From contig WHTU01000015.1 of the NCBI GenBank assembly GCA_009377575.1, positions 1 through 63,222 on the forward strand: 63,222 bases of DNA, in the 5' to 3' direction. This DNA comes from Nitrososphaeraceae archaeon. Its GTDB lineage: Archaea > Thermoproteota > Nitrososphaeria > Nitrososphaerales > Nitrososphaeraceae. How positions within the stretch are numbered: the stretch's first letter is position 1; the number at the start of each line of letters is the position of its first letter. The position numbers and the translations under genes were made by a program. The notes below the pieces were generated by a model. The model worked only from the letters and a program-made list of their open reading frames with translations, made no database searches and had not been told where the DNA came from. This document shows positions 1-63,222 of the stretch, in pieces.

Positions 1-857
1 TGTAGGGAGATATAGATAATGTACGAAGGGATAAAATGGTTTATGCAACAGAGCTGATAAAGACGGTAGTGAAGGCGAGCCTCGAATGGATTACTATCCG
101 AAAATACTATTTGGTGCATATGTAAACAAAGGTGAAGCGAGCTAGGATTAAGGGAAACAGTAATCCTTAAAATAGTTCACATGGATTACCGACATGGGTC
201 ACACTTCTGACTCTAAAGATGAGAAAATAGCTGTGGCGTTGTTATTTTGGCTGTATAGGTCGATTTGTCGATGTACAGACTCATAATACTGTAGCTGTGT
301 TCTCTGTCTCCAATCAGCCTTCATTTCCCGAACAATAATTGCAACTAGCCAATGCATTTGGCCAATGCATCTGGCACTGTTCAACTTGCAACTACGTTTC
401 CAGATAGTAGCGTAACCGATTTAGTTTCATTGATTACATTTACCAATGCTGAAAAGGAAATTGTGCTCCTAAATCTTTAATCGAAGATAGTTAAACCTTC
501 GATTAGAAGTTCCATTAAAGAAGACCTATGAATAAGGTTCGTCATCTGTCCAATATGGGAGTCAAAAAATAGTTAAACCTGAGATTTACAGCATTACCAC
601 AAATATTTGTATTCAATAGAGTTTGGTGAAATTTCCTTTCCTGCAATAGTATCGTGTAGGTTCCATGGCTACAACCATTGCATGTACTGGCATATGACAT
701 AGAATAGATTTATCTGAGCACGGGGAGAAATGAGACTACCTTCCGAGAAAACCAACTAGAGTTGCTTCTGCGGTCTTGCCTGGTCTCCATACGAAGTTAG
801 CTAACTTATGGCTTAGATTAATAATAGTTTCTAACACAACACGTTGAATTAACCCAC
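1..857. other. Gene-poor left edge with a short ORF stub and hairpin
   Basis: No gene of normal length is convincing here. An ATG at 352 opens a 42-codon plus-strand frame ending at TAA 478-480 that reads like the end of a secreted protein. Immediately at that stop lies a perfect 9-bp inverted repeat (478-486 and 497-505, 10-nt loop) without a following T-run. The frame may be a gene remnant. Nothing else is recognisable. Confidence 0.3.
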
Positions 858-1100
858 TTAAGAATAAGAGGTTAACTTTACTTCCATAATCCATTCACAC
901 GTGATGCCATACTTAGCCTGATGCTTCTCTACAGCACTTTTATTCGGAGCTTCAACCAAACAGAATACCTTGTCATCTTCGATATTATACATAATATTTT
1001 CTGTAGTAACACCGAATTCATCAGGAAGTTCATTTTGAATTTTCTTTAGCACGTCCTCATTCATGCCACCAGTAGGATGCACATCAAGGAATTTCGCCAC
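858..1100 (-). CDS. DUF4242 family small protein (SCO4226-like, possible nickel-binding)
   Basis: An 80-residue protein opening with MAKFLDVHP and containing DEFGV, a tyrosine-rich middle, a VEAPNKSAVEKHQ segment and a final CEWIMEV strand. This order is typical of the DUF4242 family, a ferredoxin-like fold whose Streptomyces member SCO4226 binds nickel. The length matches a single-domain member. It is probably cytoplasmic, since there is no signal peptide. It stands alone, with gene-poor DNA on the left and a transposase relic on the right in the opposite orientation. The family call rests on overall pattern. Metal binding is inferred from the family and not shown by a specific motif here. 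Confidence 0.75.
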   Translation of the reverse strand: MAKFLDVHPTGGMNEDVLKKIQNELPDEFGVTTENIMYNIEDDKVFCLVEAPNKSAVEKHQAKYGITCEWIMEVKLTSYS

Positions 1101-1267
1101 TGTAGGACTTTAGTTATGCTCAGACCTGTATATATTTATCTTTCCCAGAATCATCTTTTTCCATTATTCTTATACCAGTTAGCAAATATTCTCTAACTAG
1201 ATTTGACTAATCAGTAACATATAGTAGACAGGAAAAGCTATTTGGATCATCTCATCCTTAGATTTGT

Positions 1268-1690
1268 TTGACTGTCTCAAGAGGGAGATTAGTAGAGTTA
1301 TACAGAAAAGAATCAAACGCTAAGGTAAAGGAGCGACTGCTTCTTGTCATCAGAGTCGTAGATGAGGGAAAACTCCCAGCTCATGTAGTGAAGGAAATAC
1401 ATAGGAGTAAGCCTTGGGCTTGTTACTGGCTTGAAAGATATAGCAAAGAAGACATTAAAGGGTTGAGGGATAAACCAAGAAGTGGAAGAATAGCACGGAT
1501 TCCTTTAGAGGTATCAACAAGAATAAAAAAGACGTTAAGAGAAAGCAGACAGTGATGGACTACCAAACAAGTAAATGATCTAATAGTGAACGAATCAGGA
1601 ATGCGCTATCACTATACACATGTCCACCGACTACTGTATAAGAAGGGGCATATTTTGAAGCGGGCAGATGTAAACGAAGACGATACCTAA
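1268..1690 (+). pseudogene. IS630-type transposase N-terminal relic
   Basis: The frame from TTG 1268 encodes a winged helix-turn-helix region resembling the DNA-binding N-terminus of IS630/Tc1-like transposases (a GLRDKPRSGR-like linker follows the helices). An in-frame TGA at 1553-1555 interrupts it where homologs usually have a Gly before WTTKQV. The same frame then continues with transposase-like sequence (YTHVHRLLYKKG) to TAA at 1690. The DDE catalytic half is absent. No terminal inverted repeats were recognised. This is a dead remnant that may mark a past insertion. Confidence 0.65.
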
Positions 1691-1736
1691 TGAGAATCGT
1701 ACCAATAGTTACTGTAGTTATAGGGATTAATCATTG

Positions 1737-2163
1737 CATCCTCCTCCATATATTCGTCGGAGATTAACCAGTTTGGCATGGTTGGATCTGCACATTTACA
1801 TTCTGTGTTTGCTATAAAATTAAATGGAACAGCACTTGACTTTAGCAAGCCAGAGTTTCAGGCAGGGTGGGGATGGATATACTCAGCATCGGGTAAAGTC
1901 CTATTTGGAGAGTTTTTGAAATCCATTAATATGGGAATGGAAGGCGGATGCTTTTTCTTGAATAATGCAATACAAAATGGTAGCTGAAGCGATAACTAGG
2001 GTATTCATTAATGGAAAAGAATTTGAAAACCCTCAACCAATAATAGATTATGTCATAAAAGATGATGATAGTATCCTTGTAATATTTGGAAATGAGACTG
2101 AGTGAGATCAAAAATGAACTGAATGCTCTGAATCAAATTCCAATTCAGAGGCCTCAAAATTAG
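1737..2163 (+). pseudogene. Decayed extracytoplasmic protein, three reading frames
   Basis: Pieces of one protein lie in order but in three frames. Around ATG 1778 there is an AHLH motif followed by KLNGTALDFSKPEFQ. Near 1983 there is RVFINGKEFENPQ and an ILVIFGNE strand. From 2092 a tail reads LSEIKNELNALNQIP. This order recalls a membrane-anchored thaumarchaeal family with an HxHxxF motif, a second domain ending in a VNGK strand and a short helical tail. The N-terminal anchor is missing, next to the transposase relic, so insertion or deletion may have started the decay. The family has no function known to me. Confidence 0.5.
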
Positions 2164-2217
2164 GTAGAACAATTATTGTCAAGAGCAGTCATTTTTTCTA
2201 TACTTGATGGATACTCG

Positions 2218-2484
2218 CTATATTGTTCCATGGGATTCCACCGAGGGTTGCTCTGCCTTGTAGGTGATAATTATACGCTCACCTTGATCGTAGGGACAAT
2301 TAGGAATTTCCCTTGGTATTCTGTCAGTTGCCTCCACGATGCATGACCCACCTTGCTTGACGCTTATAACCACTTCCTCCGTAATACCTGGAGAGAACAG
2401 TTTCGTAATCTGGAAGCCAGACAATGCAAAGACAATGAGAATACCACCACCAATGAAAACTACAGCCAATATTTTTGGAGACAT
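2218..2484 (-). CDS. Small single-pass membrane protein, function unknown
   Basis: An 88-residue protein with an N-terminal hydrophobic segment (residues about 4-27) and a short exposed domain that carries two cysteines (GGSC and NCPYDQGE) that could form a disulfide outside the cell. Two beta-rich stretches (EEVVISVK and ERIIITYK) suggest a small beta fold. I do not recognise a named family. It is transcribed away from the pseudogene on its left. Presence of a clear anchor, balanced composition and lack of interruptions make it likely to be real. Confidence 0.55.
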   Translation of the reverse strand: MSPKILAVVFIGGGILIVFALSGFQITKLFSPGITEEVVISVKQGGSCIVEATDRIPREIPNCPYDQGERIIITYKAEQPSVESHGTI

Positions 2485-2650
2485 TATAGATACTACTTCG
2501 CAGCGATATTTGCTGCCTGAATGAAATATATATTTTTACTATCTTTCGTGAAACGTCTGTTCATTCTAGAATAATAGATTGCTCGAGTTATATTAACCAT
2601 TTCAACTAGGAGCTTCGATCTAGTTAAATGCTTACTTTACGTCCGGTATG

Positions 2651-2971
2651 TCATAAGGAATTGTTGAAATTGCGATGTTTCCTACGCTCTTTTCTTAGAT
2701 TTTTTATACAAAGGAACACATCTATAGCCATTACTCCAATGCCAGTAATAGGAAAAAGACGAGGAACTATGAAAATGCTTTCTATTTGGAAATCGGCGTT
2801 GATGCGTCCTACTGTCGAAACGGCAAATAGCATTGCTGCCGTATGGTTGCTCCAGTACCCTTGAGAGAAATCAGTCTTTCTCATTCCAAACGCCACACCT
2901 GCAAGTATTAAACCGGGGATGCCAGATCTCGACAGCACTTGAAACATTAGGGCATCAATATCTACAATCAC
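2651..2971 (-). CDS. Small multi-pass membrane protein, hypothetical
   Basis: A 106-residue frame with about three hydrophobic stretches (residues roughly 17-30, 44-55 and 66-90) separated by short polar loops, ending in a basic KNLRKERRKHR tail that would be cytoplasmic under the positive-inside rule. No family recognised. It precedes another small membrane gene on the same strand with a gap of about 165 bp. The hydrophobic pattern favours a real gene, but the frame is short and could be overcalled. Confidence 0.4.
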   Translation of the reverse strand: MIVDIDALMFQVLSRSGIPGLILAGVAFGMRKTDFSQGYWSNHTAAMLFAVSTVGRINADFQIESIFIVPRLFPITGIGVMAIDVFLCIKNLRKERRKHRNFNNSL

Positions 2972-3023
2972 CTCTGGCCCCTCGCCCTGTAGGTCAATGA
3001 GAAATACATAAAATGAAGAAGAT

Positions 3024-4102
3024 TTGATGATCAGATACTTGGGATCAATAATGATGAAAATGTTATTATTCCAGACGAAGCTCCCGAATATGGGACCTAC
3101 CTAAGTATGGGCGATACCTTCAACTTTGAGAACTTGGATTATGGAGATCAGATATTTAATACTACTCTTATTTCCTATAACGACAGGATAGGCAAATTTA
3201 CCTTTAATTCAACCACCGGCGAGTTTTCTTGGTCTATGCCGTTTGATTATGATACTCAGAGAGTAGAGGAAAATCCGATACTAGCGCACGAAGAGATAAA
3301 GCTCCCAAAGCGTCTTTTTGGGAGTAGTAGATTCAATACAACTGTGAATGGGCAACCAATATCTGCAAGAATTCTTGCAATTGATCCATTTACCTCACCA
3401 AATGCTATGGTTCTACATTATTAAGTTGACAAGGATAATATAATAAAGATAGCAAAGCAATGGTAGCAACGTTCACCGGGAATGACATCCTCAACAATAG
3501 AGGACAATGCTTCAACGCCTGTTACTCAGCCTGAGACCGTCCATGGAGAAGGACAAATTTCGAAAGATGAGACTGAAGTAACAGAAGCAGTCCCGGCAAC
3601 TATGGCCAAGATAAGCAATGCGAGAAAGAGTGAATTGACCGGCACGATGGATTTTACTCTACAAACAGATCAGCCTTCACCTAATGTAACAGGCACAAAT
3701 CTTGGAAGCAATAGTTCAAGTGATCAAGGCGTTCAGTCAGCTTCAGTAGCTTCTTCAAACATCACCTCTAATGATCTACTCTCAGATACAGGTAGAATTC
3801 AAGCGAATATACTGTGGTCTCCATCGCCGATAAAATCGGGCACAGAATTTTCTGCAAACATTAATTTGACCGATATGTTCTCAGGAGAATCTTTTAATGC
3901 AGATTTACTGTACGATTTGTCTATTCTCAGTAATAATGATACCAAAGTAGTTAAGAAAGAAGGATTGATCGCGAAGAATTCTCAAGATATGCATTCAGTC
4001 TTGTTTCCAGCTCCCGGAGAGTACCAAGTAACATTATGCATTAACAGCTTACAAACCTTCAGGCCAGCAACAATGTTATCCATCACCAATCGACCGACAT
4101 AA
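3024..4102 (+). pseudogene. Secreted protein gene with two in-frame stops
   Basis: One plus-strand frame is coding-like from about 3024 to 4102 but is interrupted by TAA at 3422-3424 and TAG near 3467. The first part holds EYGTYLSMGDTFNFENLDYG and a long beta-rich segment. After the stops a Ser/Thr/Asn-rich linker leads to a domain with ILWSPSPIKSG, DLLYDLSIL and PAPGEYQVTL, which looks like an Ig-like fold. Reading continues across both stops in the same frame, which is strong evidence for one original gene. No good start or signal peptide lies upstream, so the N-terminus is also lost. Either half alone (3107-3424 or 3482-4102) could be predicted as a gene. Confidence 0.55.
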
Positions 4103-4265
4103 GGAATGAAATTGCCTGGGAACTCTGCTAGTCGCATAATAATGATATAGACAGATAGTCGTCAGGTGCTTTTCAATCGATCCATACATCATAGATCACC
4201 CGGTAATTCCCATTAGATCCCTACCTTTTATGGCATCACACAACAATTATGTGCTCTCTTATTTG

Positions 4266-4300
4266 TGTTAGATACTGCTAACATTTATTAAGGTATCTAA
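4266..4300 (+). promoter_or_regulatory. Nested inverted repeats before the oxidase gene, candidate metal-regulator operator
   Basis: TGTTAG (4266-4271) and CTAACA (4278-4283) form a perfect 6+6+6 palindrome. Overlapping it, TTAGATAC (4268-4275) is inverted as GTATCTAA (4293-4300), flanking an AT-rich CATTTATTA that could be the TATA box. The site lies 14-48 bp before the GTG at 4314. An MntR-like regulator is the third gene of the cassette, so an operator for it is plausible. That link is inference. Confidence 0.5.
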
Positions 4301-4313
4301 TAAATGAATTAAT

Positions 4314-5492
4314 GTGCCCAGGCATTTACTTTTAATTGGCCTACTGACCTTTATCGGATCTTCGATAATCGTCATAGGCTTAATTTCAGGTGTGTATAAA
4401 GATTTTATACTGAATAGTTTGAGCGACAACAATACAGTTATCAGCAGTACTGACAGTTCAGACGCTTCAATCGGTGGTCACGTACCTGGCTATCCTATCG
4501 GGGACACTTCAGGGACAATTATAGATCCAATTGATCAAGTGGTTGATTCTCAGAATTCGGTAGTTGATCCAGAAAAATACCTCCGTGAGTTCAACTATGG
4601 AAGAGTATCAACGACTCCTAATGGCACAACGTTGAGAGAATTCACATTAGTAGCATCAGACCAATTAGTCAAAGAAATATCTCCCGGCGTATCTTACAAC
4701 GTATGGACATTTAATGGAACGGTTCCAGGTCCCACGATTAGGGCTACTGAAGGAGATGTTGTAAGAATAAACTTCGTTAACAACGGTTCACTGCCTCACT
4801 CTCTTCATACCCATGGTATTCATCCAGCTGAAATGGATGGGGTTTTCGAAATGATCTCACCTGGAGGAAAATTCACATACGAGTTTGTTGCAGAACCATT
4901 CGGTGTTTTTCCGTACCATTGTCATATGACACCATTAGAAGAACATATTGCTCATGGCCTTTATGGGGTGTATATAGTTGATCCCAAATCACCTCGTGCC
5001 CCTGCAGATGAGATGGTCATGGTCATGAATGGATACGATACTGATTTTGATACCGAGAATAATTTCTACACTGTGAATGGAATACCATATTATTACATGC
5101 ACCATCCCATACAGATTGAAAAGGATAAACCAGTGAGATTATATTTAGTAAATATGCTAGAATTTGACCCACTTAACAATTTTCATCTACACGCAAACAT
5201 GTTTAATTACTATCCCAGCGGAACAAGTCTGCAACCTGACGAATTAACCGATATCATTAGTTTAAACCAGGGTGAAAGAGGGATAATGGAGTTTAAGTAC
5301 AAATTTCCAGGGAAGTATATGTTTCATGCACATAAAACAGAGTTTGCAGAAAAGGGTTGGATGGGTACATTTTTTGTAGATGACAAGATTGCAACTCGGA
5401 ACTCAAGTCAGATAGATAATAGTCCCTTCTATGATACCCTCAATAACTCTTTTGTTACTAAAATTCCACAAACTAGTGGAGCCAGAATGTAA
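4314..5492 (+). CDS. Two-domain multicopper oxidase, membrane-anchored
   Basis: A 392-residue cupredoxin-fold oxidase acting outside the membrane, behind an N-terminal hydrophobic anchor (residues 5-26) and a Ser/Asp-rich linker. Domain 1 carries HSLHTH (162-167), HCH (202-204) and H211. Domain 2 carries HLH (291-293) and HAH (338-340). The eight His of four HxH motifs fit a complete trinuclear copper cluster, with a type 1 site in domain 1 (H162, C203, H211) and none in domain 2. This is the laccase-like two-domain plan rather than NirK, which lacks the trinuclear cluster. It starts at GTG 4314. The next genes encode a ZIP transporter and an MntR-like regulator, so oxidation of metal ions is a reasonable role; the substrate is unknown. 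Confidence 0.9.
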   Translation: MPRHLLLIGLLTFIGSSIIVIGLISGVYKDFILNSLSDNNTVISSTDSSDASIGGHVPGYPIGDTSGTIIDPIDQVVDSQNSVVDPEKYLREFNYGRVSTTPNGTTLREFTLVASDQLVKEISPGVSYNVWTFNGTVPGPTIRATEGDVVRINFVNNGSLPHSLHTHGIHPAEMDGVFEMISPGGKFTYEFVAEPFGVFPYHCHMTPLEEHIAHGLYGVYIVDPKSPRAPADEMVMVMNGYDTDFDTENNFYTVNGIPYYYMHHPIQIEKDKPVRLYLVNMLEFDPLNNFHLHANMFNYYPSGTSLQPDELTDIISLNQGERGIMEFKYKFPGKYMFHAHKTEFAEKGWMGTFFVDDKIATRNSSQIDNSPFYDTLNNSFVTKIPQTSGARM

Positions 5493-5560
5493 ATGTTAAG
5501 TTACATGAATAGAATTGCTGGGAGCGGTTGCCAAGATTGTTAAGCGAGGACAAGAATACC

Positions 5561-5746
5561 ATGGGTGGAAATCATCCTACGAAAAAAAAGGCCCCTCTGA
5601 TCCTGGCATTCGTCCCGATCGTAGTATTAGCAGGGATGATTATGTTCTTAGTCCGTACGGGCAATCCCTCATAAATACAGGAATCCCACTGCCACACTCA
5701 GGCTCAGGTTACTATTGAAAAGGTCGAATTTCATGATAATCAGATA
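5561..5746 (+). pseudogene. Displaced N-terminal segment of the ZIP transporter gene
   Basis: ATG 5561 is in frame with the downstream transporter and encodes a membrane helix (PIVVLAGMIMFLV), but it meets TAA at 5672-5674. The residues expected next, INTGIPLPHS, are present in another frame just after that point, and the original frame resumes as QAQVTIEKVEF before 5747. Two compensating shifts within about 50 bp therefore separate the leader helix from the body. Sequencing error, true decay or reinitiation could each explain this. Confidence 0.5.
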
Positions 5747-6937
5747 TTGGCATCTATACGCAATACCGGTCCTTTGGAAATAGTTGTATCGCAGGCCGAT
5801 ATCAATGACCGAATCCAACCTGCCGCCATAGAACCAAGTAATAGCATCACCAGGCTTGGTGAGGCCAAAGTGATGATTCCGTTTCCCTGGATACCGGGTA
5901 TACCATATGAAATTGGCATAACCACCTCTGATGGTACCAGATTTAGCAAAAGTGTAGAGGCCGCTGCTCTAGCACCTACTCCAGATGCAAATCAGGCACT
6001 ACTCTTCACATCCTTGGGCGTATATGTTGGGGTGATTCCTGTATTGATAGGCCTTATGTGGTACCCGTACATACGTAGAATAAGTATTGGTAAGTACAGC
6101 TTTTTCCTAAGTCTTACTGCAGGACTACTTATTTTTCTAGGTATCGATGCTCTGCTAGAAGTCAATGAAATTGTCAATCAGAATTTGGCCGCAGTTTTCA
6201 ATGGTCAGGCGTTAAGTGTACTAGTAACGATTTCCTCATTTATTGTCTTACTTTATACTTCTGAACGACTAACCCAGAGAGCTATAGAAAAGGCTGTATT
6301 GAAAAAGAATAATCATTCTTTAGCTTCATCTTCCTCTGTCGGCAAATTAGGAAAGTCGGAGAAATCCACTACAGAAAGACAGGGGGGCGAAATTTACAAT
6401 AAATCTGCTAAGATATCTTCTTCAACACAAGAAGTACAGATACAATTGCAGAGGTATCAGCAACTACTGAAACCTTTGACTATATCGATGATGATAGCAA
6501 TTGGAATAGGCCTGCACAATTTTGGTGAAGGATTGGCAATAGGGGCTGCGATGCTTCTTGGCGAAGTCGCGCTAAGTACATTTCTAATAGTTGGTTTTAC
6601 TCTGCACAACACCACTGAAGGATTGGCCATAGTTGCTCCCATTGCGAAAATAGAAAGAAGTAGGCGCATGATGATCAGGAGATTAGTTACCATGGGATTG
6701 ATTGCAGGAGTCCCAACAATAGCCGGAACCTGGATAGGTGGTTTTCTTTATTCTCCAATAGCAGCAGTTATATTTTTGTCAGTGGGAGCTGGTGCAATAT
6801 TCCAGGTAGTATATTCATTAATTTCCTGGATTTCCCATCACCAAAAATCCGCACCTTCTTCTCCCCTATCCGGACATGTCATAGCTGGATTTATTACAGG
6901 CCTTTTGATAATGTATCTTACTGGCCTACTTTTATGA
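5747..6937 (+). CDS. ZIP family divalent metal transporter
   Basis: A polytopic protein of at least 396 residues. An extracellular beta-rich domain (about 1-75) is followed by roughly eight membrane helices and a long polar loop (about residues 180-230). The ZIP signatures are HNFGEG and HNTTEG in two adjacent helices, which supply the metal-binding His and Glu of the GufA-like branch. The start is a weak TTG because the true N-terminus is disrupted upstream. It lies between the multicopper oxidase and the MntR-like regulator and reads in the same direction, so the three are probably one transcript for Mn, Fe or Zn handling. The exact metal is not determined. Confidence 0.88.
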   Translation: MASIRNTGPLEIVVSQADINDRIQPAAIEPSNSITRLGEAKVMIPFPWIPGIPYEIGITTSDGTRFSKSVEAAALAPTPDANQALLFTSLGVYVGVIPVLIGLMWYPYIRRISIGKYSFFLSLTAGLLIFLGIDALLEVNEIVNQNLAAVFNGQALSVLVTISSFIVLLYTSERLTQRAIEKAVLKKNNHSLASSSSVGKLGKSEKSTTERQGGEIYNKSAKISSSTQEVQIQLQRYQQLLKPLTISMMIAIGIGLHNFGEGLAIGAAMLLGEVALSTFLIVGFTLHNTTEGLAIVAPIAKIERSRRMMIRRLVTMGLIAGVPTIAGTWIGGFLYSPIAAVIFLSVGAGAIFQVVYSLISWISHHQKSAPSSPLSGHVIAGFITGLLIMYLTGLLL

Positions 6938-6961
6938 TCGAAATGAGAGGGCGATATTCTG

Positions 6962-7483
6962 ATGGATAATGATCAAAATAGTGATCGCAACTTCTCAAAG
7001 ACCGAATTAAGAGACTATCGTGAGAGTCGGTTATCCCAGAGAACGCAAGCGTCAGAGACAAGGCTTGAATCCATTCGTGATGCTAATAGAATAGTAAGAA
7101 GGAGTCGGACAGATAGAATGGAAGACTATCTTGAGGTAGTCTACGAGCTTGTCCGTCGGAAGGGTTATGCAACAACCGTTGATATTTCTGATTATCTCAA
7201 TGTTTCCTCACCGAGTGTCACAAGTATGATGAAGAAGCTTGATGAGAAAGGGTTCCTCAGATACGAGAAATACAGAGGGATGAGCCTTACGGACGAGGGA
7301 ATAGAAGTGGCTAAAGCCATGCACAAGAGACATGGGATCCTCGCAGACTTTTTTAGAATGATCGGTGTTCAAAACGATATCGCTAATGAAGACGCTGAGG
7401 GAATAGAGCATCACCTACATCCTGAGACATTGAAGAAACTAGAAGAATTCGTAAACAGCCATAAGTTGGCAGAGAAAACATGA
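6962..7483 (+). CDS. mntR-like: MntR/DtxR-family metal-dependent transcriptional regulator
   Basis: A 173-residue regulator. A polar, Arg-rich extension of about 52 residues precedes a winged helix (residues 60-110, with SSPSVTSMMKKL as recognition region and YEKYRG wing) and a helical dimer domain. All six MntR metal ligands are matched: D55 and E58 in MEDYLE, H124 in HKRHG, and E146, E149 and H150 in AEGIEHH. The Asp/Glu pattern fits MntR rather than the iron-type DtxR site. There is no C-terminal SH3 domain. It begins 24 bp after the ZIP stop, so it is probably cotranscribed and may bind the palindromes at 4266-4300. Confidence 0.88.
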   Translation: MDNDQNSDRNFSKTELRDYRESRLSQRTQASETRLESIRDANRIVRRSRTDRMEDYLEVVYELVRRKGYATTVDISDYLNVSSPSVTSMMKKLDEKGFLRYEKYRGMSLTDEGIEVAKAMHKRHGILADFFRMIGVQNDIANEDAEGIEHHLHPETLKKLEEFVNSHKLAEKT

Positions 7484-8353
7484 AAGTCTGTACAAATACG
7501 TTTTGGATTGAATAAAGGGGAGACTTGCGACCACTACTTAGGCTGGTCGAATATTATAAGAGAATGTTTGTGCCAGGGATCCACACACAGTTGCAGATGA
7601 AAACCAAAGAAGCACATTTAGTGAAAAAGGAAATGTTATGATTCTCCTGGAAGATGATGTCTTCTAGTAGTACATATATACATAGGTGGTTTATATTTAC
7701 TACTGTTTTTTAAATCTATGTGAGAAAAAACTTGCTTTAATCATAAGATAATGCAGTTGCCCCCAACAATACAAGCTAGAATTATGATATATAGCATGCT
7801 AAATAGTACAGATTTATATTATTCGGCTAAAGCAGGTGGTAAGTACTAAGGCTTTACCTGAAACTATGATGGATATCGTATACATTCAATTCATCCTATG
7901 TTAGAAAGAATTTATGATTTAGTGTTACAACGAAATGTGATGATAACGAGTCTAGATTAAACTTAGTAATTTAGAAGGTTCTGCCATAAATGTTTATTCA
8001 GGTTCTCCAATACTTGAGGATGTACTAGGGTCGCTAATTGTTCTCATCGAGTAAGCGTTACTGTAGCTTACAATAACTAAAGGCATTAAACCCCTATATA
8101 AGAAAGTATTAATGCAGTATGATTATACTACTAGTGTGCGGAGATGATTTAAGACTGGCATATTCTTTACTATTATGGCTTGCATAAATAATAGACGATA
8201 TCTAATATATTAAATAGGGCATTTATTGTGCTGCGATATATTTTAGAAATCTATTTGCAAAATGACAAGCATGGCATCTGACTCTGATCTCATCAAATTG
8301 TTATGGAACGCATCTGCTTTGCCACTCGCCAAACTAAATCAGATATCTTTGTA
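7484..8353. other. Gene-free stretch
   Basis: About 870 bp of AT-rich DNA between convergent genes. All frames are closed by frequent stops, and I see no RNA gene, repeat or clear relic. Confidence 0.4.
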
Positions 8354-8791
8354 TTATTGAAAAAGGAGTTCTTGACGGTCACCTGCCACTTGCATCGTAA
8401 AGTTGGTAATTGCGTTTATCCCACCCTCTATTACAGTGCCGAATACATTGATCTCAAACGTTGCATTCATACCCGGTTGAACACCTGAGGGCGAGGAGTA
8501 CGCCGATCGTTCGACTAAAATCTGATCGTTATTATCATACAAAGTTGCGGACACCCGAACACCATTGAATGGGACTGTATCATTATTAAAAACCTTTCCC
8601 ATTATTGTATAGATGTTCCTGCCATCTGTTGTAGACGAATTAACGTCCCATATTCTCAAGCCCATGGAGTCAGGCATATTAGTCACAGATTGAGCCTGTG
8701 CCAGCGCGACTATACCACTTGCCAATATTGAAAATATCAGAACTGCTATTACCATTACCATTGTTAACATTTGACTATTATTAATTACCAA
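8354..8791 (-). CDS. Secreted FxLYD-domain protein
   Basis: A 145-residue protein with a signal peptide or anchor (hydrophobic residues about 8-33, ending ALAQAQS) and an FxLYD-type beta-sandwich. The domain shows GKVFNNDTVPFNGVRVSATLYD, the usual strand pair with a turn, then GVQPGMNATFEI. Such domains are small extracytoplasmic modules found in archaeal and bacterial surface proteins. ATG 8791 is used; a second Met at residue 8 is also possible. A distant paralog lies at 9173-9607 on the same strand, with a relic of a different secreted gene between them. Confidence 0.7.
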   Translation of the reverse strand: MVINNSQMLTMVMVIAVLIFSILASGIVALAQAQSVTNMPDSMGLRIWDVNSSTTDGRNIYTIMGKVFNNDTVPFNGVRVSATLYDNNDQILVERSAYSSPSGVQPGMNATFEINVFGTVIEGGINAITNFTMQVAGDRQELLFQ

Positions 8792-8971
8792 ATGAACCTT
8801 ATTACTCCTAGGTGAGACACTTTATGAGCTGCTTTGTTGTTTGTCGATCGACTGAAGTAAAGACCTCGCGACTTTAATAAAATTAGGCCTATATCTCCGC
8901 CGATTTTAGTGCTGGATTGCACGACATAAAAACGAATCGACTGGAAACATCACTAGTGATACTGGAATTGC

Positions 8972-9182
8972 TTGAGTGAATATGGGTATAGCGATCCAGC
9001 TACCAGGAAGGGTTTTTTTGATATTTACACGATCTTGGACACTCTTAATTATGATTACTCAGATCAATCATGGATGAGGTTTTCCTGGAATACTCACCAG
9101 CAACACGACCACCAGCTTCACAGCACAATTCTATTACTACACCAACAACAGCAATCGTGTTATGTTGGTATTCTACCCCACC
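8972..9182 (+). pseudogene. Frameshifted remnant of a secreted protein
   Basis: The plus strand reads YSDPATRKGFFDIYTILDTLNYDYSDQSWMRF in one frame and then, after a shift near 9080, ILTSNTTTSFTAQFYYYTNN and RVMLVFYPT before a stop at about 9182. The two segments join smoothly as a beta-rich extracellular domain, so one indel is the simplest explanation. No signal peptide is visible upstream. The 3' end overlaps the end of the next minus-strand gene by about 10 bp. Confidence 0.4.
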
Positions 9183-9607
9183 TGAATATCTCCTCCCGGG
9201 ATGACTTGATAACTTTGTGCTATTTCGTCACCGAGATCTGATCTCACATTAAAAGTCGAATTCTCACCGGGCGCCAAAATCACAGATCTTGCAGTCTCAG
9301 ATGATGAAGTAATTAGCGTACCGTTATCATCATAAAACTGTACTGTCACTAGTGCAGAATTGATGGTATTATTTGAATTATTAACAATGGTGCCGTTCAC
9401 TATTGAGAATAATAAATCTTCTGAGAATGCATGATCTATCACTTCCAAATACTTGGTATTGGTCACATTTCCTAAAGGACTGCCAGTTCCGTTCGTTGAA
9501 ACTCCGGTCATATTAGTAGTACCACTTGCTAAATCTAATAACGTGACATCAATTGTTATTGCAACAGCACTCAACAAGATTATGCTGCATAGGGCCACTT
9601 CTTTCAT
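9173..9607 (-). CDS. Secreted FxLYD-domain protein, N-glycosylation-rich
   Basis: A 144-residue secreted protein. A signal peptide (about residues 3-25) is followed by an Asn/Thr/Gly-rich linker with many N-x-S/T sequons, then a domain with FSIVNGTIVNNSNNTINSALVTVQFYDDNGTL and APGENSTF, the FxLYD pattern. The sequons suggest heavy N-glycosylation outside the cell, as is common for archaeal surface proteins. It shares domain type and orientation with the gene at 8354-8791 and is probably a diverged paralog. Confidence 0.7.
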   Translation of the reverse strand: MKEVALCSIILLSAVAITIDVTLLDLASGTTNMTGVSTNGTGSPLGNVTNTKYLEVIDHAFSEDLLFSIVNGTIVNNSNNTINSALVTVQFYDDNGTLITSSSETARSVILAPGENSTFNVRSDLGDEIAQSYQVIPGGDIQVG

Positions 9608-9820
9608 GATTATGTTGGGTTATTGTTCTATATATTTATGTATGATCAAGAAACAATGCATCTCATGCCACTCTAATAGCAAAGGATAATCAGGCAGGCC
9701 AGCTAGATAATGATATAATTGTGTTGTTCAATCCTGACCGAGTAATGGAAGATCAACTTTAACATCGGAAGGAATGTATATGAACGACCCAGATTAAAAT
9801 ATTCCTGGGCAGCATAAGAA

Positions 9821-10270
9821 ATGAGGGATATTTTTATGACTAAAACCGCTGTAGAATCAGATGAAGCCGGTGTTTTTGATGCATTGGGCCTTGCCTTTGC
9901 AGCTGATCCTGCAGTACGTTGGGTCTGGCCAGATCCCCAGATATATCTTTCACATTTTTCTAGCTTTGCCAAGGCTTTTGGAGGAAAAGCATTTGCTTAT
10001 CAGAGCGCCCACTATGTTGGAAATTATTGTGGTGCAGCTCTCTGGCTTCCGTCAAACATTCACCCTGATGTTGAGCAGTTGATTTCATTACTGCAAAGTA
10101 GCGGGTCTGATCAGGCCAAAAAGGACGGCCTAAAGGTATTCAAGAAAATGGGTAGCTATCACCTAAATTAGCCTCATTGGTACTTGCCACTTCTCGGAGT
10201 TGATCCACTTCATCACGGCAAAGGAATACCATACTACGTATAGAAACACCGGTTTTCCTCTTTTTGTAAT
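9821..10270 (+). pseudogene. GNAT acetyltransferase relic
   Basis: ATG 9821 opens an N-acetyltransferase-like frame with FDALGLAFAADPAVRWVWPD, a standard start in this GNAT branch. It ends at a TAG (10169-10171) just before PHWYLPLLGVDPLHHGKG, which holds the start of the acetyl-CoA-binding Q/RxxGxG region. After GKG the text jumps to IPYYV and a KHRF-like piece, resembling the usual IPFYERHGF segment, so about 30 residues are missing. One nonsense change and one internal deletion make it nonfunctional. Confidence 0.6.
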
Positions 10271-11069
10271 CCAAAAATTAGTCGCGGCCTTGTGGAATGT
10301 CAGGATCGAAATTGTAGGCCGCCGCCTATCTTGACTCAGTTGGTATTCATACCATAATGATACCAGTAGATAAAAATTCTTTTTGGTTTATCTGAAAGAA
10401 AGGTAGGAGTATCGGTCCGCTACTAGAATAGTCCCTAAAACTACCCCGAATGCCTGCCTGCGTCTTGTTATCCCCCACAGTGCTGAGTTACCGCGGCCTC
10501 CTAATTCATACACGTAATCGCAGCATCAGAAACCTTGAATTACGACAACGTTGAGAACAGTAGAATTTAATTTTTAGCTACTGTTCTAATAGAATTGATT
10601 TTAGTAAACGATAATAACTATGAATTGCTAAACCAAAGAGATCCATATGATCGGATTGGTGATCGTATTAGGGCTAGTAGTAACGTACTTCACAACGACT
10701 TTAGAATCAACGAATGCATTTGGACAATCAGAAACGATTCGTCTTCATAGTATTCCAACTCCAGAAGAAAAAGCTACTGGTGGTTAGGTAAAGGAACAAT
10801 GGCTTGTAGCCTTCAGCATGCTCCTTAATGAAGTCGATAGGAATATTGACGATTGACCTAGCAATCAGATAAAGAAACAGCAGAAACTATTTAGCTAACC
10901 GTGAGAACTGGCATGTTGGTGTAATGAAACATAAAAAGTACAAGAAACTATGAAACCAAAAGAACTAGTAACAGTCGAAGGACTCAGTTTGAAAAGCAAT
11001 AGATGTCATGGATGGAAACCATGGCAATGCCTCACTTTATCTTGACCCAAACCAGTAAGAAAAATAAGT
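10271..11069. other. Gene-poor stretch with a signal-peptide stub
   Basis: No full gene. ATG 10647 to TAG 10787 encodes 46 residues: a hydrophobic leader (GLVIVLGLVVTYF) followed by NAFGQSETIRLHSIPTPEEK. This looks like the start of a truncated secreted protein. The remainder is closed in all frames. Confidence 0.3.
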
Positions 11070-12029
11070 TCAAGGAGACGGTGCTCCTGCATTCTCCAGA
11101 AATGCCAGCGTTTTGTTCCACGCATCTGCTGTTTGCTCAGGAGCATAACTATCTCCTGAAGGGTTCGCAAATGCATGTCCCACTCCTTCGTAAAGGTAAA
11201 TCTCGTTAGGAACTCCAATGGAATTTAATGCCGATTCAAAATCTGTGACATTCTCAACAGGGATTGAATCATCTTGATCACCAAAGATCCCTAGAACCGG
11301 CCAGCTGATTTTTGAGAGTTCTTGAGGATCCGTAACTAGTCTCCCATAATAAATCACAGTTGATGCCAACGGATAATCAGGTTCAGTATTTAACGCTAAT
11401 TGCAATGATTGTTGACCGCCGAAACACCATCCAAGTGACGAAATTCGAGATGCATCAACATTTTCTAAAGAGGCAAGATATCTAACCGCGGCCTGGAGAT
11501 TAGAGATAGCTTCTGCCGGATTTTCCCTTATTGCTCCAGATAATAACCCAGCATCTTCCTGAGTCAAAGCAACTTGACCATTAAACAGATCAACAGCTAG
11601 AACCACGTAACCTTCCTTTGCTAATGTATCAGCCATCATCTTAATGTGTTCATTTAGTCCTCTATTTTCATGAATCATAACCACTGCTGGCAACTTTGTA
11701 TCGTTTGACTGCAAGGGAGAAGGAGATGAAGGCAATGACTCTCCTGTGTTTGAAATACTGCGAGGTGTAGGGAAGACAAGATATCCTGATGAATTGCCAT
11801 TATAACTAACTGTTTGATTTTCCAATGACAGTTCGCTGTCTCCCCTAATGGCAACGCTATTGGAGTTAGATGATGAGTTCTCACTGGCATCTGGCCCATC
11901 TGTACTATTAGTCGAAATCACTGATGCATTCGTCTCTTGTGCAACGGCAGGCATCGTGGAATGAATTTGTGTCAAAAGTGAATACGAAAAAATTAATGTC
12001 GTTATCCACAAGGAAGTAATTCGTTTCAT
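11070..12029 (-). CDS. Secreted dienelactone hydrolase family protein
   Basis: An alpha/beta-hydrolase of 319 residues. The start at 12029 is preferred over a longer frame because MKRITSLW begins a clean signal peptide (residues about 6-30). An Asn/Ser-rich linker follows (35-110). The catalytic domain shows IHENRG at 119-124, the nucleophile elbow GWCFGG with C202, an acidic GDQDDSIP around 250-257 and H285 in GVGHAF. This matches the Cys-Asp-His triad of dienelactone hydrolases. It probably acts outside the cell on an unknown ester. No operon partner. Confidence 0.85.
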   Translation of the reverse strand: MKRITSLWITTLIFSYSLLTQIHSTMPAVAQETNASVISTNSTDGPDASENSSSNSNSVAIRGDSELSLENQTVSYNGNSSGYLVFPTPRSISNTGESLPSSPSPLQSNDTKLPAVVMIHENRGLNEHIKMMADTLAKEGYVVLAVDLFNGQVALTQEDAGLLSGAIRENPAEAISNLQAAVRYLASLENVDASRISSLGWCFGGQQSLQLALNTEPDYPLASTVIYYGRLVTDPQELSKISWPVLGIFGDQDDSIPVENVTDFESALNSIGVPNEIYLYEGVGHAFANPSGDSYAPEQTADAWNKTLAFLENAGAPSP

Positions 12030-12721
12030 TAACAACTTGTACCATTGTGTTCTATTTGAATGATATGATTTTCCACAGGATATGGTAATGCTAATACTGC
12101 CACTACAGAATGAAGCCTGCATATCCTCAGTTAGTTACACTTTTGACCGACAGATCAACTCTTTGCGATTCTGTGCATGCTCAGCTCCTCAAACAAAGGA
12201 CATCCAGTTGTAAATGCTTATGGTATGATGCAGGTTAATTACTTTAAAGCTCATATTCCAGAGCTCATGCTGTACGCTGCTTCTAGTTTAGAGATGGCTA
12301 GGCAACTATCACTCCCTTTTGTAACCATATGAACCTGTTCTTCCACCTGACTGGGTCTAAATCAAATCATTTTGACGGACTCAGCTAACCTAGCTAAGAG
12401 TACAATAGAAAAGCTGGTTGACGGATGACGAGTATCGACCTATATATAACCCACAATTCAACACCTGCTTCCTTATTACCCTTATTTTTTTTGGCTGCCA
12501 ATGTTACCATCATCATTTGGGATAAATGTTACCTCCGTTAACCTTTGTGGTAATAGTAACTATTGTTCAATTGGAGTTTCACTGTCATCTTCTCCTTCTA
12601 GTATATGGATACCTATATCTGAAGACACATTTCCTATCATGCTCAAGGTAGTGTCTAAATTAGAATGCGAATCGCAAAATTGGGAGCCAACTTATATGAG
12701 TGAATCGGATTTACAGAAGCA
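12030..12721. other. Gene-free stretch
   Basis: Region between the hydrolase gene and the small membrane pair. Only short frames are present, and I see no convincing coding or RNA signal. Confidence 0.35.
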
Positions 12722-12952
12722 ATGACTCTTTTTACATTTGGTACAAAGTTGGCTTTGATTGGAGGAATTATTTTTATCATAGCTACAATTGTATATATGA
12801 GCCAACCAAGTCTGGGATTAGAAGAGCAGGGTGCATTGTTCTGGGCTATCATGGCATCTTTCCTTGTTTGGATGGTTGGAGGAATATATCTTGGTGTGGC
12901 TGGAGACCAATGGCTCAGTCGAGGACTAAAGTACCAAAGCGAACAGAAATGA
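12722..12952 (+). CDS. Small two-helix membrane protein
   Basis: A 76-residue protein with two hydrophobic helices (about residues 8-27 and 38-60) and a short polar tail ending QSEQK. No family recognised. Its stop TGA at 12950-12952 overlaps the ATG of the next gene in an ATGA arrangement, which implies translational coupling. The clean helices and the overlap with another membrane gene make it likely to be genuine. It may form a small membrane complex with its partner. Confidence 0.6.
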   Translation: MTLFTFGTKLALIGGIIFIIATIVYMSQPSLGLEEQGALFWAIMASFLVWMVGGIYLGVAGDQWLSRGLKYQSEQK

Positions 12953-13077
12953 CTACGAACGGTAATGAAAAAGATAAGAACCAACCATATGGTAAATTGA
13001 AATGGACGGAGCTAATGATTCTTATAGGTGCTGTTTTAGTGGCCACCGTTTTCATAATATTTTATTTCAACTTATGA
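12949..13077 (+). CDS. Very small single-pass membrane protein coupled to upstream gene
   Basis: ATG 12949 opens 42 codons: a polar N-terminus (residues 1-20, Asn/Lys-rich), then one hydrophobic helix (ELMILIGAVLVATVFIIFYF) ending at TGA 13077. It overlaps the preceding gene by four bases (ATGA). The same frame is open further upstream, but that part has the character of an antisense shadow. The size and topology resemble small accessory subunits of membrane complexes, but no family is recognised. Confidence 0.5.
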   Translation: MTTNGNEKDKNQPYGKLKWTELMILIGAVLVATVFIIFYFNL

Positions 13078-13644
13078 AGCAATGACGTGAAGGTATTTCA
13101 AAATTTATCCGGCAGCACAAGAACTTGATATAATTTTAGATCATTATTGCAGGCGCTTGATTAGTTATAGACTAGATGGGAATCGAGAAGTAGTGCTAAT
13201 CAAGACTAGCACTAACTCTCATTTGGTTAATACATTCCGTACATATGTTGTTTGGACCTCTGCACGGCCTTATTCTATGGCAATAATTGCAGAGCATATA
13301 GGTACTTTCTGATTCGGCTTTCACTGACAATATCATTCTTCAGATATTATTATATGATGTCTAGGTATTTGTATTTTTGCAAATTATGCATCAAATCTTT
13401 ATACTTTTACAAATATCACGGTTTGTTCTCGGCATTATTATAGAAACGCATCAGAATCACCTTCTTTCTTCAAATTTGTATGGACACAGATCCAAAGGGC
13501 ATGACAGGAAAACAGTGTCGTTCGTCAGATCCACTTCTTCTAATATTTGAATGACTTTCCATCTAATACGATAGTTAATAAAAGTATCAGCTTGCTCACA
13601 TTTTTGAAGCTGGCCCTCTGATATGAAATGTATAGAGTTTGGAT
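13078..13644. other. Gene-free AT-rich stretch
   Basis: Only short AT-driven frames with aromatic-rich translations. No gene, RNA or repeat recognised. Confidence 0.35.
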
Positions 13645-13806
13645 CTATTCAGGCCAAGATCGAAGTCCATCCTTCTTGCCTGGAATATTCGTCACTTCGA
13701 GCCCTCGCAAATCGGTGATCACTTGCTGGCCTAAGTTTAAGTTAAAGACTGTCTTCGTTTTCGGCCCTTGTACATCTGCTATCGTTGTCAACGTAGTAGA
13801 TCTTAT
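13645..13806 (-). pseudogene. C-terminal fragment of a beta-rich protein
   Basis: On the minus strand a frame reads TTIADVQGPKTKTVFNLNLG, then QQVITDLRGLEVTNIPGK, and ends at 13645. Alternating polar and hydrophobic strands and balanced composition indicate former coding sequence. It has no start and abuts the end of the SDR gene, overlapping its last codons in another frame. Probably a truncated extracytoplasmic domain stranded by deletion. Confidence 0.35.
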
Positions 13807-14738
13807 ACAAGCATTCTTTTTGAGATGTAGTCATGTAGTTGAAAATCAGTCATATTCTTTTTTGCAGCTGCCAAAGATTTTGAGTCTTCCCCCACTGTGT
13901 ACCTAAATAAACATTGTGAAGACATAGTCGCATTCTTAATTGCATCAATGATCACGGCTGAGACCAAGGTTGGTGGAGGAGCGTTCTTCATGGCAAGATA
14001 GTAGTGAGACAGAAATGCATCTATTGTATTAGAATAATACAAAGAAGTACTAATCATTTCTATCTCATGATTGAGATCGCTGCCTCCCGAATCCGCCCCG
14101 TTCTCTTCTCTAAGGTTTTTTTGTTTTGACTTTTTTTCGGCATTATTTGGGTATCTAATATTTGGCACGAAATTTGAGTTGATAACACCAGGTTCTATTA
14201 GAACCACCTTAATACCATACGGTTTAAGTTCATATGATATTGATTCACTTAGCCCCTCCAATGCAAATTTAGAACTTGAGTATATACTTTCGCCGGGTAT
14301 TCCTACTACGCCCGCTATTGATGTGATGTTTATGATTATCCCACTTCTTTGCTTCCTCATTGAAGGTAGGACTTCTTTAATTGCTCTTACTGCTCCGAAA
14401 TAATTCGTTTCAAATTGTTTCTTTATCTCATCAATAGATATATCTTCTAAAGCTCCGAATAAGCCGTAACCTGCATTATTTACCAAAATATCAATCCTCT
14501 TCTTCTCATCAATTATCCAAAGTACCGCCTCTCTTACAGAGTCCTCGTTATCTACATCCATCTCCAGGACCTCTAAAGGAAGTTTCTCTTCACGAGCTTT
14601 TTTCTTGATTGCTTCACTTTTATGGGAATCTCGCATTGTAGCAAAAGTATGAATTCCGTTCCTGGAAAGGGCTAGTGAGGCTTCAAATCCTATTCCAGTT
14701 GAACTACCCGTAACTAGTGCAACGCGCATTCTTTTCAT
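13803..14738 (-). CDS. Short-chain dehydrogenase/reductase
   Basis: A 311-residue classical SDR, cytoplasmic, using NAD(P)H. The cofactor motif is TGSSTGIG (10-17), followed by NNAG at 87-90 and the catalytic S140, Y153 and K157 of the YxxxK motif. R36 after the second strand would favour NADPH. The C-terminal extension beyond residue 190 is longer than in minimal SDRs and includes a polar Lys/Glu-rich loop, as in retinol-dehydrogenase-like or ketoreductase-like members. Substrate unknown. No operon partner is evident. Confidence 0.88.
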   Translation of the reverse strand: MKRMRVALVTGSSTGIGFEASLALSRNGIHTFATMRDSHKSEAIKKKAREEKLPLEVLEMDVDNEDSVREAVLWIIDEKKRIDILVNNAGYGLFGALEDISIDEIKKQFETNYFGAVRAIKEVLPSMRKQRSGIIINITSIAGVVGIPGESIYSSSKFALEGLSESISYELKPYGIKVVLIEPGVINSNFVPNIRYPNNAEKKSKQKNLREENGADSGGSDLNHEIEMISTSLYYSNTIDAFLSHYYLAMKNAPPPTLVSAVIIDAIKNATMSSQCLFRYTVGEDSKSLAAAKKNMTDFQLHDYISKRMLV

Positions 14739-15225
14739 CTTGCTTTTCCTAGCATCTGCAGAGATGGAGAATATAATTCAAGTGATTGCTACGACAAGCA
14801 TGTACTATGGATTGAGTCCCAAAGTGCTAACCAGTATGAACGATAATATGATAACAATATCGCGAAAGTAATTAGCGAGGGGGGGGGCGAACTTTACAAT
14901 GTTAGAACTCCTTGCAAAGTTAGGATTGATCCAGATAACGGATACGATTTGGATTCCATGGATCTGAGAGTCACTGCTTCTGCTATTTCTGAAGAGGTAC
15001 CGAAAGAGCATCGATATTAATTATTATTCTTTCTAATGGTTTCGTTTAAAAGTTGCGAGCATCTTCCTTCCTTTGGAGCTCCTAGTGGAGGGCGGCCCAC
15101 ATTCCATATGTCGGATAATGGCGCTAAAAAATCACTTCCGACTATCCTTCCACTTTCATTGATAGATAATTCTATTCCATTGCCGTCATGTGCATTCACT
15201 TCTGAATTGAGCTAAGGTTCAATAG
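14739..15225. other. Stretch with G9 run and two weak coding signals
   Basis: A run of nine G (14879-14887) sits in a plus-strand frame that reads GELYNVRTPCKVRIDPDNGY and DLDSMDLRVTASAISEEV to a stop near 15019. It looks like the end of a coding sequence without a start. On the minus strand 15017-15199 a 60-codon frame from ATG has plausible composition but no recognised family. Neither is secure. Confidence 0.25.
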
Positions 15226-15567
15226 ATGTTACCAAAAATTCCGAGTTATTCGTTCTATTTTTCATTGCAATTTGCATGTATGCATATATGCATGCACGGG
15301 AACATTGACCGCAATAAAACTGCTGCAGTATATACTCTAGTACCTAAACTGGGGCACTCCTCTTTGAGTCCCAGGAAGCAGCAATGTAATGAATGCCATG
15401 AAAACTTCCACGAATACGACGACTTGGTTGGTCACATGAGGAAGAGGCATCATGCCCCCATTTTGCGGTGCCATAATTGTGGTCAGGAGTTTGTTAAGGA
15501 AAGTGACAGATATTATCATCTTCAGGAAGAAAAAGCAAAGAAGCTGGATTTTCGTAGACAGAGATAG
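15226..15567 (+). CDS. C2H2-type zinc finger protein
   Basis: A protein of up to 113 residues whose C-terminal half carries a classical C2H2 finger: CNECHENFHEYDDLVGHMRKRH has C-x2-C, 12 residues, then H-x4-H. A second finger-like unit follows, CHNC with downstream H in YYHLQEE, lacking a clear second His. The tail is Lys-rich. Short C2H2 proteins are common in Thaumarchaeota and are thought to bind nucleic acid. The N-terminus is uncertain; a Met at about residue 23 (MHGNIDRN) is an equally good start. Confidence 0.7.
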   Translation: MLPKIPSYSFYFSLQFACMHICMHGNIDRNKTAAVYTLVPKLGHSSLSPRKQQCNECHENFHEYDDLVGHMRKRHHAPILRCHNCGQEFVKESDRYYHLQEEKAKKLDFRRQR

Positions 15568-15998
15568 CATTTACAGGTAGTCAAGTTACTTGTGTTGATC
15601 TATTTCGTGGTACATAAATCCTTATTAACGAATCAAAGACGTGCAGTCAATTAGGCTGCAAAAATTCCTTAGGATTTGTTATGCCCATACTGTCCTTACG
15701 TATAGAAAATTAAGTCTAACCCAATATGTCTGTGCATGATGAACGGACTGCTTCCAGTGTAATAGAACAATGCTACCTTCACGTACCAGCCAGTTGGTTT
15801 CCCTTATTCAATATGATTCGTCCGCATCTCTCTGAATACGGCGGTGTCTCTTAAGGAATAGGCTACGTAACAATAAATAATTGTAATGATACAAGGACAA
15901 TACCGCACCGGTTAGGAGTAAGGTATTTTCGTTTTAGTAATCAGTCAGATAGCAGTATTTATTTGAGCTTAGCTTATTTATTAATTTATAATCTGAAG
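15568..15998. other. Gene-free stretch
   Basis: No coding frame, RNA or repeat recognised between the zinc-finger gene and the universal stress protein gene. Confidence 0.35.
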
Positions 15999-16499
15999 AT
16001 GTTGCACAGGGACGAAATTAAATATAAAAAAAGACTATCTAGGATCTTGACTGCACTAGATGGTTCAGAACAGTCCATGCGTGCTGTCGATTTGGCGATT
16101 TCAATAGCAAGAAAGCACGATGCCGAACTAGTGGCTCTTTATGTTTTTTTTTCACAGTTAGGTTACGCGTATAGTTCGTATCTAAGTAAAGTTGAAGATT
16201 CTCCATCGATAGCTGCAATAGTGGACTCGGCGAAACAGGAGGCAAGTCACTGGTTTGAGGCTATCAATAAGAAGATAGCAAATTCGGACAAGAATGAACA
16301 TCATATCAGGCTTAAAAGCGAAGTCATAGTTACCTCTACTTCAGTACCGGCTGCAATAATAGATTATGCGTCAAAGAACAGAGTGAACCTTATAGTTATT
16401 GGAACAAGAGGGAGATCTGGGATTAAGAAAGTATTGCTTGGAAGTGTGGCACAGGAGGTAATAAGAGAATCGCGTTGTCCAGTTTTAGTGGCAAAATAG
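15999..16499 (+). CDS. Universal stress protein (UspA family)
   Basis: A 166-residue single UspA domain. The first strand ends ILTALDGSEQS, placing the conserved Asp near residue 20. The nucleotide-binding loop GTRGRSGIKKVLLGS fits G-x2-G-x9-G-S, so ATP binding is expected. The C-terminus CPVLVAK is typical. ATG 15999 is preferred over an upstream TTG at 15963, since the extra residues precede the fold. Thaumarchaeal genomes carry many such proteins, linked to stress responses. It stands alone, followed by the structured repeat element. Confidence 0.9.
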   Translation: MLHRDEIKYKKRLSRILTALDGSEQSMRAVDLAISIARKHDAELVALYVFFSQLGYAYSSYLSKVEDSPSIAAIVDSAKQEASHWFEAINKKIANSDKNEHHIRLKSEVIVTSTSVPAAIIDYASKNRVNLIVIGTRGRSGIKKVLLGSVAQEVIRESRCPVLVAK

Positions 16500-16713
16500 G
16501 TGACTATTAAAAGTTGAAAGTATCGTGTGGAAGGTAATGAACTAGGATGCATCTATTAAAGATTAGACTATCAATAATATACCAGTAATTCGAAAAGGTA
16601 CCTTTTTGATCAATATGATACAAATAAGTATTGCACGATCTAACTTTATACTGGAAAGGGTTAAACACATAAAGTGTGTATTCTATGATTAGCAAGTAAT
16701 CCTACTGAAAAGT

Positions 16714-16925
16714 GGTGGTGGTTAAGGGTGTTCATTCACTATGAGGCTTTCAATTCTGGGCCGGACCCAATACTACCTACCTACTTTTCCCTCTGTTATC
16801 ACAATATCCTAATTTTATATAAGAAAGAGTTAAGGATATGACCGTACTATCTGAGTTGAGTTAATCACTCAGGGTAGGTAGTGGGTCAGGTCAATCATCA
16901 TCGGCTTCACTTCTGGCCTGCTACC
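16714..16925 (+). repeat. Structured repeat element, copy A (candidate ncRNA)
   Basis: A first hairpin (GGTGGTG 16714-16720 with TACTACC 16771-16777) is followed by a core at 16797-16837 and a second hairpin: 16877-16889 pairs with 16913-16925 over 13 bp, three of them G-U. A 41-nt core with 36 identities occurs inverted at 26980-27020. Stem differences between the copies keep pairing only on the plus strand here, which suggests a transcribed RNA on this strand. The loop shares GGCTTCA with copy B. Confidence 0.6.
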
Positions 16926-17126
16926 TAGCGTCCGTATGGTAGCCTTCTGACTTGCAATAACGCAGATATTAATTTAGAAACTTTATTCTGTAAATAGAAC
17001 ATTGAAAGAAAATGAGTAGACGACCATTAAGGTGTTAGAGACAATAATAAAGGCCGTCAACCTTGCCTTTTGGGTTAGTTGGTATTAATGCTATAATTAC
17101 TCACACTAATACCAATTATCTTGTAA

Positions 17127-17405
17127 TCATCCGCTTGCAGTAACATTACCCATATTCGATGCTATTTTTGGATGAACCTCATTAAACTCCCATTCCAATA
17201 TAGCAAGAATATCACGTATTGCACCTGTAGTATTACCATCTTCTAATGCGTTGCGGGCATCTTTCAGATACTTTTCTTCTATTTCTCCAGCTGTTGCGGC
17301 AAAAGCCTGTTGTTGAATAGTACAATAGAGGCTTAGGGCCATACTACCAAATACGCTAATTATAATTGCCGTTACTACTCTATTCTTATTTTTATAACTA
17401 TTCAT
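17127..17405 (-). CDS. Small secreted helical protein
   Basis: A 92-residue protein with a signal peptide (residues about 10-36, ending QQQAFAA) and a mature part that is amphipathic helix (EIEEKYLKDARNALEDGNTTGAIRDI). This recalls short secreted helical proteins found in Nitrososphaerales, some with one TPR-like hairpin. No enzymatic motif. It has its own promoter region, and copy A of the structured repeat lies about 200 bp past its 3' end in the opposite orientation. Confidence 0.65.
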   Translation of the reverse strand: MNSYKNKNRVVTAIIISVFGSMALSLYCTIQQQAFAATAGEIEEKYLKDARNALEDGNTTGAIRDILAILEWEFNEVHPKIASNMGNVTASG

Positions 17406-17945
17406 GTATCGATCTTACTGAAGATCGTTTTAGATAAATCTTTCTGTTTAACTTCTAAATAAAGGCCAGAACAAATAACCTGAAAAAGAACTTAATTATC
17501 AAATTTAGTTAGAGATGTTCTGCTAATTGGCTTCCCTATCTGAATAAAAACTCTTGAGCTCCTTCACAGCTGACCTACTACTCTGAATATTTCTCTCATG
17601 CAACTTCATGGCTAAAGGAGCTCCTTTTTATTAACTTCGACTAATCCTTTCGAGTAACCAAACTAACCACCTACGCCATACATCACGCTCATTTAGTCCT
17701 ACCTTTAGTACAAAACTAATTAGCATTATCACATCGAGTTTTGAGTCATAGTAAAATCGAAAGCTACTTTTGCATCAGTATTATCCTTGATCCTTTAGTT
17801 ACTTTCCAGGGTTAAGACTGCAAGAACTGGCAATGTGGGAGAAAACGGGAGTTGGAACTCGGCTTTAACACCAAATCCGTGACGTAAATTTTCTATTCCA
17901 TGTTTAGCCTTAGTCATGCAATCCGGCATGCCATACCATGTTTCT
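17406..17945. other. Gene-free stretch with inverted repeat
   Basis: GAGCTCCTT (17556-17564) is inverted as AAGGAGCTC (17615-17623), followed by a short T-rich tract. Between the arms, GACCTACTACTC (near 17571) equals one stem arm of repeat copy B, and a CTTCATGG follows, so this may be a degenerate hairpin unit. No gene seen. Confidence 0.35.
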
Positions 17946-18416
17946 TCAAGGTACAGATTCATCTACATCGGCTTGTGCTCTTTTAACGTTAAACTTTCCA
18001 TCTGAAAAGACGGGCTCATCAATCCCCCAACTCCATTTCTTGTTGGGACGAATCCTGATATACGTATGCTCTGAATGTCCTGTTTGGTCCATATACCCAC
18101 CTTGTCGAGTAACAACATCGGCGTCACCATAGATTCTTATCCCTCGTGGACCCCAAGAATCGTCACTTTTCCAATCATCAACCACGAGTGCTACCTTTTT
18201 ATTTTTCAAAATATTTTTGTATTTTTTGGATTTGAGAATATTTATTCCACTGACATAGAAACATCCGCCGTCATAATCAAAGCCAACCGGTATTACGTCT
18301 GATTGTACAAGATTGCCGCCGTCTTCTGATGTTGCTGCTGAGGCCGTGGCAATTCTAGCAATGCACTGTGATCGGAGATACTCCATTTCACTTTGAGAAA
18401 AAATCGTATCAGGCAC
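17946..18416 (-). CDS. PPOX-class F420-dependent oxidoreductase-like protein
   Basis: A 156-residue split-barrel flavin/F420-binding protein of the pyridoxamine-5'-phosphate-oxidase superfamily. It opens with a short helix, then CIARIATAS and, after a Ser/Gly insertion, VIPVGFDYDGGCFYVSG, the usual strand pair lining the cofactor pocket. KNILKNKKVALVVDD and RGIRIYGDADVV follow. Nitrososphaerales make F420, so use of that cofactor is likely but not proven from sequence. Monocistronic. A second, distinct PPOX protein is at 37978-38388. Confidence 0.8.
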   Translation of the reverse strand: MPDTIFSQSEMEYLRSQCIARIATASAATSEDGGNLVQSDVIPVGFDYDGGCFYVSGINILKSKKYKNILKNKKVALVVDDWKSDDSWGPRGIRIYGDADVVTRQGGYMDQTGHSEHTYIRIRPNKKWSWGIDEPVFSDGKFNVKRAQADVDESVP

Positions 18417-19062
18417 TTTGATAGATAATTATGGAGGTGATAGAACATAAGGGTGTCTATCTGTACCTTGCATCCTCAGTACTTCGAGTCATATTCAATA
18501 ACGCACTCCCCTAGCAAATTCTCCTAATACGGGATTATAATATCAGACCTATATAGAATCGCTGGCGGTGTATTTACTTTATGATGAAATCTTCCATTAA
18601 GCCCGATGTTGTGATTTATGAATGATGACTGAGAAGACACATTGGAGCAGTCTTTGAAGAGCATGTAAAATGTGAATTTGCGCATAAGGATGCATATGCT
18701 ACTATAAACAATAATCGAGATGCCTCGTGTACCGCAGCGCCAAATATATTTCGGGGCGTTAGCCGGGCTAAAACCGTATTGTTTTGAACGAAGGTGAAAG
18801 GTTTGCAATATCGGGTCAAAAGACTTGAATGCCCGATCAGTGAGCTGACCGATGTAGATCCCTGTCCGTGCTCATGTGAAACAGAGTACCTTACCTTCGA
18901 ATGACAATAGTGATTATGATGTAACTTTGTAACCTTATTGAGCCACAAAATACTACACCGCGTTACTATAAGGGCGACATGGGTCCGTATCTTTCGCCTC
19001 TCGTCGATTTGCAGCAATTCTGTGTACTGCAGCGGCCTATTTTACACTATACTATAACAGGC
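18417..19062. other. Gene-poor stretch
   Basis: Somewhat more GC-rich than its surroundings. A 133-codon minus-strand frame (18616-19017) exists but has irregular composition and no recognisable motif, so it is not called. No tRNA-like fold was found. Confidence 0.3.
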
Positions 19063-19191
19063 CTACGTTCTTAGGCGTAATTCAATAAGAAAACAAATGT
19101 TAAGGTAAGGTTCTTCTAGTTTTGCGCCTCCTGGTTCACAACCTATGCCGCAAACGCCAGTGCCTCCGCTTCCAAGCTGAATCCTATTCAT
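19063..19191 (-). CDS. Possible 42-residue cysteine-containing small protein
   Basis: ATG 19191 opens 42 codons: MNRIQLGSGGTGVCGIGCEP, then a short tail ending in a hydrophobic stretch with one more Cys. The glycine-rich CGIGC motif is unusual and could bind metal or form a disulfide. No homolog is recognised, and the frame could equally be a remnant. Listed because the motif is distinctive. Confidence 0.25.
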   Translation of the reverse strand: MNRIQLGSGGTGVCGIGCEPGGAKLEEPYLNICFLIELRLRT

Positions 19192-19294
19192 ATTCACGCT
19201 CTTTAGTTTTCAATCCTCCAAAGCGTACAATCATAGAAGCATCTCGTCTGCTTTAACAGTAAGCTATAAGAATCATATCCGGAATTAATATGCA

Positions 19295-19756
19295 ATGACA
19301 ACTGTTAAATCACTTCCAGATGGCTATCATACGGTTACACCTTATCTATTGGTTCAAGGAGCAGATATGCTAATCGACTTTGTCAAAAAAGCGTTTGATG
19401 CAAAGGAAACTGTACGTATGTCTATGCCTGATGGTGCGATAGGCCACGCTGAGTTTAGACTTGGCGATTCTGTAATCATGTTATCTGAAGCACAAGGTGG
19501 AGAATACAAGCCTATGCCAACTGGGATTTATTTGTATGTAGAAAATTGTGATGCGACATATAAACGCGCTTTGGAAGCGGGAGCGACGTCTATCATGCAA
19601 CCATCTGACCAGTTCTACGGTGATCGAAGCGCGAGTATTAAGGACCAGTTTGGAAATATTTGGTATATTGCTACACACATAGAAGATTTAACGAAAGAAG
19701 AACTTACTAAGCGAATGGATGAATATATGAAAAAAAGAGCGCAAGGAAATGTCTAA
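19295..19756 (+). CDS. VOC superfamily (glyoxalase/PhnB-like) protein
   Basis: A 153-residue vicinal-oxygen-chelate protein with two beta-alpha-beta-beta-beta modules. It starts GYHTVTPYLLVQGADMLIDF, the PhnB-like first strand, followed by a AFDAKETVRM segment, GHAEFRLGDSVIMLSEA, then YLYVENCDATYKRALEAGAT and YGDRSASIKDQFGNIWYIAT. H147-type metal ligands are only partly conserved, as in other PhnB-like proteins. Catalytic activity is unassigned. The C-terminal helix (EELTKRMDEYMKKR) is typical of this subgroup. Monocistronic. Confidence 0.85.
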   Translation: MTTVKSLPDGYHTVTPYLLVQGADMLIDFVKKAFDAKETVRMSMPDGAIGHAEFRLGDSVIMLSEAQGGEYKPMPTGIYLYVENCDATYKRALEAGATSIMQPSDQFYGDRSASIKDQFGNIWYIATHIEDLTKEELTKRMDEYMKKRAQGNV

Positions 19757-20387
19757 AATCTTGGCGAATACGGTAAGTTTTTTGGTCCTTGATCGTTAGA
19801 ACATTTTATTATCGTCCTATTCCTACCTCTGAAGTGTGTCAGTTCTATCTTTGATTTCAAAATATGCCAACCTTCTTATTTTAGTCATCTGGAATACCTT
19901 TTTTTTGCGCCGCCTAACTTTGTAATGGGGATCGTGGATCCTCAATTCTACTCTTAAATATGTATCATGTTCGACTAAAATGGTAACAAGAAGCCTATTT
20001 CTGCAGTAGTTTTTGAAATAACTCGAAATCATTCATTAACGACGTGTTAATATCTATAAGAAACAGGTCATAAAAAAAAGGAACTTAAAATCTAACAGAT
20101 CTAGACTATTAAGGTTAGCACAAAAGAAATGACAACATGACTTGTAATTGTATTAAATATAGCTCTGATGGTAATATCCATCACCTCCATTAAGCACCAA
20201 TACAGAGTCATCCACAAGTGCAATGAGTTTTTGTTATGTTTGCATATGCTTCTCGCGTGATCCAAATTTCTAGATCTTAACGCTATATGTATTGCCTCAA
20301 TGATGTCCAGTGGGGGGGGCGCCCAAGCAGCTGTTATTCTAAAAACCAAGAATTTGTTTATAAAAGGCGACTATATATTACGCCGTA
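19757..20387. other. Gene-free stretch upstream of sensor kinase
   Basis: Short frames only. A G8 run followed by CG lies near 20308. No clear gene. Confidence 0.35.
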
Positions 20388-22535
20388 GTGCCTAAAATTC
20401 CGCCTCCTACAAACACATCCGAGATACTATATGGAGTAGAAAATGCTGTGGGAAGAGGGGTCTGTTTCATGTCTAATGCAAAAGAAAAAATGGATATATT
20501 TTTTGACCATAGAGCTCCATCTATAGTTGTAGGGGTTAAAGAATACAGGAATGGCTACATTAAGATAAGAAGGCGAGGTGGAAAAATAAGGGCTTTTACC
20601 GAAATTACAAGGGATAATGTCAAGTATTGCAAAAAGCTATTGGAACTAGTCGATGAACTTCGCCATTTAGACGGAGTAAGAGGAGGTATCGCCTTAAACG
20701 GTTCGGAGTATATGGCTACAACTGTATTGCGCAAGTCAAAACCTTCAACGCAAGTTATTTACAGTAACGTCAAAGAAGTTGTAGAACAGGGGCAGTATAT
20801 TTTTGATACACTTTGGAATGCAGCTATTCCAGCTGCGAAGAAAATAAGAGAGATTGAAGAGGGATCGGTACCATCTGAAGCAGCAACAATAATAGAGAAT
20901 AATCCTAATGAAATCATAAAGCAGAATAGGCGCATAGCTGAGAGCTCCAATCAGATTTCCACCTGTATGACTGCAGGAGGATTGCAATACAGTCACAAAT
21001 ATTTCTATGATATAATGAAAAAATTGTTAATTAAGCAAAGAAGAGGAGAACATAAAGGAATTAGATATATTACGAACATAGATAGAGTTAATATTAAATT
21101 AGTCAGAGAGTATTTGAAATCAGGGATACAGATTAGGCATGTTAGAAATCTGCCACCCATGAGTTTTGGTTTTTCAGATAAAGAAATTGCTGCAACAATA
21201 GATAAGATGGAATATGGCAAAAGGATACAGAATCTGCTTATTAGTAATGAATCTGCATATCTCAAGCATTTTGGTTCTATTTTTGAAGAGTTGTGGAATA
21301 ACGGAGTTGATGCTGCAGACAGAATAAAAGATATTGAAGAAGGAATAGATTTTGCAGATATAGAGATTATTGCAAATCCTAGGGAGGGGATAAGCAGAGC
21401 ATGGAGTATAATTAGATCTGCAAGAAAAGAAATTTTGATCATGTTTTCTTCTGCTAACGCTTTGCGTAGGCAGATACAGATGGGTGAATTAGGATTACTA
21501 AAGGACGCATCAGAAGGGCGTAATGTGAAAGTGAGACTATTGATTCCTCATGAGACCGACCAAGATATACTATCTGCTATACTACAGGAATCGAGATCGC
21601 ATTGTCCTAGGGCATATTTTAGAAGTATGGAGAATAGTTTCAGTACGAAGATTACAGTAGTTATAGTAGACAGTAAGGAATGTATTATTATAGAGTTAAA
21701 GGACGATACACGAGATATTTCATACAATGCGGCAGGTTTGTCGACCTATTCCAATAGTAAATCAATTGTTTCTTCATATATCTCCATTTTTGAGAGTATA
21801 TGGAAGCAAACAGACCTCTACGAACAACTAAAGGTTCATGATAGAATGCAGGAAGAATTCATTAATGTGGCAGCACATGAGTTAAGAACTCCCATTCAGC
21901 CGATACTTGGATTATCAGAAATTCTTCTCTCTAGAGAAGGAAACATTGAAGAGTATCACGATATAATTAACGCTATTTCAAGAAATGCAAAACGACTTGA
22001 GCGACTGACTGATGACGTTCTTGACATTACAAGGATCGAGGGTGGACCACTGCCGCTTCATAAGCAGCAACTCAACCTAGTGGATTTAGTTTTCAATGTT
22101 ATTGCAGATTACAGAAATGAAGAACGTAATAGATTGAAAAAAATAAAGTTGTTCTACCATTGTGATAAGGCTGTTGAGAATGGCATTATTGTCGAGGCAG
22201 ACGAGAAAAGACTGACTCAAGTTATTTGTAATCTTCTAAGCAATGCCATTAAATTTACAAACAAAGGTGGAAAGATATACGTAAAAATGAAAAGGCTCAA
22301 CACAGCTAAGCAAATAGTGGTTAGCGTAATAAATACGGGTGAAGGAATAAATCCAGAAATCTATCCAAGACTGTTCACAAAATTTGCAACAAGCTCGTTC
22401 GTAGGAACTGGTTTGGGACTATACATCTCAAAGAGTTTAATAGAAGCTCACGGGGGTAAAATCTGGGCTGAAAATAATCATGATGGAAAAGGGGCCACCT
22501 TTTCCTTTAGCCTCCCATTATTGACGACCTGCTAA
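20388..22535 (+). CDS. Sensor histidine kinase with three-repeat N-terminal sensor
   Basis: A 715-residue soluble kinase starting at GTG. Residues 1-480 hold three related modules, each ending in an aromatic-rich helix and (first two) an IEEG motif: about 1-160, 165-325 and 326-480. The third resembles a phospholipase-D/TrmB-type sensor fold. HisKA follows with H497 in AAHELRTP, then the ATPase domain with N-box LSNAIKF and G2 box GTGLGLYISKS. The G1 box reads NTGEG, so the usual Asp is Asn (N649), while the paralog at 48320-50434 keeps DTGIG. No membrane helix is present. The partner may be the receiver at 22768-23367, which is convergent. Confidence 0.88.
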   Translation: MPKIPPPTNTSEILYGVENAVGRGVCFMSNAKEKMDIFFDHRAPSIVVGVKEYRNGYIKIRRRGGKIRAFTEITRDNVKYCKKLLELVDELRHLDGVRGGIALNGSEYMATTVLRKSKPSTQVIYSNVKEVVEQGQYIFDTLWNAAIPAAKKIREIEEGSVPSEAATIIENNPNEIIKQNRRIAESSNQISTCMTAGGLQYSHKYFYDIMKKLLIKQRRGEHKGIRYITNIDRVNIKLVREYLKSGIQIRHVRNLPPMSFGFSDKEIAATIDKMEYGKRIQNLLISNESAYLKHFGSIFEELWNNGVDAADRIKDIEEGIDFADIEIIANPREGISRAWSIIRSARKEILIMFSSANALRRQIQMGELGLLKDASEGRNVKVRLLIPHETDQDILSAILQESRSHCPRAYFRSMENSFSTKITVVIVDSKECIIIELKDDTRDISYNAAGLSTYSNSKSIVSSYISIFESIWKQTDLYEQLKVHDRMQEEFINVAAHELRTPIQPILGLSEILLSREGNIEEYHDIINAISRNAKRLERLTDDVLDITRIEGGPLPLHKQQLNLVDLVFNVIADYRNEERNRLKKIKLFYHCDKAVENGIIVEADEKRLTQVICNLLSNAIKFTNKGGKIYVKMKRLNTAKQIVVSVINTGEGINPEIYPRLFTKFATSSFVGTGLGLYISKSLIEAHGGKIWAENNHDGKGATFSFSLPLLTTC

Positions 22536-22767
22536 GTCGTGCATCTTTTCAGTTATTGACTAACAAGATATTAGTTATTTCAGTTAGTGACACGCCCGTT
22601 CCAGGGGGTGTTGGATTTTTATTTCTAATTCAGTTACCTCTGCAAGCCAGTGATATACCTTTACTATATACAGAGATACCTTTATAGTACAAGCTTAGAA
22701 GGCTGTTTGGAAAACGTCTAAACATGATTTTCCAAAATTAGCTATTGACAGTTTAATCATCACAGCT

Positions 22768-23367
22768 CTAATCTCTTGCCCGTTTCATAATGTTCAGTAG
22801 TTCCATAAGCTGTTCGTGGGTCAGCTCTGCCTTCTGTAACATTTTGGTGTCCACTTTATAGTGTTTTAGCTGTTTGTAGACCTGTTTATCTCTGATTGTG
22901 TCCACCAAGATCTTCGATGAAAAGGGTTTTTGCAATAACTCTACAACTTGCTTAAGCCCCTTTACAGAATCCTTCAAAGTTTCCTTAACGTAAGCGGATG
23001 CGAAAATAATTCTTTGACGAGGATTAACTGTAAGGATCTCTTTGGCAACTTGCAATCCATCCATTCTTGGCATTCTATAATCTAAGATCACAACCTCAAA
23101 TGGTTGGTCATAAGGATGTATTGCTGTCTTTTTGCTTTTTAAAAGACGAAACTCTTGAAATTTCTCAAGATATATCTTAGCACAGTCCTCCCCATTGTCA
23201 ACTATTTTAGCTTCATAACCAGCATCCTTCAGAGCCATCTTGTAAGTCAGTGCCGTATCCTCATCGTCTTCAGCTATGAGTATTCTATTGCTAGCTAATT
23301 CTGGCTGCGACCTTACTCGCTTTTCCTTTATTGCTCCCTTTTGCTTTTGTACCTCCTTCTGACCCAT
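22768..23367 (-). CDS. Single-domain response regulator
   Basis: A 199-residue receiver protein without a DNA-binding domain. The acidic pocket is E33-D34-D35 and the phosphoacceptor is D96 in ILDYRMP, with S124 and K147 as the switch residues. There is an insertion of about 20 residues before the D96 strand (RLLKSKKTAIHPYDQ), as seen in several thaumarchaeal receivers. A basic N-terminal extension (1-25) and a helical C-terminus (HYKVDTKMLQKAELTHEQL) flank the domain. It converges with the sensor kinase ending at 22535, so they may form a pair. Its upstream region carries three copies of a 12-bp TATA-like repeat. Confidence 0.88.
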   Translation of the reverse strand: MGQKEVQKQKGAIKEKRVRSQPELASNRILIAEDDEDTALTYKMALKDAGYEAKIVDNGEDCAKIYLEKFQEFRLLKSKKTAIHPYDQPFEVVILDYRMPRMDGLQVAKEILTVNPRQRIIFASAYVKETLKDSVKGLKQVVELLQKPFSSKILVDTIRDKQVYKQLKHYKVDTKMLQKAELTHEQLMELLNIMKRARD

Positions 23368-23404
23368 CTATACTATTTTCAACCCACTTATGGTCATTAT
23401 TATA

Positions 23405-23440
23405 TTTTATGCTACTTTTTATGCTACTTTTTATGCTACT
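23405..23440 (-). promoter_or_regulatory. Three tandem 12-bp promoter-like repeats
   Basis: TTTTATGCTACT occurs three times without gaps at 23405, 23417 and 23429. On the transcribed strand it reads AGTAGCATAAAA, containing a TATA-like CATAAAA. The array is 38-73 bp upstream of the ATG at 23367 of the response regulator. It may be a triplicated core promoter or an operator. Confidence 0.55.
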
Positions 23441-23760
23441 GAGCGGATGGTATCAGAATTTGAATCGTAATGTTTAAGGAGACACAGTACATGATTTATA
23501 ACAACCAATTATTCTTATCAATATCAATTAGATACATACTACGATGAAACAATGACACTTTTTGTTAGTCGCCTATCTATAGAAACATTGTCTGAGTACC
23601 AGAGTTGCTCTAGAACCAGTAACAAAACAAAGCAGATCAACTAGGGAACATCAAGACACAAGACCATATTCGTCTACTGTGGAAGCCATTATAGCGGTGC
23701 GACAGCACGCACTGCTATATCATCTGTAGAAGACGATAGTATAAAAGAGATGCCCTAAGG
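23441..23760. other. Gene-free stretch
   Basis: Spacer of about 320 bp between the response regulator promoter and the next secreted gene. No coding or RNA signal seen. Confidence 0.35.
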
Positions 23761-24588
23761 TCATATGTACACATTATCTTTAACTAACTTTCCCAGTTTA
23801 TCTAATGCATCTGAAAGTGTTTGTTGTGTACTATAAATTAGCAATGTGTGTTCTCCGGATTTATTGTCTGGCCAATATTCTCCAGGACAGTAATCACATG
23901 TAGCATAGGTGAAATTATATTCACTCAGTATACCAAATCCATCATTATTAAATGCCTCTTTATAATACTGAAGCGACCCTGGGTGGGATACACCGTCGTT
24001 ATCTTGGGTGTTCTCTACCTGGTTGGTTGGCGCGTAAAAGCCTCCTAATATGAGATTACCATTAGATGTTTCGTTATCCAAAACTGTTATTTTTGCTTCT
24101 TTTGTATCATAGGACTTGTCAATTACGTCATAGGTACCAGGGGAAGGGAGTATAATTGGCTCAGAGCTAGATGTATAATCTAATTGGCCAGTACTGTACA
24201 CTACATTTCCAGTGCTATCCTGTATTTCAATGGTGTGAGGATTAGGAGTATCCCAAGGGGCGTCAGCATGTAGAAAAACTAGAGCGGTTCCGTTTGGAAT
24301 TATTAGATTAGAAGGTACATAATACGAGTTCTTATCAGTAATTAGCTTGTGTTGCTCATCAGACCAATTCTCATGCGCTTCGTTAGGAATGAGAGTCACA
24401 AAAGTTCCTACAGACGGAGGGACTTTCATCGATTCCGTTGAATGAACACCCTCCGCGGTAGGAATAGAATCGGTATTTGAGGAGGAGGAGGTGGTAGTTG
24501 CATAGGTTACACCTGGCGATGGGTATGAGACTAAGGCGTATGCGGATACTATAAATGCGAAAAATATTACTATTCTAAATCGTAGCAT
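23761..24588 (-). CDS. Secreted cupredoxin-like protein
   Basis: A 275-residue protein with a signal peptide (residues about 5-30) and a Ser/Thr-rich linker. A beta-sandwich domain spans roughly 60-175 and resembles cupredoxins: a LIIPNGTALVFLHADAPWDTPNPHTIEI segment precedes SPGTYDVIDKSYD. It has the His in PHTIEI but lacks the Cys-His-Met copper loop, so a standard type 1 copper site is unlikely. The C-terminal third, including CDYC (Cys pair), is separate and unrecognised. It probably sits at the cell surface. Alone in its transcription unit. Confidence 0.65.
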   Translation of the reverse strand: MLRFRIVIFFAFIVSAYALVSYPSPGVTYATTTSSSSNTDSIPTAEGVHSTESMKVPPSVGTFVTLIPNEAHENWSDEQHKLITDKNSYYVPSNLIIPNGTALVFLHADAPWDTPNPHTIEIQDSTGNVVYSTGQLDYTSSSEPIILPSPGTYDVIDKSYDTKEAKITVLDNETSNGNLILGGFYAPTNQVENTQDNDGVSHPGSLQYYKEAFNNDGFGILSEYNFTYATCDYCPGEYWPDNKSGEHTLLIYSTQQTLSDALDKLGKLVKDNVYI

Positions 24589-24860
24589 TGAGATCTAAAT
24601 TTCAATCCTAAAGGATATATTTGTTTTGAGTATCTACAGAAAAATACAGTGCCGTACCTAAGCAATAATGAGATACTTTTTTCCAGGCAAATTTCATTAT
24701 CTTAACCCGGCGTTTACACTAATGTAGGTATCAGAATATAGAATTGACCTGTCAATCTCAGGATTGACATCATCTAATAAGATAAATATAACAAGTCGCT
24801 TTTGTCTTCTAGAGACCATCGCCGATTTGTGGCTTTATTGAGAGCTATAAGTAGCTTCCA

Positions 24861-25769
24861 CTACTTACTATCTTGTTGTTGCATCCAAAGAACGGCCCAC
24901 AATTTTTGAAGAGCTTTTACCGGATGGTATGACACAGCCGTCGTCTTTTGGTTCACGTCCTCCGTGATTGATCCAGATTTCCCAGCTATGGCATTTTGAA
25001 AGCTTCTCAGATCTGAAAAGGTCTCGTTAGTGTTCGAAGCCAATTCCTTGTCAGAATCAGCTATTTTGGTACCATTGGAATCAACGTACACAATCCTTTG
25101 GTTATCTGATAAGTTGAATGACTGAAGCTCGCCATTAAGACGGCCTAAGTCAATAGCTCCAACCCAGATACCTTCTATAGGATTCCCATCATCACCTTCA
25201 GAATGCACAGGAACTGCTATAACGGCTTGTTTTAGGCCAGAGGCTGTAGAAGTTATGATGTCTCCCAAATACGTACCATTTGTAACCATGGCACCCCTGA
25301 AGTAGTCGCGGAATGCAAAATTGTTCCTCGTCTGGTTCTGTTGTAGCGAATAAGGTTCCAAAAAGTACATATCGCCATTGGGCATAATGTAAGTAACGAC
25401 AGCAAAGTCATCGAAATTTGATAAGATAGCTTGAGCGATTCTTCTTTTCTCTATATCCGAGTCCTGTGGGATCCCATGGAGGGATTCTAGAGTAGAGTTC
25501 AAGAGAGATGCATTAGGTGTACTTCTTACCTCTGGCAGACTGCTTGTGGCCTCTAAAATTGCTGCAGAATCATTAAGCCTACTTTCTAAGCTCCTGGCTA
25601 AAATCTGCACTTGTAGAACATCATTATTTGTACTCATATTACTATCCGCCAGGCTAAGTCCAGTTTGGTCCGTTCTATTACTAGCCTCGACTATACCAAA
25701 GTTAAGAGATGACCCATAGGTTAAGCAATACAAAAGTACCGCAATGAAAATATATGCTCTAACAAACAT
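24861..25769 (-). CDS. Extracytoplasmic Cache-domain sensor-like protein
   Basis: A 302-residue protein with a signal/anchor (residues 5-28) and a double Cache (PDC-like) fold. Helices around 50-115 precede ILSNFDDFAVVTYIMPNGDMYFLEPY, then FRDYFRGAMVTNGTYLGDII, the strand/turn of the ligand pocket, and AVIAVPVHSEGD. A second module includes RIVYVDSNGTKIADSD. Such domains bind small molecules outside the cell in histidine kinases and chemoreceptors, but no kinase or receptor part is fused here. It may be a stand-alone sensor or binding subunit. It has its own promoter. Confidence 0.8.
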   Translation of the reverse strand: MFVRAYIFIAVLLYCLTYGSSLNFGIVEASNRTDQTGLSLADSNMSTNNDVLQVQILARSLESRLNDSAAILEATSSLPEVRSTPNASLLNSTLESLHGIPQDSDIEKRRIAQAILSNFDDFAVVTYIMPNGDMYFLEPYSLQQNQTRNNFAFRDYFRGAMVTNGTYLGDIITSTASGLKQAVIAVPVHSEGDDGNPIEGIWVGAIDLGRLNGELQSFNLSDNQRIVYVDSNGTKIADSDKELASNTNETFSDLRSFQNAIAGKSGSITEDVNQKTTAVSYHPVKALQKLWAVLWMQQQDSK

Positions 25770-25898
25770 GCGATTTAGAAATAGGTGGGCATTTATTAAA
25801 GCTTCTCTCCACTACTGAACTCGGTCTGTTATCTACCTGTACGGATAGGTCTGAAAGCGGGAACCGGCATCATTATCCTCTAAAAACCTAATCATCTC

Positions 25899-26471
25899 TC
25901 ACTGCCATAACCATGTCTTCGTCCAGACGGTTCCATTATTACCAGCCCACGTGATATATAGACCAATCTGATTATCCAAGTCTGCCAATTGTCCACTGAT
26001 TTCATTAGAATCAAAGATCATTGCTCCTTTATAGATAAAATTCCCTTCTCGATCGGCTAGGCCTATGTCTTTTGCTGTAAAGGTTAGAAATTGTCCATTC
26101 TCCGTAAATATCATGCCCTCACCCACACTCGTATATCCTCGGGGAAAATATGTTGAGACATAGGTCCCCTGATGTGTAACATTCCCTACTCCTTGCATAA
26201 ATCCTTCTCCTGAATAGGTATCCTTTGTTACTGGGGGACTCAAACTAACTACTTCGGAGCCAGTATTATTAGAGCTTGTACGTTCATAGAATGGTTCGCC
26301 AAAGACAGAATTTAATGAAGCTATCTCTTTTGACAGACTGAAAGATGCAGTAGTCGTAGTCCTAACATCTGTTGTATTGGTAGTATTGTGCGTAGGAACT
26401 GTCGCGCTAGCTATTTGCATTATTGGAACAAGCAATGAAAGGATTGTTAACAATCCAAGTATCGTGAACAT
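25899..26471 (-). CDS. Secreted beta-rich protein, conserved in this lineage
   Basis: A 190-residue secreted protein. The start at 26471 gives a clean signal peptide (MFTILGLLTILSLLVPIM), so a longer frame to 26597 is rejected. After a Thr-rich linker the mature part shows repeated beta strands: SGEGFMQGVGNVTHQGTYVS, EGMIFTENGQFLTFTAKDIG and GAMIFDSNEISGQLADLDNQ. The pattern resembles a small lipocalin-like or beta-barrel fold. I recall similar proteins in Nitrososphaerales but know no function. The same G-x-G-x-x-x-G rhythm is seen in the relic at 31010-31342. Confidence 0.65.
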   Translation of the reverse strand: MFTILGLLTILSLLVPIMQIASATVPTHNTTNTTDVRTTTTASFSLSKEIASLNSVFGEPFYERTSSNNTGSEVVSLSPPVTKDTYSGEGFMQGVGNVTHQGTYVSTYFPRGYTSVGEGMIFTENGQFLTFTAKDIGLADREGNFIYKGAMIFDSNEISGQLADLDNQIGLYITWAGNNGTVWTKTWLWQ

Positions 26472-26718
26472 TTTCACATGGTATCTGGGTACTGCATGTA
26501 TATAGGCTTGATGTCGGATGACTATGGAACTAGTTATGCAGCGCACTATATAGTCTATACCTGACGGACGCTGTACGCAGATGTACTGCCAGTTCATACG
26601 ACAATGAATCCAGTATTAGGTTGGTGATCTACATGAGGCATTCTGGCATTAATAAAGTTGAATGATACTCATATCCAAAGCAGTTTCAAACCGATAGTAA
26701 TTCAGCATTTTAGAAAGC

Positions 26719-27123
26719 AGCAGTAGGCCAGAAATGAAGACTGACGAACAATGAAAGCACGACCTACTACTCCCATATGACAACCAAGAAGTACCTTTGG
26801 TGTCATGATCGTCATACCTCAAATACCATATGAAACTTACCTTATTATTGCAACACTATTTAGAAAAGGTTCAAGTCAAAGGAGGTAGTAGATCAGGAAT
26901 GAAGCCTACAACAACTAAGAACCTGACCTACCACCTTCCTCTTCTGAGTGACTTATGTAAACACATCAAGTACAACCTAATCCTTAACTCTTTCTAACAC
27001 AGAATTAGAATATTGTGATAAGAAGAGGCAGTGATTACCCATTTAAATCAGTAGTAGGCCGGCTAGGATATTGTGGTTCCTATTTCAAACAGTAATCTTG
27101 CTATCATATGGTTAAATACTACC
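26719..27123 (-). repeat. Structured repeat element, copy B (candidate ncRNA)
   Basis: The core (26980-27020) is the inverse of the 41-nt core of copy A with 36 identities. Reading the minus strand, stems lie at 27117-27123 with 27050-27056 (approximate), 26922-26935 with 26884-26897 (14 bp, two G-U), and 26761-26771 with 26719-26729 (11 bp, two G-U). The middle stem matches the second stem of copy A in shape and position, with changes that retain pairing. Between genes at 25899 and 27300. Confidence 0.6.
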
Positions 27124-27299
27124 ATTCGGTTTGATAAATAGGTATTATAGTAGCTTTCAACATATTTTTATTTGTTGCATTATCCCTAGTTCATCTTAAA
27201 CATATTGTAGGTAACGTTGAAATTGGATAGCAAGATGATTTCTATCGTACGACTGAATGTGAAGCGTATATAAGTTATTGAAGGCATACCTTATACAAC

Positions 27300-27746
27300 T
27301 TGAGAATTTCATTTATACTCTTAATTCATGTAATTTGTATAATCATACTCGTAGAATTTGCGGTATATAGCATATCTGGAGGCGGCAGCAATGTCACCTC
27401 AAATACTATCATGGCAACAAATTCTACAGAACATGCACCTGATATACGTAATTCATCTACTCAGAAGACACACAGCGATCTTATAAGAAGTTGTAGTACT
27501 TTTCGTGAAATATTATCAACAGATATGGCATATTCCTGTGATTACTCAATGCTGTATTACAAAGGACAGTGTGAGCTATATTCAGATTTATTGATGCAGA
27601 ATAAGACCGATGCTATTCTGAAAGCTGAAAATGACCTGTCATTTTGCTCCGATCCGAGGGTTGGTAAGTACATTCAAGACCATGGTTTGACCAATACTCC
27701 CAGATCTCCTTCGTTGATTCCAGGTTACGGACTTCCAGTTGCATGA
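27300..27746 (+). CDS. Secreted cysteine-containing protein, unknown family
   Basis: A 148-residue protein with a signal peptide (residues 3-26) and a mature part with four cysteines (RSC, YSC, GQC and FCSD) that could form two disulfides. Helical segments dominate around CSTFREILSTDMAYSCDYSM and CELYSDLLMQNKTDAILKA. A Pro/Ser tail ends PGYGLPVA. The start codon is TTG with no better Met nearby. Family unknown; secretion is the only safe inference. It lies downstream of repeat copy B, which points the other way. Confidence 0.6.
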   Translation: MRISFILLIHVICIIILVEFAVYSISGGGSNVTSNTIMATNSTEHAPDIRNSSTQKTHSDLIRSCSTFREILSTDMAYSCDYSMLYYKGQCELYSDLLMQNKTDAILKAENDLSFCSDPRVGKYIQDHGLTNTPRSPSLIPGYGLPVA

Positions 27747-28062
27747 ATTAAAGCAAGACAACCTTTTCCTGCCGATATCTACTTTCCTACCAAAGTTGGC
27801 TAGACCTTTTCTTTTAATAATCCCATTGGACCTACTAAATATGTCTTCATAAATTGGTAGGGGCTAGATGTGATTATTCAGAGTAGTTGCTTACGGGTCA
27901 TGTCGTTGGGATGGATTTTGAAGTACATATGCATATGTATATAAGTAGTAAATGGGAACTTTTTCATATGTATTTGCTACGTATATCTCAGACTGCTGCT
28001 TTACATCATGATGATACACATATAGATCTCGGACATGGACTTTCTCTAAAGTTATTGCTACT
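27747..28062. other. Spacer upstream of the prohibitin-like gene
   Basis: No gene. Contains CCTACTAAATATGTCTTCAT followed by GGTAGG near 27830-27860, faintly similar to a hairpin unit of the structured repeat; too degenerate to call. Confidence 0.25.
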
Positions 28063-29232
28063 ATGAACTCTAAACCTGGAAAAAATAGAAGGACAACGCC
28101 AGAAGGAGAGCCTCTTGAAGACGCAGGGGGCGGTGGCGGATTTCCAGGTGGAGGGCGAGGTGGTTTTTTTCGTAGAGGATCTGGAGGACCTGGAATCGGA
28201 AAGGGATCAAACTCACTCATAAAAATAGCCATTCCCGCAGTAATTGGCATGATTGTAGTCGCCTTCCTAATCATAAATAGTGTAAAGATCGTCGATGCTG
28301 GAAATAGAGGAGTATTGTTAAATTTCGGTGCCGTTGACGTTAGTAGATCATTAGATGAGGGAATCCATTTTGTAGTTCCAGTAAGAGACAATGTGGTACA
28401 GATGGAAGTAAGAACGCAAAGAATAACAGAAGATGCAGCATCTGCATCCGGGGATCTTCAAGACGTAAGAACACAGGTAGCACTAAATTATCATTTAGAT
28501 CCTGATAATTCACAGAATGTTTACAAAAATCTAGGACTTGATTATGCAAATAGAGTGATTGTGCCGGCAATTCAAGAGTCAGTCAAACAAGTAACCGCGA
28601 GATTTAACGCAGAAGAGCTCATTACTCAAAGAGAGAGTGTCAAGACAGAGATTGAGCAGCAAATCAGAGCCAGACTTGCTGCATACAATATCATTGTGGA
28701 CGCGATATCTATCACCGAGTTTGAATTCTCGCCAGAGTTCGTTGTGGCAGTAGAGGCAAAGGTTGCAGCTCAACAGAGAGCATTACAGGCCCAAAATGAA
28801 TTACAAAGAATCGAAATTGAAGCACAGCAAGCAGAAGCAAGAGCAGTTGGAGAGCAGCAAGCAAATATAGCCAGAGCTGAAGGAGTCAGACAGTCTAACG
28901 TACTTCAAGCACAGGGTGAAGCGCAGGCCATAACCACAATAGATGAGCAGCTTCGGCAGAGTCCTAGCTACTTAGAGTGGCTAAAATCCCAGAAATGGGA
29001 TGGTCAGTTACCTCTGGTTGTTGGAGGATCGGGGGCTGAAGGTCAATCAGCTGTGACTCCGTTCATACAGATTCCAACAAGTAGGAGTGAAGTGCAATCG
29101 ATGGAAGATGGAACTGGTGGAGGAGGTGTGAATACTGGAAACCTAACATCATCTTCATCTGGGCTCGCCGGTGGTAGTGCTGGCTTGCAGACCGTATTTA
29201 ATAACACGGTTCTAACCAATTCAGCTGGATGA
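28063..29232 (+). CDS. Prohibitin-like SPFH domain membrane protein
   Basis: A 389-residue protein. A Gly/Arg-rich cytoplasmic N-terminus (15-48) precedes one transmembrane helix (52-74). The SPFH/band 7 domain begins VDAGNRGVLLNFGAVD and runs to about 250, with LDEGIHFVVPVRDNVVQMEV typical of prohibitins. A coiled coil follows (about 240-310; Ala/Gln/Glu-rich, QNELQRIEIEAQQAEA), then a Gly/Ser-rich tail. Prohibitins assemble into ring complexes that organise membranes and membrane proteases. No HflK/C or FtsH partner is adjacent. ATG 28063 is the best start. Confidence in the family is high; its cellular task is unknown. Confidence 0.9.
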   Translation: MNSKPGKNRRTTPEGEPLEDAGGGGGFPGGGRGGFFRRGSGGPGIGKGSNSLIKIAIPAVIGMIVVAFLIINSVKIVDAGNRGVLLNFGAVDVSRSLDEGIHFVVPVRDNVVQMEVRTQRITEDAASASGDLQDVRTQVALNYHLDPDNSQNVYKNLGLDYANRVIVPAIQESVKQVTARFNAEELITQRESVKTEIEQQIRARLAAYNIIVDAISITEFEFSPEFVVAVEAKVAAQQRALQAQNELQRIEIEAQQAEARAVGEQQANIARAEGVRQSNVLQAQGEAQAITTIDEQLRQSPSYLEWLKSQKWDGQLPLVVGGSGAEGQSAVTPFIQIPTSRSEVQSMEDGTGGGGVNTGNLTSSSSGLAGGSAGLQTVFNNTVLTNSAG

Positions 29233-30458
29233 GTTATCGTTGAAAAGTGTTACTCTTTAACAATATGTAGTAAGAATGAGCTAGTAGTGCCCGGCCGCAA
29301 TACAATGAGTGTGATAATATCAGATAATCGTTTCCAAGGTCGGAGAGGGCACCTGTTGCAACATCTGGAGAAAATGTATATATTGTATGGTGGACTCGTC
29401 TGCTATCCTTATGCAATATAAACATACACAATACATGACTTTAATTTGCCCTAACGGAAAAAAACCACGTTAAGTGCTATGGTTACAGGAAAACCATTGC
29501 TTGGAGATAAGTTGTTGTAAGATAGCTGACTCGGTCTAATTTACATTAATCAATCATGGCTTCAATTTTAAGAATAACACCAGAAAAGTGGAAATAGAAC
29601 GCTGGAAAGGCAATGGCAATAGTCTGCATAGACTTTGAGCGTTATTGCTCTAATATTCACATAATATCTTACAGAGATAGTATTACTGGGCAATCTTGCA
29701 ATTTTGCAAAAGAAATTGAGAGTGATGATTGGATTTTGTTACGGATGTGTTGAACAATCGATTGTTTACTTCTTTGATAACCTAGGCCCTACTCACTTCA
29801 TAAGTTCTCGAACGCCAACCATAGCCAGTGGTAATAAAATTGCGGCAAATGCCCTCGTAGCTATTGGACTTACCATATCAATTATTTGTCGTTCACCTTA
29901 ATATTCCCTACGGTTTAGCATGTAATTCGGTGACGGTTACACAATCAATTCTAGGAATCTCTGCGATATAATTAATCTAGTATTGCATAGGTTCTTAGAT
30001 GCTGATCCCAGTACCCTGCTGACATTGGAACAGAATTTTGTTGCAATGTTTGTTCTCTCATCCAAAGTTAGTCTTTCCAGTTCTTTCAGACTCAGATGAC
30101 ATCTGTGTTATTAATGGCGAATTTTTCACAGATTAGCACAAATAGGCTGACCACTGCTATGGGCATCAATGTTAGGCGTGCTGAGAATGTTTAAAGTCTA
30201 AAGTCTGACATAATCAGTGAACGACTTAACCAATCGCAATAGTTCCATCGAAACGCTCGACCAATCTATTCTGTCCTTGTGCAATTGCTTACTTAAAAAG
30301 TGATTTTGATCTATGCCAATTTCCAACTAGTTCGAATCGTATGATTAATCGGTAAAAAGATTAGGCAAAAAGTTGACGCAATGAGGACACATGGAGTATT
30401 ATGAACTACGAAACTGACCAAATACTAATTCAACTTTATATTTGTAGCCAGCGTATAA
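29233..30458. other. Long gene-poor stretch
   Basis: About 1.2 kb without a convincing gene. From ATG 29556 a frame reads MASILRITPEKWK and continues past a TAG to 29751 with plausible composition, so it may be a relic, but nothing is recognised. The rest is closed in all frames. Confidence 0.3.
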
Positions 30459-30770
30459 ATGGACATGAGTAACAATAGCGACTTCCTTTCGCAGCAGCTA
30501 ATGTGGATAATGATATATCTAGGGATAACTCTCACGATTAGCTTTATTGTACCATTTCCTTATTCTCTTCCTATAATTATAGGTGTGGTAATTATCCTCA
30601 GTTTCTTTGTGAGACGAAGAATGACTGCGAGAATGGGCGGATCAGGAACCTCTATGTTTAGGAGCTCCGGTTCAAGAGGTCTTGTACGCTACTACTGCAT
30701 GGCGTGCGGTGCTAAGCATAATGAAATTGCATGTCCAAAATGCGGCTCTAAAATGAAAAGAATAGGCTGA
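30459..30770 (+). CDS. Membrane protein with C-terminal zinc ribbon
   Basis: A 103-residue protein. Two hydrophobic helices (about 15-32 and 36-50) are followed by an Arg-rich, Gly/Ser linker and a C-terminal zinc ribbon: CMACG and CPKCG form two C-x2-C knuckles separated by seven residues. The short spacing is typical of a minimal ribbon. Such proteins are frequent in Thaumarchaeota and have no assigned role. ATG 30459 fits; a second Met at residue 3 is equally possible. Confidence 0.75.
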   Translation: MDMSNNSDFLSQQLMWIMIYLGITLTISFIVPFPYSLPIIIGVVIILSFFVRRRMTARMGGSGTSMFRSSGSRGLVRYYCMACGAKHNEIACPKCGSKMKRIG

Positions 30771-31009
30771 TAAATGACCTGAGATTTCTGAATATAGAAT
30801 ACGGAAGTTATTGCTACGATTTGATTTAGAATCCATTTGATACTGCTTGCTTTTTTCTGGCTCTGTTCAACTTAAACATTAAAAAGAAAGGGGGGGCGGT
30901 CCGGTGAATCCTGATTCTTCTATGCTTACGACACACTCCTCTATGTCGGCTTGACTCAAATGAAGTATTATTAGTTCTGAGTCCTTTCTTCATTGGGGGT
31001 CTAGAGCAT

Positions 31010-31342
31010 CAAGATGAATTCAAAGATCTGGTACTGGAACATTCACTGGGAGTCTAGGGTAAAGGAAACTTGGACCTATTGGGTAGTACAAAGACTTGAT
31101 GGCATTTCATATGGGGAAGGACAAGGAGTAATAATGACGAAGGATGGCAGTGACGTTGCAACGGCGACAGGACGCACAGAAGGAAGAATGACAGATTCAG
31201 GAGAATGAGATTTCTTGGTGCGATATTTTTTGCAACAAATTCAAAGAATAAACTCGCCTTCCTTAATCGCATCATCGGAGTAAATGAATATGAGGTAGAT
31301 GCATTTGGTAATTACGAACATAGGTTATGGGAACGGAAATAG
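31010..31342 (+). pseudogene. Frameshifted beta-barrel-like protein
   Basis: Three frames together encode one protein. SGTGTFTG is in one frame near 31025-31055. RVKETWTYWVVQRLDGISYG through GRMTDSGE is in the next, ending at TGA 31206-31208. MRFLGAIFFATNSKNKLAFL and NEYEVDAFGNYEHRLWE continue in a third, ending at TAG 31342. The joined product fits a thaumarchaeal family of about 150 residues with G-x-G-x-F strands and a terminal LAFLN...YEHK-W motif. Two indels have broken it. The N-terminal part is missing or too degraded to see. Confidence 0.55.
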
Positions 31343-31434
31343 GGCCAGAGTTAAGATCTATTCACTTAAGAGTTTTGTGCAATATCAGGACTAAAGCCAA
31401 CAGATATCTCTTGTGTTCTATCAGCTGCAACATG

Positions 31435-31833
31435 TTATCTAGATCTAATCGTTTGTACTTGACCATTACTAGCCGTTACAATTACCTTATCGAAATCCAG
31501 ACTATCAGCATCTGGAGGTGTAATCATTACGGATGAAAATGGCCCCATGTCCCCAATTGATTCAACTGGTCCTTGGTCACCAAATTGTACCTCGACATTA
31601 TTGAGAGTACCAAAGTTATTGTTTGATATTCTTACGCTGATAGTTTGCATTGTTCCCATTACCTCACTTCTTTCTATGATTTCTACATTTAGCCCTGATC
31701 TAGGTATAAAGACTGAAAGAACAACTACTGCTACAATAATAAATCCTATAAATATACCATACTTGACAATTCTGATATAGTTTCTTCCGATTCTAGGAAA
31801 TCCTACTCCTCTTCCAGAGTCCCATCTTCCCAT
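31435..31833 (-). CDS. Membrane-anchored protein with Ig-like extracellular domain
   Basis: A 132-residue protein: a basic cytoplasmic N-terminus (1-25), one transmembrane helix (about 26-45, IFIGFIIVAVVVLSVFI) and an outer beta-sandwich. The pattern TISVRISNNNFGTLNNVEVQFGD followed by PFSSVMITPPDADSLDFDKVIV resembles CARDB or similar Ig-like modules. No catalytic residues. It is probably part of the cell envelope; the length fits one domain. It runs toward the relic at 31010-31342 and does not overlap it. Confidence 0.65.
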   Translation of the reverse strand: MGRWDSGRGVGFPRIGRNYIRIVKYGIFIGFIIVAVVVLSVFIPRSGLNVEIIERSEVMGTMQTISVRISNNNFGTLNNVEVQFGDQGPVESIGDMGPFSSVMITPPDADSLDFDKVIVTASNGQVQTIRSR

Positions 31834-32497
31834 ATCCAGATGAACGCGCTATAGTTTAATATGCGTATAGCAATCCAGAACCACAAGAATAGTAGTATCA
31901 GTCAGAACACACAGGAATAGGTCGCCTCCCTTAATGCATGATGACTAAGAATTGTCTTGTTATCTGCCAGCTGCTGCTGCCGGAGGCCGAGAAAATGTTT
32001 AGTGGTGGGATAGAACTTCTAACGCAGTCTTCAACCGGTTATCTTGTTATTCGCTCCTAGATGAGCACTGGTAAGAGTTGACAGTCTATCAATGGCAAAC
32101 GTTAGTTACTATTCTTATTAATTCAGTACTGGTTCAGACAACACTAGGAGAACAATTTTTTGAAGAGCAAGGGAAATGTGTGATCAGAATTTAAGAGTAC
32201 TGAGCCATTCGGCCTCCAATTATGATAACTGTATAGACTGTGGTCAATCGACAGTAAAGGGTTATGATGGTAACTGCTTTACCTGAACAAGAGGCATGAA
32301 TGTCTACTGATTACGATTTGAGGCATGAAGGTTTCCCAAGCTAGCTATTTGCGATTTGAAGTCATAGATGTTTCTAAACCTTTAACCGAACGAGCGAGAA
32401 ATGGAACAATAAACTTTACGAGTGTTACAAGGCGGATTAAATCAATAAAGAAATAAAAGGTTTGGAGAATGTTTTTCATTCACCAAAATAGTTCTGA
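31834..32497. other. Gene-free stretch
   Basis: Nothing recognisable in about 660 bp. Includes a short CAGCTGCTGCTGCCGG-type patch near 31970 without open context. Confidence 0.35.
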
Positions 32498-33046
32498 CTA
32501 TTTCCAACTGCGATCATGTTTCATCATCGGTCCGTCATGCCCCATCATCATCATTCCTCCGCCACCAGGGCCACCACCATGCATCATCTGGTGCATTTGT
32601 TGCATTTTCATCCATTCCATATGAGACATGTCCTGTGAAGCCAACACTTGCCCTGTTCCAGGATCAACTATGACCTTATAGAATTCCATTCCTGGTGTTC
32701 CAAGGATTATTGTATATACCAAGTAGGTACCATGTGGTCCACCAAATGCTGCTAATGCAAATGAATTGTTACCTGTCGTCTGTTCGGCAGTAGTTATAGC
32801 TTGAGTCAACGTGGTATTAACTTTAGAACTAATTGCTTCAAAAATGGTTTGCTCCAGATCAATTGTTCCATTGATCATCGTCTTCTCCTTGTACGGCCCA
32901 GAAGTCATATTTCCGTAGTCACCACGATCACCCATCATCGTCATGTTCTGTGCACTTACTTCCTGTGCCGAGGGAGATAAAACACCAATCATGGCTATCA
33001 AAGTAGCTGTCGCTATCACACTGATAGTCAAGGTTTTAGATTTCAT
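32498..33046 (-). CDS. Secreted PepSY-like protein with Met/His-rich tail
   Basis: A 182-residue secreted protein starting at ATG 33046, which gives a normal signal peptide (MKSKTLTISVIATATLIAMI). A longer frame to 33130 adds a poor N-terminus and is rejected. Residues 55-140 resemble a PepSY domain: helix TIFEAISSKVNTTLTQAITTAE, then YLVYTIILGTPGMEFYKVIV and DPGTGQVLASQ. The last 45 residues are very rich in Met, His and Gly (MEWMKMQQMHQMMHGGG), a composition seen in copper-binding proteins. A role as an extracytoplasmic copper buffer is plausible in this copper-dependent lineage, but it is inference. Confidence 0.75.
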   Translation of the reverse strand: MKSKTLTISVIATATLIAMIGVLSPSAQEVSAQNMTMMGDRGDYGNMTSGPYKEKTMINGTIDLEQTIFEAISSKVNTTLTQAITTAEQTTGNNSFALAAFGGPHGTYLVYTIILGTPGMEFYKVIVDPGTGQVLASQDMSHMEWMKMQQMHQMMHGGGPGGGGMMMMGHDGPMMKHDRSWK

Positions 33047-33380
33047 GTCACAGATATGAAGCGATATTGTTCTATATATGTATGTGACAAGTTTAATTGT
33101 TTTAGATTTATGACTCGATAGTATTTGCAATTAAACACAAGGCATTAAACAGATTCATTTGTGAGCTTGTCTTTGTAAAACAATATCCGAACAATTATCT
33201 TAGAAACGTAATAACTTTACGTAAAAAGTATAGCAAACTAAATTCATGAAGAACCGCATGGGAACTGGTACGCAGAAGGTATTAGACTTTAATCAAATAA
33301 GCATCATCAAGTCGATAGTGATTTGTAAATCGTGATCTGTGTAATCAATCGAGTAAATAATTATTTTCTCTTACAAGGAC
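33047..33380. other. Spacer, no gene seen
   Basis: About 330 bp upstream of the PepSY-like gene and past the end of the zinc-ribbon gene. Only short closed frames. Confidence 0.35.
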
Positions 33381-33611
33381 TTACCTAGCAAATTCGATTT
33401 CGATTCCTCTCTTCTCTTTGATACGCATTGTGTAACTTTCTTGATCGGTTACTGGAACGACCTCCAGATTCTTGCTTTTGCAAATGGGGCAGTTAGAAAA
33501 TTTAGGCGTAATTCTTAGAAGAGAAATTGCCCACAAGCAATCATTGCAGATAACCAGATCTCTAAACCTATCTTCTCCTGCGACCCCCTTTCTTTCCTCA
33601 ATCTTAGACAA
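33381..33611 (-). CDS. Small zinc-ribbon protein
   Basis: A 76-residue protein with a four-Cys zinc ribbon: CNDC at 22-25 and CPIC at about 41-44. The N-terminus is polar and the C-terminal beta strands (NLEVVPVTDQESYTMRI) complete a small fold. This is a frequent small-protein type in Thaumarchaeota, of unknown partner. ATG 33611 is the natural start. Cytoplasmic. Possibly a nucleic acid or protein adaptor. Confidence 0.7.
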   Translation of the reverse strand: MSKIEERKGVAGEDRFRDLVICNDCLWAISLLRITPKFSNCPICKSKNLEVVPVTDQESYTMRIKEKRGIEIEFAR

Positions 33612-34068
33612 GAAACATGTAGATCTATGCTATAACTGATTATTAGTCTTCATATTTACATCCAAAGATAAACTCCTCTTATCTACTTCAATGATAAAAT
33701 AACGTACTTCTTTATTTTTATTGTTGCCCTTACCTCCTGTGCAAGTAGAACAAGTCAGTTACCGTCTGGTTCTGTCCCTCAGCGAAATTTGCATTCGAAT
33801 GATACAACGGTTATTCAGACATAGAGAATTGAAGGCAGTTAACCGAATTATCAAGATATTAATTATGTTACCAACCTTTAAATGCAATGGAGTCGAAGTA
33901 GCCATATGCTCAAGCAAATAAACAGTTTCTTCAGCTTGAAAAAAGCTAAGTATGTTGCACCGTCAAGTTATTACTACTATTCGTATCAGAAGGGCAATAA
34001 CAGCTCCGAATAAGCGGTAAACAAGCAAGCTGGTATATCAGATCAGCTCCGTCTTCTGTAATTGCTAA
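33612..34068. other. Gene-poor stretch with coding-like patches
   Basis: A plus-strand frame shows LPSGSVPQRNLHSNDTTVIQ interrupted by stops and, nearer 33900-34010, KKAKYVAPSSYYYYSYQKGN to TAA. These look like pieces of a decayed secreted protein, but the evidence is thin. Confidence 0.25.
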
Positions 34069-34422
34069 TCATTTTCTAAGCATAGACAGGACATCCCGTA
34101 TTATCTTGTTGTGATCTGCATCAACTTCCGTTGTAACTACGAGCAACCAGCTTTCTTCAAGCGGAAATGTTATCCTTTTTATTTTCTGATATTCTGTTAT
34201 CGCATATCTCCCCTTGCCGATTCTTGGCGAGAGGGAATTCCTTAAAGCCCATCTGGCTATAGCCTGTAAATTTGATCTTCTACTTTCGTCTTTGGATAGA
34301 AGATCTGCGATTCCTTCTCGCTGCCCGCCATAACTTACTTCTCCTACATCATTACATACAGCAGCGTACCTTATCTTTGGATCAAGATCAAAGATATCAT
34401 CGCATAGTCTGTCAAAATCCAT
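34069..34422 (-). CDS. DUF6659 family protein
   Basis: A 117-residue protein starting at ATG 34422 (MDFDRLCDDIFDLDPKIRYA), the usual beginning of this thaumarchaeal family; a 17-residue longer frame is less likely. It continues with YGGQREG, then NLQAIARWALRNSLSPRIG and a strand pair ending WLLVVTTEVDADH. Such proteins look like small sensor-type alpha/beta folds related to roadblock or PAS-like modules and occur in many copies in Nitrososphaerales. Function is unknown. It is soluble and monocistronic here. Confidence 0.8.
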   Translation of the reverse strand: MDFDRLCDDIFDLDPKIRYAAVCNDVGEVSYGGQREGIADLLSKDESRRSNLQAIARWALRNSLSPRIGKGRYAITEYQKIKRITFPLEESWLLVVTTEVDADHNKIIRDVLSMLRK

Positions 34423-34823
34423 AGTCGTAGTTCGTAATGTAACTAATAAATGTCTTCTTACATTTAGTCTCATAACACAGATTAGCTACTACTCTTGAGA
34501 ACGGAATTGATGGCTGGCAAATCCCGTCCGTCCCTAGGAGGCGTCAATAACCATAGGAAATCAGAAATCCAGTGATTGCGTTAGCGACTAGGAGCGTCGT
34601 ATGGAAACAGATAGGATGAAGCCAAACATCTCTTGAAAGAACTTTTAAGGGCAATACGAATTATTCTGGGGTTGTGACGAGATTTCTTTATCGCTGATAA
34701 TGTATTTTGAGAGCCTTGTCCATCAAGAAATACTCCTGGCACAAGTACGATACCGATAGAACACATTTAATCCCATAATGATACCTGCAGCCCAATTTCT
34801 CTTTATTTGAAGAAAGTAGTACC
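34423..34823. other. Spacer, no intact gene
   Basis: Only short frames. It separates the DUF6659 gene from the pseudogene tract at 34824-35976. Confidence 0.35.
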
Positions 34824-35234
34824 TTATCTATGCCATATTGAAGCACCAAAACAGCAAGAAGGATTTCCATTTTCATCATAGCCAGTCTCATTGATTTTGT
34901 TCAAGATTGAATCTGAATCGATAGACAAGGTTAATGTACCATTGTATGCGTTGGTTCCCCTGGGTATGTCGGCCCAAACAGCTGTTATTGTATTATTATC
35001 TTCATGGATACGTCCTTTTAGAACGTTAGAAAATGTACTTCCATCGTCGTTGCCGCTGATGCCAAGCTACCGTAGGTCGTTGACTATATTTCTCAAATAA
35101 TAGGTTCCTCCGTCATCAGCCTGCCAAGTACCAGTCAAATTAATATATTGGGTGGATTGCGCCAAACCATCTTGACTATGAACGCCTATAGCTACAATTC
35201 CAAAAAAGAGCAAGAAAGATAAACCAAGTTTCAT
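34824..35234 (-). pseudogene. Secreted protein gene with nonsense codon
   Basis: ATG 35234 starts a signal peptide (MKLGLSFLLFFGIVAIG) and a beta-rich mature part: NLTGTWQADDGGTYYLRNIV, then TAG at 35067-35069, then LGISGNDDGSTFSNVLKGRI and NTITAVWADIPRGT, ending at TAA 34824-34826. The frame is unbroken except for the TAG, where related proteins have a Trp-rich stretch (WWLG), so a TGG-to-TAG change is likely. The family looks like a lipocalin/avidin-type barrel of unknown ligand. Confidence 0.6.
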
Positions 35235-35278
35235 GGACAAATTATTTCCTAGGATAACACACCGACTCTACCTTCAAT

Positions 35279-35467
35279 TTAACTTCTTCCTGTCAATATA
35301 AATGGGTGTTTATGACTTGGAACTAAATGATCATGGGGGTGACCGAAAGACGAAGGAACGTTAGATTGAATAAGTTCAGCTTTTCCAGTAGCTGTATTTT
35401 ACTATTGTTTGATGTGCGCCCAGCTAGGATTCGCATTACTATTGCTGATGGTCCACTGACCTAAACC
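35279..35467 (-). pseudogene. Fragment of a secreted protein
   Basis: The minus strand reads GLGQWTISNSNANPSWAHIK, two adjacent stops, then TGKAELIQSNVPSSFGHPHD and HLVPSHKHPFILTG to TAA at 35279. The same frame holds both halves, and the composition is protein-like, with a His-rich patch. The original gene is not identified. It may belong to the same decayed unit as the oxidase fragment just upstream. Confidence 0.35.
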
Positions 35468-35625
35468 CTGAAATCATGTAAAGATGGGTTTGCAGACCAA
35501 GATATAAACTACGTCGATCGTATAGTGATATCGTCTACTACCTGCAGAAAGCGAACTGAAATAATTGCCTCCGTGTGAGAGGCTTCTAACGACGGTTCTA
35601 ATAAGACTGAAATCATACTCTCTTC

Positions 35626-35976
35626 CTACCGCTCCTTTGAACAAGTAAATGAATTCGTCAATAAATTGATAGTCAAAGAATTTTTTGGTATATGATCCCT
35701 ATAAACGAATATACAATTTAACTCTTGAACAACTCCCATCTTGCCACCATCCCCGTGAAACATAGTGTGACAGTGATAGATCAACTTACCGTAGTCACCA
35801 AATGGGATACGGATAATCACTTTACCGTGCCCTGGAATTACAACGGTGTCATGCAGGCCGTGCGCATCATAGAGTTGACGACTCACCGATCCAGCACAGT
35901 CAGAATCTGGAGAGTGAAGGAGCAGCAGCTGCAGTTCAAGTAGCTCTACCAAGTTCTCTATTTGAAACTGCTTCAT
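35626..35976 (-). pseudogene. Multicopper oxidase C-terminal fragment
   Basis: The frame includes DAHGLHDTVVIPGHGKVIIR, then LIYHCHTMFHGDGGKMGVVQ. This is the last cupredoxin domain of a cuproxidase-type multicopper oxidase, with the HCH, the following His and the Met of the type 1 site. Upstream the text is scrambled where the HPFHxH motif should be (FQIENLVELLEL followed by a Leu run), which indicates a frameshift. The N-terminal two-thirds are gone. It is unrelated in architecture to the intact two-domain oxidase at 4314. Confidence 0.6.
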
Positions 35977-36685
35977 AGATCATACATACACCGATCCCTT
36001 ATTGGTCGTCTTCCCTTCATCAGTTAATAAGCCAATTTGTCCTAATCCTGAGAACACGAAAATTCGGCCAAAGGCTATGATTGGGTTGCGTGCCAATGTA
36101 ATATTTTATATGTGCGTTATGCGCAATTCCCATTGCTGTACCAAAAGTACAATGAAGCAGACATAACCAGAACCTAACACTTCATTAGTTCAGGAATTTC
36201 TGTTAGCAGGGAACTTCCTGTGGAAATTGGAATGAATTTCATTGATGGGGGCACGGGTTCTGGCTCGTATAGGAGACAACCATAACTGCAAATGGTGATT
36301 CCCATCCCATTTATTTTTATATATTTAAGGTGGAGATTTAGTGCAGCAATAACTTGCGCAAGGCCTGGGGGGAGTTTTTCCGAAGTTTTTGATTATCGGC
36401 TGCTCTAATATTATGCCTATAACTCACTACTCTATGCACTTTTGCTGATTATATCCATATCCCCATTCATATACACCCGTCTGCCATTATGCTTAAGCCC
36501 CTCTCTTCTGCTGCATACTATTCAAATTCATAGCCAAAACAATAAGGACTAGAGTAGTTATCACCCTTAAGGCAAAGATTACTTTATGTTTCATACTTAT
36601 TGACGTTTTTACTCTGGTTACTCCACTTTCTGCCACAGTAGGGAAACAAAATGTGGGTCAGCAAGAGATAGCAATTAGATTATCT
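35977..36685. other. Gene-free stretch
   Basis: Some minus-strand words next to 36000 (GRIFVFSGLGQIGLL) may extend the oxidase relic. Beyond this no gene, RNA or repeat is apparent. Confidence 0.3.
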
Positions 36686-36994
36686 TCAGATATTTTTCGA
36701 GAGAATATATCCTTCTGAATCATCATCCACCTCTGACATTACAGTCTGAAACCTTTTGTTTGCTTCTTCAATAAGATCATGCTGAAAAGCTGTTGTTAGA
36801 TAACTAATATTCATTATAGCCACTCCTGGAGAGGGTTCATCCATTTGGACATAGGGTTTTTGCCCTTGTACTAAACCAATAAACTTACCTTCACCATCCA
36901 TATCTTCAACTAATTCCTTTAGTGCTTTAGCTAGAGAATTCTTTTTAGATTCCTTCCATCCATCATTATTGATACCAAATCCATAATTGACCAT
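36686..36994 (-). CDS. Small soluble protein, unknown family
   Basis: A 102-residue soluble protein with a Lys-rich amphipathic helix (KESKKNSLAKALKELVEDMD), a turn with GEGKFIGLVQGQKPYVQMDE, a strand GVAIMNISYLTT, and a C-terminal helix (HDLIEEANKRFQTVMSEV). Composition and helix periodicity indicate a real gene. I do not recognise a family. It stands alone between gene-poor stretches. Confidence 0.55.
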   Translation of the reverse strand: MVNYGFGINNDGWKESKKNSLAKALKELVEDMDGEGKFIGLVQGQKPYVQMDEPSPGVAIMNISYLTTAFQHDLIEEANKRFQTVMSEVDDDSEGYILSKNI

Positions 36995-37538
36995 GATTAA
37001 TTTATGAATTGATCACTTGTATACCTTTAGATAAGATAAGATATGGTAGATATGATGGTTTCAGGTAAACTTCCAATAATTTTTCTATTTCTAAAACAGT
37101 ATTAACTCATCTAGTCTATTACTTTGATAGAGACGCTACGCTAAGATGCATATGGCCAGAATAGGGTATTATGATCGGAATGTGCCTGCTTGCAAGTTGG
37201 TTAAGGGCTTGAAAATGAGTCAATCTCCACCCTGAATTGAATCAGCGGGTATCATCGATATATAGAATAATCACCTAGGTAATTACATGTTTGGTCTTGG
37301 AATAATTTTGATGCATCTAGCAGACTACTTCACAAGAAGAAAATACGAAAAGAGGAAAAAAGAACTCAAAGATAAGGAAGTTTAAGGTCATCGGCTAACT
37401 CAAGTTAATAGTGTATTCCTCTACAATCAACCCCTATTTGGCATGTCGTTAGATACATAGTGGCGACCAGTTTAGGCAAATTCTCTGGTCGCACTACCAT
37501 CTCTACTATACCAATCATTAATGATCTACTTCGAATGA
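36995..37538. other. Gene-poor stretch with a tiny ORF
   Basis: ATG 37287 to TAA 37385 encodes 32 residues: a hydrophobic start (MFGLGIILMHLADYF) followed by a basic helix (RRKYEKRKKELKDKE). This could be a small membrane-associated peptide or a remnant. Otherwise empty. Confidence 0.25.
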
Positions 37539-37832
37539 TTATAGCTTGCCAGACAGTAACAACATTACTTCGGCTACGCGATCCACTATTGATCCTTTGG
37601 TTCTGAGCGTCTCTTGCCCAATTGATATAGCGTCAAGGCTTCGCTTCAGCTTAGTTTTGTATTTTAAAGTCCTGGGTTTTGCTCGTAATCTGTACCCACA
37701 GCAAGGACACCATGGCCCGTCCCATTTGATAAACAGCTCGCAAATTTGACACCTCTTCTGACCGGATGCATAACGCCCAACTCCACTTGGCTTCGCAGCT
37801 TTGTGTCTAATGCATATTCCTCTACATACCAA
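37539..37832 (-). CDS. Zinc-finger protein of a thaumarchaeal family
   Basis: A 97-residue protein with CxGIC (CRGIC), CQIC and CPCCGYR cysteine clusters that form one or two zinc sites. The text VCRGICIRHKAAKPSGVGRY then ASGQKRCQICELFIKWDGPW matches a family that I recall in many copies in Nitrososphaera-type genomes. A basic segment (RTLKYKTKLKR) follows, suggesting nucleic acid binding. The C-terminus is helical. The start codon is ATG 37832. Its role is unknown; a DNA- or RNA-associated factor is likely. Confidence 0.75.
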   Translation of the reverse strand: MVCRGICIRHKAAKPSGVGRYASGQKRCQICELFIKWDGPWCPCCGYRLRAKPRTLKYKTKLKRSLDAISIGQETLRTKGSIVDRVAEVMLLLSGKL

Positions 37833-37977
37833 ATTAATTACTTGGCTTCACAAAACAAACTTATAAGATATTGCAAAACTAGCCATTTTTATTGTGGGAA
37901 TTACATTCTGACGTGTAACTTTCATGTTCACACTAATGCCAGGTATATTTTTTACCCCTACAGTTAGATTAAGTATT

Positions 37978-38388
37978 ATGAGTCAGATAACAGAACCAGT
38001 AGCTCAGCTCCTTAGGAGTAAAAACTTTGCTTACCTGTCAACATTGATGAAGGATGGCTCGCCACAAGTCACTCCTACATGGGTTGATCTTGATGACAAT
38101 GGCAACAGCATTCTGATAAACACGGCCGAAGGAAGGATAAAACAAAAAAATGTTTCAAGAGATCCAAGAGTAGCAATTTCAATATCTGATCAGAACAATC
38201 CATATGACATGGCTACAATTAGAGGAACTGTTACTGAGCAAATTAAAGAGGGTGCTGATGAGCATGCTGACAGGCTTGCAAAGAAGTACTTGGGCCTTGA
38301 CAAGTATCCTTACCGTTCACCAGACGAAAAGAGAGTCATTTTAAAGGTAAAACCAGAAAAGGTATTCCATCAACAGCCACCTCGATAA
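37978..38388 (+). CDS. PPOX-class F420-dependent oxidoreductase
   Basis: A 136-residue split-barrel protein. The start at ATG 37978 (MSQITEPVAQLLRSKNFAYL) matches the family N-terminus; a longer frame to 37924 is rejected. Core motifs are STLMKDGSPQVTPTWVDLDD, INTAEGRIKQKNVSRDPRVA and MATIRGTVTEQIKEGADEHA, all standard for F420-binding PPOX proteins that reduce small organic molecules. The C-terminus RVILKVKPEKVF is complete. Monocistronic. It is closer to the canonical family than the one at 17946-18416. Confidence 0.88.
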   Translation: MSQITEPVAQLLRSKNFAYLSTLMKDGSPQVTPTWVDLDDNGNSILINTAEGRIKQKNVSRDPRVAISISDQNNPYDMATIRGTVTEQIKEGADEHADRLAKKYLGLDKYPYRSPDEKRVILKVKPEKVFHQQPPR

Positions 38389-38607
38389 CAACTGGATAGC
38401 TAAGCAAGTGTGGGCCAACACAAGATCTAGTTTAGAATCACAAATGTGTGTGTGTACATCAATTTAGATCGGTAATGGCGGCCGCCTGCATATCGCAAAT
38501 CCCAGGCACCCTAATGGATTAATTCAAATTATCAGAATTTCACAAGCTATGGATACACAATCATATTAAAGATTAGGTGTAACCAATTTAGAGATACATG
38601 CATCTGA

Positions 38608-39214
38608 TCATTGGATTACAAGTTCGTAAGTCGTACTGTAGTTCCATCCTGATGGAAATGCAAAGGAATCCGTTGAAGCATGATTAGTGGTGGAACTATT
38701 TATATTTCCACTGAAGCTGATCTCATGCCTTCCGAGACTCAGTGGTTTTAAAAATACCCAATTGCCATCGGAAACGGCAGAGGTCGTTGTATTCTCAGGC
38801 AGATCAAGAATATTATTTTCAGGCAATGTAAAATAAAATGGTGGTGATTGTATGCGGTACTTTTCCAATTCTATTTCAGAGATGTCTTGACCATCTATGC
38901 TAAAATGAAGCTGCGTAACCTGGTCCTGAAATGCCTTTGCACACATCCTTAGCTCGTCGACTGTCTGGAGCTGGGGAAATTCAGCAAATGAGCATTCTGA
39001 GTTGAGTATTGGAAGAAGGATTGCTTTGCCAATAGGAACAGCGCACTCCCTAATTTGGTTGAAATAGCTCTTCTTCATCTATCGACTTTGTAGAATTGGT
39101 CAAATAGAGTTCTTTCTGCCCTTGTGTTAATTGAAAAGAAGGATCTAGGCTGGCTGCTGCTGACATACAAATAATTGTACAGAGCATTATGAAAACTATC
39201 TGTTTCGTTCGCAT
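38608..39214 (-). pseudogene. Secreted protein with frameshifted N-terminus
   Basis: ATG 39214 encodes a signal peptide (IVFIMLCTIICMSAAAS) and a short mature start that ends at a stop just past 39060. In another frame, from ATG 39078, the body continues: CAVPIGKAILLPILNSECSF, LRMCAKAFQDQVTQLHFSID, then FTLPENNILDLP and GNWVFLKPLSLGRHEISFSG. Relatives I recall have about 100 more residues, including a Trp-rich segment, before the IPAGKAIL motif. A deletion plus frameshift is the best explanation. The 156-codon body alone could be predicted as a gene. Confidence 0.55.
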
Positions 39215-39256
39215 GTTACCATCTTCTTCAGGGCAGGCAATTTCTCATTCCATCTT

Positions 39257-39868
39257 TCATGTCTCCGTGTTATTGTTCTGCAAGGAGGCTGCGAGTTTCT
39301 TGTTCTCTGCAGCCAGATCGTTGTTCGGATCCATACTCAATACTTTGTCAAAGTATTTTATAGCTTCTTGATAGTTCCCCAGGTCACCTAGAGCCCCACC
39401 CTTATTGACCAGAGCATTAATATTGTCGGGTTGAAGAGATAGCAGCTTGTCGTAATGAGCTATGGCATCTTCATGCTTTCCTAGGACGTCTAAGGCCAGC
39501 CCCTTATCATAAATTGCTCCTGTGTTGTTCAAATCGATAGCTAACACTTGATTATAGTAATGTATAGCTTCAGTAGGGTTACCTTGGGCATAAAGAGATT
39601 CACCTTTCCCCAACAGTTGATCCGTCGTTAGCTCGTTAGGCTGCGCTAGTGATACTAAGGTGTCACATTGCAGTAATAAAATTAAAGTCACTAACAACAA
39701 AATCTTCTGTAAGTGCGTTACAGAAAATCCACCCGCTGGAATTACTTGTTGACAATGAATCATCAAAACAACGATTAACTTGACGAAATAGGCATGCAGT
39801 CTGTCTGAATCTGCATCATCTGTAAAACTAGCACTCTTATTCATCGTCATCTGAATCGTCATGATCAC
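39257..39868 (-). CDS. TPR-repeat protein with N-terminal anchor
   Basis: A protein of up to 203 residues. A hydrophobic segment (about residues 55-75, ILLLVTLILLLQCDTLVSL) would act as anchor or signal. Three tetratricopeptide repeats follow: GESLYAQGNPTEAIHYYNQV, GLALDVLGKHEDAIAHYDKL and GGALGDLGNYQEAIKYFDKV, each with the W/L-G-Y-A-F-A-P type pattern. TPRs mediate protein-protein contact, here likely on the outer face. The start is uncertain; ATG at 39760 gives a shorter leader. It lies just upstream of, and reads toward, the pseudogene ending at 38608. Confidence 0.8.
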   Translation of the reverse strand: MIMTIQMTMNKSASFTDDADSDRLHAYFVKLIVVLMIHCQQVIPAGGFSVTHLQKILLLVTLILLLQCDTLVSLAQPNELTTDQLLGKGESLYAQGNPTEAIHYYNQVLAIDLNNTGAIYDKGLALDVLGKHEDAIAHYDKLLSLQPDNINALVNKGGALGDLGNYQEAIKYFDKVLSMDPNNDLAAENKKLAASLQNNNTET

Positions 39869-40036
39869 CTAGCCAGAATATTAACGACTTATTTATTTGA
39901 TTCCGTGACACAAATAGTAAGCCTGCCGAACACAATGATATACTTCAGATCTGGTATTTCTTTATTATTTATTCGTTCCTTCCTTAGTAGGTATAACTCT
40001 GAACCCTGCTATACCCATTGAATTAGACCAGTCGCC

Positions 40037-40420
40037 TCAGGGAAATGGAATCACTATGGGTCCCTCACCATCGTTGTCCTCGCCATAACCCTCACATATA
40101 TCGCCTGCATCCATTTTATCCTTCTCTCCTTCGCTCTGTTCACCTGCGTCTGGAGTAAGACTTTGGCTATTCCTGGTCACTGAATCGTCATCATTATTGT
40201 CGGAGCCATCATTATTGTTTTCATTGGACTTGGTGGTATCCGGATTTACATCTGACGCTCGCCCGCTAAGATCCTCATCTGTTGAAGAGATATCAGGAAG
40301 TATCAACCTGCCTCGTACTAGTACTTTTGCACTTACGAAAAATCTTTGTTCTTTGAGCTCCAGCAATGCGCTCTGAATTTTTCTTAAGACATAGGGAGCC
40401 CCATTTGAGTACGTAAGCAC
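40037..40420 (-). CDS. Acidic low-complexity protein ending in IPFP
   Basis: A frame of 127 residues with a mixed N-terminus (1-45) and a long disordered Asp/Asn/Ser-rich tail (SDVNPDTTKSNENNNDGSDN) that ends CEGYGEDND, then IVIPFP. A separate gene at 52385-52726 has the same kind of acidic tail and also ends VIPFP, so the end motif may be meaningful. No signal peptide is visible; the true start may be lost or different. Real coding is likely from the composition, but function is unknown. Confidence 0.45.
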   Translation of the reverse strand: MLTYSNGAPYVLRKIQSALLELKEQRFFVSAKVLVRGRLILPDISSTDEDLSGRASDVNPDTTKSNENNNDGSDNNDDDSVTRNSQSLTPDAGEQSEGEKDKMDAGDICEGYGEDNDGEGPIVIPFP

Positions 40421-41168
40421 CTTCCTTGAGTTATTATGATGCCGAGTTGTCTGTTAAGCTCCGATTATTGCATGGCAATTCGGCCGGTAGTTCGCATTCA
40501 TAGACTTAAAGGTGGGTAATTTGGGTTTAAAGAATACACATAATCAGCCTTCATGATTATTAAATTGGTTATATCCTGCTATAAAATATGCAATAAATGC
40601 AATATTTGCGTATAGTCATTAAAATTTACCATTTAGAGAATAGTATTTGCTGATTAAGTTTAATTGCCAAACTTTAGATAATACCCTAAAATCCAATGGA
40701 CAGAGGTCCACTCGTGTAATAAGCTGGACCGCGTTAGCATGATTTCCTAGACGAATACACGAGTAGGGTTTCGCTAGAATTTCCCCTTTGTTCAGGCCTC
40801 TTCCATTGGCAACTATAACTGCACGTTTGATAACGCTGTGATGATCATTGCTTTCCTGCTTTGGTGAACTACAGATCATTTTGCAAGTCTGAGCCGGCAT
40901 GTTGAATTTACCTTTTTTCAGATTTAAACGGGTCTGAACATCAAGGGATACCGCCTAAAGCGAAATAAGACTTAGACTGAATTCATTCACTGAATTTACC
41001 GCCTAGTGAAGGTAACGCTGCCCCAGTCAAATAAGTAATAGAATAATTTATCCTCATCTTGTCTCCTATTATCGTCGGTGCAGGACAAACAAATATCATT
41101 ATGAAAGCAAATTCTATATTTTGACGGCATAAAAGGTTATTAGACGTAATGAAGCCACTATACGGAGA
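40421..41168. other. Gene-poor stretch
   Basis: A 93-codon minus frame (40619-40900) is present but unconvincing, with mixed composition and no domain. No repeat or RNA recognised. Confidence 0.3.
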
Positions 41169-41897
41169 ATGTCGAACATTGGTATAACGCGTTCAGGTTT
41201 AACAACATGCAAAATTTTATTCAGTGCCTTATTGCTCTCAGCAATTGTGGGAGGATACAATGCTGCCAATCCAGCAAGCGCGCAACAGGTGCAGCAGCAG
41301 GGAACCGTTGTTGAATCAGCAAACGGAACAACAGCAAACGAAAGCTCCACCTCACTCCCATCCCCACAGTTGCTGTCTCAATCACAGGGGCAGGGACAAC
41401 AGAGTACCAATAGGACACTTTTGGCCTCCGAAATAGAACCTAAGCTAAATGAGTATTTCGTCTGGAGTGGCCTTGTTTCATCAAATATAGACGGGTTGCC
41501 ATTACCAGAAGATGATGCACAGTCCGCTGTCCTACTTCCATTGCGTGGAGATGATGCCTTGTATTCTGGAACGTTGACTTTCCAGTCTAACTCGCCAGTT
41601 GACGTAGTTGTTTGGAACCAGGCGGCACCAGGCAATGATACTGCCATACCAGAAGATTTCGGTGACACCTTAGATTTTGGGAGCATTATGAATAAGACTG
41701 TTATTCCGATAGTGATAGCATCCGGTACGTCAGGCTCAGTACCGTTCGTAGGCAATACACTGGAATTAATCGGAGATGATGAGGAGTCATTTGCTGCAAC
41801 TTACGCAGTAAATGCCATTGCGGAACAACCGGAGCTCGTTAGTGATTTGACAAGCCTCGGTAATTTTACTACTTCTGAAGAAGGAGAAGAAGAATAG
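41169..41897 (+). CDS. Secreted acidic protein, first of a tandem paralog pair
   Basis: A 242-residue secreted protein. Signal peptide at 13-40 (ILFSALLLSAIVGGYNAANP), then a Gln/Ser/Thr-rich linker to about residue 95. The domain contains SAVLLPLRGDDALYSGTLTF, SPVDVVVWNQAAPGNDTAIP and GTSGSVPFVGNTLELIGDDE, and the chain ends in an acidic EEGEEE. The paralog at 42093-42833 has the same order (HSAIILPIRDDKAIYSGIIT, PGNRTAIPEQFG, SGSMPFTGNAIGF, EEEEIEED). I know no function for the family; a beta-sandwich surface domain is likely. Confidence 0.75.
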   Translation: MSNIGITRSGLTTCKILFSALLLSAIVGGYNAANPASAQQVQQQGTVVESANGTTANESSTSLPSPQLLSQSQGQGQQSTNRTLLASEIEPKLNEYFVWSGLVSSNIDGLPLPEDDAQSAVLLPLRGDDALYSGTLTFQSNSPVDVVVWNQAAPGNDTAIPEDFGDTLDFGSIMNKTVIPIVIASGTSGSVPFVGNTLELIGDDEESFAATYAVNAIAEQPELVSDLTSLGNFTTSEEGEEE

Positions 41898-42092
41898 GAA
41901 GTAGATTGAGGTTAGTTCAAGTAGAGTGTGTGTGTTGTAGCTCTGTTGAATTCTGCCTGCTATAACTGAGAACTCCCGAGTTCAAACCTAAATCCTAAAC
42001 GCCTTTTATCCTTCTCCTTTTGATAAATATCTAAGATAATCACGTACGGTACTTCAAAAAAAGTTAAATTAAGCGATGAAAGCTGTGAATTG

Positions 42093-42833
42093 ATGTTGGA
42101 ACACAATAAAGGGATGAAATATGTTGCTATGCCTTCAACTGTGACTTTGTGCCTTGCCCTGGCACTGGCAGTGGCTATCATTATCAGTGCCTCTTCAGTC
42201 CAAGAACCACTTAAAGTGGTACAAGCGCAAGTTCAACAGCAACAGCAACAGCCACCGCAAGAGACATTTTTCGAATCGGCTATTCGAACCGCGAACGAGA
42301 CATCCGGTAATCAAGGACAACAACAACAACAACAGCAAGACGCTGTGACAGATCCAGCATTAAATGCTGATTTTGTGCAGCAAGGACAAATGTCTTCTCA
42401 ACCTGTCCAACTCAGAGAGGGAGGACAGCCTCACTCGGCAATTATCCTGCCAATAAGAGATGACAAAGCAATCTACTCCGGCATTATAACCCATCAAGCT
42501 TCAAAGCCTGTGGATTCAATCGTGCTAAATCTTTTGAACCCAGGTAATAGGACAGCAATTCCAGAACAATTTGGTGATTTGGATGATATTGTAAGATTAA
42601 ATGGACAGCTCGTTTCAATCAATGAGATTGGATCTGGTGAATCTGGTTCAATGCCATTTACAGGTAATGCCATTGGATTCATTTCAGATGAAGATGACCC
42701 GTTCATAGTTACTTACACACTAACGGCAGTGCCTGAAAATGCAAGAATAGTCAATGACATTACGAGTATACTTGGGTTTAATGCGTCGTCGTCCTCAGAT
42801 CAGGTAGAAGAAGAAGAAATAGAAGAAGATTAG
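42093..42833 (+). CDS. Secreted acidic protein, second of the tandem pair
   Basis: A 246-residue paralog of the preceding gene, about 195 bp downstream. The signal peptide covers about residues 15-35 (LCLALALAVAIIISASS). A Gln-rich tract encoded by CAA/CAG repeats lies around 45-85, then the conserved domain and a Glu-rich C-terminus. ATG 42093 is taken; ATG 42114 is an alternative with AAGGG just before it. The domain is conserved while the linker diverges, which suggests selection on the domain. Probably surface exposed. Confidence 0.75.
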   Translation: MLEHNKGMKYVAMPSTVTLCLALALAVAIIISASSVQEPLKVVQAQVQQQQQQPPQETFFESAIRTANETSGNQGQQQQQQQDAVTDPALNADFVQQGQMSSQPVQLREGGQPHSAIILPIRDDKAIYSGIITHQASKPVDSIVLNLLNPGNRTAIPEQFGDLDDIVRLNGQLVSINEIGSGESGSMPFTGNAIGFISDEDDPFIVTYTLTAVPENARIVNDITSILGFNASSSSDQVEEEEIEED

Positions 42834-43267
42834 GAAGGAGGAGAATGAGAAGAAGAGCAATAGTAGGAGGCTAATCGTAAAGCCTAAAGATCTGGTAAAT
42901 TAGAGTATTCAAATGCATAAAAACACACTTTATGTAAAACAACGCCTCTAAAAATATATTGCCCAGATTATAAGAGATTAATTGCAGATGGGCCCCAGGC
43001 CTAATCTGGCTATTAGTTTTTTCAAGTCGTATGCCAGTAGTTACCATCGATAAGTACATTTTTTGATTAGAATATCCATAATTTAAATATGCGACATCTA
43101 TTGCAGCCGCTCACGATATTGGAATCCTTCATTCTTCCGCGATCTAGTCATGTTATAAGATTAGATTACCATAACCTACAAATACTAAAGTATATAGTGT
43201 TGTGATAGCCAAATTGACCTAATCACGTATTACCTGTTTTTTTGACTATATACTAGGACTAAAAAAT
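42834..43267. other. Spacer, no gene seen
   Basis: Purine-rich start (GGAGGAG... near 42836), otherwise AT-rich and without open frames of interest. Confidence 0.35.
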
Positions 43268-43471
43268 ATGCCACGGTATAAAGTTTGCAGATGTAATGAG
43301 GAGATAACCAAGTCTAACAGATTTGAATTTAAGATAGAAGATTCAAAAATAGAGCTTCGATGCCACAGATGTACAGGTCTGGTTGCATGGTTGAACGTGT
43401 CTCCTAAGGCGAACAAGATTATGCCATCCAAACGCGCATGGTCTCACGAAGAACGTCTGGCTATGCGCTAG
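43268..43471 (+). CDS. Small zinc-ribbon-like protein
   Basis: A 67-residue protein with CRC near the start (VCRCNEE) and CHRC in the middle, four to five cysteines that can hold one zinc. Polar strands (FEFKIEDSKIELRCHRC) fit a ribbon fold, and the C-terminus is basic (MPSKRAWSHEERLAM). Cytoplasmic. This is a typical thaumarchaeal mini-protein without known role. It starts at ATG 43268 after an AT-rich region. Confidence 0.6.
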   Translation: MPRYKVCRCNEEITKSNRFEFKIEDSKIELRCHRCTGLVAWLNVSPKANKIMPSKRAWSHEERLAMR

Positions 43472-44144
43472 CCTTTTTTTCTATCAGAGAAATCGTCGAC
43501 TAAGTAAAGACCTTATTTGACGTGATGAATTTGAGGATAACCAAGGCGCTTGTTCTTAAGGGGGGAAACGTAGAGCACAAACTAAAAATTTTATGATTGT
43601 GGCCGCACAGCAATGATAACGATGTTAGGCGGAGTAGTAACGACACTTGCAATACAGGACAGAATGTTCACCAAAAAAAGAATAACAAGAAGAGCCGAGT
43701 AATCCCATTTAACGATGATTGAGGTAGAGGATAATATCCATCTAATGTATTTTGTCAGAATCTATATCACGTATATACTCTGGCAGAAATAACGTAATAA
43801 ACACAATTTGAGCACAATGATGCAATGATCCTTGGCTACTAAAACCAAAACCATAGGCTAAAAAAGAGAAGATGGTAAATTAATAATCACCTTAGTTTAT
43901 CCCCACTATTATAATATTGACAGTCGAAAATTTGTGATGTAAAAGAAAACGCATTTTATGCATTGGTTATGGCATTAATCTGTAGATTGTCGACAGTCGT
44001 CAGGATCAAACGACTGGGTATTAGAAGAACACTTGGCTGTGTTTGGTATCTCACTATTTCTAACAGAACAAATATCAGATTTAACGAAGAGCCCGAATTT
44101 GCTTAATCCAGATAAACCGAACATTCATTCAAGTTAACAGAAGT
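43472..44144. other. Gene-poor stretch with a tiny hydrophobic ORF
   Basis: ATG 43613 to TAA 43702 encodes 29 residues (MITMLGGVVTTLAIQDRMFT and a basic end), possibly a membrane peptide or gene tail. No other signal. Confidence 0.25.
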
Positions 44145-44387
44145 ATGAACACCAAATATATTGTAATTGTGGCAGCAATGACAGCAATGCTGATCGGCGC
44201 GACCGCACTCGCAACAACGGACAGTGCTTTTGCAGGCAAGAAGAGAGAGTACAACCAAGCAACATCACAGGCTAATGCTTGCGGAAATGGAGAACTCCCA
44301 TTGAATGTATTCTGTCAAAACATTGGCTCGCAAGTACAAGGCGACGAAAACGGCGTAGGGATAGCAGGTCAACAAAGCTCTCCGTAA
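44145..44387 (+). CDS. Small secreted protein, paralog 1
   Basis: An 80-residue secreted protein: signal peptide (MNTKYIVIVAAMTAMLIGAT to SAFA) and a 50-residue mature part with NQATSQANACGNGELPLNVF, CQNIGSQVQGDEN and a Gln/Ser end. Two cysteines probably pair. A close paralog lies at 46203-46469 in the opposite orientation. Such tiny secreted proteins are abundant in Nitrososphaerales and have no known function. Confidence 0.75.
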   Translation: MNTKYIVIVAAMTAMLIGATALATTDSAFAGKKREYNQATSQANACGNGELPLNVFCQNIGSQVQGDENGVGIAGQQSSP

Positions 44388-44734
44388 AAGCAACTACGAC
44401 TTCTCTTTTCTTTCTTTCTTTGAATGTCTGCGCTTTTGATCTCCTATTTAATGGAATCAATAGAATATCCAAAAATCTCTTGGATTCCATTGTTATGATT
44501 GAGCAGTACGGATGGCCATAAATAAATTAGGCCACTAAAGACAAGTGTGTATAAACCTGATTTTGAAGCAGCAGCAGCAGAAGAAGAAGAAGCAGCGATA
44601 CATAATACAATGTGAGACACAATGATGTTAAAGAAGGTTGGTGTAACCTCATTCGTCCGTGAAATACCGCTGACATATTTCGTGTACAAATCCAAAGGCT
44701 CTTGTAAATACTAGATATTCATCGACTTTTCAGA
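44388..44734. other. Spacer, no intact gene
   Basis: Contains an AGCAGCAGCAGAAGAAGAAGAAG-like purine triplet tract near 44570-44595. No gene recognised. Confidence 0.3.
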
Positions 44735-45804
44735 TTGGGGGACACTAGATTTGAATCTAAGCTTAGCACAAGTGGTCATAATAGTATTCAGGCTGGTCTA
44801 GGGGATAAGTTCACTCCATGTGCCGTTATTGTAGTCGTCATTTCATTGTGTGTCATTGTGTCAATACCTTCCCATGACGGTTTTTCTGATGGTAGTTTTA
44901 TAATTAGCTCTGTTTCTGCTGATTTAGAGGAGATGCATGGTGATGATGATATTCTGGAAAACCGCATGATAATTCCGTTTCATAGTGGTGGCATAAAGCA
45001 GGCTGACACATCATCATCACCATCATCATCATCATAGTCCCAAACTAGTGCGACCGGTGCGGCAGATGGAAAAACTTACCTGATCAAGTCAACTCAAGTC
45101 AGATTAAGAGTAGCTCCCCCTTCTTCTGGCTATCATCCTGTAACTCTAAGGGCTATATGCAGTCCCCTTACGATTGGAAAAATGTAGAGATAACTGGTCG
45201 CTCCCTTGTCTCTGGTTACACTGATTCAACTACAAATGGAGCCGCACATATAGAGCTGGTAGCGAGAGGGGGTACTCATACCAGCAGGCTGCCATGTAAA
45301 GGTACGGGATATCATGCCAATTTGTATGTAACTGGTAGAAGTAAATTTGAAAAAGAATTGGAGCACACTGCTGGATATGCTACAAATAATCCTCAGAAGA
45401 CGGGTGCAGTTTCTCCATTGAAGGGAAAATGGATTGGCTTTAAGCAAGCCATTCATACAGTTCCCTCAGGAATGAAGGTAGAGCAGTGGTACCAGGAATA
45501 CGTCAATGGACAATGGACGAGTTGGAAAAAAATCTTTGAATATCCAGATAAAGGGAGTTGGGGAGGTGGTAACCCTAAATATGGCGGCACGTCTCCTTAT
45601 GGCACTAGTTACAAGTTGATATCATGGGGAGGACCGCTTGTATTCTTTAGGTGGGACAATATCGATAAGATGTATATAAAGCATCTGAGCATCAGAGATT
45701 TCACCAAGCTGAAATCTGATGGAATGAAGAATCGTTTCTCTACACTCTATTTTACTGGTATCAATATCTGTTGTTATTTCCACATACTGAAAATGGAGTG
45801 TTAA
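44735..45804 (+). pseudogene. Secreted jelly-roll-like protein, interrupted and frameshifted
   Basis: The first frame (44735) includes a hydrophobic segment (AVIVVVISLCVIVSIP), an Asp-rich part and a Ser run, then TAG near 45035, and continues in frame as GKTYLIKSTQVRLRVAPPSS. At about 45140 the reading shifts to the 45157 frame: YDWKNVEITGRSLVSGY, AHIELVARGGTHTS, KGKWIGFKQAIHTVPSG and GGPLVFFRWDNIDKMYIKHL. The second part matches a family of extracellular concanavalin-like, probably polysaccharide-interacting, proteins. One nonsense codon and one frameshift disrupt it. The last 35 residues look aberrant. Confidence 0.55.
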
Positions 45805-46202
45805 CTTAACCCGGCTACAGGCTTTAAATGATTTTCGCCTCACAATGGACACAATTGAAGAGATTCAGAGCAACTGACCATATCTGCTAGGGGAATGTCA
45901 AAAAAACCGGCATCAATTACGCAAGGCAGAAAATGCAATAGAGCGTTTAAAGATGGAGTAATTTAATCTAAAACTGAACAGGCAAGCACGGATAAACGGG
46001 TATCTCTTTCAATAACTGGTTCTTTGCTATGAGTCGAGCGCACGACAGTAGGGTCTCTCTTTAGCCTTGATATTTCCTAGCCGTTCTACGCTTGTTTGAT
46101 ATTAAATGGAGGATTAATCGCATTATATATAATGATATAGATATAGCTTGTATAAATAAAAGGGAAAGTTACGTTCAGTATTTCGGAGGATTCTTTGATA
46201 TG
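45805..46202. other. Spacer, no gene seen
   Basis: Region between the jelly-roll relic and the paralogous small secreted gene. No recognisable features. Confidence 0.35.
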
Positions 46203-46469
46203 TTACTTATCCCCGTTATCGTCGTCGCCGATCGATGGAAATGCTTGGACACCTGCCAATGAGGCTACGTTTTCGTCACCTTGAATCTGTGACCCGACGT
46301 TCTGACATCCAACGTTCAACGGTAGTTCTCCATTTCCGCAAGCATTTGCTTGTGAGGTCGCTTGGTTCTTATCGTATTTGGTTGCAAAAGCACTATCAGT
46401 TGTTATTGCTGTTGCTCCCACTAATGTTGCTGCTATTACAGCCACCATTGCAATATATTTGAAGTTCAT
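46203..46469 (-). CDS. Small secreted protein, paralog 2
   Basis: An 88-residue secreted protein very similar to the one at 44145-44387: the signal peptide (MNFKYIAMVAVIAATLVGAT) and the NQATSQANACGNGELPLNVG motif are shared, as are CQNVGSQIQGDEN. It has a longer acidic tail (IGDDDNGDK). It is inverted relative to its paralog, with the jelly-roll relic between. Duplication followed by inversion is likely. Confidence 0.75.
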   Translation of the reverse strand: MNFKYIAMVAVIAATLVGATAITTDSAFATKYDKNQATSQANACGNGELPLNVGCQNVGSQIQGDENVASLAGVQAFPSIGDDDNGDK

Positions 46470-47123
46470 GTTTCTGTTAGTTTGTGAGTGTTTTTTGCTT
46501 ATGTGAGTTAAGCAAAATCAGGCGATTACTTAAATCTGATATTTATTCTATTAGAACGATATCAAGACAAACTAATGGTTTTAGTACCTTTTGTAATCTA
46601 ACATTTGAATGTAGTTTTGTGGTACGAAAGTCTGTAGTTTGTCATAAATAGAACATGTGTGTTTGAAGAGTCACAGACTGAAGAATAGACGATCCAACAG
46701 AGTCATTCATACATGTATATGTGTGATGGGGACTTATGGTATTCATTTCTTCCCCATCACCATATCCATGTAAATAAGACTTTAATAGTTTGAATATCAT
46801 ATATTGACACTTCAAACATAAGGGACAGCCATACTCTACTTGCCTCGTTATCGTCGTTCTACCTTTTTACATTAGATTAAATTTCACATCCTGCTTAGAA
46901 TGCACAAATATATGTCATAACCTCTTTCGCTAGATTACGGACCTCAGCGATTTTCGTGATACTTCGTCTCCCACTTCATCTTCAAACAACTAGAGGAATG
47001 TAAACTTCTAGAATATTTTGAAGATGCATATCTTATCATGAGCTCAAGGGGAGCTTATCATTTAGTTAGACAAAATCAGTTAGCATATATTTATTATTTA
47101 ATTTTAGTTAAAATGAAGAAGGA
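46470..47123. other. Gene-free stretch holding a long hairpin
   Basis: No gene. The main feature is the inverted repeat at 46711-46771, described separately. Confidence 0.35.
46711..46771. repeat. Long imperfect inverted repeat (hairpin)
   Basis: The arms 46711-46732 and 46751-46771 pair along about 20 bp. The inner ten bases are perfect (GTGATGGGGA with TCCCCATCAC) and the outer ACATG and ATATG words are also mirrored, around an 18-nt loop. No T-run follows, so it is not a plain terminator. It could be a structured RNA, a protein site or a remnant of a mobile hairpin. Confidence 0.5.
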
Positions 47124-47354
47124 ATGTCAGATCATGACAAGAAAAAATTGTAGTTGACAGCCTATCCATTGAATGGAAGAAGTTTGCAATTGAAACGTTT
47201 AGATCATCTATTAATAAATTCATGCATGAGCAACGCTTATCGGGACATAAATAATCTTATTTCAGAAATCCATAGGCAAATAAAAAACTTGTAGGATCAT
47301 TCTAGTGTGGATGAAGCCATAGATGCGTTTGTAATTAGGATTTGGACATTTTAG
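47124..47354 (+). pseudogene. Frameshifted small helical protein
   Basis: ATG 47124 reads MSDHDKKK and hits a stop at a six-A run. One base later, the text continues IVVDSLSIEWKKFAIETFRS and INKFMHEQ. A further shift gives NAYRDINNLISEIHRQIKNL, a stop, then DHSSVDEAIDAFVIRIW. Together they make a helical soluble protein of about 75 residues. The family is not recognised. Three lesions show a dead gene. Confidence 0.4.
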
Positions 47355-47539
47355 GTATTATTATCACAAAATTAGTGAATTATCTACATCATAATGCCTC
47401 AGCTAAATTCTTCGCATATAATTGAATAAGTAGAAGTTCATCGTCTATCTAGGTCGAATTTCTATTTTCTTCAATCATAAAGCGCAATGTCATTCTATAC
47501 CGATAAACAATAAAAAATAGGCCCGTTTTATTGTTTTAT

Positions 47540-47848
47540 ATGACAAGAATCTCTGTCGTTGCTATTCCTCCATTGGATAATAACAGCTGGAGGTATGACG
47601 TGGAGGTAATTGAGATTGACGGAGGTGGCCCTAAGACGATCCACGAAGTGACCATGGACAAGGATTACTACGTGGATCTAACAGAAGGTAAACACGTAAT
47701 TCCTGAAGAACTTGTCAAGAAGTCATTTGAATTTCTACTAGAGAGGGAATTTAGGGACTCTATACTACGCCAATTCGATATTGCTCAGATAAGCGATTAT
47801 TTTCCTGAATATGAGAATGAAATCAAGAAAGCGCTAGTTAATATTTGA
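47540..47848 (+). CDS. Small soluble protein, unknown family
   Basis: A 102-residue protein. ATG 47540 (MTRISVVAIPPL) is preferred over a TTG three codons upstream. Strands at the start (RYDVEVIEIDGG and TIHEVTMDKDYYVDLTEGKH) lead to helices (PEELVKKSFEFLLERE and SDYFPEYENEIKKAL). The composition is that of a compact cytoplasmic protein. I recall similar short proteins in Thaumarchaeota but no name or function. Monocistronic. Confidence 0.6.
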   Translation: MTRISVVAIPPLDNNSWRYDVEVIEIDGGGPKTIHEVTMDKDYYVDLTEGKHVIPEELVKKSFEFLLEREFRDSILRQFDIAQISDYFPEYENEIKKALVNI

Positions 47849-48319
47849 AGTAGGAACAATCTGCTCCTGCCCCTCCAGTACATCGGATCAGATCAGAATG
47901 AAGTTCAAATCCGTTTTGGTATTAAGGTAGTGCTGGACTATGTCAAAAAAAAGACTTGCTAACTTGTCAAGTAGTACTGGAATAATAAGGAAATAACATC
48001 TGCGCATGACATTCAGATGTTAAGACTAATTCCTAGTGTTGCATCACCTGATACGGTTTTAGATCCGTCGTACGCATAGAGACAAAAGTCTAAAATCATT
48101 ATGCAATAAGGATATGCGGTATCAAGATTGAGTTTTTGTATTAGCTCTAGTAAAGAGGGGGAATTCTATTATGTTACCGAAGAATTTACAAATTCTAACT
48201 ACAATGGCAAGAGACAACAAAGAAGTGGACGGGTCGGAGGTGAGACTGGACGATATCTGACCACTATTTGAGAATTCTCGTTGGCTAGGTAGACGATTAA
48301 CATTTGTTCAGCATTGCCC
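47849..48319. other. Spacer, no gene seen
   Basis: Plus-strand spacer between convergent genes. It contains ATCAGAATGAAG near 47892, reminiscent of a loop word in repeat copy B, but no stem is present. Confidence 0.3.
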
Positions 48320-50434
48320 TCATGTTTTCGTTGCTAAAGGAAGACTAAAGATGAAATTGGCCCCATTTCCATCAGGATTATTTTCAGCCCAAATTGCCCC
48401 TCTATGAGCGTCCACAATGCTCTTTGAAATAAATAGACCAAGACCAGTTCCACCTCTATCGGATTTGGAAGCAAACTTGGTAAATAATCTAGGGAATATT
48501 TCTGAATTTATACCAATGCCCGTGTCTTTGACAGAGATAATAACAGCTTCGTCATCTTCCTTTTTTTCAACTGACACAAGAATACTATCCCCTTCTTCGG
48601 TGAACTTGACAGCATTGCTTAGAAGATTAGATATAACCTGTGATATCCTTCCTTTGTCTCCTTTTATGGTAATGATGTCTTCCTTAGCATTGAATACTAA
48701 CTCCTTGTGACTTTGCTGCCTTTCAATTTGACTCTTATACTCTGAAATAGCATTTGATATCAAATCATTAAGATTAAAACTCTCCATCTTTAAACGTAGA
48801 GATTGGCCCTCAATTCTTGTAACATCCAGTATATCTTCGATGAGGTGCTGCAACCTTTCAGCGTTTCTATTAATGACACGTAGTAACTCATTGGAAGATT
48901 CCTTATCGCTTTTACCAGAAAGTAGTACTTGAGATAGGCCTAATATTGGTTGTACGGGAGTACGCAGCTCATGTGCAGCTATGTTGATAAACTCTCTTTG
49001 CATCGTGTTATAGGATTTTAATTGTTCATAAAGTTCTCCTTGTTTCCATAGAGTCTCAAAGATAGATGCGTACGACACACCAATGGGCTTGCTATTAGAA
49101 TATGCGGCTAGTCCTGCTGCATCATAATAATTATCTTTTGTATCGTCTTTTAATTCAATTATCATAGATTCTTTTCTGTCAACTACTAGGATACCTATTT
49201 GAGTCTGTAAACTTTTATCCAAACTTCTAATTTCTAGATGTGGTAACGCTAGTTGTACTTCATCCACTATCTTGTTAATCTGTTCCGCATCACCAGGAAC
49301 AAGTACTTTGACGCTTAGCCCACGTTCTAATGCTTCTCTAAATAAATGTAATGCCCCTATTCGTACTTGACGGTGAAATTGGTCCATCGAGGGATAAATT
49401 CTTAAGATCTCGTGTTTTGCGGATTTGACCAGTTTGTAAGAAAGCGCGACTGCTTCCTTTGAATTTCGAATAATCTCTATTTTAGCTGGTTCAGTTCCTT
49501 CTTCAATTTCTCTTATTCTTTCATTTGCATCGACACCGTTCTCCCATAATTCTTGAAAAACAGAAGAAAAATGCTCTAGATATTTAGGTTCGTTGCTTAA
49601 TAGAAGGCTTTGAACTACTTTACCCTCTTTCATCTTTTCTATAGTTACTGCTATTTTCTTATCTGAAACACCAAAACTCAATGGAGGTAAATTGCTAAGG
49701 TGCCTTAATTGAATACCAGAATCCAGATACAGTTTGGCCAGCTTTATATTTTCGTTATTTAATTCGGTAACGTATCTAATGCCTTTATGTCCCCCCCTTT
49801 TCTGTCTTTCTAACAATTTTTTCTTTATATTGAAGAAGTATTTGTGGCTATAGTGCATCCCACCTGAGCTCAGACAGGCATCCAGCAGATTTGAGTTAGC
49901 AGTGAGACTAGAAATCTCCTTTATAATCTGCTCCGAGTTATCCATTATTCTAGTTTCATAATGTACTGTTCCTTCTTCTATCTCTCGTATTCTCTGCTCT
50001 GCAGGAATGGTTTTACTCCATAATGTCTCAAAAACGTACCTTTGATGTTCGATTAATTCTTTAACATTACTATAGATGATCTGCGCTGCTGGCTTCCCTG
50101 CTTCATGAAAGGTAGCAGGAGCAAGGTATTCTGCTTCGCTGATGTAAAAGTTTCCCTTTATCCCATCTAAATGTCGAAGCTCATCAACCATCGTCATCAT
50201 CTGCTTGCAATAAGAAATATTGTCTTTGGTTATCTCAGTTGCATACCTTAATTTAACACCTCTCTTTCTGGCATCAAGAAATGCACTCTTCAATACTTCT
50301 ATGTCAACTGCTAATGGAGGTCGCGTGTAATCGACATAAGCATCGATTTTACCTCTGGATTGATACAAAAACTGCAATATTGTGTTCATGACATTTTCAA
50401 TTCCATAGAAAATCTCTGTGCGCTCATTAACCAT
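48320..50434 (-). CDS. Sensor histidine kinase, paralog of the one at 20388
   Basis: A 704-residue cytoplasmic kinase with the same plan as the kinase at 20388-22535: three related sensor modules (about 1-155, 160-315, 316-470), HisKA with H488 in AAHELRTPVQP, and a complete ATPase domain. Boxes are LSNAVKF (N), DTGIG (G1), then GGTGLGLFISKS (G2), so it keeps the catalytic Asp that the paralog has lost. Modules end with the IEEG motif. No transmembrane helix, so signals are likely cytosolic. No receiver lies next to it. ATG 50434 gives a compact start (MVNERTEIFYGIENVMN) parallel to its paralog. Confidence 0.9.
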   Translation of the reverse strand: MVNERTEIFYGIENVMNTILQFLYQSRGKIDAYVDYTRPPLAVDIEVLKSAFLDARKRGVKLRYATEITKDNISYCKQMMTMVDELRHLDGIKGNFYISEAEYLAPATFHEAGKPAAQIIYSNVKELIEHQRYVFETLWSKTIPAEQRIREIEEGTVHYETRIMDNSEQIIKEISSLTANSNLLDACLSSGGMHYSHKYFFNIKKKLLERQKRGGHKGIRYVTELNNENIKLAKLYLDSGIQLRHLSNLPPLSFGVSDKKIAVTIEKMKEGKVVQSLLLSNEPKYLEHFSSVFQELWENGVDANERIREIEEGTEPAKIEIIRNSKEAVALSYKLVKSAKHEILRIYPSMDQFHRQVRIGALHLFREALERGLSVKVLVPGDAEQINKIVDEVQLALPHLEIRSLDKSLQTQIGILVVDRKESMIIELKDDTKDNYYDAAGLAAYSNSKPIGVSYASIFETLWKQGELYEQLKSYNTMQREFINIAAHELRTPVQPILGLSQVLLSGKSDKESSNELLRVINRNAERLQHLIEDILDVTRIEGQSLRLKMESFNLNDLISNAISEYKSQIERQQSHKELVFNAKEDIITIKGDKGRISQVISNLLSNAVKFTEEGDSILVSVEKKEDDEAVIISVKDTGIGINSEIFPRLFTKFASKSDRGGTGLGLFISKSIVDAHRGAIWAENNPDGNGANFIFSLPLATKT

Positions 50435-50597
50435 TCTTGTACCCCTTTTGAGATCTGGAAATTCAGTCCCAGGATGCTATATGCTATTTTGTTATATATA
50501 AGGAGATTTGGCCCTCTAAAGCCCTTATTTCAGCTTACTTTTGCCGTAACACAAAAAATATCACTTTTAACTTAGACTTTTGTAAATGTATACATAG

Positions 50598-50714
50598 CCT
50601 ACCGGGGAAAGGGAATTGATAATCTCGAGGGGAGTATCTGAAAGCTATGCTGATATTACAAAAGCTGAGCAGTATCTAGGGTTTAGATATAGCTATGAAC
50701 TGCGAACGGGATAG
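50598..50714 (+). pseudogene. NAD-dependent epimerase C-terminal stub
   Basis: The frame 50598-50714 reads ELIISRGVSESYADITKAEQ and YLGFRYSYELRTG before TAG. A SYADITKAEQYLGF-type sequence is the hallmark C-terminus of NAD-dependent nucleotide-sugar epimerases/dehydratases. Nothing of the Rossmann domain remains. It marks a deleted sugar-metabolism gene. Confidence 0.5.
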
Positions 50715-50980
50715 GAGCAATTATACAGCTGGTCTTAGCTTTGTGGTAAATTGGATACCGCAATAGAAAATTTAGTTGCATTGTAATCCCGTATGATAAC
50801 AATCGAAGTGGTTAGCAGCGCGGTCACCGAAGTGATACTCAATAAGTTGACATTCAGGATAACTATGATTTATGATACATCCATCGTCACGCGGTACGTT
50901 GTTTAGAATACATCTCCCGCTCTCCTCGTCTTCATGTGCGTGGTTTGAACTAACTAACTAAACTACCTTCATCGCAAAAA

Positions 50981-51006
50981 AGATATAAATAATAGTCGGA
51001 GGAGGT
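50981..51006 (+). promoter_or_regulatory. TATA-like box and purine-rich stretch before the GNMTA gene
   Basis: GATATAAATA (50981-50990) is a good archaeal TATA box. GGAGGAGG (50999-51006) lies 8 bp before the ATG at 51015. With the TATA about 30 bp from the ATG, transcription could start after the purine run, making it leaderless, so the Shine-Dalgarno reading is uncertain. Confidence 0.45.
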
Positions 51007-51014
51007 AAGAGCTA

Positions 51015-51272
51015 ATGAAAACAAGAACCGTTTTCACGATGATGTCTTTAATAGCCGCGTTAACGGCGGGAATACCTGCACTATTTACTGCAGCAAGCTT
51101 GTCAGCACAAGACGAGAACATAACAATGGAAGAGGCGACGAATGCGTTCGTGGCTCAAGACAACGAGACAATGGAGGAGGCTACCATTACTTTACTTGGA
51201 AATATGAGCGGTAATATGACAGCTGGTAATATGACAGCTGGTAATATGACAGCTGGTAATATGACAGTTTAA
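51015..51272 (+). CDS. Small secreted glycoprotein with GNMTA repeats
   Basis: An 85-residue secreted protein: signal peptide (residues 5-31), then two MEEAT-containing segments and a C-terminal tandem repeat of five residues, GNMTA, four times (last ends V), preceded by GNMS. Each repeat is an N-x-T glycosylation sequon, so the tail would be a dense glycan cluster. The 15-bp DNA units are almost identical, so the copy number may vary between strains. Function unknown. Confidence 0.7.
   Translation: MKTRTVFTMMSLIAALTAGIPALFTAASLSAQDENITMEEATNAFVAQDNETMEEATITLLGNMSGNMTAGNMTAGNMTAGNMTV
51210..51269 (+). repeat. Tandem 15-bp repeat inside the coding region
   Basis: Four adjoining units of GGTAATATGACAGCT, the last ending AGTT. 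The length keeps the reading frame, so gain or loss of units would alter only the number of GNMTA motifs. Confidence 0.8.
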
Positions 51273-51472
51273 ACTCAGTCATGTGAAAGAGAAGCACTCG
51301 TTTCCTTCCTTTTTTGTATGCAATGATTGTTATTGGTATCTTTCTGATTTCGTAGCGATAATTTTCGCTAGTCAAACTATACTCTTGCACTTTTAGAGTC
51401 TCTTTTAATCTGTCGTTCAGGTTTCTGTTCTTTTGCTAATCTGCTCGTTGGAAAAATCCTTATATAGACACT

Positions 51473-51769
51473 ATGAGAGTATACCGAATTATGGATCTTG
51501 GTATAAGGACCAAAGCTACATTGATAGTTACTGCTGTCTGCTCGCTAGCAATAGCTGCAACACTATCGGTGCTAACTGATGAAGCTAAAGCTACCTATGG
51601 AGCAACCTGGTGTGAGAGCCAAAAAGGCAAGAGCGATAATTGGAAGAGCGGCTGTGAATCAGGAGCGGCCGATTGTAGAGGTGGAAAGGCATACGACCCA
51701 GGTTCAGGTCATTCACGTGATTTTCATCATGGATATGATGCAGGATGGTCTCATTCAGGGTGTAAGTAA
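51473..51769 (+). CDS. Small secreted Cys/Gly-rich protein
   Basis: A 98-residue secreted protein with signal peptide to about residue 40 (ends EAKATYG). The mature part has four cysteines (WCESQKG, SGCESG, DCRGGK and SGCK at the end) and a repeated G-x-x-x-G pattern, plus HSRDFHHGYDAGWSHSG. The pattern C...GC..G..DC..G...P..GHS..F..GY..GW...C recalls a family of short secreted proteins in Nitrososphaerales. Disulfide-stabilised; the His residues could bind metal. Function unknown. Confidence 0.7.
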   Translation: MRVYRIMDLGIRTKATLIVTAVCSLAIAATLSVLTDEAKATYGATWCESQKGKSDNWKSGCESGAADCRGGKAYDPGSGHSRDFHHGYDAGWSHSGCK

Positions 51770-52384
51770 CCCTTTTTTATTTTGTCACCAAGCTAATTTA
51801 GCTAATTTAGATTTGGTAATGTAATCAATTATTTCCGTACTATTAACTTGATCTAAATAACAATTAATATCGAAAAATATTAGTATCTAGGACCAATTTG
51901 CAGAAAAATGCTCAGTGAGCAAGTGTCAACATCACGAAGCACCAAGATTCTCAACAGTCATCTAAGCAGCTAATGATGGTATTCCCTTCACTAGAATTAC
52001 TGAGCGCCCGCTTCGCCACATCGTTTGGATGTTTCGTTGCGAACACTTTGTATTTTGTTGGCTTGACTTGACACTTGAGAATGTTATCTTGTATACATGG
52101 AAGTCCGTGTACTTAACGACAATCCAATGATTCTTTTTAATCGAAACTTGATCCTGTTACTTCCAAATCTCTTGGTTAATCTAAGGTCAAGTATAGTCTC
52201 CTGCATTTCAGATGTTACTTTCCTGTATTTGATATTATGAGGCTTTCTGAAGTCGCGCAGATCATTAGACGCGTCTATAACGAACTAATCAATTTTCCCT
52301 TGTTTATTTTGTTCCATATGATTGTAGTGTATCTCTCATCCTTAAGTCAAATAGGGATAACTTACCAAAGTATTTTTACTATAG
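51770..52384. other. Gene-poor stretch
   Basis: No convincing gene. A 61-codon plus frame (52237-52422) is AT-driven and has no recognisable motif. Confidence 0.3.
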
Positions 52385-52726
52385 ATGATCAGTTCCGTAA
52401 ATCAGTTATTATTTTCTATTAGATTGCCCTCATTATATAGGGAGGCCTCAATCTTTTTCCTTGTATTACTCTCTGGATTTTTTCTCATTGTTTTTGGCGG
52501 GCCTGACCATATCTATGTACTAGGGTCAGTAGATTGCGATCGTCAAACATTCCCACTAGTGGATTGTCCTCCTTTATCCCCGTCAGAAGAAGAAACCAAT
52601 AATGACGACGACGATGTTGGAGGAAATATTGAGGAACAAATTCCTTCTGGTGAGTCGGAGACCAATAATGACATTGATGATGGAAATATTATGGCACAAA
52701 TTCCTTCGGTAATCCCGTTTCCCTAA
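52385..52726 (+). CDS. Secreted acidic protein ending in VIPFP
   Basis: A 113-residue protein. A basic start (SIRLPSLYREAS) precedes a long hydrophobic segment (residues 22-40) that would act as signal or anchor. The mature part has two Cys (CDRQ and DCPP) and two similar acidic repeats (ETNNDDDDVGGNIEEQIPS and ETNNDIDDGNIMAQIPS), ending VIPFP. The repeat suggests internal duplication. The same ending occurs in the gene at 40037-40420. Function unknown. Confidence 0.55.
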   Translation: MISSVNQLLFSIRLPSLYREASIFFLVLLSGFFLIVFGGPDHIYVLGSVDCDRQTFPLVDCPPLSPSEEETNNDDDDVGGNIEEQIPSGESETNNDIDDGNIMAQIPSVIPFP

Positions 52727-52742
52727 CATCCCACTCTATTAG

Positions 52743-52940
52743 CTCAACTTGCCAAGTTCAGACAAGTTGATCAAATTGGTAGAGCAGATTGACGCTCTGA
52801 GCTGAAGACAGTTAGGATCTGTAGGCTTTGTCGTTAAAGTCGTGGCGGAGGAGACAGACGTAACTGTACCTATATTTAAATCAACAGAAGTTAAAGCATT
52901 AATGAAGAACATGAATTATTCTTTTGATAGATTGTCATAA
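52743..52940 (+). pseudogene. Relic of a small helical/beta protein
   Basis: One frame reads SSDKLIKLVEQIDALS, a TGA, then GSVGFVVKVVAEETDVTVPI and FKSTEVKALMKNMNYSF to TAA at 52940. The two parts are in the same frame, so a single nonsense change may divide them. No start codon is present upstream. Family not recognised. Confidence 0.35.
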
Positions 52941-52992
52941 TATTCATGTCAATATTTTTTATTAGAATGTAAGGGAGAATAGAATCAGAGAT

Positions 52993-53700
52993 TTGATAAG
53001 TATACAAAAGTACGACAAAAGACGAGTAAGTAAGAGTTTCTCATCTACGTCAACCATAGCATTGTTCTTTGCATTAGCTATGTTGTTATCTACATCGTAT
53101 CTGGCCGCTGGTAGTACTAGTAATGGGCTTCCTTTTGCGTTTGCTGCTGATAAGGAATTTGATATTGACGTTGATATTGAAAAAGATTCAATAAAAAGAG
53201 GTGATACCCAGGACATAACCGTTACGGTGCGAAATGACGATACAGGTAAGAGGATTTCAGATGCTGAGGTAAGATTAACTGTATATCCACCCGACAGTGA
53301 TTCTACAGGCGCTAATGACGACACAGATGATGATGGCGTGGCCGAGTTTAAAGTGAAGATCGATGACGACGCGGAAACTGGTGAATATGATGTCAAAATC
53401 AGGGTTTCAAAGGATGGATATGACACAAAGACGGTTAATACTTCATTTGACGTAATAAAGAAGCATCACCACGACGACGATGATGATGACGGAAATGGAT
53501 CCGCAGCAGCAGCTTCTGCAGCAGCTTCCTCTGGGTCCTCATCTGCAACTGCAGCTGCCGCTTCTGGTAATTCCGCAGCCTCAGCTGCTGCAGCCTCCCT
53601 TTCTGCTGCTGCAGCAGCCGCTGCTGCTGCTGGCGGAAGCTCTGCGTCTTCGGCAGCTTCTGGGGGTTCATCTGCGGTAGCTGCAGGGGTATCCGACTAG
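52993..53700 (+). CDS. Surface protein: Ig-like domain, His/Asp cluster, Ala/Ser-rich tail
   Basis: A 235-residue secreted protein starting at TTG. Signal peptide around 20-52 (ending AFAADK). An Ig-like carboxypeptidase-regulatory/MG2-type domain spans 53-155 (DITVTVRNDDTGKRISDAEV, EYDVKIRVSKDGYDTKTVNT). Then comes HHHDDDDDDG, a likely metal-binding patch, and about 70 residues made almost only of Ala, Ser and Gly. The tail is unusual and probably forms a flexible or helical stalk. The DNA is GCA/GCT/TCT-rich there. Its role may be in adhesion or the envelope; unknown. Confidence 0.65.
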   Translation: MISIQKYDKRRVSKSFSSTSTIALFFALAMLLSTSYLAAGSTSNGLPFAFAADKEFDIDVDIEKDSIKRGDTQDITVTVRNDDTGKRISDAEVRLTVYPPDSDSTGANDDTDDDGVAEFKVKIDDDAETGEYDVKIRVSKDGYDTKTVNTSFDVIKKHHHDDDDDDGNGSAAAASAAASSGSSSATAAAASGNSAASAAAASLSAAAAAAAAAGGSSASSAASGGSSAVAAGVSD

Positions 53701-54442
53701 CATTCACAACAACTCGATGAGAAGATCATTATTCTTCTTTTTTCTGATAGAAACCCAGCATTATACGGTGATTCCCTTCAGTAATAACAGCAATAATGAT
53801 AGGATCTGTAGCTCACCGGACTTTTGTTTTATCGAGGGAGCAGGAAGCCTCATCAACGATACTCATGGTAGGACTGTAGGCAGTTCTGTCTTTGAGTCCA
53901 TGGACATTCGACTACTGAGGAATGGACCGTACGACGTTAACCAGTACTGATATCATCATATCTTAGTGGACCAGTTTGATTTGTCGAACAAATGAGATGT
54001 CGTCACCGGGATCCAGGTGCATCCTAGTATTCTTTCTAGTTTCTATCCTAGTTTCATGGCTAGGGTCTTTTCCCAATGCATATAATCTCTATGCACAGCC
54101 AGTCTCGTCATAGAAATAATCGATCAGATTCCGCGAATCGTCTTGGACTGTTCCTCATACTCACTATCTTCATACATACTACTCCTGTTACTATTCTGCA
54201 GGTTAAGTGCAAACTAACGTATCCCAGTTATCTCGTTGCTCAAGAGTGACATAATATCTCATCCCAGCGGCGCACAGAAATACAATCGCATCCGTTCGAA
54301 ATCCGTTGTAGGAAAACAGATTGCAGCATCGATATCCTTGGATTCTGGAATCTTTGTTCAAATATTTATACAGGAGACCGACGACGGTTCGGTTGGAGTT
54401 AGGTTACCGGAGCATATTATTATTATTATTATTAAATTCAAA
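53701..54442. other. Gene-poor stretch with signal-peptide stub
   Basis: ATG 53997 to TAG 54113 encodes 38 residues with a strong hydrophobic leader (CILVFFLVSILVSWLG) and NAYNLYAQPVSS, like the truncated start of a secreted protein. A plus-strand 77-codon frame (53717-53950) may be another remnant. Near 54417-54434 there is an ATT microsatellite. Confidence 0.3.
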
Positions 54443-55375
54443 CTATCTAATACGTTCCAACAGGTCTTCCGAAAATACAAATTTGGATTTTACCAAATTC
54501 TTGAGAAAGCCGTACAGGTTTTTAAATTCAATCAAATATTGACAATCTAGCTTTGGAGTGAGTCTTTTGTCTGAGGCGATCCCAATGGATACAGAAGCCT
54601 TTCTGAATGCGGGATTGTCATTCTCTGAATCCCCCAGGTATAGGACTCCTTCACCTTTGCTTCCTTCTGCAGTGCTATTGATCTTTAGGATATCATGTAT
54701 AACGAGATCAAATGCCATACCTTTATCACAATGTAACGCATAGACATCCAAGAATGGATGGGATCTATATGTCTGAACAAACAAATCAAACATTGGTTCT
54801 AAGGAGAACGACCTGTACCTATGGATTATTTGACTTAAAGAGGGTTCAAGGCTATTTTTGTGTGATCTCCAATCCTTCAAATGTCTATAATCAATTGTAA
54901 TACCCGCCAAGAACTGTCTATCACTGGTAAACTTTCTTTCTACAATCACATTGGTTCTAAATTCCAATTCAATACTTTCTGCTAATTTGGATAACAAACC
55001 TGAATTTGTCTCTAGTATCTTGTGACTATTAGGAAGGATATATTGCTCCCTGATACAATTTGGGCTGTCGTTATGATTATTATTTTTTTCATGAATTTCT
55101 CCTCCTCCTCCTCCTCCTCCTGATACTTTGTCATGAACTATATGATTGATGGTTTCAATACCCATAATACAAGAGAGTATTCTAGCAAACCCTGTCCTGG
55201 GATGTAGAAAATGATAATCCTTACTTGAGATAATACAGATTGGAATGCTTTGAGATATTTCCCACAAGTCTCGTTCCAAATGCTCAGGTATTGAATCTGT
55301 CTTGCTCCTTACTGTATCAGTTGGAGATAATGTTCCATCATAATCAGATAAAATGGCATTTATTCTAGTTTGCAT
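54443..55375 (-). CDS. HAD-superfamily phosphatase (trehalose-phosphatase/MPGP-like)
   Basis: A 310-residue HAD phosphatase. Motif I is SDYDGTL with D11 and D13, motif II the Ser in CIISSKD (50-53), the motif III Lys is K218 in HCDKGMA, and motif IV is GDSENDN (D249, D253). The cap layout is that of the trehalose-phosphate/mannosyl-3-phosphoglycerate phosphatase branch, so a sugar phosphate substrate is likely. Residues 86-92 are seven glycines encoded by a GGA-type run, an insertion in a loop. ATG 55375 is taken, but a Met three codons upstream is possible. It lies directly after relics of surface-domain proteins on the same strand. Confidence 0.82.
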   Translation of the reverse strand: MQTRINAILSDYDGTLSPTDTVRSKTDSIPEHLERDLWEISQSIPICIISSKDYHFLHPRTGFARILSCIMGIETINHIVHDKVSGGGGGGGEIHEKNNNHNDSPNCIREQYILPNSHKILETNSGLLSKLAESIELEFRTNVIVERKFTSDRQFLAGITIDYRHLKDWRSHKNSLEPSLSQIIHRYRSFSLEPMFDLFVQTYRSHPFLDVYALHCDKGMAFDLVIHDILKINSTAEGSKGEGVLYLGDSENDNPAFRKASVSIGIASDKRLTPKLDCQYLIEFKNLYGFLKNLVKSKFVFSEDLLERIR

Positions 55376-55389
55376 ATATTATTCATCAG

Positions 55390-55683
55390 GGAGTTATGTC
55401 CTATGAACTTGATAGTACCTATGGTTGATGTTACAAAGATAATATCATAGTAAGACTGAACACCCACAATGTTGTCTGTCTTGCCCAGTACCACTGCTTG
55501 GCCAAAACTTGGGATACGATTGAGAATATTCTTTTAACACCATCTGGGTTCCAGCCGGCGCTATTACCTTCAAGTGGCTGAATCGTTAGTGTCATTGGAC
55601 CCCGTCTTGTAGTAAGTCAGTGGGATAAAGGCACAGGCTAAAACTGCAAATGCAAAAGTAAGTAACCCCTTACTCCTTGGCAT
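55390..55683 (-). pseudogene. Surface-domain gene relic
   Basis: ATG 55683 starts a signal peptide (GLLTFAFAVLACAFIPLTYY) that ends at TGA near 55572. Another frame then reads QPLEGNSAGWNPDGVKRIF and a third reads KTDNIVGVQSYYDIIFVTST and IGTIKFI. The GWNPDG and SYYDIxFxTST motifs are those of the two domains found in the genes at 57923, 60109 and 62802. Several lesions show a dead member of the same family. Confidence 0.5.
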
Positions 55684-55910
55684 ATCCTGATTTCTTCTTT
55701 ACCTGAAGATATTTACTGCTGCGGCTGGATGCGGTATTGGCAACGTGATAAGGGTCTCCGCGGCGGATATCTTTTGGAGAAATCCATAGTAAAGCGTTCG
55801 AGATAAAATGAGATAATGTGCATCCGCCAAAATTAGACTATTAGCGGATTAGTATTCTAGCTTAACATTCTCGCTTTCTCTCTCGTTGTTGTCTTGTTAG
55901 TGTAGCTTGA

Positions 55911-55998
55911 GTCAGATGGCTGTCAGATACAAGTCAGATTACAGTCATAACTCAGTTAAATGATAGTCATTTGGAGGTTAGATAAACGTCAAACGATA
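55911..55998. repeat. Eight phased 11-bp GTYA repeats, candidate operator array
   Basis: Consecutive 11-mers start at 55911, 55922, 55933, 55944, 55955, 55966, 55977 and 55988. Each begins GTYA: three are GTCAGAT, one is GTTAGAT and the others vary after the fourth base. The period is one helical turn. The array ends 43 bp before the GTG of the HTH/coiled-coil gene and just upstream of a TATA-like CTTAAATTA (56005-56013). This fits binding sites on one DNA face. Confidence 0.7.
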
Positions 55999-56040
55999 TT
56001 TACGCTTAAATTAGCTGAAAATTATGCGAGAATCTAAATA

Positions 56041-56898
56041 GTGTCTTCTCTCATATTAGAGTTTGAGAAAATTAAATTGGGTGCTAAAATTCCATCAACA
56101 ATACGCAAACAGGTCAATAGAGAGTGGCAAGAGGGGATCCCTAGAGGCCAAATTGCAGAAAAGAATCAGATAGGAGCTGCGACTGTTAGTACTATCGTTA
56201 GCGAATGCAGGGTCCAAGAGCATCCAGATATAGACCTTCTACGGGAGGTGGCTTTAGCTCTTAGGAGAGAGAACTTGACTTTAGCCGACTTTGCTTCCGC
56301 CATGAGATTGAGGAACAAGATGATGGAATGGGGGTTACCTGAGGATCCTGAAATTGAGGATTTTATAGAGACAGTAAATGTCAACTGTTTTAAGGCGGGT
56401 ATTTCGCATGAAAAATTTATAGATAACGTTAGGTACGTCACCTCGATAGCAAATCAATTAAATTCCTCAGTTGACGGGTTGCCGTCCAAGATCCTAGAAG
56501 AACAAAAAAGGCTAAAGAGCTACAAGAAAAGAGTGAAAAGAATGCGCTCCGATTATAATGTTACAAAAAAGGATCTTGAAGACTATATAAACAAGAGACC
56601 ACTGCTTATTCAAGAAAACGAGAGACTAAAGATGGAAAATAAAGCATACGAGAGCGATGCTCTCGTTTTGAGAAAAACGAACGACCAACAATCAATAGAG
56701 CTCTTTGAGTATAGGTATAATGAAATGATTTCAGAAAATGAGCTGAAGAAATTAGATGAGAGTTGGTTACCTAATGAACACCGAATATCTGTTAAAGAGC
56801 TACATGAACTAGCACACGAGATCTACCACCATCCTGTCGAACACATTGATATAATAAGAAGGCTCAAAGCTAACAGAATCCAGAGTATGGCCGCTTAA
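56041..56898 (+). CDS. HTH domain protein with coiled coil, probable DNA-binding regulator
   Basis: A 285-residue cytoplasmic protein from GTG 56041. Residues 17-56 contain a resolvase/transposase-type helix-turn-helix (IPRGQIAEKNQIGAATVSTI). A helical middle (60-145) is followed by a coiled coil (about 150-215, EEQKRLKSYKKRVKRMRSDY) and a C-terminal helical region with VKELHELAHEIYHHPVEHID. The layout resembles a family expanded in Nitrososphaerales: HTH, then a long helical region. The array of eight 11-bp repeats lies upstream, so the protein may bind its own promoter cooperatively through the coiled coil. Function unknown. Confidence 0.75.
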   Translation: MSSLILEFEKIKLGAKIPSTIRKQVNREWQEGIPRGQIAEKNQIGAATVSTIVSECRVQEHPDIDLLREVALALRRENLTLADFASAMRLRNKMMEWGLPEDPEIEDFIETVNVNCFKAGISHEKFIDNVRYVTSIANQLNSSVDGLPSKILEEQKRLKSYKKRVKRMRSDYNVTKKDLEDYINKRPLLIQENERLKMENKAYESDALVLRKTNDQQSIELFEYRYNEMISENELKKLDESWLPNEHRISVKELHELAHEIYHHPVEHIDIIRRLKANRIQSMAA

Positions 56899-57063
56899 TG
56901 TTAAATTCATTTAATGTTTAAGATCAGTACTAATTTGTAGAAATCAGTAGCTGCCATAAAATAGATTTTATTATGATTCCAGACCAACTTAAGATCCGAA
57001 TATGTTCCTTAGGAAACTCTCTTCTTTAGCCAAACGTAATCGCAAAAATTATTTTGAAGGTCA

Positions 57064-57896
57064 TCAAAGAAACTCCGAACGGCACCAATAGCGGTGATGC
57101 CACTCTGCCAGGAGATATCGCAGCTGCATTCTGGGTAGGTTCGCCGTTGCAATTAAAACCATATTCTCAGGGTAGTGACGGCATACATTCCCCCGCGCCA
57201 CAAACGAGTGAGAAGATGCGCCGTCTGTGTTAAGCATTTCAACTGCCCATCCATTCCCCGAAACTCCCTCGGAAGCCAATTCCATAGCGCTTACGTCAGC
57301 TTGCATCCCAAATATACGATATCCTCCTCCTACAACCTGTTCCCCCGTTTCACAATTCGCGGTAGCAAGTCCAAAGTTATTAGGAGGAACAACAACCGTC
57401 GAGCTTGGTCTTTCGCGGACGAATGGAACAATTGTGTTGGGAGCGATCTTCTGCTTCGTAACAGCTTCATCTGCGAGTTCATCTGTACCAATCTGCTTCG
57501 TATTATAGGTAGAACGAAAGTCCTACCATATAGGGGAGTATGCATTGGTTTCATATGTAAGGACGACGTAACTGATTCTGAGTACCAAATGTAGCAGTTG
57601 GATTAGTTCTCGTTAATGTGCGGGGGAAGATTCGTGACCATGTACTGTAGTTCTGCGTTCTCACCGGGTGCTGTTTCGCATAGTATAGAAAATCTCTGCG
57701 GAGTTGGTTGGTTGAAAATAAATGCTACTTCGCACCCAAATGTGGCTGGTGGCATGCGGGGTACCAATACATTAACAAAGGTCTGGATCGAATTTGTAAC
57801 ATCTGGGTCTATTATTGTAAAGCTTGTTTTTACTCCGTCAGGATTCCATCCTAGAGCATTGCCCGCAGGTTCGTCAAATAAAGTGACTCTCTTCAT
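57064..57896 (-). pseudogene. Broken surface protein (GWNPDG domain plus Cys-rich beta domain)
   Basis: From 57896 a frame reads MKRVTLFDEPAGNALGWNPD, then FTIIDPDVTNSIQTFVNVLV and ELQYMVTNLPP to a stop at 57603. After a stretch with stops near 57540, another frame runs GTDELADEAVTKQKIAPNTI, then PSSTVVVPPNNFGLATANCE, GGGYRIFG and WAVEMLNTDGASSHSFVARG, ending at 57064. The second part is a common extracellular beta module preceded by a collagen-like or trimeric-fibre-like helical repeat. Both parts are in order, so one long surface protein has been broken. Confidence 0.55.
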
Positions 57897-57922
57897 AAAA
57901 CTCTCTGCCGGTCGGGGCGTTA

Positions 57923-58837
57923 ATGATCACTCCCATCCTTAGCGCAGCGCCTTTCTCATCAACGCAGTTAGTTCAGGCGGCGTCAGCAAGGGATTACCAA
58001 GGCACAATACTAAAACCACAAGATGAAAGAGAACAGATACGGCCAGCAGTATTATCGTCATCTTCTCCTACACCCTCAGTGCTAAGTCAGGGCGAAGATG
58101 TGGTTACAGCGCAGGGTTCACTGGCTAGCTTACAGGTCAGACCGTCAAGTAATATTGTCGGTACTAATGTATATTATAACATTCAATTCAGACCATCGAC
58201 AACCGGTGAAATTGATAAGATCAGAATGGAATTCCCTGAAGGAACTTATTTGGGAAATGCAAAAGTATTAGAGGTTGAAGGAATCGGGAAAGGCCGTCCA
58301 GTGGGAGAGTGGGGCAGCAATATACTAATATATGATGTGCATTTTCCTGAAGTCGTACCAGCAGGCACTGAAATAAGACTAGACTTAGCAAATATTGCCA
58401 ATCCTCCAACTCCGAGTCTTTCAAATACAGTTACTGTTACTACGGTAGACAGCTCGAGTCTTGTAATAGATGGACCAACAGTGTCAGCTACATATACACT
58501 AAGGCAGATAGTGACAGACCAAATTGCTAATAATGCAATCACAGCGAGCAAGATGTCACCAACATTTATGACATCTAAAATATTGCAAGATGGTCAAAAT
58601 GGATGGAATCCAGATGCCATTTTTGGCCTAGACACGTTCACAATAACTGACAGTGCGGTCAAGGCGAGCAATTCTCACGTCTATGTAAGTGTAGACGAAT
58701 CAGCTGACGTTGGCCCGCTAGCTGTGAATGTAGTATGTATGGTTGAAGACATAGTAAACAATCAGTTTCAAGTGGTCTGCAATGCACCACCCGCTGACGG
58801 ATCTGTCCTACGCTATACCGTGATAAACCAACCATGA
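57923..58837 (+). CDS. Surface protein with SYYDI-type and GWNPDG-type domains
   Basis: A 304-residue extracytoplasmic protein. The N-terminus (to about 25) resembles the end of a signal peptide but is short, so the true start may be damaged. Domain A (about 75-200) includes VYYNIQFRPSTTGEIDKIRM, EFPEGTYLG, VPAGTEIRLDLANIANP and VIDGPTVSATYTLRQI. A connecting helix DQIANNAITASKM leads to domain B (220-304): GWNPDAIFGLDTFTITDSAV and a Cys pair. The same A domain ends the subtilase at 60109 and begins the partial gene at 62802. It is divergent from the broken homolog on the other strand. Confidence 0.7.
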   Translation: MITPILSAAPFSSTQLVQAASARDYQGTILKPQDEREQIRPAVLSSSSPTPSVLSQGEDVVTAQGSLASLQVRPSSNIVGTNVYYNIQFRPSTTGEIDKIRMEFPEGTYLGNAKVLEVEGIGKGRPVGEWGSNILIYDVHFPEVVPAGTEIRLDLANIANPPTPSLSNTVTVTTVDSSSLVIDGPTVSATYTLRQIVTDQIANNAITASKMSPTFMTSKILQDGQNGWNPDAIFGLDTFTITDSAVKASNSHVYVSVDESADVGPLAVNVVCMVEDIVNNQFQVVCNAPPADGSVLRYTVINQP

Positions 58838-58940
58838 AAGCTGTAACGTGATCTATCCAATTGAGGGAACAAAACAGAAAAAACAGAATAAACCAAAGTG
58901 ATCACTACGCTTGTCTTTATTTTTTGTTCTGCTAAGGTGT

Positions 58941-59114
58941 ATGAAGGTTGGTAACTGTAATACTGGCATTTGTGTCTATCAAAAGAAGCCAAAAGAAGGC
59001 CTAAACGGAAAGTACGATCCTCATGATGGATATATTCACTGCAAAAATGAATGTAAAGGGAGAGAGGTAGCTCACTGTATAACTAAGACGACAAAGCTGA
59101 AATCCGTCCCATAA
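58941..59114 (+). CDS. Small cysteine-rich protein
   Basis: A 57-residue frame from ATG 58941, with five cysteines in C-x4-C, C-x3-C and a final C, and a GKYDPHDGYIHC segment. The basic tail ends KTTKLKSVP. No signal peptide, unless an upstream TTG at 58911 adds a hydrophobic SLFFVLLRC stretch. Cys spacing suggests a small metal or disulfide knot. Family unknown. Confidence 0.35.
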   Translation: MKVGNCNTGICVYQKKPKEGLNGKYDPHDGYIHCKNECKGREVAHCITKTTKLKSVP

Positions 59115-59482
59115 TTTCTTTGTTTTCTATGAAGACGAAATGCTTTACCAATTGCCACTAAGGTGACAAATATAACGCTAGAAAGTATTCGCCATGAAGA
59201 TGATTACAATCCCTTAGGGTGAGGATATTAGTAACATGCCTCAGTACATAATACATTTTAATAATCTTAATCCTTGAGAAAAATTTAAGACTGATATGAG
59301 CAACAAGTTTATCGGAAAAATAAAATACAACATTATACTCATCTTGCAGTAAGTTGATTTATTGGTCAAAACGGTCATAAAAGAGATGACGGAATGAAAA
59401 AAGAATATCGGTGCGTTTAACAAAATAATGTACTGATCCTCGACCGTCTTCTGGCTGGGTTGTGGGATTTTGAAGGAATCAG
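59115..59482. other. Gene-free stretch
   Basis: AT-rich DNA without recognisable features. Confidence 0.35.
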
Positions 59483-59740
59483 GTGCATGAGGATCTTTAC
59501 CCCCGAAAGGAACTGCTAAAGGAATGGGGATATCAATCCCAGCTGCTGAAGGATTCTCCTCCTCCGATTGTAAGGCTTAACCCTATCTGGATTATCAGTG
59601 ATTCTCAGGCCCATATTATGCTCTTGCCTCCGGCATATCCCAAGAAATGGATAAGGAGTATATACAAGAACCTTCGAATTTCTACCTCAAATTGTACTAA
59701 CGAATTTCTACCAAGACTTTTGGATACTTCTTTTTACTAG
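59483..59740 (+). CDS. Possible fragmentary protein, unknown
   Basis: An 85-codon frame from GTG 59483: HEDLYPRKELLKEWGYQSQL, then PPIVRLNPIWIISDSQAHIM and a Ser/Asn-rich end. The composition is protein-like but without family, start signal or neighbour support. It may be the remains of a longer gene. Confidence 0.25.
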   Translation: MHEDLYPRKELLKEWGYQSQLLKDSPPPIVRLNPIWIISDSQAHIMLLPPAYPKKWIRSIYKNLRISTSNCTNEFLPRLLDTSFY

Positions 59741-60108
59741 AGCTATTTTTTACATTTTAGTAAAAGCAAAGTCTATAATCCGAGGAACTAGAGTTAGAAA
59801 TGAAATTCGCTTTTTTTCAGGCAGATATTTCGAGCTTCAATTGCACGAAATTGTGAAGACGGGTCCGATCGTTTAATTGCTGTCAAGTGCAGAAAGGATC
59901 TGACAAAGACGCAATCTGCGAAACATTTGGTCGTGAATGAAGATATTTTCAGTACGCGGTCACCTGATTTACAATGATATAATATATGATTGCTCATATA
60001 TCACTTACATAACTTTGTTCCTAATTTAAAGATAAGAGAATTGCAGCCACTATAACTCTAGAAATTCAAATAATCCTTGTCGAAGATCTCATAGAGATAA
60101 CATGTAAT
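59741..60108. other. Spacer with coding-like patch
   Basis: One plus frame near 59820-59980 reads RQIFRASIARNCEDGSDRLI and AVKCRKDLTKTQSAKHLVVN before a stop; it lacks a start. Possibly a decayed gene of unknown type. No regulatory site identified. Confidence 0.25.
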
Positions 60109-61956
60109 TTGGCCAGACATTTATGTAGAGCTAGTAATATTAACAACAAGGCTTTGCTCGTCTCCATCATAATGGGGGTTTGCCTATCTTCTTCAATTGC
60201 AACAACAACGATTGCCAGAAGTATTGATGCTATGGCTTACAGAGTAACAGTAGATGATGACCGATTGTCTTCACTTTTATACCCTTCGTCTGTAGGTACT
60301 TTTGATGATAGAGTGAAATTTCGCCAGAGCATGCAGGCGACTCCAACACAAGACCATAGTATGGAGAACTATAATTACGTTAATGATATGAATATCTATG
60401 ATCGCTACATCGTGGTTTTAAGAGAAGGTTCCTCTACTGAAGACCGATCAACTTTGATAGAGGAAATAAAGAAGGACAGCAGCTTGGATCAAATAAGAAT
60501 TCCTCAATTCATAGACGAATATAATAATGTCTTTGTTGGTTTTAGTATAAGTATTCCAAGAGGAGATACAAATATTCTCAAGGTCATACAAAATAACCCT
60601 CGTGTGGAAATTGTAGAAAAAGATCAACAAGTACATATGTTTGCTCAGACTCTACCTACTGGAGTTAATAGAGTTGATGGAGATCTCAGCTCAACGGAGT
60701 CTGGAAACGGACAGGGCAGTGTAGATGTTGACATCGCAATACTAGATACTGGTGTAGATCTGGACCATCCTGACCTTAACGTCTACAGAGAAAGAACCTT
60801 TGTTAGCGGTACTTCATCTGCGGATGATGATGAAGGACATGGAACACATGTGGCAGGTATTGCGGCTGCTAAAGACAACAACATGGGTGTAGTTGGCATT
60901 GCTCCAGGTGCTAGAATATGGGCTGTTAAGGTGCTAGATAGTACTGGTTCAGGCTTTATCTCTGACATTATTGCAGCTATTGATTATCTGACTCAGAATG
61001 CCGACCAAGTAGATGTCGGAAATATGAGCTTTGGCTGCGAGTGTAGTTCATCTGCACTTGATACAGCATTAAATAACTCGGTCGAAAAGGGTATTGTGTA
61101 TACCGCAGCTGCCGGAAATGATGGCAGCGATGCTTCATCGTTTTCTCCGGCAAATAATCCAAATGTCATAGCAGTATCGGCAATTGTAGATACTGACGGC
61201 AAGTGTGGTGGTCAAGGCCATTCTACCACTGCTGGAGGTGATGATGCCTTTGCAAGCTTCAGCAACTTCGGCTCCACAGTTGATATTGCTGCTCCTGGTG
61301 TGCTTATTTATTCAACATTCCCCGACGATTCATATGCTACCATGAGCGGCACAAGTATGGCATCACCACATGTAGCAGGTGCGGCAGCTCTGCTCAAATC
61401 TATCCAACCAACTGCGACACCATCGCAAATTAAAGAGAGTCTTTTTTCTACCGGCTCAAAGCCTAGCACCATTTGTGATGGGAATGGTCATGGATACTTC
61501 ACTGGAGATCCTGACCAATTTCATGAGCCCCTGCTTTATCTCAAGCATCAACCAGGATCTTTGTTGTATGTCTTTGCAACACAGACAAATAACATTGGGA
61601 CTATCAAATCATATTATGATATTGTGTTCAGGACAAGCACTTCAGGCCCAATTAAACAAATTGATGTAGACTTTCCACCAGGCACATATGTAGGTGTCTC
61701 ACTTCTAGTTGAGACTGTTGGAATTGGTCCTGGTAAGATATCGGCCAGTGGCACTACTGCAACGGGACAAACAATCACATATACAGTCAATAATGCCGAT
61801 ACTATTCCTGCAGGCACAAATATTAGATTACAATTTTCAAACATAGCCAACCCTCAAGAGCCTTCTAGGAGCTACTCTGTCACAGTAACAACTATAGATT
61901 CTAATAACTTAGTATTAGATGGACCTACACAGTCACGATCATATATAATAAAGTAG
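60109..61956 (+). CDS. Subtilisin-like S8 serine protease with C-terminal surface domain
   Basis: A 615-residue secreted protease. Signal region at 15-45, I9-type inhibitor propeptide about 95-180 (DRYIVVLREGSSTEDRSTLI ... NNPRVEIVEKDQQVH). The peptidase spans 185-480 with D213 (ILDTGVD), H247 (GHGTHVAG), N337 (AAAGND) and S416 (GTSMASPH), so the triad and oxyanion Asn are intact. Cysteines at 310-312 and 366 may form a disulfide. After 490 follows domain A (SYYDIVFRTSTSG ... FPPGTYVG ... VTVTTIDSNNLVLDGPTQSR), shared with neighbouring genes. It starts at TTG 60109. The substrate is unknown; the added domain may target it to the envelope. Confidence 0.9.
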   Translation: MARHLCRASNINNKALLVSIIMGVCLSSSIATTTIARSIDAMAYRVTVDDDRLSSLLYPSSVGTFDDRVKFRQSMQATPTQDHSMENYNYVNDMNIYDRYIVVLREGSSTEDRSTLIEEIKKDSSLDQIRIPQFIDEYNNVFVGFSISIPRGDTNILKVIQNNPRVEIVEKDQQVHMFAQTLPTGVNRVDGDLSSTESGNGQGSVDVDIAILDTGVDLDHPDLNVYRERTFVSGTSSADDDEGHGTHVAGIAAAKDNNMGVVGIAPGARIWAVKVLDSTGSGFISDIIAAIDYLTQNADQVDVGNMSFGCECSSSALDTALNNSVEKGIVYTAAAGNDGSDASSFSPANNPNVIAVSAIVDTDGKCGGQGHSTTAGGDDAFASFSNFGSTVDIAAPGVLIYSTFPDDSYATMSGTSMASPHVAGAAALLKSIQPTATPSQIKESLFSTGSKPSTICDGNGHGYFTGDPDQFHEPLLYLKHQPGSLLYVFATQTNNIGTIKSYYDIVFRTSTSGPIKQIDVDFPPGTYVGVSLLVETVGIGPGKISASGTTATGQTITYTVNNADTIPAGTNIRLQFSNIANPQEPSRSYSVTVTTIDSNNLVLDGPTQSRSYIIK

Positions 61957-62801
61957 TACCTGCATAACTCGCTATATGGTTTAGGTACTCATTGTGCCAT
62001 GAATCAATACCGATTTAATTAGTTCAGGTTCTTTTCATTTACCTTGTGTCTTGTGTCAATAAATAATCATTATTATTTTATATCCCTCTTTAACCACCGC
62101 CGTTGTTGCAGAATTAAAAAGTCTAAGTCACAAGTTATCTACATCAGCACCATTGAAAGCTCTTGTTTGGTACCCTGTGCGGCAAAGCTGACCTCACAAA
62201 TGCCCTATATTCTTAGTGTTCCCATCCAAGTGCTTCAGGCAAGCACATATGATGGTGGGTAGGAGGAAAGTGTTGATGTATGATGAAGAGGGATGTGTTG
62301 ATGATGGTGATGAAGGGTAAGGCGATGTGGAAGACACCCGTAGTGACGTAAGTCCTAATCCACCGGTTGTAGATGAAGAACCCGGTGATTCATTCCCACT
62401 TGAAGAACGGGATGATGATGATAACTACCAAAATAGGCCTCACCCATATTGTGATACTGCAGAAGCAGAAGGCATAAGTTGCTACGGCAGCCACCTTTTT
62501 CATTTCTCTTGTTTTCGGAATTCACTTGGTCTCAGAAAATCATGGTGCCAATGTGTGGTCGACTAACATCGCCCTTTTTGTGTGTTATGATACGTTATTA
62601 TCGTATCTGGTTTCGGCTATCCAAACCATGTTACCAGCCTGATTATAACTATCAGTAACGATGGGAACGTTATGATGAACGTACATGGATAATAAGTCTC
62701 AAAAGACTTCCTGATTCTTAGGGAACAAATCTAATATAAATCTGGGTGACCAGTGGTTCTAAATCTAGATAAAGTCTAGGTTTAGCAATATCTGTAGTAC
62801 A
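61957..62801. other. Gene-poor stretch with acidic frame
   Basis: A plus frame (62327-62566) is Asp/Glu/Pro-rich (PPVVDEEPGDSFPLEERDDD, PHPYCDTAEAEGISCYG) and resembles the acidic tails of secreted proteins in this window, but it has a doubtful start. Purine-rich GATGATG repeats occur around 62240-62330. No clear gene. Confidence 0.3.
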
Positions 62802-63222
62802 GTGAGTAGATACGAAAGGCTTACTCTTACCTCTATTATTACCGTTATGGTAATGATATCACCTATTATCATGCTTATTAATCCAACCCTAGTATCAGCC
62901 GCAACCGCCACTAATAATACAAATAGACTTGATAGCAACAATTATCGTTCTACTCCTGAAAGCAACAATTATCACGCTTCTCGACCTTTATCTTCAACCG
63001 CTTCAACGCATATGACGATGAGCGCACCATCAACGTCAAGTCCAGAAGGAGACTTCACAGCTCAAGCAGCCTTGTCTCTTACAAGAGCAACTCAAACAAA
63101 CAACATTGTAAGTGCCAGATCATATTACGACATAATGTTTAGAACTAGTACTTCAGGTGTAATTAAAACAGTAGAGATGGACTTTCCTCCCGGCACATAT
63201 GTAGGTGCTGCTCTTCTGGTTG
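62802..63222 (+). CDS. Surface protein with SYYDI-type domain, cut by the window end
   Basis: From GTG 62802 a frame runs off the right edge. Residues 8-36 form a signal peptide (LTSIITVMVMISPIIMLINP), followed by a Ser/Asn-rich linker with a duplicated SNNY motif. Domain A then begins: TQTNNIVSARSYYDIMFRTS, TSGVIKTVEMDFPPGTYVGA. This is nearly the same as the C-terminal domain of the S8 protease (TQTNNIGTIKSYYDIVFRTS). The gene probably continues with a domain B. It is a recent duplicate of the shared module. Confidence 0.75.
   Translation, partial: MSRYERLTLTSIITVMVMISPIIMLINPTLVSAATATNNTNRLDSNNYRSTPESNNYHASRPLSSTASTHMTMSAPSTSSPEGDFTAQAALSLTRATQTNNIVSARSYYDIMFRTSTSGVIKTVEMDFPPGTYVGAALLV

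Follow-up and report, generated by a model that had tools for sequence, protein, structure and literature searches.

The window, by which we mean the whole 63,222-nucleotide stretch of Nitrososphaeraceae DNA analysed here, carries at 55911..55998 on the plus strand a tandem array of eight 11-bp units of the form GTYAN7, six opening with GTCA and two with GTTA, which is a putative operator array of the class that we call type I below. In order the units are GTCAGATGGCT GTCAGATACAA GTCAGATTACA GTCATAACTCA GTTAAATGATA GTCATTTGGAG GTTAGATAAAC GTCAAACGATA, and reading the region in 11-bp steps confirms the eight in-phase, GTYA-initial 11-mers that a sequence-only reading had reported. When both strands of the window were scanned at periods of 8-22, the longest GTYA chain was this one (eight units, period 11) and chains at other periods had at most four units; of the two four-unit chains, that with period 22 is this array once more, and the other has a period of 15 and lies on the minus strand. 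In information content, too, the array ranks first among the window's eight-unit stretches at period 11 (10.9 bits vs a mean of 3.6, sd 0.85); Tandem Repeats Finder detects just its first 3.5 units, and an Rfam search of the region upstream of the window gene gave no match. The units had been placed on the same face of the DNA and they do lie on roughly one face, but not exactly, because a unit of 11 bp slightly exceeds one helical turn and each drifts by about 17 degrees. Elsewhere in the window, 51210-51267 is a perfect 15-bp tandem repeat (GGTAATATGACAGCT x3.9).

Downstream lies a helix-turn-helix (HTH)/coiled-coil gene at 56077..56898 on the plus strand (273 aa, stop included). A GTG at 56041 had been taken as its start; TTG 56077 (Met-Gly-Ala-Lys-Ile-Pro) is the most likely start, because most of about 70 homologues have their ATG at the aligned position, and the majority begin Met-Gly or Met-Pro there. 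The likely TATA box, TCTAAATA at 56033..56040 (+), is then at -44 to -37 from the start, a position matching that in paralogue L002 (itself preceded by eight array units) and in others. A TATA-like box had been placed right at the end of the array; the likely box begins 35 bp past the end of the eighth unit and 41 bp from the last exact GTCA.

The AlphaFold2 model of the window protein (mean pLDDT 87, pTM 0.46) contains both an HTH and a predicted coiled coil, as the sequence-only reading had expected. An N-terminal tri-helical HTH domain at residues 7-47 (56095..56217, +; helices 7-18, 23-29 and 34-47, the last being the recognition helix, with threonine at residue 39) is joined by a helical bundle and by a long helix at residues 132-217 (56470..56727, +), which is the predicted coiled coil. 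The HTH is of a generic trihelical kind, with local fold matches to Pax paired domains and to resolvase and DeoR HTHs; the Pax overlay is 0.9 A over 46 columns at a probability of 0.99, with an E-value that is not significant, and Foldseek returned no match with E < 0.001 for the protein. In Pfam only DUF1048 appeared, at E 0.03 and below its cut-off. Weak profile matches to HTH_23 (PF13384) and HTH_28 (PF13518) occur in 23/34 and 17/34 family members, respectively, homologue L027 scoring 24.4 bits vs the HTH_23 cut-off of 24.6; the window protein reaches the gathering cut-off of neither.

A search of the 3.89 Mb genome that contains the window gave seven matches, the window protein and six paralogues, of which the nearest is 60% identical. 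Relatives were present in 34 of 70 genomes of the window's family-level group, many of which carry several members, up to 14, by a profile built from alignment A1; among 300 sampled genomes of the class, the same profile found no member beyond the order. This is a multi-copy HTH plus helical-bundle/coiled-coil family confined to one archaeal order in the genomes sampled. Its proteins diverge from each other by up to 75-80%, and both copy number and presence vary widely, with related genomes that lack any member.

The arrays recur across this family. Up to 350 bp 5′ of each of 66 family starts was compared with control stretches lying 450-1100 bp upstream, and GTCA was found there at four times the control density. 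Pairs of GTCA on the same strand and 11 bp apart numbered 111 upstream vs 1 in the control, followed by distances of 22, 33 and 44, and TGAC, the reverse complement, showed distance peaks at 9, 12, 21 and 33. We call an 11-bp chain of GTCA type I, and phased TGAC at 9, 11, 12 or 13 bp, mostly 9/12, type II. By the chain rule, 21 of the 66 loci have type I arrays, 21 have type II only and three more have arrays with variant words, vs a Markov shuffle expectation over all 66 of about 0.04 (type I) and 0.02 (type II); under a slightly different rule the numbers are 23 and 22. Among 39 further loci, which were fetched by profile afterwards and not used for motif discovery, 18 have type II arrays and two have type I, one of which (L150) is a doubtful label from a loose variant rule. 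Adjacent spacings in type II arrays were divided between 12 bp (52) and 9 bp (52), so that each pair takes up 21 bp, the length of two helical turns; at L176 and L177 the 9/12 alternation runs through most of ten units. By our rule no array is present at 19/66 and 19/39 loci, roughly one third to one half of the members, and at several of these there are two units or else the word TGAAC. This word, repeated (e.g. GAACAAAATGAACAA), replaces TGAC upstream of L148, L159, L163 and L187, and perhaps represents a third operator class.

Many of the arrays consist of identical units in variable number, as would be expected if they were neutral minisatellites produced by replication slippage and had no binding role. 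Perfectly repeated arrays could, by themselves, be products of slippage; in diverged arrays such as that of the window, slippage could not maintain the phase. Across ten arrays including the window's, identity between units was 0.93/0.97/0.96/0.81 for G/T/C/A vs 0.27-0.66 for the spacer columns, falling to 0.25-0.36 in the last four columns of the window array and to near 0.25 in the outer columns where arrays are most diverged. GTCA has thus been kept between spacers that are now close to chance, so that the motif and its period are under selection, and neutral minisatellites are largely refuted by the same comparison. With the 11-bp or 9/12-bp phase and the position relative to the TATA box also recurring, and with shuffles predicting only 0.02-0.04 loci, we consider that explanation extremely improbable. 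Turnover of units is seen where three genomes share one syntenic locus, which has five GTCC-type units in the first (L459, the same as L044), mixed GTCA/ATCA units in the second (L460, L017) and GTCAAACCCTG x9 in the third (L462, L025); unit sequence and number therefore turn over, and the period and the GTC core persist.

Array type follows the downstream protein. In a tree of 99 members, made by a quick method from few columns, 19 of the 20 type I rows and the window gene fall into one clade (SH-aLRT 97), and on the same quick tree only three switches between types I and II are required. Within the type I clade, residue 39 of the recognition helix is S, T, G or N where the units read GTCA; it is R with GTCC (L044, L046 and partly L022 and L020), and D with GTCG or GCCG (L039, L040; L014 is mixed), an association that is suggestive, as it involves two subclades only. 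These two correspondences, of array type with protein phylogeny and of the fourth base with residue 39, speak for the encoded protein as binder, and the sequences strongly suggest that it is. Another regulator, either a general factor or a paralogue, might instead use the arrays as its operators throughout the family, the genes being merely targets; the GTCA core is indeed common to all arrays despite proteins that differ by up to 75-80%, and arrays occur away from family genes (see below). Both correspondences with the downstream protein, in phylogeny and at residue 39, speak against such a regulator, and we think this reading unlikely.

Four exact GTCA units at 11 bp occur in 20/70 genomes of the family-level group and in 3/398 genomes across the phylum, all three of these belonging to the family-level group that carries the proteins. 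Of 201 genomes from the order, 21 show the 9-12-9 pattern, a small number of the matches being coding repeats. When genome contigs and viral contigs were searched for the array pattern, the matches listed were mostly unrelated tandem repeats, which say nothing on exclusivity, apart from one Nitrosocosmicus contig. Some arrays stand apart from the family. In three Nitrosocosmicus-type genomes, 11-bp GTCAAATAGCC/G arrays begin at the nuoN stop codon, with 17 units in L133 (~8850-9036, -), eight in L137 (10701-10788, +) and four in L134 (8923-8966, +), and no family gene was detected within the stretches fetched; two further arrays without an adjoining family gene are in G020 and others are at contig ends. 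Arrays are therefore either not exclusively autoregulatory, or able to outlive or spread beyond their gene. At 2655-2698 of L130, on contig C10 of the window's own genome (G000), GTCAGTGTTCA is repeated four times, with a tyrosine recombinase-like ORF about 2 kb off and no family gene found nearby; and L434 (G018) and L454 (G019) have alike type II arrays and similar following sequence, with no family gene found downstream.

Genome G048 holds about eight dispersed, diverged copies of one promoter-plus-array block (L029, L053, L071, L119-L123), mostly 86-94% alike, in which similarity stops at varying places, either ahead of the downstream gene or inside it, and the gene is truncated at different points. 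Such decayed, dispersed duplicates, together with the iteron-like look of the units, are what might be expected of replication iterons belonging to an integrated element. The sequence-only reading had proposed an iteron-like element as its alternative, and the term is apt for the anatomy; a replication iteron is unsupported, because the genes are chromosomal and multi-copy and no replication or partition partner was recognised in the neighbourhoods examined. The window gene itself lies amid ordinary chromosomal genes with no replication gene recognised nearby, and no relative of its protein was found in the viral contigs. We regard the chance that these are replication iterons as next to negligible.

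Three partition systems offer the closest parallels. In ParR/parC of plasmid R1 (type II partition) the encoded protein binds 11 bp tandem direct repeats side by side and represses its own promoter (PMC5016525, PMC9426499), and the window feature likewise consists of tandem direct repeats 5′ of the gene for the putative binder. ParR, however, typically has a ribbon-helix-helix fold, works with a ParM partner and is found on plasmids, whereas the window protein is an all-helical HTH in its AlphaFold2 model and its family, with its coiled coil, is chromosomal and multi-copy with no motor partner seen in the neighbourhoods read by eye. In TubR/tubC (type III partition) an HTH-type protein on upstream direct repeats forms a filamentous complex on DNA, and its own operon is repressed (PMC5016525). 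TubR differs in being a plasmid-borne winged-helix protein with a TubZ partner. The omega repressor has a ribbon-helix-helix fold and heptad units. On pSM19035 its parS arrays of 7-10 short iterons lie over promoters, the repressor forming a helix around the DNA and unit number affecting affinity (PMC5016525); this too is a plasmid-borne partition system. We propose that the arrays described here work in the manner of these three systems, and do not class them with any of the three, since the fold differs, no motor partner was recognised by eye in the neighbourhoods examined and the genes are chromosomal and multi-copy.

That likeness also raises the reading that the arrays are centromere-like or nucleoid-organising sites, as in ParR/parC, TubR/tubC and omega/parS, and that the protein coats them. 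The large nucleoprotein superstructure so formed on the phased repeats would serve to segregate DNA or to organise the chromosome, and autoregulation would be secondary. Tandem phased repeats 5′ of the binder's gene, a coiled coil, several chromosomal copies and the orphan arrays would all suit it. Among the genes next to the window gene and to nine members, however, reading by eye we recognised no actin-, tubulin- or ParA-like motor (no ParA/ParM/TubZ-type partner), and copy number and presence vary widely, to the point that related genomes have no members; we judge this role very unlikely.

Within the archaea, Stf76 of the Sulfolobus plasmid-virus pSSVx is reported to be a winged-HTH protein of 76 aa that binds sites within its own promoter, two in number rather than a phased array (PMC4027180). 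Searches of the open-access literature on Nitrososphaera, Nitrosocosmicus and Thaumarchaeota yielded no such arrangement of a tandem- or direct-repeat operator with an HTH gene, which, given that scope, is weak evidence of absence; transcriptional regulators of the soil group receive a passing mention (PMC4084955).

We therefore return to the encoded protein as binder. The array lies upstream of the core promoter of its own gene and is conserved in homologues, as in an autoregulatory operator array, and we think it probable that this is what it is, bound side by side by the protein that the downstream gene encodes. The sequence-only reading had predicted that the protein binds its own promoter as a cooperative filament. 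The comparison proposed along with it, of regions upstream of paralogues and orthologues, turned out clearly in its favour. That the protein would bind its own promoter is supported indirectly, by the family-wide arrays, the conserved GTCA among drifting spacers, the clade-linked array type and the pairing of residue 39 with the fourth base; a filament, whose cooperativity we infer, would be compatible with the array anatomy. Each GTCA (GTYA in the window) would be the half-site for the N-terminal HTH of one subunit; units recurring about once per helical turn would align several subunits head to tail on roughly one DNA face; and the helical bundle and coiled coil would join these subunits beside the gene's own promoter.

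Promoter geometry bears on the sign of such control. Over 103 loci, matches to a TATA-like box are most frequent at -50 to -20. The gap from the end of the last TGAC to the TATA box has a median of 5 bp in type II, and in archaeal promoters the position about 5 bp before the TATA box is where TFB contacts the BRE, so that a protein-covered type II array would be placed to block TFB, which makes negative feedback the likelier sign. Type I arrays stand farther off, typically 40-65 bp from the box (median gap 65 bp); with an array about 35 bp from the TATA box, as in the window, the sign could be either activation or upstream-nucleated repression.

Taking these strands together, we suggest tentatively, as a possibility about which we have considerable doubt, that this is a lineage-specific regulator family, often with 5-14 members per genome, in which most members may be accompanied by a co-evolving array of their own, made up of GTCA half-sites that a one-sided protein filament reads at one per helical turn (in type II, two per two turns). 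Filament length would be set by the number of units, so that array slippage might tune expression, and spare arrays, such as those after nuoN, might be further targets or decoys. An uncharacterised, expanded regulator family of soil ammonia oxidisers gains a probable binding motif, a spacing rule and a promoter position, and what appeared as one odd repeat may be read as part of a family-wide regulatory code. The arrays would also form a natural series, in which growth by slippage, decay, and switches of orientation and spacing can be followed alongside change in the DNA-binding protein.
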